A stretch of 64,000 nucleotides of DNA from a virus: IMG/VR virus record IMGVR_UViG_3300042862_000163, positions 50,521 through 114,520 of that record, one strand, 5' to 3'. Positions 1 to 64,000 of this stretch are shown in pieces. The position numbers and the translations under genes were made by a program. Position 1 is the first letter of the stretch. Each line of letters opens with the position of its first letter. Under the pieces are notes generated by a model. It searched no databases and was not told where the DNA came from. It was given only the letters and a program-made list of their open reading frames with translations.

Positions 1-3000
1 TAAACAATAGATCTTTCAATAATAGAGAAGCAGAAGGTATATATGAAACTATTAGAAGAATTGCTAATCAAACTGTAGAACAATCTAATACAGGACAAGC
101 AATAAGTTTCAATAGACAATTTACTAAGTTTTTACAAAATGTATTGTATTGGAAATCAAAAGCTGATACAGCATCTCCAAACCAAATTGGTATAGATGTT
201 AATACATTGAGTTTAAATCTTGGTAATAAAAGTTTTCCATTAGCTGAAATAGATAATTATAAAAAAGAAATAATTGATCATTTAACAGATACTGAAACAT
301 TCAACAGTATTAATACTAAAACATTAACTGATTTACAATCAGCTCCTTTTGAAGAGTGGTATATAAACCAAGAAGGAAACTTTGTTTCAAGTAAATGGGC
401 AAACTACCAAACATATTTATTATCTAGTACATATCCAAGTGGTAAAGCTAGACCAATAGGTGATACACCTCTTTCCACTTCTATAGCTAAGCCTACAGAA
501 GCAATTCCTTATTCTTTTCAACAAAGATATTCTACAATAACACAACCAGATGATTTTAATGTACAAGTAATTGTTGCTACTGCAAAAAAAGAAGAAAAGA
601 AAGAAGAAGCTCCTGCACCAAAAACATTTGAATTTAAAGCTGGTCCTGTAGAATATACATCACAGGAAGATGCTGATGGTAATTTTATTGTTGAAGTGGA
701 AAGAAATGCAACAACAAAAGCTGTAGCTGCTGATACAAATTCTTTAGATGTAGTAATTAATGCATTAAAGGCTGCTGACAAATTTGATGCTTCTATTCCA
801 AAAGGGCAAGAAGAAACATATGTTACAGATTTTATGGCTATGCAAATAGCTGCTTCATTAAAAGCTGAGAATTTAAAACAACAAGAAGCTCCAGTAGCTG
901 AAGAAGTGGTACAACCAATGGCTCCACCAGAAGTTGTAGCTCAACAAGATATAGAAAAAAGAAAAACAAAAGTTATATCTTCTGAAGTTGTAGAAAAAGG
1001 AAGTAGAAAAGGTCAAACAAGAACTGTGACACAAACTAATTCTATAGAAGAAGTAGAAGGTACGCTTGTAAGTGTAACAGAGTATGAAGCAAAAGTTGGA
1101 GACACTACCGTAACATTAGGAGGGAAAACAATGACTGTTAAAGAATTTAAAGAAGAGTTTCCCTTAGATGAAGATTATGAAGGAATATTTGAAGGTCTGG
1201 ATGATGATGCAAAAATTACAGTAAGAAAAGTAAAAAGAACTCCTACTAATTCAAGATTTGATAGTATTGTAAGTATTATGTCTGCCGAGTTTGGTAAAAT
1301 GGATGTAGGTACTAAAAAAAATGATAATACTTATAATGCAGAACTAGCTGCTTTAGAAGGTGGTGAAGAAACAAATATAGGTAAAGAGATTATAGCTGTT
1401 GCTCCTTTCAATAAAGGAACCATCACTGGTAAAATAGTAAGTGTAATAGAAAACAAAGCTAAAAAAGGATTGTATTCTATTATATTAGATAATGGAGAAA
1501 GAGTTTCAGGAAGTTTTGAAGACAATAAATTTACTTGGATAAAAGAAGAAGAAACTCCTCCTAGTGAATTTCCTAGTGGAGATTTTAGAAGAGTTGGTTT
1601 AAATGATAAAGATAGAATGACTGATGCTGACTTTGAAATATTCAAAGAATGGGCAGCAGAAACGCTTCCTTTGATTCCATGGGAAGATTTAGAACACATG
1701 ATTACAATTAGCCCTAATGAAAAAGCTTGGGGTGTATTTGAAAATGGTGTAGCTAAATTTGTTAAAGGAGGTCTTAGAGGTACTGAGTATCATGAAGTTA
1801 TGGAAGCTGTTTGGAAAGGTTTATTAACATCTGAACAAAGACAAGCTCTTCTTAATGAATTTAAAAATAAAAATGGATTTTTTACAGATAGACAAACAGG
1901 TAAAAAGATTCCTTTTCTTGAAGCTACTGACTTACAAGCTAAAGAAAGAATAATGGATGACTTTTCTGATTTTAGACTTGGTAAAATTCCAGCTAGATCA
2001 TTAGGAGAATTTGTTCGTAGATTATTTAATAAAATATTAAACTTCTTTAAAACTTTTAATAATAAACCTTCTCTAAAACAAGAATTATTTGAAGCTATTA
2101 ATGCAGGTAAGTTTAAAGAAAAAGCATTATCTCCTGAATCAATAACTTCTGCTCCTGAATATAGAACTGTAGAAGACTTAACTGTACAACAAGCCAATAA
2201 CTTTGTACAAGATATATTAGCTAGAGCTTCTGGTATATTATTTAGAGATGGAGAAAAAGGATTATTATTTAATCCTCAAGGAATTACTGGTACAGAAATG
2301 TTTAATAAAGTTGAAGAAATGTATATTAAAGAAGGTAGAAGACAATTACTTTCTGATAATGCATGGGAACAACTTAAAGAAAGAGTTAAAGATAAATTAA
2401 GAATACAAGGAATCAACTTTAACGAGGAAGAAGTTCATAATATAAACAATGATGAAACAAATAAAAATGATTATGTTTCTGATCCATTCACTGTAGAAGG
2501 TAAAAAGAGTGCTACACCAGCTGTTAAGTTTTTATTATCTACACAAATTGAAAGAGAATCTACTAATCAAGAAAGTGCTATTACATTAAATACACCACCT
2601 CCTAGTTATTCTGAAATGAAGGTAAAAGGATTTCCTATTAAAGGATATAAACTTATGGACTATAGTAGAACATTTGCTACATTATTAGATAAACTTTCTA
2701 ATTCATCAAGTGTTTCTAAATTTACAGATAAGTTATTTAACCTAGCCCAGGATGATGCTAACTATGTAGGTGTGTTTCAAAAAATTGGTGGTAAAGATAA
2801 AGTGATTCCATTCAGTGAGTTTAAAGCTAATGACTGGAGATTGTTTATTGATTTCATGCAAACATTTGCTAGACAGAAACCAGATGCATTAATTCAATAC
2901 AAATCTATTGACAGTGTTCACACTGGTGCAGCTAATCTATTTACTGCTAATAAACAAACACAACAGTATTGGATGGAGAATATAAAAACTTTAGCCAAAG

Positions 3001-6000
3001 GAACAGGAACTATTGTTAATTTTAATAACAAGACTTACACAATAGATCAAGAAGCTCTTCAATCAATGCCTTTAAGAAAATCTAAAGACATGGTTGCATT
3101 CTTAAATGCTATCGGTATAGAGTTTGATCTTGATACATATAATAAATTAAAGTCTTATCAGAAAACAGGTAAAAATGGCTTTAATGAACAAGTACAAAGT
3201 ATATATGCATTCTTTGGTAGTAATAATAATTTGATGAGCATATCAGGTAAGACACTTGATATCGATGGACCATTAAGTAGATTAGCTGAATTATATAATA
3301 CAGTTAACAATCCTTCACAAGAAAGTACATACTTTGGTGTGGAGAATCAACGTATTGGTGCATTTTCAGAAAATAATGCTCCATCTATATTTGAAAATGA
3401 ATTTAATGAAGCAGATACATTAACTGAATTAAAACAAACAAGAACTGAACTTAATGATATATTCTCTGCAGGTAGTCAAGTATTGAAAGAGGGTGGTTTG
3501 TTTTATGATAAAGATGGTAAACAAATAAAAGAATTCAAATTATCTTATATACAAGGAGAAGATAATCAAGATACTGATAAAGGAACTTCTACATCTAAAT
3601 TAAAAATTGGAGATAGATATACATTAGAGATTAATCAAAATCTTAATGGTAAATATTATATATTGATGCCTGCTGATGGATCTACAGAATGGATGATGAA
3701 CATAGGTAACAATGTTTCATTTGATTCTATAGCAGCTGGATCATATACAGACATCAATGCTATATTCAAGGGATACTTGATGGATGACATTAATTTAGCT
3801 TTAGATTATAAAACTAGAGAAAAACTATTAAATGTTGGTGATAAAGCAAAAGAGTTACGTTTCTTCAAAGATATATTAGCTGATGAGCAATTAGAAGCAA
3901 TCAATAAAATGATTGAGGATAATGAATCATTAGATGATATTAAAAAATACATAGATACAAACATAGGTGCTATTAATAATTCTGTAAAAGAATTTATTGA
4001 TGGTATGAATGTAGGAACAAAGAATGTATTAGTAGAAAACAAGAAAATTGTAGTAGGAGAAAAAACATCTAAGTATTTAGATTTAGATGGTAACTTTGCT
4101 AAAGCTAATTCATTAAATAAAAATGCATTAACAGAAAAATCTGTTAATGATATAATTAATTTTGCTAATGTAAATTATATTATTGCTAATATAGAATATC
4201 ATAAGATTTTATTTGGTGATCCTTATCAATTTGCTGTTAAGAAAGATGGGTCTTTAGATCAAACTAAACGTATCAAATCTTGGTTATCTCCTAGAAGAAC
4301 TACATTTGATTCTGCTGAGTTTAATACATTCTTAAATAACAATGCAAATGAAACTGATGGTATTAAAGTAGATGAATATGTATATGATGCTAAAACTAAT
4401 ACATGGACTGGAGACTTAGGTGGTCACAAATTTAAATCTCATACTAATACTATAACTATTAAAGATGTTACTACAGCAGGTAGCTTAGCTAATATCAATA
4501 AATTGTTTGGTGATAATAATGAAGCAGATGCTGTATCATGGTTGATGGATACTACTCACAGAGAAGTTAAACTTAAAAATAAACAATGGGATTTAGAAGG
4601 ACCAGAAGAAAAATTCTTTCAATGGCAAATGGCTTTTACAAGAACAAATCTTCCTGGATATAAGTATTCAAACTCTGCATTAGAAGCTCATGATAAAGCT
4701 TTGATGGAAACTGAAATGCCTAAACATAAACTTGAAATATTAAAACCAATTGTTACAGGTAATAAGTTTAATAAAAATAATTTTGATCAAGTGTTAGATA
4801 AGTTCTCTCAAGTACCTGTCTACTACAGTATGGTAAAAGGAACTAACCTTGAGAAACTTTATATACAAATGATGAAACAACAAATAGGATATGCTATTGT
4901 TGAATCAGGTAGAAAGGTGGGTACACAAGAAAAACATAGTCTTTATAATGGAGATGGTTCATTTAATACTGAAGCTTTTTCTGAAGAATCAATTGTACAA
5001 GTTCCATGGAAAGCTTATGGTATACAAGTAGAAACTGCTAGTAGTGATAATAAAACACAAACTAGAGGATCTCAGCTTACTAAGTTAGCTAGTATGGATA
5101 TATTTGATAATGGAGAAGCATCTAGTGTTGAAGCTGAAAAAGAATACAATAGAAATAAAGACATTCTTGATTTAATGCATTCTAATGGTTACAAAGAACT
5201 TCTTATTGATTTAGGTATAGAAGATCTTGGTACTGAGTTTGTAATGAAAGATGGTACATCTATATCAGAAACATTAATGAGAGAAATGTTAAGAAGAGAA
5301 GTATCAGATAATTCAAAAGATACTCTTGAACTTAATGAAGAAAATCAATTCATTATCCCATTTGAAGCATCCCCTTCTTATACACAGATTAGAAGTATTC
5401 TTTATTCTATGATAGATAAAGCTATTGGTTCTCCTAAAATGACTGGAGGAGCGCATGTACAAATGCCTGCAACAATGCTTGAATCTGCTACTAAAGGTAG
5501 AAGTATTGTTATGAAGAATGAGAAAGGAATTTGGGAGAAGATAACAAAAGAGAAGTATGCTACATTAAATGCTGCACAAAAAGCTAATGTTATGCTTACA
5601 GATGATACATTGAAATTTTACACAAGAACTGAAAAATGGTGTGAAGTTTATATGCCTCATTGGTTTAAAGATAAGTTCAAAGGTAAATTTAAAAATGATA
5701 GAGAATTATTAAACTATCTTAATGGTACAACAGAAGGAAAAGCTATTCTTTCTGGTATTGGATTTAGAATTCCTACACAAGCACTATCTTCTGTTGAGGT
5801 GTTTAGAGTGAAAGGGTTTCTTCCACAATACATGGGAGCAACAGTTGTTGTACCATCAGAAATTACTACTAAAGCAGGATCAGATTTTGATATTGATAAA
5901 TTGAACATGTATCTTAAATCTGTATATGTAGATAGTAAAGGTGACATCAAGTTAGTTAAGTATTTAGATTCTGAAGAAGCTACAAAAGAATTTTTTAGTA

Positions 6001-8603
6001 GAATATATGATGAAACTATTTTAAAAGATATACAAAAGATCAAAGACTCTGATGCATTTAGAGAAGAGTTGTATAACTTTCTTGATCCTACAAGAGTTGT
6101 TTCAGAAGTAGGAGCTATAAGACAACAAGTTTTTTATGATCAAAATGAAGCAATCATTAATGAGATTATATCACAAGCAGATGCTGCTGATAAAGATCCT
6201 GTAGATTACATCAATAATCAGATTCAAATGTTAGCTGGTAAAGAAGCCAAGTTAAATGCTAAATTATTAAATGATACATTAAGAAATAGATATGTTAAAG
6301 AGATGTATAAAAATTCTCTTGAGAATGAATACTATGATTCTCTTGAGAAACTTATAACATTACCAGAAAACTTTGATAGACTTATCTCTCCTATTGATGA
6401 TGCAGGATTAAAAAAATTAGCAGGTGAATTAGATACATTAAGACAAACTGATGAGACTAGTATTCCAAATAGAATTCTTAATAGAAACTTTATGACTTCT
6501 TTAAGAAACTCGTTTGTAATGGGTAAAAAATGGGTAGGTATTGTAGCTGTTAATATTACAAACCTTTCATTGAAACAAAAGAGTCAAGTGTACATTGATC
6601 CTAAAAGATTTCAACTTGTATCTTTAGATGATCAAGTGTTATTAGGAGATGGAACCATAGCTTTAAAACATAATACAACTAAAGTTAATGGTGAAGAGTT
6701 TGTATCTTTATCAGGAACTACAGTGAAAGATTCTACAGAATTAATATCTAACAGATTATCTGGATACGCAACTGCTGTAGTGGATGTAGCTAAAGATGAC
6801 TTTATTACTAGAATTATACAATCAGATCTTGTTATAGGTACATTTATGTTCCTTGAGAATATAGGTGCAGGAAGACAGACAGCTTTCTTCTTGAATCAAC
6901 CTATTATATCTGAGTATTTAAAAATTGTAAATGCTAACAATGCATCTAACTTATTTGATAAAAAGAACATCGAATTAGTTAAAGATAAGTTTGGATCAAA
7001 GGTTACATTTATTAAATCTAGCACAATAAATCTTGATAATTTAGAAAGTAATATTTCTGATTATTATTCTGATGTAAAATTTGATGAAACTAGAAATGCA
7101 GAACAGTTAAAGATATTCTCTGAATTCCTTAAGTATGCTAAAATGGCTGAATATAATTTCAGTTTTACACAAGCTACTAATTATGATACAAGTAGATTTG
7201 GATCTGGAGATATGTTTGCTAGAAAAGAATGGCAAACACAAGCAGCTAAGGATGTAAACATAATATCTTCTGTAGAAAATATACTTAATTCTACTTTTAT
7301 AGGTAAACAATCTAAGTTTATGTCTAAATCAATGCAAGCAATGAGTGCTGTATTTAATCTAGAAAGAGATGACTTGAGAATTATTACAGAAAGTATAATG
7401 AAGGTTTATGGTAAGAACAAGTATTTAAGTCAAGAGAATTTTAATAAAATTTCTAATAAAGCTAAAATGGCTTTCTTAGACTATATTATACAGACTAAGA
7501 CAGAATTGAGTGATAGAACATATGCATTACTTATCAATCCAAAGTCATGTGTTGCTGTTAAGTTAGAGAGAGCAAAAATAAGATATCCATTTATTCAAAT
7601 TCTAAAAGAGTTACAAGTTACTCCATCTGATAGAATAGATGGAGCTAAGAGTATTCAACTTAGAGTTAACGATAAATCTGCTGAAAGTGAAAACTTAAAT
7701 CAGGAAATGATGAGAGAGCTTAGAGATTACAATGAAGAAACAAAAGAACTATATAATGATATTGTATCAGTTGCTATCCTTCAAGGAAGTTATCAATCAG
7801 CAATATCTATAAAGAATATTATTCCTATTGAAGATTATTCTGCTATTGTAACTCCTGTTGTAACTTCTATATCTTCAACAGAATCATTAAAAGCATTCAG
7901 TGAAGGATTCTTTGAAAGAAATAATTTTGATGATCAATTGATTATGCCTAGAGTGATTCCTTTCTTTAAAGAGAAAGTAGAACCAGGTGATGATCCATTT
8001 TCAGAATATAGAAGATACACATCTGATTCATTTCCTACATTAGAAGGATTAGGTCTTGATACAATGGACAGACAAGTTATGCTTATTACAGATAAGTACA
8101 ATCAAAAAGCTATGAATAGTAATTATGTAGCTGTAAATAAAGTTACAAAACTTAAAGATGGTACAAGAGTAGATATAACAACAGGTACCACAGTTACTAA
8201 AAAAGACTATGCTGTAAGACTTTCTAAAGGAGATTATTCTCTAAATGATGTAATAGGATATAAAAGAGTTTTGCTTTCATCAGGAGAGCCATTGAGGATA
8301 TTTGATTACAATGGAAACTTGCAATCTGTATACAAAATGGTTAATCTTTATGGAGATGGTGCTAAGGCTTCAGAATATTACACAACATTTAGACCTTCTG
8401 TTATTGAAAATGGTACAATGCCAGTTAAAAGAGAAATAGAGGATAGAGATATTGTTAACTATTATGGTGGTGAAATTGCAAAAGAAACAGTATCTTTACC
8501 AACAGAAGCACCTACACAAATGACTGGACAACCTGAAGGAATATCACAAGAAGAATGGGATGGTTTATCTCAAGAAGAAAAAAATAAAATAAACGAATGT
8601 TAA
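1..8603 (+). CDS. Giant virion-associated RNA polymerase polyprotein (5' end outside window)
   Basis: The frame is open from base 3 with no stop, and the first candidate start inside the window is a weak TTG at 144, so the protein almost certainly begins upstream. At least 2819 residues are encoded. Counting from the TTG, residues 1914-1918 read DFDID inside SDFDIDKLNMY. This is the triple-Asp metal motif of the crAss-like phage RNA polymerase, which is co-packaged and injected to transcribe early genes (family knowledge). Residues about 150-300 are a charged, Pro/Glu-rich linker. Around residue 550 is EYHEVMEAVW, a degenerate zincin-like patch (HExxE). The end is followed one base later by the next giant gene. 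The polymerase call is strong. The roles of the flanking domains are unknown. Confidence 0.85.
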   Translation, partial: NNRSFNNREAEGIYETIRRIANQTVEQSNTGQAISFNRQFTKFLQNVLYWKSKADTASPNQIGIDVNTLSLNLGNKSFPLAEIDNYKKEIIDHLTDTETFNSINTKTLTDLQSAPFEEWYINQEGNFVSSKWANYQTYLLSSTYPSGKARPIGDTPLSTSIAKPTEAIPYSFQQRYSTITQPDDFNVQVIVATAKKEEKKEEAPAPKTFEFKAGPVEYTSQEDADGNFIVEVERNATTKAVAADTNSLDVVINALKAADKFDASIPKGQEETYVTDFMAMQIAASLKAENLKQQEAPVAEEVVQPMAPPEVVAQQDIEKRKTKVISSEVVEKGSRKGQTRTVTQTNSIEEVEGTLVSVTEYEAKVGDTTVTLGGKTMTVKEFKEEFPLDEDYEGIFEGLDDDAKITVRKVKRTPTNSRFDSIVSIMSAEFGKMDVGTKKNDNTYNAELAALEGGEETNIGKEIIAVAPFNKGTITGKIVSVIENKAKKGLYSIILDNGERVSGSFEDNKFTWIKEEETPPSEFPSGDFRRVGLNDKDRMTDADFEIFKEWAAETLPLIPWEDLEHMITISPNEKAWGVFENGVAKFVKGGLRGTEYHEVMEAVWKGLLTSEQRQALLNEFKNKNGFFTDRQTGKKIPFLEATDLQAKERIMDDFSDFRLGKIPARSLGEFVRRLFNKILNFFKTFNNKPSLKQELFEAINAGKFKEKALSPESITSAPEYRTVEDLTVQQANNFVQDILARASGILFRDGEKGLLFNPQGITGTEMFNKVEEMYIKEGRRQLLSDNAWEQLKERVKDKLRIQGINFNEEEVHNINNDETNKNDYVSDPFTVEGKKSATPAVKFLLSTQIERESTNQESAITLNTPPPSYSEMKVKGFPIKGYKLMDYSRTFATLLDKLSNSSSVSKFTDKLFNLAQDDANYVGVFQKIGGKDKVIPFSEFKANDWRLFIDFMQTFARQKPDALIQYKSIDSVHTGAANLFTANKQTQQYWMENIKTLAKGTGTIVNFNNKTYTIDQEALQSMPLRKSKDMVAFLNAIGIEFDLDTYNKLKSYQKTGKNGFNEQVQSIYAFFGSNNNLMSISGKTLDIDGPLSRLAELYNTVNNPSQESTYFGVENQRIGAFSENNAPSIFENEFNEADTLTELKQTRTELNDIFSAGSQVLKEGGLFYDKDGKQIKEFKLSYIQGEDNQDTDKGTSTSKLKIGDRYTLEINQNLNGKYYILMPADGSTEWMMNIGNNVSFDSIAAGSYTDINAIFKGYLMDDINLALDYKTREKLLNVGDKAKELRFFKDILADEQLEAINKMIEDNESLDDIKKYIDTNIGAINNSVKEFIDGMNVGTKNVLVENKKIVVGEKTSKYLDLDGNFAKANSLNKNALTEKSVNDIINFANVNYIIANIEYHKILFGDPYQFAVKKDGSLDQTKRIKSWLSPRRTTFDSAEFNTFLNNNANETDGIKVDEYVYDAKTNTWTGDLGGHKFKSHTNTITIKDVTTAGSLANINKLFGDNNEADAVSWLMDTTHREVKLKNKQWDLEGPEEKFFQWQMAFTRTNLPGYKYSNSALEAHDKALMETEMPKHKLEILKPIVTGNKFNKNNFDQVLDKFSQVPVYYSMVKGTNLEKLYIQMMKQQIGYAIVESGRKVGTQEKHSLYNGDGSFNTEAFSEESIVQVPWKAYGIQVETASSDNKTQTRGSQLTKLASMDIFDNGEASSVEAEKEYNRNKDILDLMHSNGYKELLIDLGIEDLGTEFVMKDGTSISETLMREMLRREVSDNSKDTLELNEENQFIIPFEASPSYTQIRSILYSMIDKAIGSPKMTGGAHVQMPATMLESATKGRSIVMKNEKGIWEKITKEKYATLNAAQKANVMLTDDTLKFYTRTEKWCEVYMPHWFKDKFKGKFKNDRELLNYLNGTTEGKAILSGIGFRIPTQALSSVEVFRVKGFLPQYMGATVVVPSEITTKAGSDFDIDKLNMYLKSVYVDSKGDIKLVKYLDSEEATKEFFSRIYDETILKDIQKIKDSDAFREELYNFLDPTRVVSEVGAIRQQVFYDQNEAIINEIISQADAADKDPVDYINNQIQMLAGKEAKLNAKLLNDTLRNRYVKEMYKNSLENEYYDSLEKLITLPENFDRLISPIDDAGLKKLAGELDTLRQTDETSIPNRILNRNFMTSLRNSFVMGKKWVGIVAVNITNLSLKQKSQVYIDPKRFQLVSLDDQVLLGDGTIALKHNTTKVNGEEFVSLSGTTVKDSTELISNRLSGYATAVVDVAKDDFITRIIQSDLVIGTFMFLENIGAGRQTAFFLNQPIISEYLKIVNANNASNLFDKKNIELVKDKFGSKVTFIKSSTINLDNLESNISDYYSDVKFDETRNAEQLKIFSEFLKYAKMAEYNFSFTQATNYDTSRFGSGDMFARKEWQTQAAKDVNIISSVENILNSTFIGKQSKFMSKSMQAMSAVFNLERDDLRIITESIMKVYGKNKYLSQENFNKISNKAKMAFLDYIIQTKTELSDRTYALLINPKSCVAVKLERAKIRYPFIQILKELQVTPSDRIDGAKSIQLRVNDKSAESENLNQEMMRELRDYNEETKELYNDIVSVAILQGSYQSAISIKNIIPIEDYSAIVTPVVTSISSTESLKAFSEGFFERNNFDDQLIMPRVIPFFKEKVEPGDDPFSEYRRYTSDSFPTLEGLGLDTMDRQVMLITDKYNQKAMNSNYVAVNKVTKLKDGTRVDITTGTTVTKKDYAVRLSKGDYSLNDVIGYKRVLLSSGEPLRIFDYNGNLQSVYKMVNLYGDGAKASEYYTTFRPSVIENGTMPVKREIEDRDIVNYYGGEIAKETVSLPTEAPTQMTGQPEGISQEEWDGLSQEEKNKINEC

Positions 8604-8604
8604 T

Positions 8605-11600
8605 ATGGCACATTGTGTAAATAGAAGTTCTCCAGAATTTATAGCATTAGCTGAACAATCTAATATCAATCCAATAATTCTTGCTGCAAAGGTTTCTTTG
8701 TGGCAGGAAGTTAATGGTTTAGATAATTTTCCTGCATTAGAAAATATAGTAAAATCTACAGAAGAAAAAACTATACCACAAACTGCATCACCACAAACCC
8801 TTGCATTAATAAAAGATTTTATTAAACGTATTGGTGTTGATGCAAAATCAATGCAAAATATTGTAGTGAATGGCGTTAAGCAAGATGCTAATGGTGTGGC
8901 ATTGCTTATGCAAAAACTTATTCAAGTAGTAGAGGGTACAGAAGCACAATCTCTTCCTGAAGAAGCTATGCACTTTGCTGTAGCTATTATTAAACAAACC
9001 AACCCTAAGTTGTATAAAAAATTGATGAGTGAAATAAATAACTATCAATTAAAGAATGAAGTGTTTGAAACTTATGGTAGTGATCCAGGATATCAATTAG
9101 ATGGTAAACCAGATGTTATTAAACTTAAAGAAGAAGCTATTGCTAAAGTGTTAGTTGAAACTATAATTAACAATAATGAAAACAACCCTGAAAAACTAGA
9201 GCTTATAGCTAAATCACAATCATGGTGGAATGATATTATAGATTATTTTAAAAACTTATTCATGAAAAGTGGATTTGATAAACTGTCTATGAATATTATT
9301 TCAGGAAAGAATATAGGAACAGCTGAAGATATTAGAGAAGAGGAAGGTACATTCTTTTTACAAAAATCTAGACAAGAACAATTAGTTAGTAGTATAAAAG
9401 AAATATCTGATAGAATAAGTTTAGATACAGTTAAGAATGATGCTGGTGGAGAAGATTCAAAATATTTTATTGATGGTAAAGAAATCAAATGGAGAGTTAG
9501 TAATATAACTAAAACTTGGTATGATATATTACGTAGAGATAAAGCATTGAATGATTCTGAATTTAAAAAAGCAGTTAACACATTAAAGGCTGACAAAGGA
9601 ACTGCTTTACATAAAGATACGGAACATGCTATGTCTATTCTTACTGATGATAGTGGTAAATTAAGAAGTAGAGAAGAGCTAAATGACATTATAGCTAATG
9701 ATAATCATGTATCATTTGGAGATCCAAACAATAATGATATGTATCATCTCTTGAGAGATAATCTAAGAGCTCGTATGGAATCATTTCCTAAAGATACTAT
9801 ATTCATGTCTGAAGTTACAATATACGATGCTAAAAGAGATTTAGCAGGCACCGTAGATTTTTTAGCTATTACACCTACAGGAAAGATTAATATATTAGAT
9901 TGGAAATTTATTGGACTTGATACAGCTAAGTTTAAAGATATTCCTTGGTACAACGTTGCTTCTTGGAATAGACAAATGAATCAGTATAAAACTATAATTA
10001 AAGATAATTATGGTGTAGAAAATAAAGATTTTGAACAAACAAGAATGATTCCTATCAAAGCTGTTTATTCAGAAGCTAATGCAAAAACAGGAGCACTTCC
10101 TAATTTATTAAATGTAATAATAGGAGATGTTAATGTTAAAAATATTAAAGAAGATTATTTAATACCTGTTCCAGCTCCTGGAGAAAAAGTTATTATAGAA
10201 AACGATGTTGCAGCAAGTAAAAAAATTAATTTATTATTAGATAAATTGAATGATGTGTATGCAAAACTTTCTGAACAAAAAGCATTACCATCTGAAAGAC
10301 TTAATAAATCTGAACAATTAAATGCTTTATATTCTGCAATTAGACAATTGCAAATGAAACAAGACATAGGACCTTTGTTATATCAAGCTAAAGTGTTGAA
10401 TGTGCAGATCCAAGGAATTATAGAAACATACAATACTAAATTCAAAGATGTAGATAGAGAAACTTTAAAAGGTGATGAAGTAGAAGATTTCACAAAAACA
10501 ATGTTAGTAGCAGAAGATGCTTTACAACATTATACAACTTTGGATTTAGATTTAGATTTTCTTTTTGAAGGAAAAACTACTGATGAAGAAAAAGCTTTAA
10601 AAGAAGAATTAAGAGAAACAGCTTATCAATCTAGAAAACTTAAAGAAACATTAGGTGAGTTATTTACAGAATTCACTGTAGATAATATTGGAGGTACAGA
10701 AAAAGGAGAGAAAGTTGTAAAAGATATATTTTCTAAATGGTTAGGAACAACTTCTACTATACAGATTAAAAGTGTTCAAGATTTATTCAAAATGGCTAAT
10801 GCAGCATTTGGACGTGCTGGTATGGATACACAATCAGAAGTTAAGAAATTAACAGAATTAAAAAAATCTTTTCAAGCATGGGCAAGTAACAAAGGTCTTA
10901 CATCTAAAAATATGTTTTCTCTTATTAAGAAAAAAGGAGAGAATGAATTAATAGACCAATATCAAAACGAATTTTACAAAACATTAACTTCTAAGATAGA
11001 AGCAAAAGATTTTGATTGGATAAGAGATAATGTTGATGTAGATGCATATAAAGAATATTTAGAAGAAAAATTAAAGACAGAATATAAAAGGATAGAAGAT
11101 AAATCTAGAGTTGGTTCAGAAGAAGAGAATTATAATGCAGTGACTAGAGAACAATTTGAAGCTAAGAACTTATATGACATATCTACACCTAAATCTGTGG
11201 GATGGTTGCTATATAATGATATTAAGAATTTCCCAGTTGAAACTTGGGAATCTAAAGAATGGAAAGAATTACATGCTAAAGATACCAATGGTAATTATAT
11301 AAATAAACCAGCTTTAGATTTTTATAATTATATTATAGAAAGAAATAATGAATATGCAAAAATAGGATATATACAAGATAAAACAGCTAGAACATTTCTT
11401 CCATGGGTTAGAAAAGGTTTTACAGAAAAACTTATATTTGGTGGAAACATAACAGTAGGAGAACAGTTTTTAAAAAGTATATCAGTTGATCCTGATGAAG
11501 TCGGATTTGGTTCTTTTGATCCAATTTCAGGAAAAATAATAAATAAGATTCCTAGATATCTAGTAAGTAAATTTGAAGAAGAGGCATCAGAAGATTTATT

Positions 11601-13392
11601 TAAAACTATGGCAATGTATAATGAATTTGCTATTAAGTTTCAGTATTTATCACAAATAGAAAATCAAGGAAGAGCATTGCTAAGACTTGAACAAAACAAA
11701 AAAGCTATTGCAACCTCTCAATTTGGAAAAACACAAAAGGATGAGTATGGTGAATTAGTATATACAAATGATAATAATGAGAACACTAAACTATATGAAG
11801 ATATGTTCAAAGCTATTGTATATCAACAAAAGTATATACAAAGTGAAGCATTTGATCAATTGCTAGGAAAGTTTGGTAATTTTGGTACAACTATAAATGA
11901 TAAACTTGGATTTAAACTATTACCAGAAAATTTAGATGGAAGACAAATAAGTATTAATAAAGCTATAACACAATTAAATAATACATTTCAAGTGACAGCT
12001 TTAGGTCTTAATATACTATCATCATCATCTAACTACTTTGGAGGTACAGCACAAGGGTTTATTAACGCTGGTAAGTATTTTACTAAAGCAGATTATGCAG
12101 CTACAGAAATGTGGTTACTAGGTAATAAAATGGGTGGTGTAGATAAACAGAAAATTCTTGCTGCACTTGAATATTTTATACCATTCACAGACAATTATAA
12201 TAAACAAGCTACAACGCATCTTTCTTTAAATAAATTAGATGAGCAAGCTGTGCAAGATTGGTTAATGATAATGATGAGAGAAGGAGATGAAGCTGTACAA
12301 AGATTAAACTTTTTTTCTTTCTTGAAAAATTCAATTGTTGTAGATGGTAAAGTGGTTAACTCTAGAGAATATTTAAAAACTACAGAAGAGTATAAAGAAT
12401 TTTATAAAGGAACTGAACAAGAAAGAAAAGATAGAGCTGATAAATTTGAAAAAGATGTAAAGGCTATTAATGAAAAACAAGGAGTATTAGCTTTAAGTAC
12501 AGTAGAAAATGGTGAACTTATTATTCCTGGTGTAGATAGAAAATCTGATTCTGTAATAGAACTAAGAAGAAAAGTGCAAAGTTTTACTGCTGATGCTTTA
12601 GGTTCTATGACAGAAGAAAATAAACGTCTAATGAATTTAAATATATATGGAAACTCATTCATGGTATTTAAAAACTGGATCCCAAGACTTGTAGATGTAC
12701 GTATGGGTAATATTAAATACAATGCTGCTTCTGATGCTTATGAATGGGGAAGAACTAGAATGATAGCTAGATTTGTATCAGATGATCTTAAAGGAGCATT
12801 AGGTAATCTTAAAAATTCTTTAATGGGTAATGATAAAGGAATGGAATATATAAGAGAACTATATGAGAAAAAAAGAGCTGATTATAAAGCTGATACTAAT
12901 AAAGAACTTGAAATGACAGAAGATGAATTTATCGATCTTGTTAGAGCAAATATTAAGAATCAATTAATAGATGTATTATTCTATGCAGGATTGTGGGCAT
13001 TGTTTTTAGGAATGAAAGCATTAGCTCCAGATGATGATGAAGATCCAGCTGTTAGAAGTCAATGGAACTTCATGCTTAAAGCAACAGATAAATTTAAAGA
13101 TGAGGTTGGATATTTTTATAATCCTGGAAGTTTAACAAGTTTAGTATCAAAAGGAGCATTCCCAGCTATGGGACTTATAACTAATTATGAAAAAGCATTA
13201 GGAGGATTTTTAAAAGAATCATATGCTTTAGGAACAGGAGATGATGAATCAGCTGAAAAGAATCAAGTTATAAAATATTGGATGAAAACAAATCCTATAA
13301 CTAATCAAGCTGCAGGATTACTTCCTATGTTTTACCCTGCTTTAGCAAAAGATCTTGGTATAAAGATGCAATCCCAATATGGTATAAGATAG
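8605..13392 (+). CDS. Giant virion protein with internal PD-(D/E)XK nuclease domain
   Basis: 1595 residues, starting at ATG 8605 directly after the TAA of the polymerase gene, so the two are co-expressed. Residues about 330-465 carry a full RecB/Cas4-like PD-(D/E)XK signature: H336, E403, GTVD with D418, D432-W-K434, and QxxQY at 457-461. The rest is mostly helical and has no family I recognise. A hydrophobic stretch lies near residues 1450-1470. In crAss-like phages, giant proteins beside the polymerase are thought to be ejected virion cargo (knowledge). That this nuclease is delivered with the DNA is inference. It could equally act during assembly. Confidence 0.7.
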   Translation: MAHCVNRSSPEFIALAEQSNINPIILAAKVSLWQEVNGLDNFPALENIVKSTEEKTIPQTASPQTLALIKDFIKRIGVDAKSMQNIVVNGVKQDANGVALLMQKLIQVVEGTEAQSLPEEAMHFAVAIIKQTNPKLYKKLMSEINNYQLKNEVFETYGSDPGYQLDGKPDVIKLKEEAIAKVLVETIINNNENNPEKLELIAKSQSWWNDIIDYFKNLFMKSGFDKLSMNIISGKNIGTAEDIREEEGTFFLQKSRQEQLVSSIKEISDRISLDTVKNDAGGEDSKYFIDGKEIKWRVSNITKTWYDILRRDKALNDSEFKKAVNTLKADKGTALHKDTEHAMSILTDDSGKLRSREELNDIIANDNHVSFGDPNNNDMYHLLRDNLRARMESFPKDTIFMSEVTIYDAKRDLAGTVDFLAITPTGKINILDWKFIGLDTAKFKDIPWYNVASWNRQMNQYKTIIKDNYGVENKDFEQTRMIPIKAVYSEANAKTGALPNLLNVIIGDVNVKNIKEDYLIPVPAPGEKVIIENDVAASKKINLLLDKLNDVYAKLSEQKALPSERLNKSEQLNALYSAIRQLQMKQDIGPLLYQAKVLNVQIQGIIETYNTKFKDVDRETLKGDEVEDFTKTMLVAEDALQHYTTLDLDLDFLFEGKTTDEEKALKEELRETAYQSRKLKETLGELFTEFTVDNIGGTEKGEKVVKDIFSKWLGTTSTIQIKSVQDLFKMANAAFGRAGMDTQSEVKKLTELKKSFQAWASNKGLTSKNMFSLIKKKGENELIDQYQNEFYKTLTSKIEAKDFDWIRDNVDVDAYKEYLEEKLKTEYKRIEDKSRVGSEEENYNAVTREQFEAKNLYDISTPKSVGWLLYNDIKNFPVETWESKEWKELHAKDTNGNYINKPALDFYNYIIERNNEYAKIGYIQDKTARTFLPWVRKGFTEKLIFGGNITVGEQFLKSISVDPDEVGFGSFDPISGKIINKIPRYLVSKFEEEASEDLFKTMAMYNEFAIKFQYLSQIENQGRALLRLEQNKKAIATSQFGKTQKDEYGELVYTNDNNENTKLYEDMFKAIVYQQKYIQSEAFDQLLGKFGNFGTTINDKLGFKLLPENLDGRQISINKAITQLNNTFQVTALGLNILSSSSNYFGGTAQGFINAGKYFTKADYAATEMWLLGNKMGGVDKQKILAALEYFIPFTDNYNKQATTHLSLNKLDEQAVQDWLMIMMREGDEAVQRLNFFSFLKNSIVVDGKVVNSREYLKTTEEYKEFYKGTEQERKDRADKFEKDVKAINEKQGVLALSTVENGELIIPGVDRKSDSVIELRRKVQSFTADALGSMTEENKRLMNLNIYGNSFMVFKNWIPRLVDVRMGNIKYNAASDAYEWGRTRMIARFVSDDLKGALGNLKNSLMGNDKGMEYIRELYEKKRADYKADTNKELEMTEDEFIDLVRANIKNQLIDVLFYAGLWALFLGMKALAPDDDEDPAVRSQWNFMLKATDKFKDEVGYFYNPGSLTSLVSKGAFPAMGLITNYEKALGGFLKESYALGTGDDESAEKNQVIKYWMKTNPITNQAAGLLPMFYPALAKDLGIKMQSQYGIR

Positions 13393-13484
13393 TGTAAGAT
13401 TAGTTACTATTAAAATATATTTATGTTATGCTATATTATGAAGAAAATATAATATTATCATTTCGTTATAACAAATATAAAATT

Positions 13485-13492
13485 TATATTTG
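13485..13492 (+). promoter_or_regulatory. Putative Bacteroidota-type promoter -7 box upstream of lysis cassette
   Basis: TATATTTG fits the TAnnTTTG -7 consensus of Bacteroidota primary sigma factors. TTTC at 13461-13464 sits 20 bp upstream, where the TTTG -33 element would lie. The box is in the 151-bp gap between the giant genes and the lysis genes, 51 bp before the ATG at 13544. Confidence 0.5.
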
Positions 13493-13543
13493 CTATAAAA
13501 TAAAATAATTATTTTATATGTTGTAATATCAGGCAATATCATT

Positions 13544-13864
13544 ATGGAAAGCACATTTGAAAAACAAGTTGAAAAAGAATTAAAAAGTATGGATCAGCGA
13601 TTATATGATTTAGAAGACAAAATGACTTCTATAGACGCTAAATTAACACAAGTTGTGGACGCTATATTAGGTAACGCACTAACAAAAACTGGGGGGTTTG
13701 TTGCTGATTTAACTGAGCTTAAGTCTAAAATGAAAGAATTAGAAGATAAACTTCAAAAACAAGAAGAGTTCAAAAAGAGATTCTCTTGGACAATTGGAAT
13801 AATTATAGGAATTGGTGTACTACTTCAATATCTATCTACATTATATAAAAACATAAAAGGATAA
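13544..13864 (+). CDS. Coiled-coil protein with C-terminal membrane helix (XhlA-like layout)
   Basis: 106 residues. Residues 5-75 are strongly heptad-like (repeated LxxLE/MKxLE patterns), and residues about 79-98 form one hydrophobic membrane helix followed by a short basic tail. This resembles haemolysin XhlA-type lysis accessory proteins. It is the first gene after a promoter-like gap and precedes spanin-, holin- and lysozyme-type genes, which supports a role in lysis. Sequence family not recognised; function inferred from layout and neighbours. Confidence 0.55.
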   Translation: MESTFEKQVEKELKSMDQRLYDLEDKMTSIDAKLTQVVDAILGNALTKTGGFVADLTELKSKMKELEDKLQKQEEFKKRFSWTIGIIIGIGVLLQYLSTLYKNIKG

Positions 13865-13865
13865 A

Positions 13866-14483
13866 ATGAAAATATTAAACTATATAAAGACTAATTTTTT
13901 TAATATTATTGTTTTAATATTAGTTTCAGTTATTTTATTGCAGAAATGTACTAGTACACCAGCTAAACCAACTGAACCTAAAATAGTAAAAGATACTGTA
14001 TGGGTAACTACAAAAAATACTGTTGTTACACAGCCTGTAGTTTATAAAACAATTCCAGGAAAACCAGGAACTAATTATACTCCTGATCCAAACTATGCTA
14101 AACTTGTATTGCAATATACTAAACTAGTAGAAGAACATATAGCTCTTAATGTATATAAAGATACAATTAAAATTGACAGTATAGGACATGTTTACATTAA
14201 TGACACTATAAGTAAAAATAATATTTCTTATAGAAAAGTAGCTTGGAATTTAAAATATCCTATAATAACAAATACTATTACACTACCTCCAGTTAGAAAT
14301 AATCAACTCTATGTTGGTGGAGGATTGCAAGGAGAACAAACACAATTGTTAAATCAATTTAATGTTGGTCTTTTATTAAAGACAAAATCAGATCAGATAT
14401 ACAATGTATATTCAGGAATGAATACAGATGGTCAATTGCAAATAGGCTTACAAGCTTATTGGAAAATCAAATTACATAAATGA
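13866..14483 (+). CDS. Membrane-anchored periplasmic protein, spanin-like
   Basis: 205 residues, one base after the previous stop. The N-terminus is a signal or membrane segment (residues 10-27, rich in I/V/L) followed by a Cys (LLQKCTST), which could be a lipobox-type site. The rest is hydrophilic with Pro/Thr-rich linkers. A C-terminal part (about 145-205) alternates in beta fashion and resembles a small outer-membrane-like or beta-sandwich domain (YVGGGLQG; LQIGLQAYW). It overlaps the holin-like gene by 4 bp (ATGA). A spanin or periplasmic lysis factor is plausible but not shown. Confidence 0.5.
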   Translation: MKILNYIKTNFFNIIVLILVSVILLQKCTSTPAKPTEPKIVKDTVWVTTKNTVVTQPVVYKTIPGKPGTNYTPDPNYAKLVLQYTKLVEEHIALNVYKDTIKIDSIGHVYINDTISKNNISYRKVAWNLKYPIITNTITLPPVRNNQLYVGGGLQGEQTQLLNQFNVGLLLKTKSDQIYNVYSGMNTDGQLQIGLQAYWKIKLHK

Positions 14484-14767
14484 TATATAAATTATTTAAA
14501 TACATTGAACCTATATGGCTAGGAGCTAATAAGAAACTTTCAATAAGAAGATCTTTAGCACTGGCTTTTTCAATAGATTTAATTCTAAATATATCACATA
14601 CAGTGCATAATTGGAAAGCTGGACAATCATATGCTGATATAGCTATGTTGTTAGGACTGGAAGCTGCTCTTGTAGCTGCTCTTTTATCTTTAACCACTTA
14701 TTCAAATAGTCTTATCAATAGACAACCAACAACTAATTTAGACATTCCTCAAGAAGATCAATTATGA
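14480..14767 (+). CDS. Holin-like small membrane protein
   Basis: 95 residues, starting in the 4-bp ATGA overlap with the upstream gene. Two hydrophobic segments (about 28-45 and 53-73) are separated by a short polar turn (HTVHNWKAGQ), with a basic N-terminus and a polar C-tail. This is class II holin topology. It overlaps the lysozyme gene by 4 bp. Holins make the membrane lesion that releases endolysin (knowledge). The call rests on topology and position, not on a recognised family. Confidence 0.6.
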   Translation: MIYKLFKYIEPIWLGANKKLSIRRSLALAFSIDLILNISHTVHNWKAGQSYADIAMLLGLEAALVAALLSLTTYSNSLINRQPTTNLDIPQEDQL

Positions 14768-15261
14768 AAACAAGCAACATAGGAATAGAACTGATTAAAG
14801 AATTTGAATCTCTACATGATGGAGATTCATCTCTTATTGGATTACAACCAAAAATGTGTCCTGCAGGAGTTTGGACAGAAGGATATGGACATGCTATGAG
14901 AGATAGTAAAGGAAATTTCATTAAAGGAAAAGCTAACAAAACACTAGCATATAATAATGCAAAAGTTAAAACAAAAACTGAAGCTACAAAATTGTTATTT
15001 CAAGATTTAGATCCTAGAGAATACATAGTAGAACAAAAAGTTAAAGTGGATCTTAATCAAAATCAATTTGATGCACTTGTATCTTATGTATATAATACAG
15101 GTGGTTCTTCAACATTATATAATTTAATAAACAAAAAAGCTCCTGATGCTGATATAAAGAAATGGATTGAAACTAAATACATTTCAGCAGATGGTGTTAA
15201 ACTAGCTGGTCTAGTTAGAAGAAGAAAAGCAGAAAGTAATTTATTTTTTACACCAGTTTAA
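14764..15261 (+). CDS. Endolysin, GH24 (T4/lambdoid-type) lysozyme
   Basis: 165 residues, about the usual length for this family. The N-terminus matches the GH24 active-site region: IELIKEFESL with catalytic Glu15, then PAGVWTEGYGHA, equivalent to the usual G-T-I-G-Y-G-H. Downstream, QNQFDALVSYVYNTG is the conserved helix seen in autolysin/lambdoid lysozymes. There is no signal peptide, so export depends on a holin. It hydrolyses the MurNAc-GlcNAc bond of peptidoglycan. It is last in the four-gene lysis cassette and overlaps the holin-like gene. Confidence 0.92.
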   Translation: MKTSNIGIELIKEFESLHDGDSSLIGLQPKMCPAGVWTEGYGHAMRDSKGNFIKGKANKTLAYNNAKVKTKTEATKLLFQDLDPREYIVEQKVKVDLNQNQFDALVSYVYNTGGSSTLYNLINKKAPDADIKKWIETKYISADGVKLAGLVRRRKAESNLFFTPV

Positions 15262-15264
15262 ACC

Positions 15265-15399
15265 ATGGCAAAACAAACCAATACATCAACAAAAGCAGTA
15301 GTAATTAAAGTGAGCAGACCTAACGTGCATGCTAAATCTCAGACATCTAAACTTAAATCTTCTAAGAACTACAAGAAGCTTTATAATGGACAAGGATAA
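15265..15399 (+). CDS. Small conserved basic phage protein (44 aa)
   Basis: A 44-residue Lys/Ser-rich peptide three bases after the lysozyme stop. It contains KVSRPNVHAKSQTSKLKSS and ends KNYKKLYNGQG. From memory, short proteins with this VHAKxxTSxLKxSKNYKKxYxGQG pattern recur in Bacteroidota phages near structural genes. Function unknown. Confidence 0.7.
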   Translation: MAKQTNTSTKAVVIKVSRPNVHAKSQTSKLKSSKNYKKLYNGQG

Positions 15400-15401
15400 A
15401 C

Positions 15402-15551
15402 ATGGAATGGGACTTAGAAATAGCTATACATTGGCCTCATAATAGATTTACTATAGGATGGGATATTATACATGCTGATGAAAAGTATAATTACGAAACA
15501 TATAACTTGTATTTAGCAATATTTACATTAACATTAAATATATATAATTAA
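15402..15551 (+). CDS. Hypothetical small protein (49 aa)
   Basis: A 49-residue ORF two bases after the preceding stop, starting MEWDLEIAIHWPHNRF and ending in a hydrophobic stretch (NLYLAIFTLTLNIYN). Tight spacing supports translation. No family recognised. Confidence 0.45.
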   Translation: MEWDLEIAIHWPHNRFTIGWDIIHADEKYNYETYNLYLAIFTLTLNIYN

Positions 15552-15625
15552 TTTAGTTAGACTTGTGCTAACTATTTTCGTTATTTTAATTTGGTGAAAA
15601 ACATATACTAATGGTGAAAATCACT

Positions 15626-15633
15626 TATTTTTG
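15626..15633 (+). promoter_or_regulatory. Putative promoter -7 box upstream of decoration/fibre genes
   Basis: TATTTTTG matches TAnnTTTG, 24 bp before the ATG at 15657, in a 105-bp gap. Just upstream the gap contains two copies of TGGTGAAAA (15592-15600 and 15612-15620). No clear -33 TTTG is seen at the expected spacing. Confidence 0.4.
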
Positions 15634-15656
15634 TATAATAAATAAAATTTAAACAA

Positions 15657-16175
15657 ATGGCAATACCATCAAAACAAATAGGTCAATCATCAGAATCTAA
15701 TTTACTTTGGAATATATCTAAACAATTAGATCAATTGACAAAAATTACTAATGCTTCTTCTAATGTAACAGTGGAAAATACTGGAGCAAATCCTGTTCCT
15801 ATTAGTCCAAGACCTAATACTACTGGAGCAAATGGAACAACTCCTTATAAATTAATATCATTAGCTACAACAAATGCTAATGTTGTTAAAGCTTCACCAG
15901 GAAATTTATATTCTATTGTAGCCATTGGATTAACTTCAACCGTTAGATATTTAAAATTGTACAATAAAGCAACATCACCAACTGTAGGTACAGATGTTCC
16001 ATTAATGACTATTCCTGTTCCAGCTAATACACAAGGAGCAGGTATATCTATTCCATTCTCTATGGGAGTTAATTTCCCTTTAGGAATTGCTCTTTCCATA
16101 ACAAGTGGATTAGCAGATAATGATACAGGAACAATATTAGCAAATGATGTAGTGATAAACTTAACTTACGCATAA
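15657..16175 (+). CDS. Head/tail decoration-type structural protein
   Basis: 172 residues. A polar helical N-terminus (SKQIGQSSESNLLWNISKQL) leads into a beta-rich domain. Elements such as YLKLYNKATSPTVGTDVP, PVPANTQG and FPLGIALSITSGLADNDTG match a beta-sandwich domain common in phage virion proteins (recalled from crAss-like and other large phages). It opens the adsorption region after its own promoter-like box. Head fibre or decoration protein is the best guess. The exact location on the virion is unknown. Confidence 0.6.
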   Translation: MAIPSKQIGQSSESNLLWNISKQLDQLTKITNASSNVTVENTGANPVPISPRPNTTGANGTTPYKLISLATTNANVVKASPGNLYSIVAIGLTSTVRYLKLYNKATSPTVGTDVPLMTIPVPANTQGAGISIPFSMGVNFPLGIALSITSGLADNDTGTILANDVVINLTYA

Positions 16176-16177
16176 TT

Positions 16178-16327
16178 ATGTTAACTCTATTAGGATGTGG
16201 ACAAGGACAAGCTAGTATAACTGTTATTGCTTTAATCAATGCTTTTAAAGCAAGGGTAGCAGCTGACTCTGGTATGTATGAAGCAGAAGCTTGTCAAATA
16301 ATAACATTAAATACATTAGCAACATGA
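16178..16327 (+). CDS. Small conserved virion-region protein (49 aa)
   Basis: 49 residues starting MLTLLGCGQGQAS, two bases after the previous stop. Its TGA overlaps the ATG of the adhesin gene (ATGA at 16324). The LLGxGxG opening is familiar from short ORFs preceding LamG-type adhesins in Bacteroidota phages. Function unknown. Confidence 0.6.
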   Translation: MLTLLGCGQGQASITVIALINAFKARVAADSGMYEAEACQIITLNTLAT

Positions 16328-18021
16328 GTTTAATTAATAAAGCTTCATTAATAATTACGCCAAACGCTGTTAAGGAAGGAAAACTGTATTCTGTTGTTCC
16401 TAACACACCATTAGGTGATATGACCGTTGTTCGTGCTACAACAGCAACGAGAGTAAATAGTGCAGGATTGATTGAAGTAGTTCCAAGAAATTTGTTTACC
16501 TATAGTAATACTTTTAGTAACCCAATAGATTGGGGTGGTTTTAATCAATTATCACTCACTGCAAATGCAGGAATATCTCCTGATGGAAATAATAATGCTT
16601 TTTTATTCACAAAAAATACAAGTAGTATTTACGGTTGGAAAAGTCAAAATAACACTTCATTTTATTTAGGTGTTACTTACACTTTTTCTGCTTTTGTAAA
16701 AAAAGGAACTGTAGGAAATACAGCTATAATAAGGGTTGCAGGTGGTGCTTTTCCTCCTGCAATTGTTTTTGAATTTAATTTTGATACAGAAACTATTACA
16801 AATGGTGGAAGTTTTACTAAATTAGAAAATGGTTGGTATAGAATTTCAGGACAAAGAACAGCTACGAGTACAGGAAGTGGTGATTTTCAAATAGGTGTTA
16901 TTTCAGCATTAGCGACAGGCTTGAATAACGTATTAATCTATGGTGCTCAATTAGAAGCAGGTTCAACAGCAACAGAATATTTCCCTACAACAACAAGATT
17001 AAACATTCCACGTATTGACTACACAAACGGAAGTTGTCCGAGTTTATTGGTAGAACCGCAGAGAACTAATTTGTTGTTGAGAAGTGAGGAGTTTAATGAT
17101 GCTGCTTGGATAAAAACAAACGCTACTGTAACATCTAATAGTACAATTTCTCCAAGCGGAACTTTAACAGCGGACACAATTAATATTTCAGTTCAAGATG
17201 TTGAACGTGTTATTCAAAGAGTTTTAGTAGGAACTTCTATTGCAGGTGTAACATATACTGCGAGTGTATGGGTAAAAGGACAAGGAAGTAATGTTGGAAA
17301 ACAAGTTAGATTTAGGGTAAAAAGAAATAGCGGAGGTGCTCTTTCAGATGCTATATTAAATTATACACTTACTTCTAATTGGACAAGATTATCTATTAGT
17401 TTTACAGGTGTAACTGATAATACAGGCGTGGCTTATAGTTTTGATGGTGCTACAAATTATGCAGATTCATTTGATGTTTGGGGTGCTCAATTAGAAGCAG
17501 GCTCATACGCTACTTCATATATTCCAACAGTAGCATCAACAGTAACACGTAACGCTGATGTTATTTCTAAAACAGGAATAAGTATTTTAATAGGGCAAAC
17601 AGAAGGAACTATATTTTTAGATTTTGAATTATTACCAAACAATATAAACAGTAGTTATGTATTCGCTTTGAATGACGGTACTAATATAAATATGATAAGA
17701 AGTGAAATTTTTATATTAAGTCCAACAATTTTACAATTCCGAACTGGTGTTAATACTTTAGGAGTCGGTCAAGGTGATTTTTTTACAACTATTACGCAAT
17801 TAAGAAATAAAATGGCAATTTCTTATTCTTTAAATAATGTTAAAATTTTTATAAATGGTACTTTAGTAGCCACCGATACTTCTGTAACGATACCTACAAT
17901 GAATACTTTTAATATAGGAAATAGAACTTTAGACAATATTATTGGTTCAAGTTATAAACAAGCAATACTTTTCAAAACGCAATTAAGCAATGCAGAATGT
18001 ATCGCATTAACAACGCTATAA
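16324..18021 (+). CDS. Receptor-binding/adhesin protein with tandem carbohydrate-binding-like and LamG-like domains
   Basis: 565 residues from ATG 16324. An in-frame TTG at 16291 is rejected because it lies inside the upstream ORF, while 16324 gives an ATGA overlap. Two related modules are visible, each with (N)LxxxSxxFxxxxW, a Ser/Thr-rich body and a YGAQLEAGSTATEY- or WGAQLEAGSYATSY-type end (about residues 50-215 and 245-405). These resemble head-spike/carbohydrate-binding fibre domains. Residues about 415-565 look like a concanavalin/LamG fold. CG-containing codons (CGT, ACG, GCG) are clearly more common than in neighbours, suggesting recent exchange. Likely an adsorption protein. Confidence 0.7.
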   Translation: MSLINKASLIITPNAVKEGKLYSVVPNTPLGDMTVVRATTATRVNSAGLIEVVPRNLFTYSNTFSNPIDWGGFNQLSLTANAGISPDGNNNAFLFTKNTSSIYGWKSQNNTSFYLGVTYTFSAFVKKGTVGNTAIIRVAGGAFPPAIVFEFNFDTETITNGGSFTKLENGWYRISGQRTATSTGSGDFQIGVISALATGLNNVLIYGAQLEAGSTATEYFPTTTRLNIPRIDYTNGSCPSLLVEPQRTNLLLRSEEFNDAAWIKTNATVTSNSTISPSGTLTADTINISVQDVERVIQRVLVGTSIAGVTYTASVWVKGQGSNVGKQVRFRVKRNSGGALSDAILNYTLTSNWTRLSISFTGVTDNTGVAYSFDGATNYADSFDVWGAQLEAGSYATSYIPTVASTVTRNADVISKTGISILIGQTEGTIFLDFELLPNNINSSYVFALNDGTNINMIRSEIFILSPTILQFRTGVNTLGVGQGDFFTTITQLRNKMAISYSLNNVKIFINGTLVATDTSVTIPTMNTFNIGNRTLDNIIGSSYKQAILFKTQLSNAECIALTTL

Positions 18022-18350
18022 TGGAAATATATAAATTAAATTACACAGACAAAGAAACTGCAATTGCTGATTTATTAGCTAAAGGAGTTTATGTAGAAAT
18101 AGAAGGAGAATTATCCTATATCAATGGAACTCAAGCTGTAGTTGATATAGGTCAAATAGTGAAAGTTGAAGGAACGTATGATGAACAAGGAAATGTAATT
18201 ACTGAACCTATTTATTTTGAAGGCGTATTCTACGATGTAATGACCACAGAAGTAATTGACTTTGGAAGTAACGAAGTATTTCCTATTGATTGCAAACATA
18301 GTTTTATGGGTTATGCTCAAAATGCTGATGGGCCTGTATTAGAAGTATAA
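18021..18350 (+). CDS. Small adhesin-associated protein
   Basis: 109 residues from ATG 18021 (TAATG overlap with the adhesin stop). An upstream in-frame ATG at 17997 would lie inside the adhesin. Acidic, beta-rich sequence (AVVDIGQIVKVEG; EPIYFEGVFYDVM). Similar short ORFs follow LamG adhesins in related phages (recalled). Possible chaperone or minor structural protein; function unknown. Confidence 0.6.
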   Translation: MEIYKLNYTDKETAIADLLAKGVYVEIEGELSYINGTQAVVDIGQIVKVEGTYDEQGNVITEPIYFEGVFYDVMTTEVIDFGSNEVFPIDCKHSFMGYAQNADGPVLEV

Positions 18351-18376
18351 AGAATAAATTAAAACCAAACTACATA

Positions 18377-19390
18377 ATGAAACCAATATTAATTACATGT
18401 CAACCTACAGATACATACTTTGTATGGCAAAATCATATGTATATAGAATCTTGTATAGCTCAAGGATTTAAAGAAGAGCAAATACATATTCTTTTATACA
18501 ATCCTATAGGGAGAGTTTATAACACTAGCTGGGATAAGTTAAAAGAATGTTATCCAAAACTAAATATATTTATATATGAAGATAAAGGAGTTCAGCAATT
18601 TCTTGGAACTTATATTCCTATATTAAGACCTCATATTCTTTGGCAACATTTTGAAGCTTTTCCAGAATTACAAGATAGAACAATTATATATACAGATAGT
18701 GATATTCTTTGGTTAGATTCATTAAATATAAATCATTTATTAGAAGATGATATAAATTATGTTAGTGATGCTAATTCATATTTGAATCATTCATATTTTG
18801 AAAGTAAGTATAGAGATGTACTTCCTGAAAAATTAGAAGAAGCTAAATCAATAGATTTTTTAAAAGGAGTTTGTGATATAGTTGGTATAGATAAACAAGT
18901 TGTAATAGACAACAATTCTAATACAGGAGGTGTACAATATATTCTAAAAGATATAGATGCATCATTTTGGAAAAAAGTTGAAACAGATGTTCTTAAAATA
19001 AGAATATATCTTCAACAGATGAATAGAGATTATTTCAAAGATGAAAATAGTGGTATACAATCATGGTGTGCAGATCTTTGGGCAGTACAATTTAATCTTT
19101 GGTTCTTCAATAAAGAAAGTAAAGTAGCTAAAGAATTAGCATTTGCTTGGGCTACAGATCCAATTATAAAAATAGAAACATATCCTATTCTTCATAATGC
19201 AGGAATAGTTTCTGAAACAGGAAATGGTTATCCAGCTTTCTACAAAGGAAAGTATCATATGGGTACAGACCCAACAAAAGATCCTAACCTACAATTAATA
19301 CTTAATAATGAACAATCAAAGAAGTATTGTACTTGGTATTATGCAGAAAAATTAAATACAATCAAAAATAAATATAACCTTAATTATTAA
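18377..19390 (+). CDS. Putative glycosyltransferase (GT-A fold, DxD)
   Basis: 337 residues. After a Rossmann-like start (KPILITCQPTDTYFVWQNH), TIIYTDSDILWLD gives a D107-S-D109 motif with hydrophobic beta-strand context. This is the nucleotide-sugar/metal site of GT-A glycosyltransferases. It lies between adhesin genes. Its upstream leader shares a 15-bp sequence with the sulfotransferase gene at 22048. Likely glycosylates a surface or virion component; donor and acceptor unknown. Confidence 0.65.
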   Translation: MKPILITCQPTDTYFVWQNHMYIESCIAQGFKEEQIHILLYNPIGRVYNTSWDKLKECYPKLNIFIYEDKGVQQFLGTYIPILRPHILWQHFEAFPELQDRTIIYTDSDILWLDSLNINHLLEDDINYVSDANSYLNHSYFESKYRDVLPEKLEEAKSIDFLKGVCDIVGIDKQVVIDNNSNTGGVQYILKDIDASFWKKVETDVLKIRIYLQQMNRDYFKDENSGIQSWCADLWAVQFNLWFFNKESKVAKELAFAWATDPIIKIETYPILHNAGIVSETGNGYPAFYKGKYHMGTDPTKDPNLQLILNNEQSKKYCTWYYAEKLNTIKNKYNLNY

Positions 19391-19394
19391 AAAC

Positions 19395-19565
19395 ATGTCA
19401 AATCAGAGAAATTTAAAAGCATTTGTTCGCTTCGATGGAAGTGGAAGAGTTGTCGCAGGCAGCTTGATCTTGAGAAGAAGTAAACCAAAAGTGGGTAAAT
19501 GGCAAGAGATAACAGCATATGAATGTTGTAATCCTACTACCACTACTACTACAACAGTAGTTTAA
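19395..19565 (+). CDS. Small conserved protein with poly-Thr C-terminus (56 aa)
   Basis: 56 residues, four bases after the glycosyltransferase. The core is NLKAFVRFDGSGRVVAGSLI then GKWQEITAYECCNP, and it ends in seven Thr plus Val-Val. From memory this NLKAFVRxDGSGR...QEIxAYECCNPTTTT pattern is widespread in crAss-like phages. The Thr tail matches that on the protein at 21673. Likely virion-related; function unknown. Confidence 0.75.
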   Translation: MSNQRNLKAFVRFDGSGRVVAGSLILRRSKPKVGKWQEITAYECCNPTTTTTTTVV

Positions 19566-19576
19566 TTTAATGTAAA

Positions 19577-19990
19577 ATGGCACTAAAATCACTATTTCCA
19601 GATGACATGATGAAATCATCATCTGAAGGCTTAACGTTAGAAAGTATAGCTGCAAAGCTTACTTACTTCCATGAGCAATTGCATTTATTGCATTGGCAAA
19701 CTAGTTCATATGCAGAGCACCAAGCTCTTGGTGGATTATATGATTATGTACATGATTTTAAAGATGGTGTAGTTGAAAAGATTATGGGCTATACAGGTAA
19801 AAGACCTGGAGCTTATAAAATAGAACCTCTTGGTGGAGCTAATGCTTCTTCTGTTGTTTCTGAACTTATGAGCTTTGCATCATCATTAAAAGCATATGGT
19901 GAAAAAAATGCTTATCACGATATATGTAATCTTGCAGATAGTTTATCTGGAGAAGCGGCTAAAACAAAATATCTATTAACATTATCATAA
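19577..19990 (+). CDS. Dps/ferritin-like phage protein (DUF5856-like)
   Basis: 137 residues. The helix pair HEQLHLLHWQTSSYAEHQAL and LYDYVHDFKDGVVEKIMGY resembles Dps, including an HW pair (His39-Trp40), a later His48 and the D-x3-E pair Asp63/Glu67. The His spacing differs from E. coli Dps, so ferroxidase activity is uncertain. I recall such proteins (DUF5856) in crAss-like structural regions. Whether it is a virion component or protects DNA is not clear. It overlaps the next gene by one base (TAATG). Confidence 0.65.
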   Translation: MALKSLFPDDMMKSSSEGLTLESIAAKLTYFHEQLHLLHWQTSSYAEHQALGGLYDYVHDFKDGVVEKIMGYTGKRPGAYKIEPLGGANASSVVSELMSFASSLKAYGEKNAYHDICNLADSLSGEAAKTKYLLTLS

Positions 19991-20274
19991 TGGAAATAAA
20001 CAGAAAACATTTTCCTAAAGTGATGCAAGATAATGATGAAACATTTCTTGCACATCTGGAAGGTGTTATTTCTTCTGTTGATGAACTATGTAGCTTAGAG
20101 ATAACAAAGAGCTTAGAATCATATAGATTCAGAATAGCTTGTAGTCTTCCTAAGTATAATAATATGGTGATTGAAGAAATATTAAAGTTCTGTAATCTAT
20201 TCCATATAAGACTTGATATGAGCAAGAGTATTAAAACAACAAGCGTTATTACGTTTGAAATAAATCTAAATTAA
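19990..20274 (+). CDS. Hypothetical protein following Dps-like gene
   Basis: 94 residues starting in the TAATG overlap. Mixed alpha/beta with repeated short acidic stretches. Ends VITFEINLN, two bases before the fibre gene. No family recognised, but spacing and codon use are those of a real gene. Confidence 0.6.
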   Translation: MEINRKHFPKVMQDNDETFLAHLEGVISSVDELCSLEITKSLESYRFRIACSLPKYNNMVIEEILKFCNLFHIRLDMSKSIKTTSVITFEINLN

Positions 20275-20275
20275 T

Positions 20276-21598
20276 ATGCCTACATTTATAAAACCAGGAT
20301 TCTGGGAAAAAAGACAAAAAGGATATGACCATTGGTTAAACCTTGATCAATTAATAATTTCATTGAGCCCTCCAGCTACAACTGGTCCATTTGAATACAA
20401 TGCAAATGCAACTGGTATTCAGCCAATATTAGGAACTAATGTTGCAAGTGGTACAAATGCTACAATTGGTGGTGGTATTTATAATACTGCTTCTTGTAAT
20501 TATTCAACAGTTGGTGGTGGTCAAGGTAATACTGCTTCTAATTATCATTCAACTATTAGTGGTGGTTATGGTAATACTGCTTCTAACAGTTATTCAACAG
20601 TTGGTGGTGGTTTAAGTAATACTGCTTCTTCTAATTATTCAACAATTGGAGGTGGTCGAAACAACATTGTTTCTGGATGTTATGCGACAGTTGGTGGAGG
20701 AGGAGGATTTGGATACTCTGGAAACTCTGGTTATCCAGATTATTCTCCTATTTATTCAAGTTTTGGCAACAATGCTTCTGGATGTATTTCAACAATAAGT
20801 GGTGGTAGATGCAATACTGCTTCTAGTTATTATTCAACAATTAGTGGTGGTTCTTTAAATACTGCTTCTGGTTCTAATTCAACAATTGGTGGTGGTAATC
20901 AAAATACCGCTTCTAACGCTTATTCAACAGTTGGTGGTGGTTATAGAAATACTGCTTCTGGTTCCCTTTCAACAGTTGGTGGTGGTTTAAGTAATACTGC
21001 TTCTCAATATGCTTCAACAGTTGGTGGTGGTATATTTAATACTGCTTCTCAATATGCTTCAACAGTTGGTGGTGGTAAATGCAATATTGCCCCTGGTTCT
21101 TGTTCAACAATTGGAGGTGGTTATAAAAATATTACTAGTGATTATTCAACAGTTGGTGGTGGTAGATATAATATTGCTTCTAATTTTACATCAACAATTG
21201 GTGGTGGTCAATATAATACCGCTTCTGGTTTAGGTTCAACAGTTAGTGGTGGCGGAGTGAATTATTATAATAGTAGTGTTTATGGTGCTGGTAATATTGC
21301 TTCTGGCGATTCTTCAACAATCGCTGGTGGTTTGTTTAATACTGCTTCTGGATGTAGGTCAGCAATTGGGGGTGGTTGTATTAATGTTGCTTCTGGTACT
21401 TTTTCTGGAATATTAGGAGGGTCATATAATAACACAAATACTTGCAATTTTGCAATGATTGTCGGTACAAATATAACTGCCGACAGAAGTTGTGCTACAT
21501 TTGTAAATAACTTATCAATCAAAAACATTCCAACTGCAAGTGCTGGTTTACCAAGTGGGTCTGTTTGGAAAAATGGAAATGTATTAAATATAGTTTAA
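20276..21598 (+). CDS. Repeat-rich tail fibre with left-handed beta-roll (YadA-head-like) domain
   Basis: 440 residues. Residues 1-28 (PTFIKPGFWEKRQKGYDHW, then LNLDQLI) are an anchor module shared with the fibre at 24401. Residues about 60-400 are some twenty imperfect repeats of the type STVGGGxxNTAS, 12-14 residues each, a pattern seen in YadA-like trimeric adhesin heads. DNA repeats of about 36-42 bp (TCAACAGTTGGTGGTGG) underlie them. The C-terminus (SIKNIPTASAGLPSGSVWKN) looks like a trimerisation or capping tip. Probable receptor-binding fibre; repeat number may vary by recombination. Confidence 0.75.
   Translation: MPTFIKPGFWEKRQKGYDHWLNLDQLIISLSPPATTGPFEYNANATGIQPILGTNVASGTNATIGGGIYNTASCNYSTVGGGQGNTASNYHSTISGGYGNTASNSYSTVGGGLSNTASSNYSTIGGGRNNIVSGCYATVGGGGGFGYSGNSGYPDYSPIYSSFGNNASGCISTISGGRCNTASSYYSTISGGSLNTASGSNSTIGGGNQNTASNAYSTVGGGYRNTASGSLSTVGGGLSNTASQYASTVGGGIFNTASQYASTVGGGKCNIAPGSCSTIGGGYKNITSDYSTVGGGRYNIASNFTSTIGGGQYNTASGLGSTVSGGGVNYYNSSVYGAGNIASGDSSTIAGGLFNTASGCRSAIGGGCINVASGTFSGILGGSYNNTNTCNFAMIVGTNITADRSCATFVNNLSIKNIPTASAGLPSGSVWKNGNVLNIV
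20462..21410 (+). repeat. Degenerate tandem coding repeats in the beta-roll fibre
   Basis: About twenty imperfect units built on TCAACAGTTGGTGGTGG ... AATACTGCTTCT. Unit length varies between about 36 and 42 bp, with a longer insertion near 20700-20770. All keep the reading frame, so these are protein repeats rather than a CRISPR array. Confidence 0.85.
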
Positions 21599-21628
21599 AA
21601 AAAAAACAATAAAACCGAAATACTTTTT

Positions 21629-21636
21629 TATATTTG
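21629..21636 (+). promoter_or_regulatory. Putative promoter -7 box upstream of poly-Thr protein gene
   Basis: TATATTTG, 36 bp before ATG 21673, in the 74-bp gap after the fibre gene. It matches TAnnTTTG. No good -33 element is seen. Confidence 0.4.
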
Positions 21637-21672
21637 TATTTCAAAAAATAAATAATTTAAAAATAAAATAAA

Positions 21673-21993
21673 ATGGAAAATTTCACAATTCACATCTTTG
21701 GTTACGGAGAAACACAAATCAACTCAAAAGATTTATCTGTAAAAGTTGCAACTGATACGTTAACTACTGTAACGCCTTTAATCACTGGGATATTTGCTAA
21801 AAAACCAGCAGACAATCCAACATTAATTACAGACTTTCACGCAATTAACCTATTTGGTTATAATGATGTTCGTTGGCAAGTAAAAAATAACGGTTTTAAT
21901 GTTAAAGATGATGTAGAGCTAAAACCTCTTATTGATGCTTTAATTGCTGAATTGCAAACTACCACTACTACTACCACTACTACAGTTGTATAA
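21673..21993 (+). CDS. Small protein with poly-Thr C-terminus (106 aa)
   Basis: 106 residues. A compact alpha/beta body (ENFTIHIFGYGETQI ... DFHAINLFGYNDVRW) ends in nine Thr and Val-Val, nearly the same tail as the otherwise unrelated protein at 19395. Like the adhesin gene it has relatively many CG codons. A strong terminator follows its stop. No family recognised; virion association is inferred from location. Confidence 0.65.
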   Translation: MENFTIHIFGYGETQINSKDLSVKVATDTLTTVTPLITGIFAKKPADNPTLITDFHAINLFGYNDVRWQVKNNGFNVKDDVELKPLIDALIAELQTTTTTTTTTVV

Positions 21994-22003
21994 ATAATAT
22001 TAG

Positions 22004-22030
22004 GGCATATATTATATGCCTTTTTTTTTT
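22004..22030 (+). terminator. Intrinsic terminator
   Basis: Perfect stem GGCATAT/ATATGCC with a 3-base loop (22004-22020) followed directly by ten T. It lies 10 bp after the stop of the poly-Thr protein gene and before the sulfotransferase gene. Confidence 0.9.
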
Positions 22031-22047
22031 AAACCAAACTACATACT

Positions 22048-22872
22048 ATGGAAAGAAAATTCTTTTTTAATTCATCTCTACCGAGAGCTGGATCAACATT
22101 ATTACAAAACATAATTGCAGATAATCCAGAATTCTATTGTACACCTACAAGTGGATTTTTAGAATTGATTTTAGCAGCTAAACAAAGTTTTAGTCAATCA
22201 CCAACAGTGAAGGCTCAAGATGATGCATTAATGACTAAAGCATTTCTTTATTTTTGCAAAGGAGCAATGGATGGTTATTTTAATGCTTTAACTGATAAAC
22301 CCTATATATTAGATAAAAATAGAGCATGGGGAATTCATTTACCATTAGTTAAACAATTTACTGGAGAACAGCCTAAAATGGTTTTTATGGTAAGAGACAT
22401 TAGAGCTATTTTTGCTTCTATGGAAAAAAACTTTCGTAAAAATCCAACTAAAGAAAACCATATTCAAAATCCTGATCAGATGGTTGGCACTACCCTTCAG
22501 AAAAGAGTAGAACTTTGGTCTAATAATGTTCCTATAGGAATAACTATGGATAGATTAAAAGATATGATTGACCAAGGAATAGATAAAAAAGTTTTATTTA
22601 TTCGTTATGAAGATCTGATGGACTTTCCAGAACAAGAAATTAAACGTTTTTATGAATATATGGAACTTCCATATTATGAAGGACATAATTTCAATACTGT
22701 AACACAACACACACATGAAAATGATTCATTTCATGGTATATATGGTGATCACGTGCTAAGAGAGAAGTTTGAAAGAAAACCTGATGATTTTGAGGATATA
22801 TTAGGATTTGAGATTTGTCAATCAATAAAGAATGCATATCCTTGGTTCTATAAGAAATTTGGATACGTTTAA
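22048..22872 (+). CDS. PAPS-dependent sulfotransferase
   Basis: 274 residues. SSLPRAGSTLLQ (residues 9-20) is the 5'-phosphosulfate-binding loop, and MVFMVRDIRAIFASM (110-124, with R115 and S123) is the 3'-phosphate-binding strand-helix of sulfotransferases. FIRYEDLMDFPEQEI is the usual later R-Y-E-D-L segment. The enzyme transfers sulfate from PAPS to a hydroxyl of a sugar or protein. Two genes downstream an APS kinase supplies PAPS. It starts a cluster bounded upstream by a terminator. Acceptor unknown. Confidence 0.85.
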   Translation: MERKFFFNSSLPRAGSTLLQNIIADNPEFYCTPTSGFLELILAAKQSFSQSPTVKAQDDALMTKAFLYFCKGAMDGYFNALTDKPYILDKNRAWGIHLPLVKQFTGEQPKMVFMVRDIRAIFASMEKNFRKNPTKENHIQNPDQMVGTTLQKRVELWSNNVPIGITMDRLKDMIDQGIDKKVLFIRYEDLMDFPEQEIKRFYEYMELPYYEGHNFNTVTQHTHENDSFHGIYGDHVLREKFERKPDDFEDILGFEICQSIKNAYPWFYKKFGYV

Positions 22873-22888
22873 TCATAAAAAAACCAAC

Positions 22889-23758
22889 ATGAATATAATA
22901 TTTGATATATCAGGAGGATTGGGTAAAAACATTCTTTCTACAGCAGTATTAAAAGCAATTAGAAAACAACACAGTGATGCTTACATTATTGTTCTTACAT
23001 CTTATCCAGATGTATTTATTTCTAATCCAAGTATAAATAAAGTTATACAACATGGATCTACTACAGGAATCTATAAAGACTATATTATGTCTAAAGATGC
23101 AAAAGTGTTTGTTACAGATCCTTATACATGTTCTGATTACTTAACAGAATCAAAACATTTAATAGAAATTTGGTGTAAGCTTTGTGAAGTTCCTTATGAT
23201 AATGAAATGCCTGAACTTTTTATCTCTAAAGCAGAAATAGAGTATTTTGCTCCTTTTTATAAACTTGATAAACCTATTATGGTTATACAACCTAACGGTG
23301 GTTCACAAGAGCAACCATTAAAATATAGTTGGACAAGAGATATTCCTGCTCCAGTTATAAAAGATGTAATTGAACATTATAAAAATAAATACACTATTGT
23401 ACATGTTAAAAGAGAAGATCAACCTATTTATGAAAATACAATAGCAGCTCTTGATTCATTTAGAAGTATAGCAGTTCTATTAATTTTATCAGAAAGAAGA
23501 CTTCTCATTGATTCTTCTGTACAACATATAGCTGCAGCATTAGATTTACCAAGTCTTGTATGTTGGATAGGAACAAATCATAAAGTGTTTGGTTATGATA
23601 TGCATGCTAATATAGAAGCTAACACACCAGACAAAGAATTAAATTTTGATCATCCATATTTACAAAAACTTCCTTTATTTGAAGATATTTCTAAATGTCC
23701 TTATACAGAATTGAATAAAATATTTGACAGTAAAGATATAATCAAAGCTTTGAAATAA
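22889..23758 (+). CDS. GT9-like (ADP-heptose/LPS heptosyltransferase family) glycosyltransferase
   Basis: 289 residues from ATG 22889; an in-frame ATG at 22832 would lie inside the sulfotransferase gene. The opening FDISGGLGKNILSTAVLKAI matches the GDxLlxTPvlkaLk start of GT9 enzymes. MVIQPNGGSQ and LLIDSSVQHIAAALDLPSL match the C-terminal nucleotide-sugar half (S/DSSxxHxAAAlxxPxv). Probably transfers a sugar to a surface glycan. The stop overlaps the APS kinase start by one base (TAATG). Confidence 0.75.
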   Translation: MNIIFDISGGLGKNILSTAVLKAIRKQHSDAYIIVLTSYPDVFISNPSINKVIQHGSTTGIYKDYIMSKDAKVFVTDPYTCSDYLTESKHLIEIWCKLCEVPYDNEMPELFISKAEIEYFAPFYKLDKPIMVIQPNGGSQEQPLKYSWTRDIPAPVIKDVIEHYKNKYTIVHVKREDQPIYENTIAALDSFRSIAVLLILSERRLLIDSSVQHIAAALDLPSLVCWIGTNHKVFGYDMHANIEANTPDKELNFDHPYLQKLPLFEDISKCPYTELNKIFDSKDIIKALK

Positions 23759-24237
23759 TGGCAATCTATTGGTTTACAGGACAACCTTCACATGGTAAAA
23801 CAACCCTTGCTAATGTTTTAGTAAATAATTTAAAATGGAGAGATAGAAAAGTGTTTCACATAGATGGAGACAATTTAAGAGCCCTTACATTAAATACTGA
23901 TTATTCTAAACAGGGTAGGCTTGATAATATTACAGGAGCTCAAAAGATAGCTAACTACCTTCACAATGAAGGATGGGATGTAGTGGTATCCTTAGTTTCT
24001 CCTTATAGAGAACAAAGAGAACAATTTAAAAAACACATAGGCAATCGTCTTGTAGAATTATATGTACATGCAGAAGAACCTAGAGAAAGAGATAATTTAA
24101 AATCTTTAGATTATGAACCTCCTTTAGAAAACTTTATAGATGTTAACACTACAAATATAGATCCTAAAGATAATATTAAAAACATATTATGGTTAATAGA
24201 AAACGACACATCGCTAAGACTATTACTTATAGAATAA
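23758..24237 (+). CDS. cysC: Adenylylsulfate (APS) kinase
   Basis: 159 residues. P-loop GQPSHGKTTLAN (8-19) is followed by HIDGDNLRALT (34-44) and DYSKQGRLDNI (48-58), the APS-binding DGDNxR ... S/Q-GRxxNI region. VSLVSPYREQREQF is the next conserved segment. The C-terminal part departs from CysC (RDNLKSLDYEPP where RDxKGLYKKA is usual). The reaction is APS + ATP to PAPS + ADP, the donor for the neighbouring sulfotransferase. No ATP sulfurylase is visible, so APS would come from the host. Confidence 0.85.
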   Translation: MAIYWFTGQPSHGKTTLANVLVNNLKWRDRKVFHIDGDNLRALTLNTDYSKQGRLDNITGAQKIANYLHNEGWDVVVSLVSPYREQREQFKKHIGNRLVELYVHAEEPRERDNLKSLDYEPPLENFIDVNTTNIDPKDNIKNILWLIENDTSLRLLLIE

Positions 24238-24392
24238 TAAGTACAATTATAGGATTTGGTATTGTGTATATTTTATCAGGATCTCTAAAAACAGGTGTAG
24301 CTTTTAGTTTTTTAGAAATTATATACAAGCCTGTACAATATTACATACATGAAAGAGTTTGGTATCGATATATTAAATATGGATTAAAATAA
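24189..24392 (+). CDS. DUF2061 small membrane protein
   Basis: 67 residues, overlapping the APS kinase end by 49 bp in another frame. [20 protein letters not shown], then [19 protein letters not shown] and [11 protein letters not shown] match DUF2061: two membrane helices with a conserved YYxHERxW end. In bacteria DUF2061 often sits next to or fused with APS kinase/sulfate assimilation genes (recalled), so the pair looks acquired together. Biochemical role not established. Confidence 0.8.
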
Positions 24393-24400
24393 AAAAAATT

Positions 24401-25132
24401 ATGGCAACATTTATTAAAGCAGGTTTTTGGCAAAAATTATGTAATCCTTGTAATGGTTACAAAGGATGGCTTAATTTAGATCAGTTGATAGAAAGTATAG
24501 CTGGTCCAGGAGTTCCTGGTCCACAAGGTCCTAAAGGTCCTCAAGGAGTACAAGGAGAACAAGGAGTTAAAGGTGACCAAGGTATACAAGGAGACACAGG
24601 TCCTCAAGGTCCTTCAGGACTTACAGGTTTATTTGCTCAAACTGCTGATAGTGCACCTGTAGTAAATACTGCAGTGGAAACAACAATAGTAGGACCAGGT
24701 GTTGGTTCTCTTACTGTTCCTGCAAATGGATTTCAAATAGGAGATAGTTTTACTTGTGCACTAGATGGATTAGTTACTTGTGGAAGTTCAGCAACATTAC
24801 ATATTCGTATTAGAACATTATCTGGAGTGATTTTAGCTGATACAGGTATAATTGATATGGCAGCTGCAACTGATAAATCTTGGATAATAAATTTATATTT
24901 TACAATAAGAACATTAGGAGGAGTAGGTGTTGCATCAATTTCATCAGGTGGATTATTTTCTTATATTAGAAATGGAGGTACACAGTTTGAAGGATATGTT
25001 TTAAGTACAGTTAATACTACAACATTTAATACAACTATTGATAATACACTTGTAATTACAGCACAATGGGACCCAGGTTCTATAGGTAATTCAATAGTAA
25101 CAAGAAACTTTACGCTCACTAAAGTATATTAA
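24401..25132 (+). CDS. Collagen-like tail fibre with shared N-terminal anchor
   Basis: 243 residues. Residues 1-30 ([12 protein letters not shown] ... [12 protein letters not shown]) repeat the anchor module of the beta-roll fibre at 20276. Residues 35-76 are Gly-X-Y triplets ([16 protein letters not shown]), predicted to form a collagen triple helix. Residues 80-243 form a beta-rich tip ([28 protein letters not shown]) like C1q/TNF-type trimer heads. It closes the sulfation cluster. Probably an alternative receptor-binding fibre on the same virion site. Confidence 0.78.
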
Positions 25133-25134
25133 AA

Positions 25135-25142
25135 TATATTTG
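25135..25142 (+). promoter_or_regulatory. Putative promoter -7 box upstream of small basic protein cluster
   Basis: TATATTTG right after the collagen-like fibre gene, 58 bp before ATG 25200, fitting TAnnTTTG. No clear -33 box. Confidence 0.4.
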
Positions 25143-25199
25143 GTTATTAAATTTATATTTTTTACTTTTACGAATTATTAATAATTTAAAACCAATATT

Positions 25200-25445
25200 A
25201 TGGCACAGTATGACCCAAATTCCAAATATACTTGGAAACCTGAAGACACATTTACATTAACAGGACAAGAGTTTGGTCTAATTCTTAACACAGTTAGATC
25301 TTATTTATCATCAGAAGAAGCTGCAAGATTTCAATTAATGATTCAAACTAATCAAGTGATTGAGAAAATCATGAAAGAAGCAGTAGAAAATGATGTTATT
25401 ACAGAAGTTGTGGAAGAAGTTCCTACAATGGAAGTGGTGCAATAA
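25200..25445 (+). CDS. Conserved small acidic protein (81 aa)
   Basis: 81 residues. YTWKPEDTFTLTGQEFGLIL and LSSEEAARFQ give a short beta part then helices, with an acidic tail (TEVVEEVPTMEVVQ). I recall similar ORFs in crAss-like late regions. Function unknown. Confidence 0.65.
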   Translation: MAQYDPNSKYTWKPEDTFTLTGQEFGLILNTVRSYLSSEEAARFQLMIQTNQVIEKIMKEAVENDVITEVVEEVPTMEVVQ

Positions 25446-25453
25446 CACAACAT

Positions 25454-25478
25454 AGCTGTTGGGAGACGAATAACAGCT
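25454..25478 (+). terminator. Hairpin between 25200 and 25503 genes, possible attenuator/terminator
   Basis: AGCTGTT (25454-25460) pairs with AACAGCT (25472-25478) across an 11-base loop, followed by GTTTTC. The T-run is short, so termination would be weak or partial. Confidence 0.4.
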
Positions 25479-25502
25479 GTTTTCAAACAAAAGCTCTTCT
25501 CT

Positions 25503-25706
25503 ATGAGAATATACGAACCAAAGAATAGAATAGATGTTACAACACCCAAGGGAGATGGGATTATCTGGATTATTACAGAATTCGGAACAGAAACAGATAC
25601 CATCTATACAATTATTATTAATGACACAGGTGAGATGTGGCAATACACTCACAAAGATATTATTGTAAAACCCAATATAACATTTAAACGCTATGGCAAC
25701 AATTAA
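25503..25706 (+). CDS. Hypothetical protein (67 aa)
   Basis: 67 residues, predicted all-beta (GIIWIITEFGTETDTIYTI; GEMWQYTHKDIIV). It overlaps the start of the first Lys-rich protein gene by 14 bp. Its size and strand pattern recall small SH3/OB-like phage proteins. No family recognised. Confidence 0.55.
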   Translation: MRIYEPKNRIDVTTPKGDGIIWIITEFGTETDTIYTIIINDTGEMWQYTHKDIIVKPNITFKRYGNN

Positions 25707-26127
25707 AAAAGCACAGAATGGTGCTAAAACTAAAGATAGTACAGCATATTTTTCAAATGTGAAAAATAATGCATATAAAGTTGCAGATGAATACCGTAAC
25801 GCTGCTTTTTCTGGAGGAGATGTAAGAGAAAAAGCTAAAAAAGTTGCATTTAAAGCATCTGATGATTTAATAAGACAATCTAAAAAAGGAAAACCAGGTA
25901 AGGATGCTAATGGTTATCCAGTAAAAAAGAAAATGAAAAATGGTGGAAGTCTAACTGGACTTAAAGCATCTAACAAAAGAGTTGGTCCTGTAGATCCAAA
26001 AGGAGCATTCACAAAGGTACAAAAGAAAACATTAGCTGGTGCTAAAGGAAAAGCTTCTCTTACCAAAGATAAACAACTTGGTGCTACAAAGATGGCTAAA
26101 TGTGGTGCTAAAATGTCTAAGAAATAA
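25693..26127 (+). CDS. Lys-rich basic protein, 'KKAQNG' family
   Basis: 144 residues starting MATIKKAQNGAK, the same opening as the protein at 27395. Very rich in Lys with few acids. Helical middle (YKVADEYRNAAF) and Gly/Lys-rich C-half ending MAKCGAKMSKK. The stop overlaps the next start (TAATG). It looks like a nucleic-acid-binding or packaged protein, inferred from charge, and I recall comparable ORFs in crAss-like structural regions. Confidence 0.65.
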   Translation: MATIKKAQNGAKTKDSTAYFSNVKNNAYKVADEYRNAAFSGGDVREKAKKVAFKASDDLIRQSKKGKPGKDANGYPVKKKMKNGGSLTGLKASNKRVGPVDPKGAFTKVQKKTLAGAKGKASLTKDKQLGATKMAKCGAKMSKK

Positions 26128-26288
26128 TGGCAACTGATAAAAAGTGGATTCAATCTGCAACAGCCTCTATAAAAAAAAGAGGAACTGCTGGGAAATGCAC
26201 ACCTATCACAAAGAAGGGGTGTTCTGGAAAAGCTAAAACTTTAGCTCTTACATTCAAAAAAATTGCTAAATCTAATAAGAAGAAATAA
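26127..26288 (+). CDS. Small Lys/Cys protein of WIQ-A type (53 aa)
   Basis: 53 residues, linked to its neighbours on both sides by TAATG overlaps. KKWIQSATASIKKRGTAGKC, then TPITKKGCSGKAKTLALTF and a basic tail. Short proteins with this WIQxA...GxCTPxTKxxC...LAxTFKK pattern recur in Bacteroidota phages (recalled). The two Cys could bind metal. Function unknown. Confidence 0.7.
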   Translation: MATDKKWIQSATASIKKRGTAGKCTPITKKGCSGKAKTLALTFKKIAKSNKKK

Positions 26289-27076
26289 TGGCTAAGATAA
26301 CTAAAGTTCCAGATGGTCCTCTTATTAAAAAGAAAGGCCCATTTAAAGGAAGCACATTAAAAGCTGGTGGTATGATCAAACGTGCTGATGGTTCTACATC
26401 AAAACGTGGTTTATGGGATAACATAAGAGCTAACAAAGGATCTGGTAAGAAACCTACAACAGCTATGTTAAAACAAGAAAAGAAAATTAAAGCTAATGAT
26501 AATGTTAAAAAATCTAATTTTTCTAAAATGAAATTAGGTGGTAAGATAATTAAGAAAGCACAAAGTGGTATTACTACAAGTAGTTCTTATAATCCAGAAA
26601 CTAAAGAAACTACTATAAAGAAATCTTGGTCTGATACTAAATCTGGTAGTTTCAATAAGTCTTCTAATGCAAAAGCTAATAAAAATACTGTATCTAAATC
26701 TATAGCTAAACCAACTATTTCTAAAACTCCTATTAAAGTTATCACTAAAGGTCAAAGAGAGTATAAAACTTTTCCTGGTCCTACTGCTGCTGGTATAGTT
26801 AATAAATCAGAAATAAAAGCTCCTTTATTACCAGCTAATGCTGCTAAAAAACCTGTTACTCCTAAAGAAAGTTTAGAAAACAGACGTGAATATGTTAAAC
26901 AGAAACAAACTACTGAAGACAAAACATATTTAAAACAAAATCCTGGAAAAACATTAGAAGATAGAAGCAAAGATATTCAAAAAAGAAAAAAACAATTAGA
27001 AAGACAATATAATAGAAATTCTCCTGGATTACCTTTACCAAATAAAAAAGGTTCTGGAGGATGTACAAATTGTTAA
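26288..27076 (+). CDS. Large Lys-rich basic protein of the same cluster
   Basis: 262 residues. The N-terminus (LIKKKGPFKGSTLKAGGMI, then KRGLWDNIRANKGSGKKPT) resembles a conserved crAss-like segment (GLWxNIRxxRGSGKKPT). Near residue 90 GGKIIKKAQSGI repeats the KKAQxG motif of its neighbours. The rest is low-complexity Lys/Ser/Thr and ends GSGGCTNC, a possible metal or disulfide pair. Probably disordered and nucleic-acid-binding (inference). Confidence 0.6.
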   Translation: MAKITKVPDGPLIKKKGPFKGSTLKAGGMIKRADGSTSKRGLWDNIRANKGSGKKPTTAMLKQEKKIKANDNVKKSNFSKMKLGGKIIKKAQSGITTSSSYNPETKETTIKKSWSDTKSGSFNKSSNAKANKNTVSKSIAKPTISKTPIKVITKGQREYKTFPGPTAAGIVNKSEIKAPLLPANAAKKPVTPKESLENRREYVKQKQTTEDKTYLKQNPGKTLEDRSKDIQKRKKQLERQYNRNSPGLPLPNKKGSGGCTNC

Positions 27077-27104
27077 TAAATTATAAATCTAAAACTAAGA
27101 AATA

Positions 27105-27374
27105 ATGGCAACACCTGCATGGACTAGATCTGAAGGAAAATCAAAATCTGGTGGATTAAATGCTAAAGGAATAGCATCATATAGAGCTGCAAACCCAGGT
27201 TCGAAACTCAAAAAAGCTGTTACTACTAAACCTTCTAAACTTAAACCTGGAAGTAAAGATGCAAATAGACGTAAGTCTTTTTGTGCTAGAATGGGTGGTG
27301 TTAAAGGACCTATGAAGAAACCAAGTGGTAAACCTACAAGAAAAGCATTAGCTTTAAAAAAATGGAATTGTTAA
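27105..27374 (+). CDS. DUF6321-like small basic protein
   Basis: 89 residues. PAWTRSEGKSKSGGLNAKG, then ASYRAANPGSKLKKAV and RRKSFCARMGGVKGPM follow the pattern I recall for DUF6321 (WTRxEGKxxxGGLNxKGxASY ... RRxSFxARM). Ends KKWNC. Unusually for the cluster there is a 28-bp gap before it. Function unknown. Confidence 0.7.
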   Translation: MATPAWTRSEGKSKSGGLNAKGIASYRAANPGSKLKKAVTTKPSKLKPGSKDANRRKSFCARMGGVKGPMKKPSGKPTRKALALKKWNC

Positions 27375-27394
27375 TCAATTAAAAATAATATATA

Positions 27395-27790
27395 ATGGCA
27401 ACAATAAAAAAAGCTCAAGCAGGAATCACTGCTAAAAAACCTGCAGTTAAAATAGAAAAGAAAACTACTGTAACAGCTAAACCTAAGACTGCTTCTCAGA
27501 GAATTGGAGACTTAACATTAAGAGATATTAAAAATTCTACTGAAACAGCTCTTGATCTTTCTACTCTTGGTGCATATGGAGCTGCAAAAAAAGGTATTAA
27601 AAAATTAACTGGTATGAAATCTGGTGGCAATATGAAGAAAGCTAAATCTGGTATATCATTAGGAATGAAATCTGTTAAAGCAGGTGTTGATAAGAATCCT
27701 GGTGTAACTAGAGCTGATATTATTACAGCTGCAACAAAGAAAGCTAAATCAGGAGCTAAGATGACTAAATGTAAAACTGGTTGTAAATAA
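27395..27790 (+). CDS. Lys-rich basic protein, 'KKAQAG' family
   Basis: 131 residues starting MATIKKAQAGI. A second copy of the motif, GGNMKKAKSGISLGM, lies near residue 77, and it ends KMTKCKTGCK with two Cys. A short hydrophobic-helical stretch (about 45-70) separates basic arms. It overlaps the next gene by TAATG. Same likely role as the 25693 protein. Confidence 0.6.
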   Translation: MATIKKAQAGITAKKPAVKIEKKTTVTAKPKTASQRIGDLTLRDIKNSTETALDLSTLGAYGAAKKGIKKLTGMKSGGNMKKAKSGISLGMKSVKAGVDKNPGVTRADIITAATKKAKSGAKMTKCKTGCK

Positions 27791-27951
27791 TGACTTCTGG
27801 TAAAGCAAAGAAATCAGGAGCTCCAAGAAAAGCTCCAAAGGTTGGTATTCCTAGAAAGGACAAACCTTTTTCAAAGACTAAGTCTATGGATGATAAAGCT
27901 ATAAGAACTTCTCCTCAACAACCAATGAAACAAAAGAGATTATCCAAATAA
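27790..27951 (+). CDS. Small basic protein (53 aa), last gene of the plus block
   Basis: 53 residues beginning in the TAATG overlap: TSGKAKKSGAPRKAPKVGI ... QPMKQKRLSK. Lys/Pro-rich with no Cys. Two bases after its stop is the bidirectional terminator that ends the late block. Confidence 0.6.
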   Translation: MTSGKAKKSGAPRKAPKVGIPRKDKPFSKTKSMDDKAIRTSPQQPMKQKRLSK

Positions 27952-27952
27952 A

Positions 27953-27977
27953 AAAAGCCCTTGAAATAAGGGCTTTT
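27953..27977. terminator. Bidirectional terminator between late (+) and early (-) blocks
   Basis: Ten-base stem AAAAGCCCTT/AAGGGCTTTT with a 5-base loop and A/T runs on both sides, so it can end transcripts from either strand. It sits between the last plus gene and the last minus gene. About 88 bp of AT-rich DNA without a gene follow up to 28066. Confidence 0.9.
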
Positions 27978-28065
27978 CTATTTAAAACAATTAAAACAAT
28001 TAAAAAAATAAGAAAGAAAAATAATAATTTTGTTGGAGAGCTTTTGCTTTACAAATATATAACAT

Positions 28066-28743
28066 TTATTTCAATTGATCATAATAATCATTATTAAAAT
28101 GTGGATGAAGAATAATATTTCCTTTTGTATCATCTAACACTCTATCTGCATGATCTAATATAACTTGATTGTCATTATTTCCTAACCCTGAAACATGGAA
28201 TGTGTTCATTCCCCATCTATATATCATTGTATGTTTTAACTTTGATTCATATATTTTTCCATTATTATGAAATGTTATATCTGCATCTTCTCCATTACTT
28301 GTATTAGGCCATTTAATTCTATTTAAATAATCTTTGGTATATATATTACCATTGTTAATATTGCTTGATTCTTTCTCAAATTTATTATCAACAAAGAAAT
28401 ACATTCCTTCACTTCTATAAATATCAAATCCTGGATTAGTATCTATATCAATTTGTGCATTCTTTAGTGCCCATGGAGCAAGTAAATCATCATCATCTAA
28501 TCTATATATGTATGGATAATTACATTGTTTATATCCCCATTCAAGTTTAGCTGATATAGAAGGAAATCTAGTTTCACAATTGATAATCCTTACTCTAGGG
28601 TGATTATAGATATATTTTATATCTGGATTATCATTAACTATAACCATTTCACATTCTGGTGTGAGTTCTTGTGATATAAATGATTGAATTGCTTCTTCAA
28701 GCAAATGATGTCTTTTGTATGTAAGTGTTAAAACTGAAATCAT
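28066..28743 (-). CDS. GT2-family glycosyltransferase
   Basis: 225 residues. SVLTLTYKRHHLLEEAIQS is the typical GT2 start, MVIVNDNPDI the first nucleotide-binding Asp region, and YRLDDDDLLAPW (residues 80-90) the DxD metal/nucleotide-sugar motif. ATGA overlap with the upstream fucosyltransferase-like gene. It is the last gene of the minus transcription unit, so if read through from early promoters it is expressed late or weakly. Adds a sugar to an unknown acceptor. Confidence 0.85.
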   Translation of the reverse strand: MISVLTLTYKRHHLLEEAIQSFISQELTPECEMVIVNDNPDIKYIYNHPRVRIINCETRFPSISAKLEWGYKQCNYPYIYRLDDDDLLAPWALKNAQIDIDTNPGFDIYRSEGMYFFVDNKFEKESSNINNGNIYTKDYLNRIKWPNTSNGEDADITFHNNGKIYESKLKHTMIYRWGMNTFHVSGLGNNDNQVILDHADRVLDDTKGNIILHPHFNNDYYDQLK

Positions 28744-29507
28744 TTTGGTAGTATTAGTCCGTTATTAAAATATGTTGGTAGTATTGTCCAATCTTTACAA
28801 TATATTTCTTGCCATTTACTTGGACCTTTTGGACCAAACCATGTTTCTGGTGCAATAACTATTTTTTCAGTATTTCTAGATAAATAAGCTGCCCACCAAC
28901 TAAATGATGAATTAGATATAATAAAATGATGACACATAGACATAATCCATAATTGTTCATGTATTTCCCAATCTTCTAGATATATCACATTAGGTAAGTT
29001 TATGTGTTCTTTACACCATGGAATATCATCACTAGCAATAATATATTGTTTTGAAGGAACTAGTGATATTGCCTTCATTATATAATCTAATGATATTACA
29101 GGATGATAGTCTGAATATATTAGATAATCTCCTCTTCGAACATTGATTACTGTCACCTCTGTGTTAAAGATGACAGGAATCTCTGTATGTATTCTATTTA
29201 TGAATTCTTTAGTAGGAGAGAATAAAGATTTAATTGCCTCACTGTATTTGTTAAAATAGGTTTCATCTTGAAAGTATCCTGTATACACAGTAACTTTATT
29301 ACTAATAATATCATTTGGATGATCTATGAAAAAATCTAGTTTTCTAAATATATTATTTATAAAATCATTAGTATGTCCTACTTGATTTGCAGGAATTACA
29401 AGTTGTCTATTTTCATCCATAGCTCTTGCATATGCATTAGCAATCATAAACAAATTGTTACCAAGTCTTCCTCCTAAAGAAGGCATTATAAAATCTTCAT
29501 TTAACAT
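28740..29507 (-). CDS. GT11-family (alpha-1,2-fucosyltransferase-like) glycosyltransferase
   Basis: 255 residues. All three hallmark blocks of GT11 are visible: GGRLGNNLFMIANAYARA (12-29), VINVRRGDYL (120-129, the donor-binding RRxD) and ISNSSFSWWAAYLS (197-210). The enzyme would transfer fucose (or a related sugar) from a GDP-sugar to a galactose-type acceptor. It is paired with the GT2 gene by a 4-bp overlap, so both probably act on one glycan: host surface (superinfection or receptor masking) or virion. Confidence 0.88.
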   Translation of the reverse strand: MLNEDFIMPSLGGRLGNNLFMIANAYARAMDENRQLVIPANQVGHTNDFINNIFRKLDFFIDHPNDIISNKVTVYTGYFQDETYFNKYSEAIKSLFSPTKEFINRIHTEIPVIFNTEVTVINVRRGDYLIYSDYHPVISLDYIMKAISLVPSKQYIIASDDIPWCKEHINLPNVIYLEDWEIHEQLWIMSMCHHFIISNSSFSWWAAYLSRNTEKIVIAPETWFGPKGPSKWQEIYCKDWTILPTYFNNGLILPK

Positions 29508-29508
29508 T

Positions 29509-30237
29509 CTACCACACCATTATAACATTGTTAAAACACTCCTTGCTACCATTAAACTTTAATAATGGTTTATATTTATTATCTTTATTCATATTTTTTA
29601 ATTTTATTTCTAAATCGTATATATCATTTGAGTCTCCCTCAATGATTTTTAATATAGTATGATTGTAAGGCATTTCTGTTTTAGATTGAAATCTTCTTTT
29701 TATATCAACAAATGTTCTTCCTATCTTGTAAAAAGTTTCTTGGTCATTCCAACATTTAATTATATAAATTTTAAAACTTTCAAATCTTTTAGATTTTTTA
29801 GCAGCATCTTTCCAATTAGTCTTAGACCATCCAGTAGGATTACTAGAATGATGATCTGAACAAATTTTATCACCACATTTAGGACATCCCTGCCCCATAG
29901 AATGTGCTCCAGCAGTTTGTTCAAATAAACCATGATCTTTACATATTATTTTTACTTTATCTAATAAAGTTTTATATTTTAATAAACTATAATCATATTT
30001 ATTATTATGAACAGCTATCATTTTATTTATAAAATATAAATTTTTATCTACTGCAGTTATTATAGTAGGAATAACCCCATCTAAAAGATGGGATTTTCTA
30101 CATTTATTTATTCCATAGATATTATTAACTAAAATATATTCTGAATTACTATTTTCTATATTTTCAAAAGTAAATAGTGAATCAGGAAATTTAGTATAGA
30201 ACTTAAGTTTAAATATGTCAAAACTTTTTTCTGTCAT
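29509..30237 (-). CDS. Putative GIY-YIG-type homing endonuclease with zinc-ribbon
   Basis: 242 residues. A central part (KVKIICKDHGLFEQTAGAHS, GCPKCGDKIC) resembles the zinc-binding domain found in many phage endonucleases of mobile type. The C-terminal part (FKIYIIKCWNDQETFYKIGR, then KRRFQSKTEMPY) resembles the T5orf172/GIY-YIG nuclease fold. More AT-rich than flanking genes and free-standing between a fucosyltransferase and a GroES-like gene, as expected for a mobile endonuclease. Confidence 0.65.
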   Translation of the reverse strand: MTEKSFDIFKLKFYTKFPDSLFTFENIENSNSEYILVNNIYGINKCRKSHLLDGVIPTIITAVDKNLYFINKMIAVHNNKYDYSLLKYKTLLDKVKIICKDHGLFEQTAGAHSMGQGCPKCGDKICSDHHSSNPTGWSKTNWKDAAKKSKRFESFKIYIIKCWNDQETFYKIGRTFVDIKRRFQSKTEMPYNHTILKIIEGDSNDIYDLEIKLKNMNKDNKYKPLLKFNGSKECFNNVIMVW

Positions 30238-30246
30238 AATATACTT

Positions 30247-30528
30247 CTACCAGATTTGGATCACATCGAAAGGGCTTACAAGTAATACTTGCTCATCTTC
30301 TGACAAAGGGATTAATGGAGCTTTTGATAATGCTGCTGGATCTATAAGAACTACATCTCCTGGTTTAACTTCCATGTTAGCTGTTCCTACACTGTGTACA
30401 ACTAATTTAGACATTTTTTTAATCATTTCTTTCTCTAAAGCTTCTTTTGTATTATCATCTACAATAAGTTTGCTTTCTTCTTTCTTTGGTATCTCTAAAT
30501 AGATACGGTTTCCTAATAATTTTGCCAT
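30247..30528 (-). CDS. GroES-fold-like protein, possible phage co-chaperonin
   Basis: 93 residues, about GroES length. NRIYLEIPKKEESKLIVDD would be strand 1 plus the mobile loop, and VHSVGTANMEVKPGDVVLID matches the GroES core (V..VG....VKxGDxVl). T4 gp31 and other phages encode divergent GroES homologues for capsid folding (knowledge). Similarity is moderate; a chaperonin role is inference. It overlaps the next gene by one base. Confidence 0.5.
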   Translation of the reverse strand: MAKLLGNRIYLEIPKKEESKLIVDDNTKEALEKEMIKKMSKLVVHSVGTANMEVKPGDVVLIDPAALSKAPLIPLSEDEQVLLVSPFDVIQIW

Positions 30529-30833
30529 TATATTGCTATGTTAGTTTGTTGATAAAATCTTGTTTTGTCTTCTGCACTCAATGTAATTTCTGATTGCACT
30601 ACTGCCATCTCTTTCTTACCTTGAATAACTCTATTAGTCTTGATATTGATAGTATCTGGTAGCGTAATCATTTCTTGATGGAAATCATTAAGAATAATCA
30701 TTAACTCTCCAGAAGGTATCTCTACGCTTCTAATTACCATGTCTACATTTAAAGAGGCCATGATTGATTTCTCTTCAGAAGCTTCATCACTTCCTACTTG
30801 TTGTTTAATTGTGTAAAAAAATTGGTTTTTCAT
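30528..30833 (-). CDS. Hypothetical conserved early protein (101 aa)
   Basis: 101 residues. Beta-rich N-half (NQFFYTIKQQVGSDEASEEK; MVIRSVEIPSGELMIILNDF) and charged C-half (VVQSEITLSAEDKTRFYQQ). Between the GroES-like and PhoH-like genes. No family recognised. Confidence 0.55.
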   Translation of the reverse strand: MKNQFFYTIKQQVGSDEASEEKSIMASLNVDMVIRSVEIPSGELMIILNDFHQEMITLPDTINIKTNRVIQGKKEMAVVQSEITLSAEDKTRFYQQTNIAI

Positions 30834-30849
30834 AATTTATATTTAATTT

Positions 30850-31497
30850 TTAATTGTACTCGAGATCTAATATTTTACCAACTAAATCACTTCTGTGATT
30901 AGCTTTAAGTTTAATCCATTCTATTCCTTCAATCTTCTTAGATAATTCAATAGCATAAGATAGACCAGTGTATGATTCTTTAATATCTTTCTGTTCATTA
31001 TCTCCATTGATAATAATCTTACCTGTTTTACCAAGTCTAGTTAAGATAGCAAGCATTTCCCCTTTTGACAGGTTTTGCGCTTCTTCCACCACCAACACAT
31101 CATCAATAGTTTTACCACGTATAAACTGAATAGGATAAGCAAGTATTTTCTTGTCCTTAACCAGGTCTTGAATTTTGAGTTTATCATAACATTTTTCTAA
31201 GTTCTCTTGAAATGCTTCCAAATAAGGATTAAATTTATCTTCAAGACTTCCTGGTAAAAACCCTAGTGACTCTCCCACCTCAACTGTGGCTCTAGTAACA
31301 TACACATGAGCGCATTGTTTCTTCATTAAGAAGTCCAAAGCTGATTGTGCACACACTAATGACTTACCACTTCCAGCTCTACCAGTAACAATTACTATTT
31401 GATTATTAATAATTAGTTCTTTAGCAAGCTTCTGCTCTTCGTTTAAAACTACAGCATACTTAATTTCTGATTTTCTAACTCGATTAGGTTCTTTCAT
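30850..31497 (-). CDS. phoH: PhoH-like ATPase
   Basis: 215 residues from ATG 31497 (MKEPNRVRKSE), chosen because it overlaps the upstream stop by ATGA; a second ATG lies three codons earlier. Walker A TGRAGSGKSL (38-47), the PhoH signature YVTRATVEVGESLGFLPG, Walker B DDVLVVEEAQN and a later GDNEQKD are all present. PhoH proteins are RNA/DNA-linked P-loop ATPases common in phages, with no settled role. Confidence 0.85.
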   Translation of the reverse strand: MKEPNRVRKSEIKYAVVLNEEQKLAKELIINNQIVIVTGRAGSGKSLVCAQSALDFLMKKQCAHVYVTRATVEVGESLGFLPGSLEDKFNPYLEAFQENLEKCYDKLKIQDLVKDKKILAYPIQFIRGKTIDDVLVVEEAQNLSKGEMLAILTRLGKTGKIIINGDNEQKDIKESYTGLSYAIELSKKIEGIEWIKLKANHRSDLVGKILDLEYN

Positions 31498-31619
31498 TTT
31501 TTCCACTTGTTATATTTCATTGTTGTTTTAGATCCGTAGGTGATTACATCTTTCTTGTTGTCTTTGATATGTTGTTCTATAATAGAGTTAAGTGTATCAA
31601 AGTAAATCATACTTCTCAT
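31494..31619 (-). CDS. Small protein bridging HNH and PhoH genes (41 aa)
   Basis: 41 residues if started at 31619, or 38 from ATG 31610. It overlaps the HNH gene end and is joined to PhoH by ATGA. MIYFDTLNSIIEQHIKDNKK then a basic tail. The translational coupling supports it. No family recognised. Confidence 0.4.
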   Translation of the reverse strand: MRSMIYFDTLNSIIEQHIKDNKKDVITYGSKTTMKYNKWKK

Positions 31620-31992
31620 TGAGACTATTGCGTCTTTTATTAATTTCATCATATTTATACATGTCATTTTCAACATTAGAATGCTCTTCAAGTGTCAAAA
31701 GTATGATATTTTCTTCATCTAGGCAAGCTTCAGGGTATTTTTCTTTAGGTAATATGTGATGGAAGTATGTACTCATAGGTTCACTTCCTAAATATGTGTT
31801 ACTCACTTCTGATCTATGAGGCTTCTTTTTCCATATAGTAAGAAACATTTCTCTTTGTATGATATAACCATCACTAACCCCCTTTTTAGGGGTTAATGTT
31901 GGCTTTAACCTACTTTGAGCTAAAGGTTTTCTAGCTTTATGTTGGAAACAATATTCTCCATCACAATTCTTTCCACATGTTTTACACTTCAT
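31597..31992 (-). CDS. NinG/HNH-like nuclease with N-terminal zinc ribbon
   Basis: 131 residues. N-terminal MKCKTCGKNCDGEYC is a Cys-rich zinc site, followed by the basic KPLAQSRLKP. The C-half has TYFHHILPKEKYPE ... ENIILLTLEEHSNVE, an HNH beta-beta-alpha pattern (HH ... N ... H). The layout resembles lambda NinG/Rap recombination nucleases. Likely a recombination or mobile nuclease of the replication module. Confidence 0.65.
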   Translation of the reverse strand: MKCKTCGKNCDGEYCFQHKARKPLAQSRLKPTLTPKKGVSDGYIIQREMFLTIWKKKPHRSEVSNTYLGSEPMSTYFHHILPKEKYPEACLDEENIILLTLEEHSNVENDMYKYDEINKRRNSLNEKYDLL

Positions 31993-31994
31993 CT

Positions 31995-32291
31995 TTAAAT
32001 ATTAGGTGGTTTAGGTGCAAAAGGATCAGGAAAATAAGAATTAAATAGATTAACAAATCCATTATAATCTGCAGTAGATGTAGGTGCCCAATTTAAACCA
32101 GGAGGTGTGCAATCACAACTTCCTTTCCATGGAGCATTCATTTTGTGACATCTATTACATTCCCATGATAGGGAAACTTTTGGACATGTACACATCATTG
32201 GTGGCAGTGTACTATTCCATGTATAAGGAAACGTTTTAATATTTCCACACACTGTACACTTTTGTGGATAATCTATAAAATTACTTTCCAT
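31995..32291 (-). CDS. Zinc-ribbon protein (98 aa)
   Basis: 98 residues. Four CxxC/CxC-type groups (CTVCGN, MCTC, CNRCHK, CDC), likely two zinc ribbons, then an Asn/Pro-rich tail (YFPDPFAPKPPNI). It overlaps the MazG gene by 11 bp. Nucleic-acid or protein adaptor is possible; function unknown. Confidence 0.6.
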   Translation of the reverse strand: MESNFIDYPQKCTVCGNIKTFPYTWNSTLPPMMCTCPKVSLSWECNRCHKMNAPWKGSCDCTPPGLNWAPTSTADYNGFVNLFNSYFPDPFAPKPPNI

Positions 32292-32589
32292 CTTTTACAA
32301 ATTGACCATCTACCATAACTCCTGTACGTTTTGAAATTACATTGTATGCACTCTCTAAACATTCTGTTAAGCTCACTCCTTGCATCTCTGCTTGGATAAT
32401 GATTGTTACCAATATATCTCCTAGAGCATCTATTGTTTCATCTTTGTCATCAAATGCTATAGCAGTTATAAGTTCTGTACATTCTTCCATAGTTTTACAC
32501 GCTTGTGCTATTGGTGTTCCTTTTTCAAAGATTCCTTTTTGTGTGGCCCAAGCTATAACTAGAGCTTCTAATTCATTGTAACTTTTCAT
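32281..32589 (-). CDS. MazG-like nucleotide pyrophosphohydrolase
   Basis: 102 residues. All-alpha NTP-pyrophosphatase pattern: KTMEECTELITA (E35, E36, E39) then KDETIDALGDILVT (E51, D54, D58), the EExxE ... ExxD magnesium site. C-terminus SKRTGVMVDGQFVKD is the usual phage MazG end. Would hydrolyse (d)NTPs or alarmones. It follows a HAD phosphatase by one base. Confidence 0.8.
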   Translation of the reverse strand: MKSYNELEALVIAWATQKGIFEKGTPIAQACKTMEECTELITAIAFDDKDETIDALGDILVTIIIQAEMQGVSLTECLESAYNVISKRTGVMVDGQFVKDGK

Positions 32590-32590
32590 A

Positions 32591-33028
32591 TTATATTATT
32601 TTTTGTTCTATTAATAATTGTTCTACTTTTTCCCAGTCTACAAATGGTCTAGATGATAAACTTGTGTCATATTTTAATGGACAGCCAAGAGCTGAATCAT
32701 CTATCATTAAATCAGCAAAGCTTTTAGGGCTCTCTGTCCAATTATGTTGATCTGGATCACTATTTACACCATATAATGGAATTTCATTGTCTATAAACCA
32801 CTGTATAGCATCATTTAAAAATGTTCCTTTTACATCAGGAATAATATGCTTATTGATTGTTTTAAATGTTATTCTATTACTTCTCATAGTAAATAATATG
32901 AGATGGTGCCCTGCATCAGTTAATTTTCTAAGTACTGGTACAGAACCTATACTTTTACCTATTTGTGGAAAACTATGAGTTACACAGGTTCCATCGAAAT
33001 CCACATTAATCGTAAGTTTCTCTTTCAT
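32591..33028 (-). CDS. HAD-superfamily hydrolase (BT0820-like)
   Basis: 145 residues. INVDFDGTCVTHSFP carries the nucleophile Asp10 and acid/base Asp12. LILFTMRS is motif II. SFADLMIDDSALGCPL is motif IV with the DD pair. A small HAD phosphatase of the type often seen in Bacteroidota phages, beside MazG and kinase genes, so nucleotide metabolism is a fair guess. Confidence 0.75.
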   Translation of the reverse strand: MKEKLTINVDFDGTCVTHSFPQIGKSIGSVPVLRKLTDAGHHLILFTMRSNRITFKTINKHIIPDVKGTFLNDAIQWFIDNEIPLYGVNSDPDQHNWTESPKSFADLMIDDSALGCPLKYDTSLSSRPFVDWEKVEQLLIEQKII

Positions 33029-33029
33029 G

Positions 33030-33302
33030 TTATTTATAAAGATTATGTGTGTCTATATCAGTAAAAGTTTTAATTAAACTTCTAATTGCTTCACCACACG
33101 TTACTGCCATTTCTCCTCTTATCTCAATAGATAAGTTTTCTTTTTCTTGAAGTTCCCACATTTTATCTAGTAATGCACTTTGAAAAATATAAACTGAAGC
33201 TCTAAACCCTTCATCATCGAATCCAGGTTTAGCTTCATAATTTTCTAATAATGTATCTTCTATTTCAGATAATATTGGACTTAGTTTTTTTCCTAATGTC
33301 AT
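33030..33302 (-). CDS. Hypothetical helical protein (90 aa)
   Basis: 90 residues, helical throughout (LSPILSEIEDTLLENYEAKP; IRGEMAVTCGEAIRSLIKTF). ATGA overlap with the kinase C-terminal fragment gene. No family recognised. Confidence 0.55.
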   Translation of the reverse strand: MTLGKKLSPILSEIEDTLLENYEAKPGFDDEGFRASVYIFQSALLDKMWELQEKENLSIEIRGEMAVTCGEAIRSLIKTFTDIDTHNLYK

Positions 33303-33745
33303 ATAATTTTTTCTGTTATTAATATTTGTCTAACTTTTTCAATTAATTCTGGTATTCCAGCATCATTTATAATTTCATAATTAAACTCAGCATCATCAAG
33401 ACTTGTTTCACTAGGATGTTCTTTTTGATATTGTTTAGAACAACTTATTTTGTGATAACCAGTTCCTCCACATTCAGAACAAGGTCTCACCACTCTGATA
33501 GTGATACCTTTACGTCTTACAATAGCTTCTAACTCATTCTCAAATCTCATGTCTGTAATAATCCAGTTAGGATATACAGGCTCTCCATCTGTCAACTTTG
33601 TATCAAATGCTCCTATTAAATAATGTGTAGGAGTATAATCAGCAAACAAAGCAGCTGCCCAAATATTTTTAGATAAATTATCTCTTAAACATTCAGTTCC
33701 AAGAGTTTGCAAAAACTCACGTATTGTTGTATTTTCTGTTATCAT
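33299..33745 (-). CDS. Deoxynucleoside monophosphate kinase, C-terminal part (split gene)
   Basis: 148 residues from ATG 33745, five bases after the homing endonuclease stop; an ATG at 33778 lies inside that gene. TIREFLQTLGTECLRDNL, NIWAAALFADY and PNWIITDMRFENELEAI match the C-terminal two-thirds of phage dNMP kinases (xREfLQxLGTExxR ... WIITDvRFxNE). The P-loop is missing and is found in the separate ORF at 34540. The Cys-rich stretch (CSECGGTGYHKISC) is an insert. The two halves may reassemble into one enzyme, or the gene may be broken. Confidence 0.75.
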   Translation of the reverse strand: MITENTTIREFLQTLGTECLRDNLSKNIWAAALFADYTPTHYLIGAFDTKLTDGEPVYPNWIITDMRFENELEAIVRRKGITIRVVRPCSECGGTGYHKISCSKQYQKEHPSETSLDDAEFNYEIINDAGIPELIEKVRQILITEKII

Positions 33746-33749
33746 TTTT

Positions 33750-34493
33750 TTAGTTTTTAAATTTCCATTTATAACCATAGGCTGTTTTAGCTACATTACC
33801 CTGACTATTTTTTTTACCTGAACATACTCTATTAATTAAACTATTGGAGAATCCTAATTCTCTTTCTACTTTATTAGCTGACTCCCATTCTTTAATAAAA
33901 TTATTTTCTAAATCAAATTGTAAAACAGGTTTTGACAATTTTTTACCTATTTTTTCTCCTACTGATTTATCTCTTTTTTTACCAGTATTTGCTTTTTTCA
34001 TTGCTTCTATTTGTTTGTCAAAGCCAACACCACTTTTAATTAATGAGTTGTTTTTACCTTTTTGATTTTCAGATAATATTTTTTTAACATCATCTGTTCT
34101 TTTTTTACCAATTAATTTTTGTCTTCTTTTTTCAATAGTTTCTTTAGATTGTGTTTTACCTAAATTTATATCTCTTAAAAGTTGTTTAGTTTCTTCTCTT
34201 CTTACCACACCTAAAGAACTACCTGCAATTTTACAGATATTATATTGGGGTAATAATATATCAATGTAATACTGTTCTTTTTCTATTAATTCAGAAATAG
34301 AACAGTATTCTACAACAGTTAATAAAAAATCAACACTTTTTTTATTATAAGCTCTCTGCAAATGTATATTTGGATGATTACCTTTATTTAATCTTTCTAA
34401 ATGTTTTCTCCATCTATTATGTATGTCATAAGAACTACCAATATAAAAGTATTGATTTTCTGGATTTGTGATTTTATATATACCTGATTTCAT
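33750..34493 (-). CDS. GIY-YIG homing endonuclease inserted in the kinase gene
   Basis: 247 residues. GIYKITNPENQYFYIGSS (4-21) is the GIY-YIG pair, HNRWRKHL carries the conserved Arg27, and ELIEKEQYYI a Glu region. Middle: NUMOD3-like basic repeats (GKTQSKETIEKRRQ). C-terminus: a NUMOD1-like DNA-binding part (PVLQFDLENNFIKEWESANK). It separates the P-loop half and catalytic half of a dNMP kinase, and its stop is 4 bp before the second half. Flanks are too short for a group I intron core, so it looks like a free-standing insertion. Confidence 0.88.
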   Translation of the reverse strand: MKSGIYKITNPENQYFYIGSSYDIHNRWRKHLERLNKGNHPNIHLQRAYNKKSVDFLLTVVEYCSISELIEKEQYYIDILLPQYNICKIAGSSLGVVRREETKQLLRDINLGKTQSKETIEKRRQKLIGKKRTDDVKKILSENQKGKNNSLIKSGVGFDKQIEAMKKANTGKKRDKSVGEKIGKKLSKPVLQFDLENNFIKEWESANKVERELGFSNSLINRVCSGKKNSQGNVAKTAYGYKWKFKN

Positions 34494-34539
34494 ACTACAA
34501 ATATATGTTATATATTGTAGAAATTCTCTAACATTTATG

Positions 34540-34800
34540 TTAAGTTTTTGTTAAAGTATTTAATAACTCTTGTGATATATAACCTTCTTCTACTAATTGC
34601 TTAAAAGTTTTTTCCTTAAACTCTTGATCTTCAAAATCCTCTACAGGGAAACCTGTTAATAGAGAAGCTATTGTTTTCAACTTTCCAGCAAATTTCTTAA
34701 CTTCAAACTCTCTTTCTCCATTAGTGATAGATAACCCTTGAATTATCTCTCCAATAGTATCTTTACCAGATCCTATTTTTCCTGATATACCGATAATCAT
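34540..34800 (-). CDS. Deoxynucleoside monophosphate kinase, N-terminal P-loop part (split gene)
   Basis: 86 residues. MIIGISGKIGSGKDTIGEII is the P-loop start of phage dNMP kinases, then VKKFAGKLKTIASLLTGFPV. It ends soon after ELLNTLTKT. Beyond the stop, in the +1 frame, the DNA still encodes NINVREFLQY (34538-34512), the natural continuation. One A removed from the A5 run (34545-34549) would restore the frame straight into the endonuclease ORF. So this is a split and slightly frameshifted gene, joined to the 43-aa gene upstream by ATGA. Confidence 0.75.
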   Translation of the reverse strand: MIIGISGKIGSGKDTIGEIIQGLSITNGEREFEVKKFAGKLKTIASLLTGFPVEDFEDQEFKEKTFKQLVEEGYISQELLNTLTKT

Positions 34801-34928
34801 TCTCTTATCTGTATTATCATTCCACCTTTGAAATTGTTCATAGCTTCTTCTTTAGAATTAGCTTGCACATCTATCCACTCTTTGTCTTCTCTACCAAAAG
34901 GTAGATATATTATTGTGTATGTTTTCAT
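34797..34928 (-). CDS. Hypothetical small protein (43 aa)
   Basis: 43 residues: KTYTIIYLPFGREDKEWIDV ... NFKGGMIIQIRE. One base after the recA stop and overlapping the kinase N-part by ATGA. Alpha/beta. No family recognised. Confidence 0.5.
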   Translation of the reverse strand: MKTYTIIYLPFGREDKEWIDVQANSKEEAMNNFKGGMIIQIRE

Positions 34929-34929
34929 A

Positions 34930-36012
34930 TTATACTTCTTCTTCGTTAAACAAACTATGATTTGCACAAGGAGAAACTATTTCTGCTTCTGCTACTTCTA
35001 TCTCTTCCTCAATAGGAAGATCTGCTTGATTGATTTTGTTAACAATCTTTTGTTTTAATTCATCGTAGAATTCTGGATTATCAACAAGAAGAGTTTTGAA
35101 CTCTTCAAGCTCATACTTAACTTCATCTATAGTCATGTACTTACCATACTTTCTACCAATCTCAAACTCATTGATAAGCTCCATCATTTCTGTCACTTTA
35201 TCAATACCTAATCCATACACTATCTCAAATTCAGATTTGCGATATGGAGGAGACATTTTATTCTTAACAGCTTTCAGTTTAGTAATATTACCATAAGCTT
35301 GATCTCCATCTTTAGCTAATGATTTAGTTATCTCAATTCTTACATCACTATAGAATTTAAGAGCATGTCCTCCTTGAGTTGTTGTAGGATTACCAAACAT
35401 AACACCAATCTTCTCTCTATATTGACTAATTACTATCACACATACATTATGTTGCGATAAAGCCCCTTTTAGCTTTGGATAAGCATTACTGTTCAATAAA
35501 GCTTTTCTACCGATTGTAGAGTCTCCTACGTCCCCATCAAGCATCTTTTTAGGGATTAATGATGAATCACTATCAATAATGACAAGATCTATCTCTCCAG
35601 TTTGGATTAACTCCATAGCAATGTTGAAACCTTCTTCTCCACAGCTTGGTTGAGCAATCAACATCTTTGTTGTATCTACACCAATTTGTTTGAAATACTT
35701 CTTATCAACAGCGTTCTCACCATCGATATATAGCACTGTACCACCTTTCTTTTGACACTCTGCTACAGCATGTGCACAAATTGTAGATTTACCAGTACCT
35801 TCCCATCCCATAAGCTCATATAGCTTACCTTTAACAAATCCTCCAACACCGAGTGTGATATGATCAAACCCAATACTTCCTGTACTGATAACATCATAAT
35901 CTCCTCCTGATTTAGAATCTAATGCTAATACTGAACCAACACCATAAGTCTTGTTTAACTTATCCATTGCATCTTGAAACTTTCCTTTTGTTTCTACTAC
36001 TTTTTTTGCCAT
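34930..36012 (-). CDS. recA: RecA-like recombinase
   Basis: 360 residues. Walker A GWEGTGKS (69-76), GGTVLYIDGENAVDKKYF, Walker B IDLVIIDSDSSLIP, and the L2/C-terminal core NPTTTQGGHALKFYSDVRIE are typical bacterial RecA. The usual GPESSGKT is replaced by GWEGTGKS. The acidic C-tail (EEEIEVAEAEI) resembles RecA regulatory tails. Catalyses strand exchange in phage recombination and repair. A 349-bp region lies upstream, so this gene probably has its own promoter there. Confidence 0.92.
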   Translation of the reverse strand: MAKKVVETKGKFQDAMDKLNKTYGVGSVLALDSKSGGDYDVISTGSIGFDHITLGVGGFVKGKLYELMGWEGTGKSTICAHAVAECQKKGGTVLYIDGENAVDKKYFKQIGVDTTKMLIAQPSCGEEGFNIAMELIQTGEIDLVIIDSDSSLIPKKMLDGDVGDSTIGRKALLNSNAYPKLKGALSQHNVCVIVISQYREKIGVMFGNPTTTQGGHALKFYSDVRIEITKSLAKDGDQAYGNITKLKAVKNKMSPPYRKSEFEIVYGLGIDKVTEMMELINEFEIGRKYGKYMTIDEVKYELEEFKTLLVDNPEFYDELKQKIVNKINQADLPIEEEIEVAEAEIVSPCANHSLFNEEEV

Positions 36013-36166
36013 TATTTAATTGTTTTATTGTTTAAAGTTAATCATTTTTTTAGTTGTTTCCTAACATAAGTATAACTAAAATGTTAGCTAATTACATAGT
36101 ATATAGCGTATTATAGATAATATTTTAGTTATTTTAGTTATTTTTTTATTATTGAAATGTCCGTTA

Positions 36167-36191
36167 TTATATGCATTTACATCTATTTTGT
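36167..36191 (+). repeat. Direct repeat copy 1
   Basis: TTATATGCATTTACATCTAT then TTTGT. Nearly the same as copy 2 (36207-36230), with a start-to-start distance of 40 bp. Its end overlaps the palindrome. Confidence 0.8.
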
Positions 36192-36206
36192 ACAGAATAC
36201 TGTACA
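36189..36206. promoter_or_regulatory. Perfect palindrome, operator-like
   Basis: TGTACAG-AATA-CTGTACA: 7-base arms with a 4-base spacer between two direct repeats. A dimeric repressor site is plausible. The HTH gene at 36549 is the nearest candidate regulator (inference). Confidence 0.6.
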
Positions 36207-36230
36207 TTATATGTATTTACATATATTTGT
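36207..36230 (+). repeat. Direct repeat copy 2
   Basis: TTATATGTATTTACATATAT then TTGT. Contains TATATTTG (36222-36229), which fits the Bacteroidota -7 box on the plus strand although no plus-strand gene follows. Confidence 0.8.
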
Positions 36231-36297
36231 CCTAAATAGGTATTCTTGGTGAAAAACAGGTTGATTTTAATCATTTCTGTGAATAATAGGTTTAGTC

Positions 36298-36322
36298 AAA
36301 AAAACCCTAAATTTCTTCAGGG
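36298..36322 (-). terminator. Intrinsic terminator (minus strand)
   Basis: On the minus strand CCCTGAAGAAATTTAGGG folds with a GAAA tetraloop and is followed by seven T. It lies about 40 bp after the stop of the 36362 gene. Confidence 0.8.
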
Positions 36323-36361
36323 CTCTTTCTTTCACAATTAAAAAACACAGTTTTGTAAAAC

Positions 36362-36547
36362 TCAATATTCCTCTTCTTCTTTTCTCAAAGAAGTATTTCC
36401 TTTTATACTTTGATCATACGGACAATGTCTGCAACTATTGCCGCAGCATGTTTTTCTTTTTGCTAAATATTCTTTAGTAAAATGAATTCTTCCATCTTCT
36501 AAATAATAATCAGCTCCTTGGTTAAAATCTTTTTGTTCATTATTCAT
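36362..36547 (-). CDS. DUF5522-like Cys-rich small protein
   Basis: 61 residues. DYYLEDGRIHFTKEYLAKR, then TCCGNSCRHCPYD: the CCGNxCRHCPY motif of DUF5522, common in Bacteroidota chromosomes and phages, likely metal-binding. Ends in an acidic tail and is followed by a terminator. Function unknown. Confidence 0.75.
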   Translation of the reverse strand: MNNEQKDFNQGADYYLEDGRIHFTKEYLAKRKTCCGNSCRHCPYDQSIKGNTSLRKEEEEY

Positions 36548-36548
36548 A

Positions 36549-36830
36549 TTATTTATTCATTTTAGATTCATAAATGTAATAAGTAATTGCAACTGGTATT
36601 TGATGGCGTTCATTAATTAAATGAGTATAACTTAAATCATTTAATCTTTTTTTACCACGTAATAATTCAAGTTGATCTTCTGTATATACAGCTATTCCTT
36701 TTTCTCCAGTTGTTTTATATTTTTTTAAACCTAATTTTGATACTTTGTTTCTTACAGATTTTTCATTTATCCCTAACATTATAGATAATTCAAAAATAGT
36801 ATAATATTTAAGTTCCGATATTCCTTTCAT
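36549..36830 (-). CDS. Helix-turn-helix DNA-binding protein
   Basis: 93 residues. YYTIFELSIMLGINEKSVRN is an HTH, followed by a wing-like KYKTTGEKGIAVYTEDQLEL, as in MerR/excisionase-type domains. The C-terminal 30 residues may dimerise. It is close to the operator-like palindrome and could be a regulator (inference). Confidence 0.6.
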   Translation of the reverse strand: MKGISELKYYTIFELSIMLGINEKSVRNKVSKLGLKKYKTTGEKGIAVYTEDQLELLRGKKRLNDLSYTHLINERHQIPVAITYYIYESKMNK

Positions 36831-37059
36831 GTTTAGATTGTTTTATAAGTTCAGTTTCATTCTCATAAACATATTTATACTTATTGCTTATATAGTCTTC
36901 CATGATAACTGATTCTTTAGGAAGTTTTCTAAATGAATAAGCATGACTACTAGCCTTGATTGCTAATATAAAATGTTCATCATTATAACCGCAAAGAATT
37001 CCTTTATAGTCATCATGTACTATTTCCATTCCTTTAAACTGGTTGAATACTTTTTCCAT
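36808..37059 (-). CDS. Hypothetical SH3-like small protein (83 aa)
   Basis: 83 residues overlapping both neighbours (23-26 bp). GMEIVHDDYKGILCGYNDEHFIL is beta-rich, resembling small SH3-like phage proteins. Charged C-tail. No firm family. Confidence 0.5.
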   Translation of the reverse strand: MEKVFNQFKGMEIVHDDYKGILCGYNDEHFILAIKASSHAYSFRKLPKESVIMEDYISNKYKYVYENETELIKQSKHERNIGT

Positions 37060-37372
37060 CTTTATCTAGGTTTAAAGTTGCTAATCTATTCTCCACTTCA
37101 AATTCCACTTTGAGAATAAAATTAATCTTATCTTCGATTTCTTGATTTATAATTCTTCCTACGAATGGCATAATATCTTCAAGATTTGTATACACTCTGG
37201 CTAAACCAAATTTACATTTGATTTGTTGATATTGAAAACCAGGTATCTCTGTAAGATCATTAAAGATTTGATCAATGTAACTTAACACTGATGGAACTTC
37301 TATTTGCATACCCCAATTCCCTTCTTCTAAATAATTAACATATTTAGTATTAAACTCTTGATTCGTTCTCAT
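37034..37372 (-). CDS. Hypothetical protein (112 aa)
   Basis: 112 residues. EVPSVLSYIDQIFNDLTEIP and FGLARVYTNLEDIMPFVGRI suggest alpha/beta. First gene after a conserved promoter-like motif (37402-37409). I recall similar small proteins in crAss-like early regions; function unknown. Confidence 0.55.
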   Translation of the reverse strand: MRTNQEFNTKYVNYLEEGNWGMQIEVPSVLSYIDQIFNDLTEIPGFQYQQIKCKFGLARVYTNLEDIMPFVGRIINQEIEDKINFILKVEFEVENRLATLNLDKDGKSIQPV

Positions 37373-37392
37373 ATTTTTGTTGTTTTAAAATT

Positions 37393-37423
37393 ATAGGGTA
37401 ACAAAGATAGCTCATTACCCTAT
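37393..37423 (-). terminator. Hairpin terminator overlapping a promoter box
   Basis: Nine-base stem ATAGGGTAA/TTACCCTAT with a 13-base loop, 10 bp after the stop of the 37434 gene. The T-run is weak (AATTTTAA). The loop contains the TATCTTTG box of the next gene. Confidence 0.65.
37402..37409 (-). promoter_or_regulatory. Putative promoter -7 box (TATCTTTG) in hairpin loop
   Basis: Minus-strand TATCTTTG followed by TTACCC, 30 bp before the start of the 37372 gene. The same TATCTTTGTAACCC-like core recurs at 59535, and a close variant at 42241. Confidence 0.6.
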
Positions 37424-37433
37424 CAATTCCTAA

Positions 37434-37865
37434 TTAATCTTCAATAGTTAATTCGTAGTGCTCTCCATCATTACCATTTTGAGCAATTATATCTATTCTA
37501 GCATTAGACAATCCTTCTTCTAAAATATCAAATGCTGCATCTATAGCAAATAGTTCTGCTTCTTTTCTTGTCTTCCAAGATTGTGTAGTAGCTTGTTTAC
37601 CTATTTTACATGTAAATGTATTATCTGGATATAAAAAGATTTCAATAATGATATTGTTATCATCAAATACATCAAGTAACATCCTTGGATTTACATCCAT
37701 TAATGTTCCTATTTTATCATTATCTATACCTGCTTCCCTTACCATTTCTTTAAACTCTTCTGATATAGTATCTGTCTGAAGAGATTCAATCATTTTTTCT
37801 AAAAACCACTCTCGTACAAGAGTGGCAGATAATGGATATTTTTCTAATAATTCGATTCCTTTCAT
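37434..37865 (-). CDS. Hypothetical conserved protein (143 aa)
   Basis: 143 residues. The C-half (EIFLYPDNTFTCKIGKQATT, then SWKTRKEAELFAIDAAFDIL) looks like an alpha/beta domain of dsRBD-like spacing and resembles a conserved crAss-like early protein. The N-half is helical. Function unknown. Confidence 0.6.
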   Translation of the reverse strand: MKGIELLEKYPLSATLVREWFLEKMIESLQTDTISEEFKEMVREAGIDNDKIGTLMDVNPRMLLDVFDDNNIIIEIFLYPDNTFTCKIGKQATTQSWKTRKEAELFAIDAAFDILEEGLSNARIDIIAQNGNDGEHYELTIED

Positions 37866-37866
37866 A

Positions 37867-38070
37867 TTATTTTATATTAATTTCTTTATTTAATTCAATT
37901 CCTGCATCTCTCCACCAAATTCTTTCAAAATCAAATTCAGTTAATGGATCCTTTTCTTTGCATGCTGTATATTTAATATTATACAACATGGCTGTTATTT
38001 CACAAAACTCAGCAGCTTTGTCTATTCCGTAAACATCAATTATTTTATTTAATATATCGTGGTTATACAT
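37867..38070 (-). CDS. Hypothetical protein (67 aa)
   Basis: 67 residues, helical: NKIIDVYGIDKAAEFCEITA, then LTEFDFERIWWRDAGIELNK. Overlaps the upstream gene by 8 bp. No family recognised. Confidence 0.5.
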   Translation of the reverse strand: MYNHDILNKIIDVYGIDKAAEFCEITAMLYNIKYTACKEKDPLTEFDFERIWWRDAGIELNKEINIK

Positions 38071-38614
38071 CTTCTTTTATTTTATCAATATTTAATATTT
38101 CTTTTTCTTCGTCCCAACCATCCCAAACTTCATATTCATCAGTAAATGTAATACCAATCTTATCTTCCCAGAATTCTACAAGATCTGTACTCTTTTTAAA
38201 CACCCTAACTTGTAAACTTATTTCATCTCTACTAAGACCTGATTTTACAACTTTTACTGATTTTGGAAATTCACTTTGAAATGTTTTAGATGTTTTGGAA
38301 TATTTACCCTGCTTGACAAGTTCATAATCTTTATTAAACTTCTCATTAAGTTGATATACCACTACAACAAATCCACCTTCATAATCATAATCCTCGATTA
38401 TATTTTTGGTTCGTTCATATTCATCATCTAAGAATTCTCTAAACTTATCCAGATTTTCAGGCTTAAATAAAATGTAGACAGCATTTTTATACTGTCCATC
38501 TTTTCTATCATCACTTATATATCCATTAATAAATCCATTATTCTTCAATACATCTTTGGGAAACCTCAATGTAGGAATTATAAATATACTAGTTATATTC
38601 TTTTTTATATTCAT
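38063..38614 (-). CDS. Hypothetical protein preceding exonuclease partner (183 aa)
   Basis: 183 residues. Alpha/beta (NAVYILFKPENLDKFREFLD; EGGFVVVVYQLNEKF), with an acidic C-tail. It shares one base with the RecE-like gene, so they are translated together. A recombination accessory role is possible. No family named. Confidence 0.6.
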   Translation of the reverse strand: MNIKKNITSIFIIPTLRFPKDVLKNNGFINGYISDDRKDGQYKNAVYILFKPENLDKFREFLDDEYERTKNIIEDYDYEGGFVVVVYQLNEKFNKDYELVKQGKYSKTSKTFQSEFPKSVKVVKSGLSRDEISLQVRVFKKSTDLVEFWEDKIGITFTDEYEVWDGWDEEKEILNIDKIKEDV

Positions 38615-39669
38615 TATACTCCTTTGATATTTACTATTCCGTTAGCTAAATGATTTTTGTGGCTTATGGTCCACGTTCCTGTTTCTTTACACCATATTAA
38701 TGCAGTGATCAAATCTTCTACACCAGGATAAGTTCTTCCTTTGTGTATAAATCCATGATATGCATCTTCCATATCATCTATATCAATTGTATAGATTAAT
38801 GGTTGATAGTAGTTTGTACTATCACATACAATGAATTTTAAATAATCCACTCTATATCCAAAATACTCACTATCTGGATTACTTGCTAAATGTAACATTG
38901 CATTATAATATAGATAGGCCTGAATATATGCTCTTCTGTAAAGATAATACTCTTCATAGAAATTCTCTACACTCCATGTACATTTTAAATCATAAGGCAT
39001 AATTACTTTTTCAGTGTGATCGATTATCACCTTATCAAGCATGCTCTTAAATTCATGTCCTTGTATATGATAACCTTCAACCATCATTTGATCTATCACT
39101 GTATATCTAGAGCTATTTACTAGATTTACAATTGGTGCTGTAGTGCTATTAGTCTTAAGCTGCTCAACAATCTTCTCAGCAATAGATACTTCCATTGTAT
39201 TGATTACAGTTAAATTCTTGCTTCTAACAGTTCTAATTTCATTATAATAGAGTTCTGCATCAGATCCATAAAACTTACCTATTACAGCTTCATATTTAAT
39301 CTTGAATCCTGATAAGTTATAAGCTTCTAATGATATGTCTGCAAAGTCTCTAGCTACTACACCAAATTCATCTGTAGCATCTCTTGTAACACGATATAAC
39401 GCTTCTGCAAATTCCAACATTAATCCTGTTGGTGTAGATGCACAAGATGACATAAAGAACTTCTCATCAAATAGATGTGGTTCCATAAGTAGGGTCTCGA
39501 CTATTCTACCCATATTAGCTGCTGAACTATCTTTGTCTTCTACCTTTTCTCCAAGAAAATACTTTTTATAATACTTCTTTCTATCTGTTGAGAAATCCTT
39601 CAATGAACTCGATGAATCCATTGGTGTTGCTCTGTATTGAGCTTCTGTTTTTGCTACTCCCTTTATCAT
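38614..39669 (-). CDS. RecE/YqaJ-like PD-(D/E)XK exonuclease
   Basis: 351 residues. MGRIVETLLMEP (53-64) is the conserved helix G-x-x-x-E; HEFKSMLDKVIID with Asp212 and MPYDLKCTWS with D227-L-K229 give the D ... (D/E)xK metal site; YRRAYIQAYLYY supplies the distal QxxxY-like helix. This is the 5'-3' exonuclease type (ExoVIII/lambda-Exo class) used in phage recombination, next to RecA and nuclease genes. Confidence 0.8.
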   Translation of the reverse strand: MIKGVAKTEAQYRATPMDSSSSLKDFSTDRKKYYKKYFLGEKVEDKDSSAANMGRIVETLLMEPHLFDEKFFMSSCASTPTGLMLEFAEALYRVTRDATDEFGVVARDFADISLEAYNLSGFKIKYEAVIGKFYGSDAELYYNEIRTVRSKNLTVINTMEVSIAEKIVEQLKTNSTTAPIVNLVNSSRYTVIDQMMVEGYHIQGHEFKSMLDKVIIDHTEKVIMPYDLKCTWSVENFYEEYYLYRRAYIQAYLYYNAMLHLASNPDSEYFGYRVDYLKFIVCDSTNYYQPLIYTIDIDDMEDAYHGFIHKGRTYPGVEDLITALIWCKETGTWTISHKNHLANGIVNIKGV

Positions 39670-39675
39670 ATTTAT

Positions 39676-39882
39676 TTATTTACTTGTTACGTATTCCATC
39701 ATTTCCTCTAACTTTTTTATAACTATTGGAAATTCTTGTTTATTTAAAAAAATAAAATTACTTGTTGTTTTATTATCTTGTTCTAATGCTCGCATTTGTA
39801 TTCCATCCATATTATCTGTTGGTGAAATATTTAGACTTTGATCACATTCTAATTGTATTTTTATTGTTATCCAAGGTTTCAT
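39676..39882 (-). CDS. Hypothetical protein (68 aa)
   Basis: 68 residues: beta start (KPWITIKIQLECDQSLNIS) and helix end (EFPIVIKKLEEMMEYVTSK). Between two close genes. No family recognised. Confidence 0.5.
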   Translation of the reverse strand: MKPWITIKIQLECDQSLNISPTDNMDGIQMRALEQDNKTTSNFIFLNKQEFPIVIKKLEEMMEYVTSK

Positions 39883-39888
39883 ATCTAT

Positions 39889-40110
39889 TTATTTAATTAT
39901 TGTTACTCCATTATATGTCTCAATCCAAACATGTGCTCCACAACTCAAAGGTTTATCTGGAGAATAGCATATCTTACTATCTCCTTTAATATCCACTTCA
40001 TGTGCATACTTATTATCCTTATATGTCTTAACAGTTAGAACAGGATTGTTGGTCCCATTCTTTCTGTTGGCCTTAATCACATGAGCGTTTACATGTATTA
40101 TCGTTTTCAT
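39889..40110 (-). CDS. Hypothetical beta-rich protein (73 aa)
   Basis: 73 residues. IIHVNAHVIKANRKNG ... NPVLTVKTYKDNKYAHEVDI resembles a small protein conserved in Bacteroidota phages. Overlaps the metalloprotease-like gene by 38 bp. Function unknown. Confidence 0.55.
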   Translation of the reverse strand: MKTIIHVNAHVIKANRKNGTNNPVLTVKTYKDNKYAHEVDIKGDSKICYSPDKPLSCGAHVWIETYNGVTIIK

Positions 40111-40465
40111 CTGTTTTAATTTTTAATATTTGATTAGTTAAATATTCTAATGTATAAGCATATGCTTCTTCTGATTCATAACAATATTCTATTCCTATTT
40201 TTTTAAATAAATAAACAATAGCATGAAATGATTCATGAGCTACAATACCTGGATTATCTATATCATCTTTAAATCGTATAATAATACATCCAGTTTTTAG
40301 TTTAAATGTAGTTGCTATACTTGTTTGATTTGCAAAGAATTTATCAAATCTTTTCTTAGATATATTTTCTTTAATCTCTTCATAAAGATCATCATCTGAT
40401 TGCCCTATAGATACTACTATATCATGTCCATATACATCTAGTGGTATTATTTTAAATACGTTCAT
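40073..40465 (-). CDS. Zincin-like metallopeptidase domain protein
   Basis: 130 residues. NPGIVAHESFHAIVYLF contains HESFH (H77, E78, H81), and YESEEAYAYTLEYL gives a probable third ligand Glu100, the HExxH ... E(A)xAY pattern of small phage zincins. The N-half is beta-rich. Target unknown; may process a host or phage protein. Confidence 0.75.
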   Translation of the reverse strand: MNVFKIIPLDVYGHDIVVSIGQSDDDLYEEIKENISKKRFDKFFANQTSIATTFKLKTGCIIIRFKDDIDNPGIVAHESFHAIVYLFKKIGIEYCYESEEAYAYTLEYLTNQILKIKTDENDNTCKRSCD

Positions 40466-40466
40466 A

Positions 40467-40631
40467 TTATTTATAGATTAATATTGCACTATATTTGTAA
40501 ATCTCTTTTTGGTGAGGTACATGTACTAAAGACATAGATACAACAGTCTTCACTATTTTATCATCTAACAATTGCTGTAACTCTCTATTTATAATAAAGA
40601 GATTTTCACTCTCCCATATCCATGTTTTCAT
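40467..40631 (-). CDS. Hypothetical small protein (54 aa)
   Basis: 54 residues: KTWIWESENLFIINRELQQL, then VVSMSLVHVPHQKEIYKYSA. ATGA overlap with the upstream gene and one base before the zincin gene start. Alpha/beta. No family recognised. Confidence 0.55.
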   Translation of the reverse strand: MKTWIWESENLFIINRELQQLLDDKIVKTVVSMSLVHVPHQKEIYKYSAILIYK

Positions 40632-40858
40632 AATGTTTGTTTAAATGCTTCTATAATTTGTGGGTAAAGAGCTCTTACCTCCCTTGGTACTCTACTGAAG
40701 AACCATCTAACTTCTAGTTCATACTGATCTCCATTTGGATCTAGTCCTTGTGGATGTATTAACCAGAAATAATGATACTTACCTTCGTGCTCTATGTGAC
40801 CTTCATGCCACACCTCATTAAATGAGGGAGTCTTGTTGATTGTTATTGCGTTAGTCAT
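40628..40858 (-). CDS. Hypothetical protein (76 aa)
   Basis: 76 residues, Trp/His-rich: FNEVWHEGHIEHEGKYHYFW and VRWFFSRVPREVRALYPQII. Overlaps the upstream gene by 8 bp and its downstream partner by 4 bp. Similar ORFs recalled in crAss-like phages; function unknown. Confidence 0.55.
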   Translation of the reverse strand: MTNAITINKTPSFNEVWHEGHIEHEGKYHYFWLIHPQGLDPNGDQYELEVRWFFSRVPREVRALYPQIIEAFKQTL

Positions 40859-41267
40859 CTATTGTTATATTATTTGTTATTCTATTAAACATTTCAATGA
40901 ACATAATATCTTCCATCCATGGAGCAATTTTACCTGTCATGTCTTTTAAAATATTAGATATATGTTTATTTGACATATCTGCTACTGATTTATATGATAA
41001 TGGTTGTAATCCATCTTTACCTCTATTTCCCCAATGAGCAGCTGACCTGTTCATTTCATGATCTTCTGATAGATATATAGTAGAACTAATATCAACTAAA
41101 TCAAGATCTGCTCCTCCATAGCGTTGATATTCATTACCACCATCTACCATTGTCTTATTCTCACATTCACATGTTTTGTAATCATGTCTATGATATGATG
41201 TTAAGACCTGTCCACAGCTTTTACACTGTACCCTATTCAGTATTATTTGATCTTCTAGTCTGTTCAT
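40851..41267 (-). CDS. Zinc-ribbon conserved phage protein (138 aa)
   Basis: 138 residues. VQCKSCGQVLTSYHRHDYKT, then CEC ... VDGGNEYQRYGG matches a short N-terminal zinc domain frequent in phages (CxxCgxxxxSxxrHDfxxCxC ... vDGGxxYxR). The helical C-half is unrecognised. Role unknown. Confidence 0.65.
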   Translation of the reverse strand: MNRLEDQIILNRVQCKSCGQVLTSYHRHDYKTCECENKTMVDGGNEYQRYGGADLDLVDISSTIYLSEDHEMNRSAAHWGNRGKDGLQPLSYKSVADMSNKHISNILKDMTGKIAPWMEDIMFIEMFNRITNNITIDD

Positions 41268-41394
41268 AACCTAATATTTTTTTTAAATGTTTATACAATC
41301 TATTTTCTCTACAATAAGAACACGACCCATTGTTTCTACATTGACGACTAACAGCTTTAGCTCCTGTGAACTTTTTCTTTTTGGTTCTGCTCAT
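41233..41394 (-). CDS. Small Cys-rich basic protein (53 aa)
   Basis: 53 residues from ATG 41394 in an ATGA overlap with the 41391 gene. KKKKFTGAKAVSRQCRNNGS, CSYCRENRLYKHLKKI: the CRNxGSCxYCxxNRLY motif recurs in phage ORFs (recalled) and suggests a zinc knuckle. Its end runs 35 bp into the next gene. Confidence 0.65.
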   Translation of the reverse strand: MSRTKKKKFTGAKAVSRQCRNNGSCSYCRENRLYKHLKKILGYEQTRRSNNTE

Positions 41395-41813
41395 CGGTCA
41401 CATTCAACAAATGCTTCTGGATATTCTTTTAAAGCTTTTAAATATTTTTCTATCCAAGGTACAAAATTATGATACATTCCCCAACCATTTGGACTATTAA
41501 ATAGCTCATAATATTCAGGTCTAGCTTTCATGTCTTTCAATCCTTTTTCTATAATAGGAATTATTTCATGAGCTTTTACAGGATTAGCTTCTTCAAACGC
41601 ATACTGAGCATTATAATCACTTTCAGGAATATTATATCCTTCTTTTAATTCATATGGTCTCCATAGTGCTTCATATAATCCAGCAGCTTCAGCCATCTTT
41701 CCTAGATTATGTGTAATGTTTGAACTATACAAAGATTCTCTTTGTGGTTCTAATGTTTTACCTTCGTCATAAGTGACATGGTAATTTCTATATAATGTTA
41801 CGTCTAAACTCAT
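41391..41813 (-). CDS. Widely conserved phage protein 'SLDVTLY...ITHNLGKMA' (140 aa)
   Basis: 140 residues. SLDVTLYRNYHVTYDEG, NITHNLGKMAEAAGLYEALW, and NGWGMYHNFVPWIEKYLKAL are blocks I recall from many phage genomes of different hosts, always with unknown function. Probably cytosolic and helical. Joined to both neighbours by ATGA. Confidence 0.7.
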   Translation of the reverse strand: MSLDVTLYRNYHVTYDEGKTLEPQRESLYSSNITHNLGKMAEAAGLYEALWRPYELKEGYNIPESDYNAQYAFEEANPVKAHEIIPIIEKGLKDMKARPEYYELFNSPNGWGMYHNFVPWIEKYLKALKEYPEAFVECDR

Positions 41814-42217
41814 ATTTTTTTCTTTTTAGATTGTTTAAATAAATTAGTTTTGATTGTGTGATCTGGTTTACAGAGAATCTGATAACTGGAAATATCTTCT
41901 TTTGTTAATCTTTGTATAAAAGGAACTATATCATCATAGTTATTTAAACTTCCTGCTTCTTCTATGTGATCAATTTCTACATCTGCTCGTTTGAACCACT
42001 GCTTACAATGATTACATTGATATTCTTTTTTAATACGTTTATTTGTACTTTCAGAAGGTCTGCTGGATGCTTCTAATGCTAATTGCATAGGTTTCCAATA
42101 TCTAAATCCACTTCTTAATATACTACGTATTTTACTAAAATATTGGCTCTCTGTCATGGTTCCTCCATTTCTAGAGCAAACAGTTGTTGCTTTTCTTTTT
42201 ACTACTCTCTTTGCCAT
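41810..42217 (-). CDS. HNH endonuclease
   Basis: 135 residues. YQCNHCKQWFKRADVEIDHI has the CxxC zinc pair and DH of the HNH active site; NYDDIVPFIQRL and YQILCKPDHTIKT add the second zinc site and final His. Basic N-terminus. Preceded by a promoter-like motif in a hairpin loop (42241). Could be a mobile nuclease or a packaging/recombination nuclease. Confidence 0.8.
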   Translation of the reverse strand: MAKRVVKRKATTVCSRNGGTMTESQYFSKIRSILRSGFRYWKPMQLALEASSRPSESTNKRIKKEYQCNHCKQWFKRADVEIDHIEEAGSLNNYDDIVPFIQRLTKEDISSYQILCKPDHTIKTNLFKQSKKKKI

Positions 42218-42230
42218 ATTGTTATAATTA

Positions 42231-42269
42231 AGTTGGGCTACAAAGTTATGAAAAAATTGTAACCCAACT
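42231..42269 (-). terminator. Hairpin terminator overlapping a promoter box
   Basis: AGTTGGGCTAC (42231-42241) pairs with GTAACCCAACT (42259-42269), one mismatch, just after the stop of the rIIB-like gene. No strong T-run. The loop side contains the TAACTTTG box. Confidence 0.6.
42241..42248 (-). promoter_or_regulatory. Putative promoter -7 box (TAACTTTG) at hairpin
   Basis: Minus-strand TAACTTTG followed by TAGCCC, 24 bp before the HNH start. A variant of the TATCTTTGTAACCC motif seen at 37402 and 59535. Confidence 0.55.
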
Positions 42270-42279
42270 ATATTATTTA

Positions 42280-43818
42280 TTACTTAATCGTAGTTACACG
42301 ATCAACAATCTTAGCTTTCATCTCACTTAGATTCAATACAATTGTATTGATTTCTCTAGCTGAAATAGCTGGCATGTTGAATTCATATTTCTTAGACTCT
42401 GTAGCAAATCCTTCTTTAGCTTTCTCTAAAAGAGATTCTAATTCACGAATAGCATAATCTTCATCTAATTGTAATGTATCAAACTCACCATCATGTAATA
42501 TTCTAGTAGCTTCATCTCTTGGAACAGTCATGATTGGAAGATATTCAAAACATCTACCTTTATGTTTACCAATACCTACTACCTTCATAGGATTAATAAG
42601 AACAATTACTGATTGATCTCCACATCCTACATAGTGAATTTGATCAGAAGTAAAGTGTAATCCTGCAGCAGCACAATCTTGTGTACTCCAGTTACAATCT
42701 TCTTGTGGCATACTTGTAACTTGTCCAATACGAATATCAAATGTTTTGGTCCAGTCATCAGTGAATCTATTCTCTTCTCTATTAGGAAGATCTAAATACA
42801 ATTCTGTTAATCCACCAATTCTTTGACCATAGTCTATTGGAACTTGTACAGTGTATTCATATTCTTCTACTTCTCCTGTTCCATTACATGTTTCACAATC
42901 TTCCCAGTTTTCATCTTCATTTTCTTCATCATAATCTTCGTACCATCCACCTGCACCATTACATTCTGGACAATCTGTAGATGTGTGTGTTTCAATTTTT
43001 GTTAAATGACCTTTATCTACAAGTTTATACTCACCATCTTGTAAGAATACAATGTAATTATCTGGATTCTTTTTCCATACAGCTTTCACTTTATTATAAG
43101 AGTTACTTACAAAGTGAACTAGTTCTGGAGATCCATGAAGTGTTACAACGTTTCTTAACGCTACAACAAATCCTTGTCTAGTAATTCTAAAGCTATTCTC
43201 TTCTAAGAATCTGTATAGCTCATGTGCCACTTCAGCTCTTGGGTTTAAACAACACCACATGAAGAAGTTTTTCAATGCTACATAATCATCATTTTGGTTA
43301 AGAGCTTCTTGAACATTTCCAAATCCTGTATAATATTTTACATCATTTACAACTATGATGAATCTTTCTACTAATAATGGAGGAAGACTTCTAGATGTAC
43401 CTTTTAGATACACAGTGTTACCTTCTACAGTGAAATCAGGAAGTGCACCAAGTAATTCAATACCTTGTTGTAAAGCTTGAATTCTAACTGTTTCTTGTCT
43501 AACTGCTTCTAAATCAGCCATCACCTCACGAGAAGACATAATTATATCTATCTCATGCTCATCTGTAGCATTACTTACAGCATAGAAATCTTCTTCTGTT
43601 GCTGCAGGTTTACTTAATACATCACCATTATTCAACACCACGGTGAGTGTATCATTAACCAACTTCATTGTCATATAAGGTTTAACCTTAGCATGACATT
43701 GTTGTTCTACAGGAACTTCTTGCTCCATCAAGCTCTCTAACTTGTTAGCCACCACTTTACCAATTGCATTCTCTGCTGTTTCTTTGAACCAGTCTAACGA
43801 TAAAAATTTACTACTCAT
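42280..43818 (-). CDS. rIIB: rIIB-like protein with DnaJ-type zinc insertion
   Basis: 512 residues. The C-half contains the rIIB-family block: QDCAAAGLHFTSDQIHYVGC, then VIVLINPMKVVGI and KGRCFEYLPIM. Residues 283-311 form two CxxCxGxG zinc knuckles (C283, C286, C308, C311) around an acidic loop, like DnaJ. In T4, rIIA and rIIB are membrane-associated and needed for growth in lambda lysogens. Here the gene directly follows the rIIA-like gene, with a terminator between. Function in crAss-like phages unknown. Confidence 0.7.
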   Translation of the reverse strand: MSSKFLSLDWFKETAENAIGKVVANKLESLMEQEVPVEQQCHAKVKPYMTMKLVNDTLTVVLNNGDVLSKPAATEEDFYAVSNATDEHEIDIIMSSREVMADLEAVRQETVRIQALQQGIELLGALPDFTVEGNTVYLKGTSRSLPPLLVERFIIVVNDVKYYTGFGNVQEALNQNDDYVALKNFFMWCCLNPRAEVAHELYRFLEENSFRITRQGFVVALRNVVTLHGSPELVHFVSNSYNKVKAVWKKNPDNYIVFLQDGEYKLVDKGHLTKIETHTSTDCPECNGAGGWYEDYDEENEDENWEDCETCNGTGEVEEYEYTVQVPIDYGQRIGGLTELYLDLPNREENRFTDDWTKTFDIRIGQVTSMPQEDCNWSTQDCAAAGLHFTSDQIHYVGCGDQSVIVLINPMKVVGIGKHKGRCFEYLPIMTVPRDEATRILHDGEFDTLQLDEDYAIRELESLLEKAKEGFATESKKYEFNMPAISAREINTIVLNLSEMKAKIVDRVTTIK

Positions 43819-43852
43819 CTTATTTATTTATTTAATTGTTAATTGTTAAAAG

Positions 43853-43874
43853 AGAGGGACACTGATGTCCCTCT
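43853..43874 (-). terminator. Intrinsic terminator after rIIA-like gene
   Basis: Perfect eight-base stem AGAGGGAC/GTCCCTCT with a 6-base loop, followed on the minus strand by CTTTT. It lies between the rIIA-like stop and the rIIB-like start. Confidence 0.8.
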
Positions 43875-43880
43875 GTTAAT

Positions 43881-46181
43881 TTATACTAATGCTTCTATTG
43901 ATTCTTCTGTTAATATCTCATCATTAATTCTGATGTTATAATGACTTAAATTCACTCTATGTTTGTAATACTTGAACAAATCAGTCATCACATTAATCAT
44001 TGGATCTTTATCATGTGTATATGATAATCTTGCACACACAGGCTCCAAGAATAAAAGTTTTTCAAATATTTCTTTCATTTGTAAATACTCTGGATAGATG
44101 TCTTGATCAAACAAATTGTGTTTCTCTGCTACTGTTAACATAGCTTTGCTTAATGATTCATCTTGTTGAACATAGTTAGCACGTCTATACTTAGCCAACA
44201 CTTTTAATTTTGTAGCTAAATCAGTAGATACATACTCAAGAGTATCAACTTTGTTAAAGATTGATGCATTCTTTGACATCATGTTGTAAATCAATATTGA
44301 TGTAACCATTCTTTTAAATGGTGCAGTTTTACCTTCCATAAATTTGTCATAAGATATTAAATTGTGAATTTCTAATTGTTCAACTATTTTCAACTCTCTA
44401 TCAGAGAATGTGATGACTTCCATTTTTTGTTTACCAATCATCATTCCATAAAGAGCATCAAGTTTATAAGCATCTTCATGTTTAGCATACACTTTTAAAT
44501 GCTTTGCTTTGTGAAGATCTTCTAACTTGTATAGTTGTGAATCAAACTTACAATTTTTACCACCATTATACCTAGCTAAAGGTACACCTAATTTACAAAC
44601 TATCTCTCCTTGAAGTTTTAATCTTTTACCACTTGATATTGAAGCTTTAGCAACTTTTGCTTTCTTTTTAGAATCAATAAAGTCTTGTGGCACCTCAAGA
44701 TCATCAAGATTGATGAAATTTGCTTCAACCAAAGACATGATATGTTGATATTCTTTGATTACAGTTCTCCATTTTGCTTTTGGAACTTTATTCAATTGCA
44801 AAAGATGATAATATGTATCAAGTCTATACTTAGCAGCAACACCTAATGTCATAGCAGGAGCTGGTTTAACTAAGAATGTACGTCCATATTGTTCACATGT
44901 AGCTCTTAAATAATCTTTCTTAATACCAGCAACTTTATCATGATATACATACACTACAGCTGATCCATCACATACACTTTGTAAGTTGTATCCATACACA
45001 TAATGTTTGTCTACATTCTGTATTCTTCTATTGTTTACATAGAATTTAGCAGGAAATGCTTCAACTAACATGTTTTGTTTATATGATTTATACAATGTAG
45101 GGAAATCTAACAACTTAACTCCTTCAATTTTAGGAATTTGTGGTGCTATAGTAGAAAACTTAACAAATGGTTCAATGTTTCTTGTGAATCCACTAGCCAT
45201 CTCTACATAATATCCACTTTTCTCAATATGATTAATCACAGACTTGATGTCATTTCCTTCAGCAATGTTATCATTATACTTAGTGACAAGATAGTTTGCT
45301 ACTTGAGCTAGTTTATCAGTAATAATCTTCTTGGCCTCTGGTGTATATCTAATGCTCTCTCTATTTGGTGTTGGAAATAATCCATCACTCAAAGAAAATC
45401 TAAGAGCTAAAGGAAAATAAATTGTGTGTATTCCCATTTTTCCAAAATCAAGAGGATAATAAACATTGTCTAAACATAAGTGTAGATTTTTCTCTGTAGA
45501 TAATTCAGAAAACTGAAAATGTTCATGTCTACTGATAACAAAATCATTAACAATAGAAGAATCTTCTGGTACATCAAAATATACACTTTCAAAATAACAC
45601 AATTGCTCTTTGATCTTCTTCATGAACTGATACTTGTCTGAGTACTTAACAGGAATAATAATCTTTACACCATTGTGCTCTTCTGTCTCTTTTTCATATA
45701 AAAGATCGATAGTGTTAGTATCTTCTCCTTCATACATCATATACTTACGCTCCATACCATCTTTTCTACATACAAAGTAGAAACTACTAGAATATGCTAA
45801 AGGGGCTTTAAAACCTAAGCCCATCATTCCTAATTCTGTAGCACTATTTCTTTTAGTAGATTTACCATATTTACTAATAATGTTACGTACATCATCAGCA
45901 TCTAAACCAATACCAAAATCTTCTACACAAAATTCATAATTGTTCTGTGTAGATGCTTTAAATGAAACTACAATTGGTGTGTCCACACCAGCTCTTCTAT
46001 GGCTATCAAGTGCATTACTTGCACATTCTCTGACAGCAGAGCCTATATCATCAGAATATAAATTCTTACTTAACATCTGCATCAAAATTTGTGCAGAATC
46101 TAAGTCTAAGCTCATACCAATTGTTTCTTGTGATTGTCCCTCAATTAGGACGTTTGCTTCTGTTTGCTTTTCTAATATCAT
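43881..46181 (-). CDS. rIIA: rIIA-like GHKL ATPase
   Basis: 766 residues. GHKL ATPase N-box VRECASNALDSH (E52, N56), G1 box EDFGIGLD (D88, G90, G92) and G2 box GMMGLGFKAP (118-127). This is the rIIA fold (Hsp90/gyrase-type ATP lid), and the length is close to T4 rIIA. It pairs with the rIIB-like gene downstream. May sense or counter a host exclusion system; inference only. Confidence 0.82.
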   Translation of the reverse strand: MILEKQTEANVLIEGQSQETIGMSLDLDSAQILMQMLSKNLYSDDIGSAVRECASNALDSHRRAGVDTPIVVSFKASTQNNYEFCVEDFGIGLDADDVRNIISKYGKSTKRNSATELGMMGLGFKAPLAYSSSFYFVCRKDGMERKYMMYEGEDTNTIDLLYEKETEEHNGVKIIIPVKYSDKYQFMKKIKEQLCYFESVYFDVPEDSSIVNDFVISRHEHFQFSELSTEKNLHLCLDNVYYPLDFGKMGIHTIYFPLALRFSLSDGLFPTPNRESIRYTPEAKKIITDKLAQVANYLVTKYNDNIAEGNDIKSVINHIEKSGYYVEMASGFTRNIEPFVKFSTIAPQIPKIEGVKLLDFPTLYKSYKQNMLVEAFPAKFYVNNRRIQNVDKHYVYGYNLQSVCDGSAVVYVYHDKVAGIKKDYLRATCEQYGRTFLVKPAPAMTLGVAAKYRLDTYYHLLQLNKVPKAKWRTVIKEYQHIMSLVEANFINLDDLEVPQDFIDSKKKAKVAKASISSGKRLKLQGEIVCKLGVPLARYNGGKNCKFDSQLYKLEDLHKAKHLKVYAKHEDAYKLDALYGMMIGKQKMEVITFSDRELKIVEQLEIHNLISYDKFMEGKTAPFKRMVTSILIYNMMSKNASIFNKVDTLEYVSTDLATKLKVLAKYRRANYVQQDESLSKAMLTVAEKHNLFDQDIYPEYLQMKEIFEKLLFLEPVCARLSYTHDKDPMINVMTDLFKYYKHRVNLSHYNIRINDEILTEESIEALV

Positions 46182-46191
46182 TTTTCTAAAT

Positions 46192-46401
46192 TTAAAGTGA
46201 GTTTAATAATTCTTCTTTTGTTCTAAATATATCTGTATCATAAAATGATATCTCTGATTTTTCTATTCTGTAACTATCTCTATATGCAGCTTCTTTAATT
46301 CTTATTCCTGGTGAAACTAGAGAAATGAGATTATTAAATGGTCTATTGTTAAGCATTACCCAAACATCGTCCCCTATGTCAAATTTTGTTTCTATTATCA
46401 T
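46192..46401 (-). CDS. Small conserved phage protein (69 aa)
   Basis: 69 residues from ATG 46401 (MIIETKFDIGDDVW); an in-frame ATG at 46440 lies within the preceding gene. Ends FRTKEELLNSL. The pattern (FDIGDxVxxMxNN ... FxTKEELLxSL) is common among small SH3-like phage ORFs. Function unknown. Confidence 0.6.
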   Translation of the reverse strand: MIIETKFDIGDDVWVMLNNRPFNNLISLVSPGIRIKEAAYRDSYRIEKSEISFYDTDIFRTKEELLNSL

Positions 46402-46412
46402 TTTTTCTAGTT

Positions 46413-46667
46413 TTAAATTGTTGTTCTTTTTATTAACCAAAGATCATTGTAATTAAGATTTTGATACATTGTTCTCACTACTGTTTGATCATCTAAATTA
46501 TAGACATTCATAATATCTACTTTACTACTACTGTAGTGTCCACTATATCCTTTTTTACTTGCTACTAATGGTCTAGTAATTCTCACTCTTCTAAGACTAC
46601 CGTTACTTGCATAAATAACTTCATCACCTACAAGTAGATTATCTACTTTAATAATTTGATTTTCCAT
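46413..46667 (-). CDS. Small beta-rich protein (84 aa)
   Basis: 84 residues. NLLVGDEVIYASNGSLRRVR resembles a KOW/SH3-like strand-turn-strand. Polar C-half (YNLDDQTVVRTMYQ). Possible nucleic-acid-binding protein; no firm family. Confidence 0.5.
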   Translation of the reverse strand: MENQIIKVDNLLVGDEVIYASNGSLRRVRITRPLVASKKGYSGHYSSSKVDIMNVYNLDDQTVVRTMYQNLNYNDLWLIKRTTI

Positions 46668-46691
46668 AATTTTAATTGTTTAATTGTTACA

Positions 46692-47411
46692 TCAAAAAGG
46701 TACATCAATGGGAATCCATTGAATACCAAATCCGTTACTTTCTAATAATAATACATCTAATTTACTAAATACTCCTTCAGTATCCCATTCAGTATGTTTA
46801 TAAGCTGCTGAAGCTGGATGACTAATTTCAAATACATGTGTAAAGATTCCTGTATATTTTTTATACTTAGCTGCATCCTTACCAAGAAATAGTATTGGTA
46901 CACCTAAATGATTAATAATCTCTTCGAATAGATATTTAACAAATGGTTCCCATATATCTAAATGGCTTCCTGCTTTGTTAATCTCTACAGTTAGAGATGC
47001 GTTGAACATTAACACTCCTTGGTTTGCTAAGTAGCTTACGTCTGGATCTTTTATAATGCTTAAGTTTAATCCATCATATAGATCTCTCTCAACAGCACCA
47101 TAATATTGTTCCAATGATGGTTGTAATTGTTCTGTAATAGAACATCCCATAAGTAATCCATCTGCAACAGGAGCATCATTCTTAAGTGTATGATATGGTG
47201 CCATACCAACCATTACAACTTTTAGGTCATCCAATGAGGTTTCTTTAAAACATCTCCAAACATGCATAGAGAGAGGAGCAACTCTTTTGCCCCTCTTGCT
47301 CTCTGATTTTAGAAATGCATAAATCTTATCACATTGTTCACTCTCTATAAATGGACGCATTTTAGCATGCCATGATGGGTGAAACTGTTCTTTGAAGTTT
47401 TCCCATTTCAT
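46692..47411 (-). CDS. Uracil-DNA glycosylase family 1 protein lacking the catalytic Asp
   Basis: 239 residues, usual length. VVMVGMAPYHT (65-75) aligns with the GQDPYH motif, LANQGVLMFNASLTVE (128-143) with WAxQGVLLLNxxLTVE, FLGKDAAKY with the Gly-Lys strand, and SHPASAA (197-203, His198) with HPSPLS. The Asp that activates water is Ala71 (codon GCA), so normal glycosylase activity is doubtful. It may bind uracil-DNA or act as a replication factor, as some viral UNGs do. Overlaps the next gene by ATGA. Confidence 0.75.
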   Translation of the reverse strand: MKWENFKEQFHPSWHAKMRPFIESEQCDKIYAFLKSESKRGKRVAPLSMHVWRCFKETSLDDLKVVMVGMAPYHTLKNDAPVADGLLMGCSITEQLQPSLEQYYGAVERDLYDGLNLSIIKDPDVSYLANQGVLMFNASLTVEINKAGSHLDIWEPFVKYLFEEIINHLGVPILFLGKDAAKYKKYTGIFTHVFEISHPASAAYKHTEWDTEGVFSKLDVLLLESNGFGIQWIPIDVPF

Positions 47412-47575
47412 AATCCTTTTGCGTCTAAGATGTCTTCTAATCGTGCTACTTCATCATTCAAGTTCTCTATTTCTTTTTCTTGATCATCAATTATATCTAA
47501 TAATTGTTGAATCACCGAATCAACTTCTGTTTTAACAGAGTCAATGTCCCTTTTTAAACTTCTTGATATATTCAT
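47408..47575 (-). CDS. Small coiled-coil protein (55 aa)
   Basis: 55 residues from ATG 47575 (MNISRSLKRDIDS); a longer start at 47653 would be inside the previous gene. Heptads throughout (EIENLNDEVARLEDIL). Ends AKGL, with the codons forming AAAGGATTATGA ahead of the next start. Confidence 0.55.
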   Translation of the reverse strand: MNISRSLKRDIDSVKTEVDSVIQQLLDIIDDQEKEIENLNDEVARLEDILDAKGL

Positions 47576-47577
47576 AA

Positions 47578-47766
47578 TTATCTTTGTGTTAATGATATTT
47601 TTCTGTGAAAGAATCTTGTTAAAATAGCTTCTAAGTTCTCTATTCCTATACATTCTATGTCATCATCATCTATAGTTGATAACCATTCAATGTTTTCTTT
47701 AATTTCTTCTTCTAGTAGTTCTAACTGTTCATCTTTTACTACCATAAAATCTGTATTGTATTTCAT
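47578..47766 (-). CDS. Acidic small protein (62 aa)
   Basis: 62 residues: EQLELLEEEIKENIEWLSTI then DDDDIECIGIENL. Very acidic, helical. ATGA overlap with the upstream gene. No family recognised. Confidence 0.5.
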   Translation of the reverse strand: MKYNTDFMVVKDEQLELLEEEIKENIEWLSTIDDDDIECIGIENLEAILTRFFHRKISLTQR

Positions 47767-47993
47767 AATCCTTTTTCTTTTTTATATATTTCTAATAGTT
47801 CTTTCATATCTGATATTTTAGTCCATCTCTCATCGTGTATCCAATCATTTACTCTCCATTCTGCAAACTCAATAGCATAGACATCAAATATTTTAACTAA
47901 ACAATCTGCTGCTGGTTGTTTGTCTGGTTCACAATCTGATTCATCTTCGGAATACTCATAACATAATTCTTTTAATGTTGCTTGTTTTCTCAT
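47763..47993 (-). CDS. Small acidic protein, tandem paralogue 1
   Basis: 76 residues. VKIFDVYAIEFAEWRVNDWI and ELLEIYKKEKGL at the end are shared in pattern with the next gene upstream (47990), so the pair is a tandem duplication. The terminal AAAAGGATTATGA provides both the end KGL-stop and the next start with a Shine-Dalgarno-like AAAGGA. Confidence 0.55.
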   Translation of the reverse strand: MRKQATLKELCYEYSEDESDCEPDKQPAADCLVKIFDVYAIEFAEWRVNDWIHDERWTKISDMKELLEIYKKEKGL

Positions 47994-48208
47994 AATCCTT
48001 TTTCTTTTTTGTAGACTTTTAATAGTTCTTTTGAAGTTTTAGCGTCTTTATCATAATCCCAAGCAATCCAAAAATCTCCATTATCATAATAATTAACTCT
48101 TAACCATTCTGCAAAATCAATAGCAAATTCATCTGCTACTTCTACCAAGCCTTCAAGGTAGTTTGTGTGATAAGGCTCTACTGCCTCAAATTTTTGTTCT
48201 AGTGTCAT
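47990..48208 (-). CDS. Small acidic protein, tandem paralogue 2
   Basis: 72 residues. VEVADEFAIDFAEWLRVNYY and ELLKVYKKEKGL match paralogue 1 (x-AIxFAEW ... ELLxxYKKEKGL). ATGA overlap downstream. Function unknown; this FAEW family is common in Bacteroidota phages (recalled). Confidence 0.55.
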   Translation of the reverse strand: MTLEQKFEAVEPYHTNYLEGLVEVADEFAIDFAEWLRVNYYDNGDFWIAWDYDKDAKTSKELLKVYKKEKGL

Positions 48209-48210
48209 AA

Positions 48211-48609
48211 TTAATAATTTAAAATTCCTGAATCTCTAATTGCTTCATAAAGTTCTGTCTTCTGTTTTGGAAACAGCACTGTGGCACCTATCAAATCTAA
48301 AAGATATTTCTTCCTAGTAGATATATCTAGTATATTCTCAGGGTTAAGTGATCTTTCTATTCTATTTGATAGTTCTGCTATCACTGTAGCTCCCTTCTTA
48401 AAATGCTCTGCTTCATCTTCATTTCTTACAGATATAAGCTTGCTTACATATCCTTCAATATGTGGAATAGTTTGTCTAAGAGATTGTTTAGCTCTTAATG
48501 TTAATAGACCATTAGCGTCCATTGTCTCAAATCTTTCCAATAGTGTTACAGAAAGTGCTAAACTCTCTATCACTACATCACTTAATTGTTCTGATGTTAA
48601 TTTATTCAT
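48211..48609 (-). CDS. Hypothetical helical protein (132 aa)
   Basis: 132 residues, all helical (DVVIESLALSVTLLERFETM; GATVIAELSNRIERSLN). Starts in an ATGA overlap with the 41-aa gene. No family recognised. Confidence 0.55.
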   Translation of the reverse strand: MNKLTSEQLSDVVIESLALSVTLLERFETMDANGLLTLRAKQSLRQTIPHIEGYVSKLISVRNEDEAEHFKKGATVIAELSNRIERSLNPENILDISTRKKYLLDLIGATVLFPKQKTELYEAIRDSGILNY

Positions 48610-48731
48610 TTTCTTTTCTTCTTTTTAGGAGTTAAATGTTTCATTGGATTTCTTTTTTGATAGTTTGGATTCTCAACTTCAAATTCTTCAGAATTACTTC
48701 CAGTCTTGATTATTGTTTTAGGTTGTTTCAT
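48606..48731 (-). CDS. Small basic protein (41 aa)
   Basis: 41 residues: KQPKTIIKTGSNSEEFEVEN then a basic tail HLTPKKKKRK resembling a nucleic-acid-binding tail. Linked by ATGA downstream. Too small for a family call. Confidence 0.5.
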   Translation of the reverse strand: MKQPKTIIKTGSNSEEFEVENPNYQKRNPMKHLTPKKKKRK

Positions 48732-48733
48732 AA

Positions 48734-48886
48734 CTATTTATTTAAAGTTGTTACATTAACTACATTTACTTCTTTCTTTTTTCTAATCTTATCAAACTCT
48801 TCCCAGTCTATACTAAAAGTTCTTCCATATTTATCAGTTAGTTGACCATTCTTCATTTGAATATTAGATGGGTTTCTTACTCTCAT
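48734..48886 (-). CDS. Small protein (50 aa)
   Basis: 50 residues: RVRNPSNIQMKNGQLTDKYG, then RTFSIDWEEFDKIRKKKEV. ATGA overlap with the 28-aa ORF upstream, two bases before the next start. No family recognised. Confidence 0.5.
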   Translation of the reverse strand: MRVRNPSNIQMKNGQLTDKYGRTFSIDWEEFDKIRKKKEVNVVNVTTLNK

Positions 48887-48969
48887 ATAATTTCTCTTTG
48901 TGTTAAATATTTTTCTATTGTCTTTAATCCATGTGTTCTGGCAAGATCAGCCCTTAATTGTTTAAACAT
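48883..48969 (-). CDS. Tiny ORF (28 aa)
   Basis: 28 residues (FKQLRADLARTHGLKTIEKY ...). The support is positional only: it fills the gap between two genes with one-base spacing and an ATGA overlap. It may be a leader or a real peptide. Confidence 0.35.
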   Translation of the reverse strand: MFKQLRADLARTHGLKTIEKYLTQREII

Positions 48970-48970
48970 T

Positions 48971-49153
48971 TTATAATTTTTTTATTTCTAATTTAACTTC
49001 TTGCCAATAATCTAAAGATTCAAATACTCTTTCTTGTAATAAAACAGTTTCTATTTCTTCTACTGCTATAATTGCAGATTGTTTAGCATTGTGTTTATGA
49101 GTTTCAAAACTCATTTTATCAAATAACTCTTCAGCTTTATCTTTTGGACTCAT
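48971..49153 (-). CDS. MxPKEKAEEL-family small protein, paralogue (60 aa)
   Basis: 60 residues. SPKDKAEELFDKMSF ... KQSAIIAVEEIETVL ... WQEVKLEIKKL matches the two proteins at 55614 and 55841 (KEKAxEL ... KQCALIAVDEM ... VKQEIExL). Start overlaps the homing endonuclease end by 17 bp. Widespread in Bacteroidota phages (recalled); function unknown. Confidence 0.65.
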   Translation of the reverse strand: MSPKDKAEELFDKMSFETHKHNAKQSAIIAVEEIETVLLQERVFESLDYWQEVKLEIKKL

Positions 49154-49940
49154 AATCTTTAAATTTTTTAAATTTTCTAATAAGTTTTAATTGTTTTTCA
49201 TCTTGATAAATGTAATTACAAAACGTTAATACATCTGCTATTTTACAAATAAATAAATACCAAGAGTTTCCTCTTTTGTCTTGTTTATATTTAGTCTTTA
49301 TGTTTAAATTAGTTTCTAACCAAGAACATAATCCTTTACAAAAATATTCACTACCTGTAAAGTTTAACATTATTCTTCCTTGAGAATTATAAATACAACC
49401 ATCACCATCAAAGTATCCACGAATGAAATCATGCATAAAGTTATCTGGTATATGATTAGGAAAAGTAAGAATCAAAGACTTGTTTTGTACAACTCCTAAT
49501 TTTCTTAAATCTTCTATTAATATCTTAGAGTTAAGTTCTATTTTTGACTGAGCTTTTCCTATATAGGATGTTCCTTTTATCAATTCTGATTTTCTTTGAT
49601 ATAAAGGTTTAGTGCTCTTGATGTCTTTTTTAAACTCTTCTAAGATGTATTCATCTTCTTTTGTAAGTTTTATGGCTAAACTATTCTTCAAAGGATAAAC
49701 ACATCCATCTGCATAGATCAAGCCTAAAAAATAAGCTTTATTAGATGTGTCTATTTCTTTGAAATACTCTTCATCAAATTTATATTTCTGATGACTTACT
49801 TCAATGTTGTTCTCTCTAAGATACTTTCCAACAGTTACATTTGATATTTCTAATTCATCTGCAATATCATAAGTACTTTTTCTACTAGATACATAACTAC
49901 TTATTATATAATCTATTTGTGTTTGTGTTATTTTTTTCAT
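49137..49940 (-). CDS. LAGLIDADG homing endonuclease with N-terminal HTH
   Basis: 267 residues. N-terminal HTH (STYDIADELEISNVTVGKYL), then two LAGLIDADG helices, YFLGLIYADGC (70-80) and DFIRGYFDGDGC (171-182) with acidic residues D78 and D178/D180. A free-standing mobile endonuclease between the primase and a small protein gene. It does not split a recognisable gene. AT-rich 56-bp leader upstream. Confidence 0.88.
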   Translation of the reverse strand: MKKITQTQIDYIISSYVSSRKSTYDIADELEISNVTVGKYLRENNIEVSHQKYKFDEEYFKEIDTSNKAYFLGLIYADGCVYPLKNSLAIKLTKEDEYILEEFKKDIKSTKPLYQRKSELIKGTSYIGKAQSKIELNSKILIEDLRKLGVVQNKSLILTFPNHIPDNFMHDFIRGYFDGDGCIYNSQGRIMLNFTGSEYFCKGLCSWLETNLNIKTKYKQDKRGNSWYLFICKIADVLTFCNYIYQDEKQLKLIRKFKKFKDYESKR

Positions 49941-49996
49941 AGTGTAAATATAAGTAACTTGATTGATTTAGCAAAAGTAATTAGGTTAAATAATTG

Positions 49997-51001
49997 TTAA
50001 ATTATACCTTTTTCTTTTAGTATTGTTTCTACTGTTTTAAGTCCTTTTTCCTTTGCGAGCAATGCCCAATCTTTAATTCCTTCTCCTAGATATAGTCTTG
50101 GTACATTACAATACTCAAATCCAAACTTATCAGTTATTATTTGAGAATTCTTTACACCAGCTTCATCTGAATCAAAGGACAAGATTTGCCTATCAGAGTT
50201 TTCTTTTAGATACTGAACATTCTCTTCAGAGAAACATCCTGATCCTTCATTCTGAACAGCACAACAACATGGGTAAATCTTTTTCATCACCATGTAATCC
50301 TTTTTACTTTTATTGATGAATGCTACATCACAATCTTTGATGTCATCTAATCCATCCATCATAGTAATAGGTACATTATTAGGCATCCACTTATTCTTTC
50401 TATCTGCAAATGGTCTATAAATCTTCCAATGTCCTTCATATAGATAACCAAATCTTAATTCTGAGTCCATTATAGGGAACTTCTTTTTATTTAGATATAC
50501 AGTGTCTATCGAGTATACATTATTAGCTTTAAGATCATCTATGTCCTGATAATATCCATTCCAATATGCTAATTCTTCATGTGTAAACTTTCTTATTTTC
50601 ACTTGAATAAAGAACTCACGTTTAGAGGTGGCAGTTGGTTGAGCATAATCAGCAACAATCCTTTCATAATTCTTTGTAGAAGATATATTAACAATCCCTA
50701 GATCAAAATCTCTATCAATCATTACCAATGCTTCACGTAAGGATGGTAGGTTAAATAGCATTATCACAAAATCAAAACATCCACCTCTTTTGGTAGAATC
50801 TGAGAAATCATGAAAGGTTAATGCTTTTCCTTTATATCCTATAATGAATGAAGGACTCTTTTCATTTCTGAAAGGCGAATAAGTAACAACATTTATTTTC
50901 CAATTCTGGTGTGGCATATAGAACTTATAGATATCAAACTCTGTTATCTTATCTAATATGCTACCAGGTGTTAAGTTTGTTCTCTTTTTTCCTTGTATCA
51001 T
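49997..51001 (-). CDS. DnaG-type DNA primase with Toprim domain
   Basis: 334 residues. The N-half has a shortened primase core (VVTYSPFRNEKSPSFIIGYK, then FHDFSDSTKRGGCFDFVIML). The C-half is a Toprim domain: CDVAFINKSKKDYMVMKKI, then ILSFDSDEAGVKNSQ with the DxD pair. The usual Toprim Glu (EGxxD) is replaced by NKSKKD, a form I recall in other phage primases. Makes RNA primers for the family B polymerase encoded upstream. Confidence 0.82.
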   Translation of the reverse strand: MIQGKKRTNLTPGSILDKITEFDIYKFYMPHQNWKINVVTYSPFRNEKSPSFIIGYKGKALTFHDFSDSTKRGGCFDFVIMLFNLPSLREALVMIDRDFDLGIVNISSTKNYERIVADYAQPTATSKREFFIQVKIRKFTHEELAYWNGYYQDIDDLKANNVYSIDTVYLNKKKFPIMDSELRFGYLYEGHWKIYRPFADRKNKWMPNNVPITMMDGLDDIKDCDVAFINKSKKDYMVMKKIYPCCCAVQNEGSGCFSEENVQYLKENSDRQILSFDSDEAGVKNSQIITDKFGFEYCNVPRLYLGEGIKDWALLAKEKGLKTVETILKEKGII

Positions 51002-51017
51002 AGCTTTAAAATAAAAA

Positions 51018-51041
51018 CCCCCATCAAATTAATGATGAGGG
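51018..51041 (-). terminator. Intrinsic terminator after SSB gene
   Basis: CCCTCATCA ... TGATGGGGG on the minus strand (one mismatch) followed by TTTTTATTTTA, 23 bp after the stop of the SSB gene. Confidence 0.8.
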
Positions 51042-51063
51042 CTAGTATTAACAATTAAATTAA

Positions 51064-51936
51064 TTAATAATCATCACCATCATCAGAGATGAACTGATCA
51101 GATGCAACTAAGTTATCCTCAGAATTGTAATCTTGTAAATCTTTCAATGTATAATAGTCTTTACAACCATATTCACCAATAACATTCACAACAAATTTCT
51201 CATGAGCTTTTAACTCTTTAGGTTTTTTACTCTTAAGAGACTCTTGTGTTCTTTTGTTTCCATAATCAACAAGTCTGAATTGTTTTAATGCATATCCACC
51301 TAGGAATGCTTTGTTATAAATTCCTTGATATTCTTTAGATTCACCATCTCTTTCTTTAATGATAACAGTTGCTAAAGCTAAAATAGACTTAGCCCATTCT
51401 CCATTAACTTGGTCTTTAAGATCTTTTACATTACCTCTCATCAACTTCTTCCATTCTAATTGTAGAACAGTGTCTGCATCACGATAATCAAGATCAGCTA
51501 ACCATGTACGCATAAAGTTATAAAGATCTTCCTCACCTACATTAGCCACTCTGAAATCTCTTCCTTTAGTAAACCATTCAGCAAGATCATTTTCATCACC
51601 TGCCCAAGAACACATACCAATAGAGTTGATATATTGTTTTTTGGTACCATCTTTGTTCTCACGTTCTTTATCTTCTAAGAAGAAGCTCACTTTGAACTTA
51701 TTATCATCTTTAATCTCTTGTAGCCATATATCAATACGAACATAGCTGTTACCATCTTTAGTCTCACCTAAATACTCAGCAGCTTTGCTGTCTTCTTTAA
51801 GCTCCATTCCAAGTTTATCTTTAAACTCTTCAATTGTTGGATTAATGGCAATTACGTTTGCTTCAAACAAACCTACCTTTTTACTGAAATCTCCACCACC
51901 TGTGTTTTCTCTCTTTTTTCCTCCGATACTACTCAT
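51064..51936 (-). CDS. Single-stranded DNA-binding protein, crAss-like type
   Basis: 290 residues. An OB-like core (SYVRIDIWLQEIKDDNKFKV ... SIGMCSWAGDENDL) and a strongly acidic C-terminal tip (ISDDGDDY), the hallmark used by SSBs to recruit replication partners. Located beside the primase and helicases. The family is recalled from crAss-like replication modules. It has its own terminator, consistent with high expression. Confidence 0.7.
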   Translation of the reverse strand: MSSIGGKKRENTGGGDFSKKVGLFEANVIAINPTIEEFKDKLGMELKEDSKAAEYLGETKDGNSYVRIDIWLQEIKDDNKFKVSFFLEDKERENKDGTKKQYINSIGMCSWAGDENDLAEWFTKGRDFRVANVGEEDLYNFMRTWLADLDYRDADTVLQLEWKKLMRGNVKDLKDQVNGEWAKSILALATVIIKERDGESKEYQGIYNKAFLGGYALKQFRLVDYGNKRTQESLKSKKPKELKAHEKFVVNVIGEYGCKDYYTLKDLQDYNSEDNLVASDQFISDDGDDY

Positions 51937-51958
51937 CTTAATTTATTTATTTAGTTAT

Positions 51959-52237
51959 TTATAATTCTTCTTCTTTTGAAAATCTCTCTTCCCATATCTT
52001 TGTAACTTCATATGGATTAGCAATATAATCATATAATGCATCCATTCCTTCTTTCACTGTGGAAAAAGGAACTGATTTACATCCCACTTCAACTACACAT
52101 CCTATAGATAAGAATCTAATATTAATTTGATGATATCTAAGAAGTTCTATTCTAGATGGTCTGTATTCTGATTTTACATAATCTTCTTGAATTCTTGTTC
52201 CTGTTCCTAATTCTGGCATTACTGCTTCTTCTCCCAT
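51959..52237 (-). CDS. Hypothetical protein (92 aa)
   Basis: 92 residues. YRPSRIELLRYHQINIRFLS, then CKSVPFSTVKEGMDALYDYI. Alpha/beta, between AAA ATPase and SSB. No family recognised; I recall similar ORFs in crAss-like replication modules. Confidence 0.55.
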   Translation of the reverse strand: MGEEAVMPELGTGTRIQEDYVKSEYRPSRIELLRYHQINIRFLSIGCVVEVGCKSVPFSTVKEGMDALYDYIANPYEVTKIWEERFSKEEEL

Positions 52238-52247
52238 TTTAATTTAG

Positions 52248-52922
52248 TTAAGCGTTATAATAATTTGTTAAACTGTCTGCAACTATTTGCAGATCATTTG
52301 GAATCTTTAATTCTGGAAACATTCCATCAGGACTTTTAGCTGGGAACTTTCTGTAACGATTAGTTACAAATTGATATGTAGCTGTTCCATCTTTACCTTC
52401 TTCTACAAGTGTGTATAAACATACTGTAAGAAGGCCCTCAAGTAATACTTGGTTATCAATTAACTTACCTGCAGTTTTGATCTTATATCCTAGAACATCT
52501 GATCCATCCATTATTTCTTCTGGATGTGTAAGATAGAATACAGTGACATCATCTCTCAACTGTCTAGCTGTTCTGAATAGATCAACCATGTCTTTAGCCA
52601 TAACACTAAATTTGGTAAATCCTACCTCTGTAGCTTTGTTAACCATATTGAATCCCATAATGTAATTACTGTCTTCAATGATAATGTTCTTGATGTGAGG
52701 AGCTTTATCAGAAATAGTTCTTAGCAATCGAGATATCTCATTAGCATCTTCTACTTCTTTGTAATTCTTGTTCTCTGTGTTGTAAAGCTTTTCACTTCCT
52801 CTAAATGGAAGCTCCTTCTTTGCAACATTAATAATGTACGTTTCCTCTGGATTTAGGTGCTTAATCGCTGTACTTTTTCCTGTACCTGTTGCACCCACAA
52901 TTCCTACTAGCTTTGAACTCAT
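52248..52922 (-). CDS. AAA_24-like P-loop ATPase (Sak-type)
   Basis: 224 residues. Walker A GIVGATGTGKST (7-18), Walker B-like NIIIEDSNYIM, sensor VTVFYLTHPEE, and YQFVTNRYRKFPAKSPDGMF near the end, the pattern of phage nucleotide-binding AAA_24/Sak4-type proteins, some of which act as recombinases. Sits in the replication core. Recombinase or helicase loader are both possible. Confidence 0.72.
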   Translation of the reverse strand: MSSKLVGIVGATGTGKSTAIKHLNPEETYIINVAKKELPFRGSEKLYNTENKNYKEVEDANEISRLLRTISDKAPHIKNIIIEDSNYIMGFNMVNKATEVGFTKFSVMAKDMVDLFRTARQLRDDVTVFYLTHPEEIMDGSDVLGYKIKTAGKLIDNQVLLEGLLTVCLYTLVEEGKDGTATYQFVTNRYRKFPAKSPDGMFPELKIPNDLQIVADSLTNYYNA

Positions 52923-52983
52923 AGTTTTTAATTTATTTAATTAGTTATTTTCACTATATAAAGATACAAAATAATCTTTTTGA

Positions 52984-54057
52984 TTACAAGTATTTTATCT
53001 TGTTTTTATCAAAGAATTCTAATGCCTTTGATAACCATTTTAGCTCTACAGGCTCATCACTACTGACAATATATATATGTGCTTTCTTATCTGGTGTAGC
53101 ATATTCCATCCCCATGCATCGATTTATTTTTTGTGCAAGATTTTCTGCATTACTATCAAAATAGTTAATAATAACTTTGTCAAGAGGTTTGTATGTTATA
53201 CCAGAATTGCCAATTTTAACAACAGCTAGGTGATTACCTTCTCCTTCAGCAAAGTCTTCAAAAATACTTTTTTCTTTAGACTTATTGTGATAGGAAGGAA
53301 TACCTAGATTATCTGCTACAGCAGTGGTGCCACAGAACACTAATACTCTTTCATCTTTATGTGCAGCCAAAAGTCGCTTTGTAGCATTAGTTTTGGCCAA
53401 GGATGATTGAATAACTCGCATTCTTGCTAGACGCATAAACATTGTATCTCCACCACTATATTGCATTTTATTGATTACCCATGATATTCCATCATAGTGT
53501 TTCTTCTCAGTCTTGAGCTTTCCTTTGTAATCATTATATACAGTATTATCTAGTGGTACTCTTATTACATGTATCTCATAATCTACAATAACTCCTTCTT
53601 CAATTGCTTTTTCAATTGGATAGTGAGCTATTACATGTAAATCAAGTTCTTCTTCAAGAGTTATTTCTGTCTCTCTGGATAATGTACCAGTGAGACCTAG
53701 TATACAAGCATTGTTACTAAATAAATCCTTGCACACTTCTATCTGAGCTTCAGACAAAAGATGTATCTCATCTATAATAATAATATCATACGCATTGTCT
53801 ACTAACTTTTTTAATGATAGATGTGTACTATATGTAACATTGCTATCATCAAATCCTAGATCAGCAAAATCAGCTTGCCAAGAGTCTTTGATCTTGTTAT
53901 CTGGATAAGCAATAAGTATAGATTTTGGTTTGAGTTTTTCTAATGCTAGTATACTAGTTCTAATCTTTCCAAACCTTGGACACAAATTCAATATACCATG
54001 CTTCTCTTTTAACCACACTTTAGCAAATTCTAATTGCCTATCATCTCTTATTGACAT
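52984..54057 (-). CDS. SF2 DEAD-type helicase (UvsW-like)
   Basis: 357 residues. Q-like start DDRQLEFAKVWL, motif I variant CPRFGKIRTS (26-35) in place of the usual GxGKT, motif II DEIH (96-99), motif III LTGT (122-125), and motif VI-like AQKINRCMGM. A short SF2 helicase typical of phage replication/repair (branch migration, origin processing). The P-loop variant keeps the Gly-Lys. Overlaps the upstream gene by 17 bp. Confidence 0.82.
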   Translation of the reverse strand: MSIRDDRQLEFAKVWLKEKHGILNLCPRFGKIRTSILALEKLKPKSILIAYPDNKIKDSWQADFADLGFDDSNVTYSTHLSLKKLVDNAYDIIIIDEIHLLSEAQIEVCKDLFSNNACILGLTGTLSRETEITLEEELDLHVIAHYPIEKAIEEGVIVDYEIHVIRVPLDNTVYNDYKGKLKTEKKHYDGISWVINKMQYSGGDTMFMRLARMRVIQSSLAKTNATKRLLAAHKDERVLVFCGTTAVADNLGIPSYHNKSKEKSIFEDFAEGEGNHLAVVKIGNSGITYKPLDKVIINYFDSNAENLAQKINRCMGMEYATPDKKAHIYIVSSDEPVELKWLSKALEFFDKNKIKYL

Positions 54058-54547
54058 ACTTATCTTTTAAAATTACATCGTAATAATCTATCACTGATGT
54101 TACTCCATCAGTATGTCTTGTCCATTCACAAGGAGCAAACTTTCTACATTGAGCTATTCTATCTTCTACAGAGTTCTTTTTATCTGTTTCTCTAGTGTAA
54201 TACAACCAACATTCCCAATAATGATCAGCTTCTGGAGCTACAAACATTAGAGCTGCCTGCCATTTGAAGAACACAAAACTTACCAAAGGACTCCATTCAA
54301 ATCTATAATCATCGTACTTAGTCTTCCAACCTAATGATACAAAATCAAATCCTATTTTCTTAGGAACTGATGTTAGGTATCCTGGGTTTATTTTACTATC
54401 AACCCATCTTCTTGGTAAAAAATATGGTGTACCAATAGCCACCTTACCAAAATACCATTTTATTCTTAATGGTTTGAATGGAGAATTATATGTTCTCAGA
54501 TAATCAAACTCATTAAAGAGTCTCTTTATTCTTCTATTTATTGTCAT
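54041..54547 (-). CDS. Conserved replication-module protein (168 aa)
   Basis: 168 residues. KKIGFDFVSLGWKTKYDDYR, then FEWSPLVSFVFFKWQAAL is a conserved block I recall from crAss-like phages. Aromatic-rich, beta-type. Overlaps the SF2 helicase start. Function unknown; position suggests replication. Confidence 0.6.
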   Translation of the reverse strand: MTINRRIKRLFNEFDYLRTYNSPFKPLRIKWYFGKVAIGTPYFLPRRWVDSKINPGYLTSVPKKIGFDFVSLGWKTKYDDYRFEWSPLVSFVFFKWQAALMFVAPEADHYWECWLYYTRETDKKNSVEDRIAQCRKFAPCEWTRHTDGVTSVIDYYDVILKDKYVNKR

Positions 54548-54549
54548 AA

Positions 54550-55617
54550 TTATTCTCTTAAAAAATATGATTTATTTACAACTGACTCATAATCTGAATC
54601 AGTCATATCTTTTTTTCTTTTTAACTCCTTGAACATACCGATTTCACCAAGGAATCCAAGACCAATTCTCACGTCGTCTTCACCATAACTATTCTTGAGT
54701 AGTCTCAAGCTTCTGAAGTATTTAGCTCCATATTGATCTGTTAGCTTATCAAGATCATATCCAGAAGGATCTGCCACTTTATATCTCATAGGATCAAATA
54801 ATGCCATAACAACATCAGCATCATTTTGTGTAGCTGAACTGTCTGCAAAATCTTCTAGTTGAGGTTCAACATCACCATTCTTAATCCTAGATGGATTAGA
54901 AATACTTCTGTTAAACTGACTTACCACCACTGGAGAATATCCATAGAAATCTCTAGCATATCTGAGTTCATCAGACATTTTGTCGATAGCTGCTTTCTTT
55001 GTTGGATGATCTTTAGTAGTCTTAAGTAGACCAATGTGATCCATTACCACCATAGTGATTTGAGTTGGATCATTTGGAATATAAATTTTATTCCATTTGT
55101 CTAACTGTTGTATCTCACCATTTTCTTCAGCATAAGTCTTTAGTTGTTTTGCTATACCTACAGGATTCTCTGGACCATCAATAATAGTTACTATCTCACT
55201 AAGATGATCTACATAATCTTTATAATATAAAAACAGATCATGCTCATCATTAGTCATCTTCTCTCTCCAGCCAAGTAACTTACCTACTGGAATGATTATA
55301 CCCTGGTCTAGAAATATCTTACGAGATACCCATTTGGCATACTTGTAAGTTCTACTTCTCTCCATGGACCTATACCATATCTTCACCTTAATACCTGAAG
55401 CAAGTCCTTCTTTAGACATGGCCCAATCAACAGGATTAAGAACAAATGCATCATCAATAAATGATGTCTTACCAGATCCAGTGTTACCACCAATCAAATA
55501 GTACATACCCTTACGAATACCTACATATCTAGTAAGTCTATCAAATCCCATAGGAATCCCTCTATTAAGATCATGCAATCCCTTCTCAACTTCAGCATTT
55601 AATAGTTCAAAACTCAT
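54550..55617 (-). CDS. DnaB-like replicative helicase
   Basis: 355 residues from ATG 55617 (MSFELLNAEVEKG), chosen for its ATGA overlap with the upstream stop; a longer frame to 55698 lies inside that gene. Walker A IGGNTGSGKTS (42-52), Walker B ITMVVMDHIGLL, motif VVVSQFNRSIS and DADVVMALFDP are the RecA-fold core of DnaB. The N-terminal DnaB domain is missing. Unwinds DNA ahead of the polymerase. Confidence 0.85.
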   Translation of the reverse strand: MSFELLNAEVEKGLHDLNRGIPMGFDRLTRYVGIRKGMYYLIGGNTGSGKTSFIDDAFVLNPVDWAMSKEGLASGIKVKIWYRSMERSRTYKYAKWVSRKIFLDQGIIIPVGKLLGWREKMTNDEHDLFLYYKDYVDHLSEIVTIIDGPENPVGIAKQLKTYAEENGEIQQLDKWNKIYIPNDPTQITMVVMDHIGLLKTTKDHPTKKAAIDKMSDELRYARDFYGYSPVVVSQFNRSISNPSRIKNGDVEPQLEDFADSSATQNDADVVMALFDPMRYKVADPSGYDLDKLTDQYGAKYFRSLRLLKNSYGEDDVRIGLGFLGEIGMFKELKRKKDMTDSDYESVVNKSYFLRE

Positions 55618-55844
55618 AATAATTCTATTTCTTGTTTTACTTCTAATAGATACTTCCATCGTTCTTTTTCCCATTCTTGAAATTCTCCACCAGCCCATTT
55701 GCTAATTTCTTCAAACATTTCATCAACTGCTATTAATGCACATTGTTTAGAAATTTCAAATGCAACATAAAACATCATAGTTCCTTCTTGAGGAAGTTCT
55801 TTAAATTTTAATACAAGCTCTTCTGCTTTTTCTTTTGGTGTCAT
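55614..55844 (-). CDS. MxPKEKAEEL-family small protein, paralogue (76 aa)
   Basis: 76 residues. TPKEKAEELVLKFKEL ... KQCALIAVDEMFEEI ... LLEVKQEIELL. ATGA overlaps on both sides. Same family as 55841 and 48971. Function unknown. Confidence 0.65.
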   Translation of the reverse strand: MTPKEKAEELVLKFKELPQEGTMMFYVAFEISKQCALIAVDEMFEEISKWAGGEFQEWEKERWKYLLEVKQEIELL

Positions 55845-56080
55845 AATTTTTCTATTTCTTGTTTAACTTTAGTTAAGTAATCTAATTCAATAGCTTCAAA
55901 TTCACTTCTATCTTCATTAAAAACTTTCATTAAAGATAACATTTGACTAATCATCTCATCAACTGCTATTAATGCACATTGTTTTTCATATTCACATTTA
56001 GACAAATCAATACTATCTTCGTATCCATCTATTCTTGCAAACTTATCTAATAACTCTTTTGCTTTTTCTTTTGGTGTCAT
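55841..56080 (-). CDS. MxPKEKAEEL-family small protein, paralogue (79 aa)
   Basis: 79 residues. TPKEKAKELLDKFARID ... KQCALIAVDEMISQM ... LTKVKQEIEKL. Directly adjacent to paralogue 55614, so a tandem duplication. Shares one base with the upstream gene. Confidence 0.65.
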   Translation of the reverse strand: MTPKEKAKELLDKFARIDGYEDSIDLSKCEYEKQCALIAVDEMISQMLSLMKVFNEDRSEFEAIELDYLTKVKQEIEKL

Positions 56081-56709
56081 TAGATATCAGTACCTCCTGT
56101 TGGTTTTTGTGGAGCAATGTCTATTTTAGCTCCATCATTAATTAATTCAATGAATGCTTCAAATGCTCGTTGATTTAGATATACAGAAGACCCTTGCATG
56201 AATGTCAATCGATTTGTACCAGTGCTAAGAGAAGCTTCTTTCTTTTGAATCACTTCAAAATTAAGAGCAGCTATAAGTTGTGAAGCTGTATATTCTCCTT
56301 CTATTAGTATTTTATCAAACTTCAATCTGCAGTCATCTTTATGTAATCTGAGAGCTCTTGTTCCTTTGAATGTTTTTCCTTTGTACTCAAAAGAATCAGT
56401 TCCTGGATAAGTCTTCCACCATTCTTCAAAATCTGTTGTTGCAGGTTTTCTTCTTATAATCTTTACATCATTTTTAGTTTCTATAAACTTTAAAAGATCT
56501 TTACCTATTAGTGTGAGCTTTTCATCGTCTTTAGTTATCAATCCTTTTCTTATCAAAGACTGATAGACAGAATCAATTTTCATACTTCCTTCACATAGTG
56601 GAGAAATATCAAATTGTTCGTCTATCAGCTTTAAGAGATATATTATATCTAGATTATAACCTTTCTTGATAAGCTCCTCGAACTGTTGAGGTGTTATGCT
56701 TAACTTCAT
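56080..56709 (-). CDS. Conserved replication-region protein, winged-helix-like N-terminus
   Basis: 209 residues. The N-half (YQSLIRKGLITKDDEKLTLI) reads like a winged helix. The C-half (FEEWWKTYPGTDSFEYKGK, TFKGTRALRLHKDDCRLKF, MQGSSVYLNQRAFEAFIEL) is a conserved block that I recall beside phage replicative helicases. A helicase loader or initiator is a guess. Overlaps the 70-aa gene by 56 bp. Confidence 0.6.
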   Translation of the reverse strand: MKLSITPQQFEELIKKGYNLDIIYLLKLIDEQFDISPLCEGSMKIDSVYQSLIRKGLITKDDEKLTLIGKDLLKFIETKNDVKIIRRKPATTDFEEWWKTYPGTDSFEYKGKTFKGTRALRLHKDDCRLKFDKILIEGEYTASQLIAALNFEVIQKKEASLSTGTNRLTFMQGSSVYLNQRAFEAFIELINDGAKIDIAPQKPTGGTDI

Positions 56710-56866
56710 GTGTTATTGGTGTTAAAACTTTAATAACTGCAGGCAGTCTATTCTTAGCTGCTTGCTCTTCTTCCCATTGATGCCATGAATTCACAACATC
56801 TTGGTATCTTTCGATTGCATAGATGTGATCATTGGGATATTCCCAATCTTCCATTGCCCAATTCAT
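56654..56866 (-). CDS. Hypothetical protein (70 aa)
   Basis: 70 residues, Trp-rich N-half (NWAMEDWEYPNDHIYAIERY) and basic C-half. The large overlap with 56080 lowers confidence in its full length, but its start shares one base with the upstream stop. Confidence 0.45.
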   Translation of the reverse strand: MNWAMEDWEYPNDHIYAIERYQDVVNSWHQWEEEQAAKNRLPAVIKVLTPITHEVKHNTSTVRGAYQERL

Positions 56867-57093
56867 TATTCAATTGGTTTTTTGGCCTTTGGTTTTCTTT
56901 TGTATTTCTTCTTTGGCTTTGGTGCAATAGGTGTAGGTTCTACATCAGCAGGATCCATACCAAAGTCTCCTATCTTAGGATCGATATTGAACTCATCTTT
57001 CTTTAATTCTTCAGTGGTATCAACTGTATTTGACATAGTCATAACTGCCACAACAATGATTGCAATTAATGCAACAATAATAAGTATTCCCAT
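56866..57093 (-). CDS. Small membrane-anchored protein with basic tail (75 aa)
   Basis: 75 residues. One N-terminal membrane helix (GILIIVALIAIIVVAVMTM), an acidic middle, and a Lys/Pro-rich tail (KPKKKYKRKPKAKKP). The tail may face the cytoplasm and touch nucleic acid or membrane. Function unknown. Confidence 0.6.
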   Translation of the reverse strand: MGILIIVALIAIIVVAVMTMSNTVDTTEELKKDEFNIDPKIGDFGMDPADVEPTPIAPKPKKKYKRKPKAKKPIE

Positions 57094-57111
57094 AATTTTT
57101 AATTTTTAAGT

Positions 57112-57363
57112 TTATGTTTTAATTCTTAAACCGAACTGTAAATTAAACCAACCAAATGTTGATTCAGCCTTTGCTTTGTTAAATTTAAATGTTTTTTTCA
57201 ATAAAGGTATAGCATACGCTTTGAATACCTCATGCTCCTCTGGTGTCATAGTCCAGTTAAAATACCACATATCATCTGATTTGGCATCTTCTATTGTCTT
57301 TCCAACCATATTTAATTGATATTCAATTAAATGATCAGAAATGTTTGTGCGATTAATTTTCAT
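57112..57363 (-). CDS. Conserved small protein following DNA polymerase (83 aa)
   Basis: 83 residues. HLIEYQLNMVGKTIEDAKSD, then MWYFNWTMTPEEHEVFKAY and FGWFNLQFGLR. A similar ORF adjoins PolB in related phages (recalled). Shares one base with the polymerase stop. Function unknown. Confidence 0.6.
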   Translation of the reverse strand: MKINRTNISDHLIEYQLNMVGKTIEDAKSDDMWYFNWTMTPEEHEVFKAYAIPLLKKTFKFNKAKAESTFGWFNLQFGLRIKT

Positions 57364-59324
57364 TAGAAAAGATTTAATTGGTTAGGAATATACACTGTTT
57401 TGATTCTTCTACCTTCAGTATTAATCTTTAAGACTAATCTGTTGGCTTTCTCAATATAATAGTCATAGTTAACATTATCAACTTTACTATTCTTGGGTAA
57501 GAAGTTACAAACTTTACAAACCCATTCACCAGCTTCCACTTGACTGATAGCTGCAGCTCTAGTCTGACACTCAGGATTCTTAATCTTAAAGATCTTTTCT
57601 CCAGTGTTAGATACATAATAACGTATCAATTTGTTATAGACAGTAGTTTCTCCTGTAGATCTGTTAGTTCCTTCATAATGGAAACTTCTACTGGCCTTTT
57701 GTCTTAAGCAAAAATCAAATAAATTATTATGAGTACGAATCGTATGCTCCACAGGCACACCATTAACAAAATACTGCTCAAGAGCAATAGGAACAATTCT
57801 TGCTGACTTGTTTTTATGTAACTCAAAGTCAGTAAGGAAATCACCTTTCTTTTTAATTTCTCCATTGGTCATAATTGCTAAATAGTCATTCACTGTACTA
57901 AAGATAATCTTGGAATAGTCTGTGCGTTCTAACTCATAAGCAGTTATCTCACACCACCATTTGTTGATGTCATGCATCAAAGGAATTAAGTCTTTCTTAA
58001 TCTTGATAGTTACACCATCTGTATTTGCAGAGATCACATGTATGCCATTGGTTTCATATTTCTCAATAAGCATCATTAGACTAAGCTCACCAGTTATTGT
58101 GGTGAACATAGTTAACTGCCTATCATATATCCAGTTTTGCATATCAGATGACTTACCATATACAGAGTTAACTGCAAGCTTAAGTGCTCCAACAATTCCT
58201 TTAATCTTCTTATCCTTCTTAGCGAAGGGTTTAAGCTCCAATCTCTTATCAAACATCTGTTTATACCCTCTAAGGAATTCCTTGCCTAAATGGGCAGGAA
58301 ACTTACCGTTGTTGATAATAATAGCTGGATAATAAGAACTAACATCCCAATCAATTATCTCGTACTCTTCATCAGCTTCAAACACTTTAGGTTTGTTTTC
58401 TGTATGAAGGCCACCTTTCATAAAAGAATACACATTTCCATAGAAATGCACATCTTCTTTGAAATCATCTTGAAGACCCAACTGCATCTTATTGATCTTC
58501 TTTAGGAAGTCTTTAAGTTGAGGAGTTTCAAATTTCACATACTTTGCAACACAGTTCTTTACATCAATACTCTTTCTGAAGAATCCTTTCTTAGGAAGCT
58601 CTCTATATTCAATACCTTTCTCTTGGCAATAGAACTTCTTAATCATCTCATCTCCAATCTTACTATCTGAATAGTTTATACAAGGAATACCAAACTCTTC
58701 TTCGATATCTCTTCTCAGTTCTATTCGGTTGTCTCCTCTGTATAATGGATGATCTGTGTCACCAAGTGTTATCTTGTAGAATTCATAGGTAGCATCAACA
58801 TCATTATGACAATAGTCAATAGTCATCTCGACTTCTGCTTTTGTCATATCTGTTTTAGTATGATGTATTGGCATCTCTTCAATATTCTCAAGATCCATCT
58901 CAAACTCTAGTCTCTTAAGACTCACCATACGATTCTTATTATCGTAATGATGTATCTTAAACAGATCTAATTGTTTTAATGATAACTCATGCTCTCTGTA
59001 TTCTGGAAACACATCATAATTAGCATCATGTATAACATCTGCAGCCTTCTGTGCTATCTTAGCACATATCTCCAAGTTGCTTAACTCATGCCAATTCTCA
59101 TGATTCCTAAGAATCCACTCAACTACCTGACTATCAAAGCGTAGATTATTATAACCTACCCAATAAACGTCACTGTGAGCTTCTGTATATCTAACGAAAG
59201 CATCTAATTGATTCTTCCATTTTGACACTTGAAAGCTTTTACCAACTTTACCTGGTACCATTACTACCACAGCAAACAATTCTTGCATGGTTTCAATGTC
59301 ATAAATAATTACTTCTTCATTCAT
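57363..59324 (-). CDS. Family B DNA polymerase with 3'-5' exonuclease
   Basis: 653 residues. Exo I YDIETM (8-13), Exo II GYNNLRFDSQ (57-66, D64), Exo III YCHNDVDATYEF (171-182). Polymerase motif A DVSSYYP (327-333), motif B KLAVNSVYGKS (382-392), motif C SANTDGVTI (432-440), where the common DTD is NTD. Short for a PolB and lacking a clear uracil-sensing N-domain, so a compact phage type. The replicative polymerase of this phage. Overlaps the downstream-strand neighbour at 59317 by 8 bp. Confidence 0.92.
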   Translation of the reverse strand: MNEEVIIYDIETMQELFAVVVMVPGKVGKSFQVSKWKNQLDAFVRYTEAHSDVYWVGYNNLRFDSQVVEWILRNHENWHELSNLEICAKIAQKAADVIHDANYDVFPEYREHELSLKQLDLFKIHHYDNKNRMVSLKRLEFEMDLENIEEMPIHHTKTDMTKAEVEMTIDYCHNDVDATYEFYKITLGDTDHPLYRGDNRIELRRDIEEEFGIPCINYSDSKIGDEMIKKFYCQEKGIEYRELPKKGFFRKSIDVKNCVAKYVKFETPQLKDFLKKINKMQLGLQDDFKEDVHFYGNVYSFMKGGLHTENKPKVFEADEEYEIIDWDVSSYYPAIIINNGKFPAHLGKEFLRGYKQMFDKRLELKPFAKKDKKIKGIVGALKLAVNSVYGKSSDMQNWIYDRQLTMFTTITGELSLMMLIEKYETNGIHVISANTDGVTIKIKKDLIPLMHDINKWWCEITAYELERTDYSKIIFSTVNDYLAIMTNGEIKKKGDFLTDFELHKNKSARIVPIALEQYFVNGVPVEHTIRTHNNLFDFCLRQKASRSFHYEGTNRSTGETTVYNKLIRYYVSNTGEKIFKIKNPECQTRAAAISQVEAGEWVCKVCNFLPKNSKVDNVNYDYYIEKANRLVLKINTEGRRIKTVYIPNQLNLF

Positions 59325-59514
59325 CTTGTTGTTTTTTATGTTGTTTCCATTCTAACCAAAAACCTATACCCACAATAATATTCATTCCAAAGGATGCTAA
59401 TACTTCATGAATATCTTTATATACATTTAAAGATAGATGTATATGTCCTACTATCCAAAATGGAGTAGCAAGATTTGCAGATATCCAACGTATTAAAAAG
59501 TTTATAAAGTTCAT
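59317..59514 (-). CDS. Small membrane protein (65 aa)
   Basis: 65 residues. Two hydrophobic stretches (ISANLATPFWIVGHIHLSL; FGMNIIVGIGFWLEW) and a polar tail. Preceded by a strong promoter-like motif (59535) and a terminator. Function unknown. Confidence 0.55.
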   Translation of the reverse strand: MNFINFLIRWISANLATPFWIVGHIHLSLNVYKDIHEVLASFGMNIIVGIGFWLEWKQHKKQQDE

Positions 59515-59534
59515 AGTTTTAAATTAAAGGGTTA

Positions 59535-59542
59535 CAAAGATA
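59535..59542 (-). promoter_or_regulatory. Putative promoter -7 box upstream of polymerase operon
   Basis: Minus-strand TATCTTTG followed by TAACCC, 21 bp before the 59514 start. Shares the TATCTTTGTAACCC core with 37402. Probably drives the polymerase unit. Confidence 0.6.
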
Positions 59543-59552
59543 ACTAAAAAGA

Positions 59553-59577
59553 TTAGGGATGCACTATACATCCCTAA
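59553..59577 (-). terminator. Intrinsic terminator
   Basis: Nine-base stem TTAGGGATG/CATCCCTAA with a 7-base loop, then TCTTTTTAG on the minus strand; 10 bp after the 59587 stop and just upstream of the promoter box. Confidence 0.85.
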
Positions 59578-59586
59578 CAATTTTTA

Positions 59587-59835
59587 TTATATTGCTCTAA
59601 GTCTTCGATTGATGAATTGTGTTATCACCATTCTATCTACATGTGATATACGTCTGTTATCAAACTCCATGTTAATCGTATTATCATACACTTTCTTTGA
59701 TATAGTATATTTAATACCATTTCTATGTGTAGGATCTTTAGATTCAAATGCTGCAGCTGTAGATTTTAACTTGCTTACAATTACTTCAGCTATTTTTCTT
59801 TCTTTTGTATGCTTATTCGATGCTATTAACTCCAT
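59587..59835 (-). CDS. Hypothetical basic protein (82 aa)
   Basis: 82 residues. TKERKIAEVIVSKLKSTAAA and DNRRISHVDRMVITQFINRR. Basic, possibly nucleic-acid-binding. One base from the HTH-type gene. No family recognised. Confidence 0.5.
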   Translation of the reverse strand: MELIASNKHTKERKIAEVIVSKLKSTAAAFESKDPTHRNGIKYTISKKVYDNTINMEFDNRRISHVDRMVITQFINRRLRAI

Positions 59836-59836
59836 A

Positions 59837-60436
59837 TTAAAAGTATATTCTGAAATGATCAGAGTGTAACATAATCTTTTTAGGCTTACCCTCGAATGTC
59901 ATACCATGTGGTACTTCTATACCTATCTCTGCAGGTTGTTGTTGTTCTTGTTCTACAACAGGTTCTGACCAAAAAGATTTAGGTCTTTTTCTTTTAACTC
60001 CAGCTTTAATGTCTAATGCTCTTCTTGTTTTATATATTTTAACCTCCACTGAACCTGGAGTTCTATTGTATTTTTCTGAAAATGCGTATGCAGCATCATA
60101 TACACTGACAGTAAAATCATTAGCAATTCTTAATATTTCTTTTTCTTCTTCTTTTGAATAAAATCTAACTGTTTCTTTCATAATTTCTAAATTTTCTTTT
60201 TTAATTTTTACTTTTTCATACATACCAAATCTTGGTTGTTTTAATAAATAAGGCATACAAGACCTTAACAATGCACTAACAGTTCTTGATTGCATATCAA
60301 ACTTTAATGCTAATTTGATAGCATCTTTGCGATGAAACTTATTAGGCAATGCTTCAAAAAACTGTACTTTGTTCTCTCTTGATTTAAAAAGAAAATCTTT
60401 ATAATAATCTAATTGATCTTCTGTTAATGTTTGCAT
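59837..60436 (-). CDS. SANT/Myb-type HTH protein, putative regulator
   Basis: 199 residues. Two helical DNA-binding-like parts: FHRKDAIKLALKFDMQSRTV, and FYSKEEEKEILRIANDFT ... AYAFSEKYNRTPGSVEVKIY, the second like a SANT/Myb repeat used by phage regulators. Basic linker KRKRPKSFW and Gln-rich tail. Probably controls middle genes (inference). Confidence 0.6.
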   Translation of the reverse strand: MQTLTEDQLDYYKDFLFKSRENKVQFFEALPNKFHRKDAIKLALKFDMQSRTVSALLRSCMPYLLKQPRFGMYEKVKIKKENLEIMKETVRFYSKEEEKEILRIANDFTVSVYDAAYAFSEKYNRTPGSVEVKIYKTRRALDIKAGVKRKRPKSFWSEPVVEQEQQQPAEIGIEVPHGMTFEGKPKKIMLHSDHFRIYF

Positions 60437-60441
60437 GTTTT

Positions 60442-60987
60442 CTAAATTTTAGCAAAACAACACATAGCTGATGTGTCGAAATACTTGATGAATAAATAGT
60501 TTCCTTTTCTTGTTGTGTAAATTGTGTGAGGCATAGGTGATACATGATCAACACTATCCAACACTTTCTCTTTCCTAGCTTTAAAAAATGTATCAATTGT
60601 TTGTTGTATACCAATTCTTGTGCTAAATGTCATAATGAAGTTCTTTTTGAACTTAGCAATATGTTCTGTTAAATATCTAACAGATGCACAAAAATCAAGA
60701 TCAAATAATACATTTTGTTTCTCTGGATTTGCTTTGAGAATATCACCACATATCAATGCTATCTTAGATGTTGATCTAATTTTAGATAGTTGTTGCAATG
60801 CCACTTGTGAGTTAGTCTCATAAATTTCAAATTCTTTACATCCTTTGGCTTCTAGATATGCTAGATATTCATTGATGTCTGGACCTGCTAATCCAACTAC
60901 AGATTCAAATTGAAATCTTTGGATTATAAATTCTCTTACAGCATGTTTATTGCTGGAATTAATGTAAGTTTTTTTTCTTTCGCTCAT
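60442..60987 (-). CDS. Possible Rossmann-fold/methyltransferase-like protein (181 aa)
   Basis: 181 residues. FESVVGLAGPDINEYLAYLE then FEIYETNSQVALQQL and CGDILKANPEKQNVLFDLDF look like the SAM-binding strands of a class I methyltransferase, with a later KKNFIMTFSTRIGIQQTIDT. No catalytic NPPY/DPPY motif is seen. I recall this fold-like protein in crAss-like phages; activity unknown. Confidence 0.45.
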   Translation of the reverse strand: MSERKKTYINSSNKHAVREFIIQRFQFESVVGLAGPDINEYLAYLEAKGCKEFEIYETNSQVALQQLSKIRSTSKIALICGDILKANPEKQNVLFDLDFCASVRYLTEHIAKFKKNFIMTFSTRIGIQQTIDTFFKARKEKVLDSVDHVSPMPHTIYTTRKGNYLFIKYFDTSAMCCFAKI

Positions 60988-60991
60988 AGCT

Positions 60992-61468
60992 TTACTCTTC
61001 TAATCCTTCACTTGTTGTAACATCCCAATCTTCTAGATCATCATCATCATATTCATCTAATGCAAGTCTAAGTACTACAGCATCATCATAAAGTATTGGT
61101 ATCAATTCTTTATCAAGAGTATCATAGTCTTCTACTTCTATTTCAACAAATCCTTCACATTCTCTTAATAAGAAATTGATTTCATCTAATGATATATCTC
61201 TTAATTCATCTGTGTGACTTCCTTCATCCCACCAACCAATTTGATCATGTGTTGCAAGAATATCATCATTACCATCAATAAGAACTAATTCTACTGGGGC
61301 ACCATTTAATGCCATAAATGCATCCATATCTTCAGGAATCTCTTCAAGTTCCCATAATTCAACGTATGGTTCCATTATACCAACAGATATCCTATTGATA
61401 AAAAGCATACCCTCCTCTAATTCATCAGGAAGGTAGCTTTTCAATACTATTTCAGCTGGATACCACAT
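60992..61468 (-). CDS. Highly acidic protein (158 aa)
   Basis: 158 residues with a large excess of Asp/Glu over Lys/Arg; the last 40 residues (LALDEYDDDDLEDWDV ...) are nearly all acidic. Hydrophobic residues are regularly spaced, so it is folded, not just a tail. A DNA-mimic inhibitor is possible but unproven. Shares one base with the 61468 gene. Confidence 0.5.
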   Translation of the reverse strand: MWYPAEIVLKSYLPDELEEGMLFINRISVGIMEPYVELWELEEIPEDMDAFMALNGAPVELVLIDGNDDILATHDQIGWWDEGSHTDELRDISLDEINFLLRECEGFVEIEVEDYDTLDKELIPILYDDAVVLRLALDEYDDDDLEDWDVTTSEGLEE

Positions 61469-61830
61469 TAGAAATCTACTTTAGACAATGGTTTCAATCT
61501 TTGAAATGTAGAACTTTGAGATTGAAGTCTCAATAGAATATGTAATTGTTCTAATTTAAGATAATCAATTTCTTTATTTACTGATAAATCTTCTACCACT
61601 ACACCATTACCAGTATCTATTATGACCAATGCTACAGTATTTTTAATATGATCTGACCATTCTATACCATTACTATAATATAATGTATGAACAGTTAGTG
61701 TATCATCTGTATCATCTTTTACATAATCATATTCATGAAGACTATCTATGTGGATTTCTTCTTTGGGAACTTCTGTTTGTTTAGCAATTACATTTGCTAT
61801 GTGACTAGTTAATTTCTTTTCTTTTTTCAT
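61468..61830 (-). CDS. Hypothetical protein (120 aa)
   Basis: 120 residues. Basic start (KKEKKLTSHIANVIAKQ) then an acidic beta-rich body (VKDDTDDTLTVHTLYYSNG; NTVALVIIDTGNGVVVEDLS). No family recognised. Confidence 0.5.
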   Translation of the reverse strand: MKKEKKLTSHIANVIAKQTEVPKEEIHIDSLHEYDYVKDDTDDTLTVHTLYYSNGIEWSDHIKNTVALVIIDTGNGVVVEDLSVNKEIDYLKLEQLHILLRLQSQSSTFQRLKPLSKVDF

Positions 61831-61832
61831 AA

Positions 61833-62138
61833 TTATTCAAATAAAATTGTAGGTGCTCCTACGTTACACATTAACATTACATAAAATCTAATACAATGTT
61901 GATTTATGTGATCAGCTCTACCAAATGTTCCAGCTAAATCATTATCAACTATAGATTTGACAAAATCTCCTCCTGGATAACCAACTTTCCATTTGGTACA
62001 TAATACTGATGTACCAATATAAATGATATGTTCACGCTCTGTAATTACATAATTATAAAGTATTGATTCTGTTGCATATTTGTCAAAATAGTCAGATACT
62101 ATTATTCTAACTATTTCCTGTTGTTCTTCTAGATTCAT
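61833..62138 (-). CDS. Hypothetical protein (101 aa)
   Basis: 101 residues. REHIIYIGTSVLCTKWKVGY then FGRADHINQHCIRFYVMLMC. Alpha/beta with several Cys. ATGA overlap with the upstream gene. No family recognised. Confidence 0.5.
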   Translation of the reverse strand: MNLEEQQEIVRIIVSDYFDKYATESILYNYVITEREHIIYIGTSVLCTKWKVGYPGGDFVKSIVDNDLAGTFGRADHINQHCIRFYVMLMCNVGAPTILFE

Positions 62139-62413
62139 ATTTTTGATATTATATTTTTAACGTTGTTGATGAGTTCTTTAAGGCTTAATTCTATTTCAGG
62201 TTCTTTTTCAATAAATTGTTCTTTTATTCCAAGAGCTGGATACCAATAAGCATTACTACTAAATTGAACATAATATGCTCCAGTTTTATCGCTAGAAAAT
62301 TCTGTTATTTCTCCAATCTCTCCGACATACTCATTCATATTATCATTCCATCCAACAACTAGATTGTCTTTAAAAGCAAAACCTATTACTTTCTTTCCTA
62401 TAAGATCTTCCAT
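62135..62413 (-). CDS. SH3-like conserved phage protein (92 aa)
   Basis: 92 residues. IGKKVIGFAFKDN, MNEYVGEIGEITEFSSDKTG and NAYWYPALGIKEQFIE match a common small phage domain (KVxGFkF ... YxGkvGeI ... WxYPxxxIeeh). Beta-barrel SH3-like fold likely. Two bases from the next gene. Function unknown. Confidence 0.65.
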   Translation of the reverse strand: MEDLIGKKVIGFAFKDNLVVGWNDNMNEYVGEIGEITEFSSDKTGAYYVQFSSNAYWYPALGIKEQFIEKEPEIELSLKELINNVKNIISKI

Positions 62414-62415
62414 GG

Positions 62416-62649
62416 CTAATATCCTGCTAATTTAGCAATAGCACCTTCTTGACTTAATACATAAGCAAGATCAGATTCTTGTTTAGGTGTAAGAGATTTA
62501 ATAGCAGAAACTAATTCTATTCTACTATAACTAATATCTTTACCATATACATTTATAACTTTCTCTCCAAGCTCTAATAGCTGAGATACATTAAAATTAT
62601 CTACAGGATTGTTATTATCATCCTGCCATCTACCGTTTACTATTTTCAT
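62416..62649 (-). CDS. Hypothetical protein (77 aa)
   Basis: 77 residues. NGRWQDDNNNPVDNFNVSQL and SRIELVSAIKSLTPKQESDL. Helical. No family recognised. Confidence 0.5.
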   Translation of the reverse strand: MKIVNGRWQDDNNNPVDNFNVSQLLELGEKVINVYGKDISYSRIELVSAIKSLTPKQESDLAYVLSQEGAIAKLAGY

Positions 62650-62655
62650 AATTTT

Positions 62656-62952
62656 TTATTTTATATTTGTTAAAGTATAAGAATCATAAACTGATTCATC
62701 ATCTAATGATATATGATAATATCCTTCACAAGCAAATATATTTTTGTTTAAACTTTTGCTTATCCCATTACCATCTTCTTCATGATAATCTTTAGGTCTA
62801 TCAATATCATTCATTTCTGCTTTCTCTAATACTGATTTTAAAGCAGCTTCTACATGTAGTTTTGCAAATTCGATCATTGCATGTGTGATATCAACTTCAG
62901 TGTATACACCACTCTTGTCTTTTTCTAGAAATTCTTTTGCTGTTGGTACCAT
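62656..62952 (-). CDS. Hypothetical protein (98 aa)
   Basis: 98 residues. The N-half (TAKEFLEKDKSGVYTEVDIT ... MIEFAKLHVEAALKSVLEKA) resembles a small phage family with the pattern AkeFLxx...yxxxdxxxxMxEFAKlHVxAAL, common in Bacteroidota phages (recalled). C-half beta-rich. Function unknown. Confidence 0.6.
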   Translation of the reverse strand: MVPTAKEFLEKDKSGVYTEVDITHAMIEFAKLHVEAALKSVLEKAEMNDIDRPKDYHEEDGNGISKSLNKNIFACEGYYHISLDDESVYDSYTLTNIK

Positions 62953-62957
62953 AATTT

Positions 62958-63062
62958 CTATTTATTAGTTTTGTTTGCTATATAATCTACTATCCAACTT
63001 ACTACTTCACAAAATCCTATCAATGCAAATAAGTACATTAACATTACTATTACTGTCCACAT
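62958..63062 (-). CDS. Small single-pass membrane peptide (34 aa)
   Basis: 34 residues, mostly one hydrophobic helix (TVIVMLMYLFALIGF) with a short polar tail. Fills the gap between its neighbours. Function unknown. Confidence 0.45.
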   Translation of the reverse strand: MWTVIVMLMYLFALIGFCEVVSWIVDYIANKTNK

Positions 63063-63073
63063 AAGTTTTAATT

Positions 63074-63310
63074 TTAACGTTGATTTTCTAATACTTTTTC
63101 TACTATTTCATCAAATATAGCATCACTAATCAAATCAATGATTTCTGTACCATCTATTTGAACTGATTGTAACTCAAACTCTGCATCACAACCTGGATAA
63201 CCTTCCATGTTACTATCATACATGATAGCATCTTCATCTGGATAATAATATCCACTTACTGTAATGTAGGTTCCTCCAACAGTTAGTCCTAATTCTATTT
63301 CTTTACTCAT
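63074..63310 (-). CDS. Hypothetical beta-rich protein (78 aa)
   Basis: 78 residues from ATG 63310 (MSKEIELGLTVGG); a longer frame to 63346 uses the previous ORF's sequence. LTVGGTYITVSGYYYPDEDA and FELQSVQIDGTEIIDLISD resemble a short phage/host domain of unknown function with acidic character. Confidence 0.55.
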   Translation of the reverse strand: MSKEIELGLTVGGTYITVSGYYYPDEDAIMYDSNMEGYPGCDAEFELQSVQIDGTEIIDLISDAIFDEIVEKVLENQR

Positions 63311-63314
63311 GATC

Positions 63315-63377
63315 TTATTTCTTTTTAAATTGTTCAAACCATGCATCAGGTTTACTTTTATATTTATTCTGAATCAT
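63315..63377 (-). CDS. Tiny ORF or gene remnant ending WFEQFKKK (20 aa)
   Basis: 20 residues ending DAWFEQFKKK, the same end as the 63755 protein (PRKWFEQFKKK). The DNA of the end (minus-strand TGGTTTGAACAATTTAAAAA ...) is repeated exactly. Probably the tail of a decayed paralogue that survives because it carries the upstream signal for the next gene. Confidence 0.4.
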   Translation of the reverse strand: MIQNKYKSKPDAWFEQFKKK

Positions 63378-63435
63378 TAATTTTAATTCCAAAAAACACA
63401 AATACTATCGCTACGCATATAAAAGCTACTATCAT
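63364..63435 (-). CDS. Tiny membrane peptide (23 aa)
   Basis: 23 residues, nearly all one hydrophobic helix (MIVAFICVAIVFVFFGIKI). It overlaps the 63315 ORF by 14 bp. May be real (small phage membrane peptides are common) or chance. Confidence 0.35.
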   Translation of the reverse strand: MIVAFICVAIVFVFFGIKINDSE

Positions 63436-63438
63436 AAA

Positions 63439-63753
63439 TTATTTCTTTTTAAATTGTTTGATTATATTTTTGAATCTAATCATATAATCATAATTTTCAT
63501 TTTCATTATAAACATTAATCATTCTATTATAAATCCATTCTAAATGATTAACTTCTTCCTCACTATAACTTCTTTCTTGTTGCCATTTAGCACCATTAGT
63601 AAAGTGTTTGGTAGCTATTTTCTGATGTTTAGTATATCCTGAAGGTACTACTTGTCCTGGTGGGATAGATTGTTTTTCTCCTTGTTTGTTCAAAAGCCAA
63701 ATAAAACTTCTATGAGCATAAATAACAGCGGCTTCTTCAAGTGTTTCTTTCAT
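63439..63753 (-). CDS. 'QQERSYSEEEV ... FKKK' family protein (104 aa)
   Basis: 104 residues from ATG 63753 (MKETLEEAAVIYAH); the longer frame to 63777 begins in the previous gene. Shares QQERSYSEEEV and the end QFKKK with the 63755 protein. Paralogous helical proteins with YSEEEV ... FxQFK are frequent in Bacteroidota phages (recalled). Function unknown. Confidence 0.6.
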   Translation of the reverse strand: MKETLEEAAVIYAHRSFIWLLNKQGEKQSIPPGQVVPSGYTKHQKIATKHFTNGAKWQQERSYSEEEVNHLEWIYNRMINVYNENENYDYMIRFKNIIKQFKKK

Positions 63754-63754
63754 T

Positions 63755-64000
63755 TTATTTCTTTTTAAATTGTTCAAACCATTTTCTTGGGGAAATTTTA
63801 AAATCTATTATCTTATCTCCTTCACATATGTCTCCACAGTGAACATCATACATTAATTTTTGTATAATATTCTCAACTTCTTCCTCACTATAACTTCTTT
63901 CTTGTTGCTTTAACTCATATTCTTCTTTGGCTTTAAGATAACCTTCTCTTGAAGATTTTAAATCATCCATAGCTAAAGTAAATTGATTATAAGTTTCTTG
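63755..64000 (-). CDS. 'QQERSYSEEEV ... FKKK' family protein, possibly extending past the edge
   Basis: At least 71 residues from ATG 63970 (MDDLKSSREGYLK), but the frame stays open to base 64000 (QETYNQFTLA before the Met), so the true start may lie outside the window. QQERSYSEEEVENIIQKL then KWFEQFKKK. One base before the next gene. Same family as 63439. Confidence 0.6.
   Translation of the reverse strand, partial: QETYNQFTLAMDDLKSSREGYLKAKEEYELKQQERSYSEEEVENIIQKLMYDVHCGDICEGDKIIDFKISPRKWFEQFKKK

Follow-up and report, generated by a model that had tools for sequence, protein, structure and literature searches.

A probable PAPS-driven sulfation operon in the fibre region of a crAss-like phage, and a candidate third class of ATP sulfurylase in its relatives

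The DNA analyzed in this work, referred to here as the window, is a stretch of 64,000 nucleotides that corresponds to positions 50521-114520 of the 114,520-base virus record IMGVR_UViG_3300042862_000163. The TerL protein encoded in this record matches those of crAss-like phages (Cellulophaga phi17:2 and phi4:1, and gut crAss phages) as well as a PHROG terminase family, and the portal protein adjoins it, which backs the crAss-like context proposed in the original prediction. The four genes described there as a sulfation module, encoding a sulfotransferase, a GT9-like protein, an APS kinase and a DUF2061 protein, were all found in that order on the plus strand, between positions 22048 and 24392 (Table 1). 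The overlaps between them were also exact, with one base shared by the GT9-like and kinase genes and 49 bases by the kinase and DUF2061 genes, and the cassette is indeed flanked by fibre genes, with UspA1/YadA-type repeats upstream and a collagen-like protein downstream. The small protein encoded between the first fibre gene and the sulfotransferase gave no match in Pfam and PHROG searches, and its gene is kept directly upstream of the sulfotransferase in loci L001-L004 (phmmer, 7e-51 in L001). Further glycosyltransferases are encoded in the window at 28066-29507.

Table 1. Features of the locus, with positions in the window.
Feature	Position	Strand	Remarks
Fibre-like protein, UspA1/YadA-type repeats	20276-21598	+	Upstream border; PF18792, 5.5e-05, 23.5 bits, below the cut-off of 27
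106-aa protein	21673-21993	+	Between the first fibre gene and the sulfotransferase
Putative PAPS-dependent sulfotransferase, 274 aa, TPST-like fold	22048-22872	+	PF13469, PF00685, AF2, Foldseek
GT9-like putative glycosyltransferase	22889-23758 (start revised from 22832)	+	PF01075 below cut-off; conserved family A6
Short CysC-like APS kinase, canonical lid missing	23758-24237	+	PF01583
DUF2061 small membrane protein	24189-24392	+	PF09834
Junction where relatives hold the HIGH gene	24180-24240	+	Kinase ends out of frame inside the start of DUF2061 (49-base overlap)
Collagen-like tail fibre protein	24401-25132	+	Downstream border; PF01391, 1.6e-07; phrog_5073 tail fiber, 5e-13

The first gene of the cassette had been predicted to encode a sulfotransferase with both PAPS-binding motifs, and the profile searches agree with this. 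Its product matched two Pfam profiles above their cut-offs, PF13469 (Sulfotransfer_3; 2.6e-14, 54.4 bits against 27) and PF00685 (Sulfotransfer_1; 8.2e-14, 52 bits against 22), and contains a 5'-PSB motif (SSLPRAGSTL) and a 3'-PB motif (VRDIRAIFASM), of which the PAPS-loop residues P12, R13, S16 and T17, together with R116 and S124, are invariant in an alignment of 43 relatives. When the AF2 model (pLDDT 93.3) was used in a fold search, the top Foldseek matches were human TPST1/2 (E-value 1e-9, TM 0.53-0.57), and TPST, olefin-synthase sulfotransferase and 3-OST structures matched with E-values from 1e-9 to 1e-5; by sequence and fold taken together, the nearest solved structures are the human and tick TPSTs. 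The 5'-PSB and 3'-PB motifs, a P-loop-like fold and a conserved (R/K)(Y/F)EDL segment are common to this protein and the PAPS-dependent sulfotransferases of PF00685/PF13469 (TPST branch), but the TM of about 0.55 sets it apart from TPST, as does its membership of a family of around 272 aa with an invariant C-terminal half of its own. On the basis of family and modelled fold, assignment as a PAPS-dependent sulfotransferase, putatively catalyzing sulfuryl transfer from PAPS, is well supported. Homologues with 26-28% identity to the window protein are present in cyanophages (S-SRM01, S-SCSM1 and S-SKS1), that of S-SRM01 being encoded near glycosyltransferase and sugar-epimerase genes; in the two cyanophages inspected, no APS kinase annotation was found within 5 kb of the sulfotransferase.

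The APS kinase and DUF2061 assignments were likewise borne out. The kinase matched PF01583 far above the cut-off (1.7e-20, 74 bits against 21.1), its best PDB match was a bifunctional SAT/APS kinase (7e-15), and the core motifs (P-loop, DGDxxR, GRxxN and SPYxxxR) are kept in 18 relatives. Phage kinases, of about 145-160 aa, have the P-loop, DGDxxR, RxxN and SPYxxxR in common with CysC proteins of PF01583 but differ from them in being devoid of the lid segment DVKGLYxxA..GxIxxFTGID; the canonical lid (KGLY..A..G.I..FTGID) is missing in the window kinase and its phage relatives and present in haloarchaeal fusions. This lowers the certainty about the substrate of the kinase, not about its fold. 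The last gene product of the cassette matched PF09834 (1.4e-16, 61.1 bits against a cut-off of 23.1). The linkage of DUF2061 to PAPS-making genes and its fusion, in a Ferruginibacter MAG (L233), with an APS kinase of the canonical type suggest a membrane role in sulfate activation, possibly as a partner of the PAPS-making step. The results were mixed for the GT9-like gene, which does belong to a conserved, linked family (A6, with G9 G10 L11 G12 K13 ... D208 S209 ... H213), although its assignment to GT9 is weak: the match to PF01075 (15.7 bits, E-value 0.0099) is under the cut-off of 22, and a PDB search with a 13-sequence profile gave no match. Comparison with relatives indicates that its start is more likely at 22889 than at 22832, and it therefore probably does not overlap the sulfotransferase gene.

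The cassette is a real module, not a chance cluster, and recurs in hundreds of viral contigs. A scan of viral contigs with the single sulfotransferase sequence found nothing, and its profile version returned 329 loci; a scan seeded with the kinase gave 24, most of them with the sulfotransferase upstream beside the kinase and DUF2061 downstream. In most relatives a further gene lies between the kinase and DUF2061, frequently with overlaps of 4 bases, and encodes a nucleotidylyltransferase of the HIGH superfamily of around 133 aa (about 115-150 aa), from here on the HIGH protein, which in one locus (L006) is fused to the phage kinase. At least 577 stretches of viral contigs were detected with its profile. 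Linkage, defined as presence within 6 kb, was counted in the best 80 of the 329 sulfotransferase loci and the best 80 of the at least 577 HIGH loci, which after removal of sequences at least 90% identical leave 41 and 53 non-redundant loci, respectively. Around the sulfotransferase, the GT9-like gene was present in 32 of the 41 non-redundant loci, the kinase in 31, DUF2061 in 28 and HIGH in 27, and homologues of fibre-region proteins were found nearby in 63 of the best 80. Around HIGH, the kinase was present in 79 of the best 80 loci (all 53 of the non-redundant ones), DUF2061 in 42/53 and this sulfotransferase family in 32/53. Gene order is variable, including ST-CysC-HIGH-DUF2061-GT9, GT9-ST-CysC-HIGH-DUF2061 and ST-GT9-CysC-HIGH-DUF2061. 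The kinase also adjoins other sulfotransferase families (Sulfotransfer_4 and Sulfotransfer_2 in L007, Sulfotransfer_2 in L048), a behaviour that would be expected of a PAPS supplier. Two outcomes had been named beforehand as speaking against the module, namely that its enzymes belonged to other P-loop families or that they did not co-occur in relatives; neither was observed, given the Pfam matches and the kinase counts around the sulfotransferase.

No copy of the HIGH gene was found at the kinase/DUF2061 junction or elsewhere in the 114.5-kb record (G000), and the earlier statement that no ATP sulfurylase is present is right for this record as regards both HIGH and Sat. In L106, the closest relative, whose sulfotransferase is 78% identical, kinase and DUF2061 show the same HIGH-less overlap and, because L106 comes from a different metagenome, this layout is a lineage trait, the window phage belonging to a sub-lineage that lost the gene. 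An assembly artefact as the cause of the absence was rejected on the same layout of L106. The view of the cassette as four genes had thus overlooked the fifth gene of most relatives, and the assumption that APS comes from the host fits this phage but fails as a general rule, since most relatives encode HIGH.

The HIGH protein carries the signature GR(W/Y/F)QPxHxGH ... NPFT ... IS(A/G)TxIR, and its profile is nearest to NadM-type NMN adenylyltransferases (2.9e-9 in PDB; hhalign probability of 99.5% for archaeal NadM vs 18% for Sat). It belongs to neither of these families by their own cut-offs, the protein of L001 scoring about 31-35 bits against 181 and 127 for the NCBIfam NadM models, and the match of HIGH to PF01747 (Sat) reaching 16.9 bits against 24.3. 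The GRxQPxHxGH, NPFT and IS(A/G)TxIR motifs and the fold are common to HIGH and NadM; in contrast to NadM, HIGH no longer has the NMN-recognition segment (W...VS.), the deletion falling between ISxTxIR and the last core strand, and is found in a sulfate-activation context. It has also acquired GRGVGY, which is conserved, and R53, which is nearly invariant; in the numbering of L001, R100 is a further conserved arginine. The AF2 model has a confident HIGH core (pLDDT 90.7), but the fold search does not separate NMNAT from ATP sulfurylase, as NMNAT, CoaD and ATP sulfurylase all match with similar TM values (about 0.36-0.49). The library models matching HIGH bear names such as 'kinase', 'cytidyltransferase' or NMN adenylyltransferase. 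A HIGH-fold adenylyltransferase adjacent or fused to an APS kinase is shared by the cassette of the relatives and the bifunctional PAPS synthases and SAT-APS kinases, but that of the cassette (missing in the window) has about 115-150 aa and would derive from NadM, whereas the Sat of the bifunctional enzymes has around 390 aa. For human PAPSS1, a published study states that mutation of H425/H428 abolishes ATP sulfurylase activity (PMC11697783).

Cellular genomes offered a broader view of the context of HIGH. In haloarchaea and others it is fused, in both domain orders, to canonical lid-bearing APS kinases (L239, L245, L247 and L237), and in L236 and L246 a sulfotransferase lies directly upstream. 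The order in L198 is CysC-HIGH-(one ORF)-CysQ-like phosphatase-flippase-sulfotransferase, and in Nitrospirales it is Rrf2-sulfite reductase-CysH-HIGH, with no kinase next to it. Among 50 cellular genomes with HIGH, 47 encode an APS kinase, five Sat, two CysD and 43 neither Sat nor CysD; the seven in which HIGH occurs together with one of the latter, four of them Nitrospirales, argue against a strict exclusion rule. Mutual exclusion was analyzed in 58 genomes of Dadabacteria, with HIGH strong in 33 and absent in 25. None of the 33 HIGH-positive genomes has Sat or CysD, and CysH is present in 30 of them and the housekeeping NadD in 32. Within the 25 HIGH-negative genomes, Sat is present in eight and CysD in 10, in disjoint sets (18/25 with either), and seven have neither. 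The association is strong (Fisher p = 1e-9, with genomes counted without phylogeny correction, in about three clades), and the absence of Sat and CysD in one HIGH-positive genome of this phylum (L221/G013) is unlikely to result from incompleteness, because it is a single 1.59-Mb chromosome. Both the Dadabacteria exclusion and the 43/50 genomes without Sat or CysD are what is expected if HIGH carries out the ATP-sulfurylase step in the absence of any other known enzyme for it, and the simplest reading of the former would be that HIGH replaces Sat or CysDN.

Fusions, neighbours and mutual exclusion, rather than fold, are what led us to read HIGH as an ATP sulfurylase. From these sequence data it seems likely that it represents a third class of this enzyme, arisen from a NadM-like enzyme through loss of the NMN pocket and used by phages, Dadabacteria, Nitrospirales, marine Bacteroidetes/Marinimicrobia and haloarchaeal plasmids, and that many phages would carry a complete operon leading from sulfate to a sulfated product. 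It is also probable, with slightly less assurance, that the window holds a phage PAPS-driven sulfation operon, which in most relatives would be self-contained, with HIGH making APS, and here would depend on host APS. The pathway would start in relatives with the likely conversion of sulfate and ATP into APS by HIGH, while the window phage, having lost HIGH, would draw APS from its host. The kinase would then convert APS and ATP into PAPS, a step well supported by its family in spite of the missing lid, and the sulfotransferase, judging by family and predicted fold, would transfer the sulfuryl group from PAPS to an acceptor, yielding the sulfated acceptor and PAP. The acceptor is probably a glycan, located either on the fibres of the phage itself or on the envelope of its host, and most likely assembled or elongated by the GT9-like protein; a glycan is favoured by the linkage of the GT9-like gene and by the other glycosyltransferases in the window. 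That the phage could benefit by blocking rival phages or by decorating its fibres is speculation.

Other explanations of these genes have to be considered. HIGH and the kinase might form an NAD-salvage pair unrelated to sulfation, an NMN adenylyltransferase with a ribosylnicotinamide-type kinase in the manner of NadR, and the proximity of the HIGH profile to NadM and the NADAR gene adjoining divergent fusions in cultured phages would agree with this. We consider it very unlikely. The profile identifies the kinase as an APS kinase, the kinase partners in the cellular fusions are APS kinases of the canonical, lid-bearing type, and HIGH is devoid of the NMN segment. In addition, nearly all HIGH-positive Dadabacteria keep NadD and are instead devoid of ATP sulfurylases, and the genes nearby encode sulfotransferases, CysH, sulfite reductase and a CysQ-like phosphatase. 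HIGH as a plain NMNAT was rejected on the APS-kinase fusions, the context, the deleted NMN segment and the NadD of the same genomes. By analogy with the O-methyl phosphoramidate pathway of Campylobacter, in which a homologue of CysC acts as a CDP-amidate kinase, the kinase and transferase could use a different 3'-phosphonucleotide donor. Such recruitment of CysC homologues elsewhere and the missing lid of the phage kinase are in line with this idea, which nonetheless appears highly improbable, given that the linked transferases belong to several genuine families of sulfotransferases and that, in bacteria that assimilate sulfate, HIGH appears to take the place of ATP sulfurylases. There is equally little to recommend a sulfur auxiliary metabolic role, in which the genes would feed host sulfur assimilation and cysteine supply: assimilatory reduction likewise begins with APS synthesis and APS kinase, but among the neighbours read in phage loci a sulfotransferase was recognised and no PAPS reductase or sulfite reductase, and the cassette sits among fibre and glycosyltransferase genes.

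A further alternative leaves sulfation in place and concerns the acceptor. TPSTs and the Xanthomonas protein RaxST sulfate protein tyrosines, and the phage enzyme might do the same on the neighbouring fibres or on a host surface protein. The TPSTs being its nearest solved structures, the position of the operon inside a fibre cluster, and the fibre-region homologues near most of the best 80 of the 329 sulfotransferase loci could all be read in this way. On the other hand, TM values of 0.53-0.57 do not define the acceptor, and the glycan sulfotransferase 3-OST, of the same superfamily, matches too, while the frequent linkage of the GT9-like gene in non-redundant loci points to a sugar. Tyrosine sulfation is therefore regarded as a possible but rather unlikely alternative to the glycan.

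Neither sulfation from PAPS nor the carriage of metabolic genes by phages is new in kind; within the cassette, the HIGH protein is probably a new enzyme class. In the open-access literature searched, nothing was found on a phage cassette of APS kinase and sulfotransferase, nor on a third ATP sulfurylase. If true, sulfation would join the chemistries with which phages modify their fibres or the envelopes of their hosts, and the cassette would explain the orphan sulfotransferases of phage genomes. Some lineages, among them most of the Dadabacteria examined, encode APS kinase and CysH without any recognised ATP sulfurylase; in these, HIGH would supply the initial reaction of sulfate activation that is otherwise missing.

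The kinase-HIGH pair was also seen in other surroundings. In about 16 viral loci it is followed by a DNA methylase, with no sulfotransferase in reach, and cultured Stenotrophomonas phages encode a divergent fusion of kinase and HIGH that in one case adjoins genes for NADAR and a DNA methyltransferase. These contexts may point to an additional role of the pair.

In viral loci, the APS kinase (CysC) and the small HIGH-superfamily nucleotidylyltransferase (HIGH) were also found as a pair followed by a DNA methylase, with no sulfotransferase nearby (L033, L035, L061, L087-L103, L009, L015 and L018; PF01555 in the case of L018), and this arrangement constitutes a second context of the pair. A protein of similar appearance to the Dps/ferritin-like looking ORF of the window lies near CysC-HIGH in L018 and L033. 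In four of its five loci, the HAD-like ORF (Table) separates CysC from HIGH; it could possibly be a phosphatase for a pathway by-product, e.g. PAP. In the window, the tandem glycosyltransferase genes form a putative second glycan-modifying cluster of the phage.

Features in the window and in other loci
Feature	Location	Strand	Remarks
HAD-like ORF, ~115 aa	L030 5658-6008; also L045, L047, L048, L095		Adjoins HIGH in cassette
GT2-family and GT11 (fucosyltransferase-type) genes, tandem	Window 28066-29507	-	
phrog_4417 protein, 337 aa	Window 18377-19390	+	Function unassigned; kept near cassette in L001-L004
Dps/ferritin-like looking ORF, 137 aa	Window 19577-19990	+	By eye, LHWQT motif
Divergent kinase-HIGH protein	L273 4623-5354; L274 4599-5339		Cultured Stenotrophomonas phages DLP_6, Bhz60

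Canonical CysC is fused to HIGH on haloarchaeal replicons, several of them plasmids (L236, L239, L241, L243, L245), with a sulfotransferase upstream in L236; Sat and full CysD are absent from these genomes. Nitrospirales carry HIGH in an operon with the order Rrf2, sulfite reductase, CysH and HIGH (L196, L199, L200, L231), along with a Sat-CysC fusion elsewhere in the genome.

The divergent kinase-HIGH protein of cultured phages, annotated as 'kinase' or hypothetical, had further matches in phages Suzuki, Xanthomonas AhaSv and Clavibacter 33. In Bhz60 it is adjoined by NADAR and DNA methyltransferase genes.
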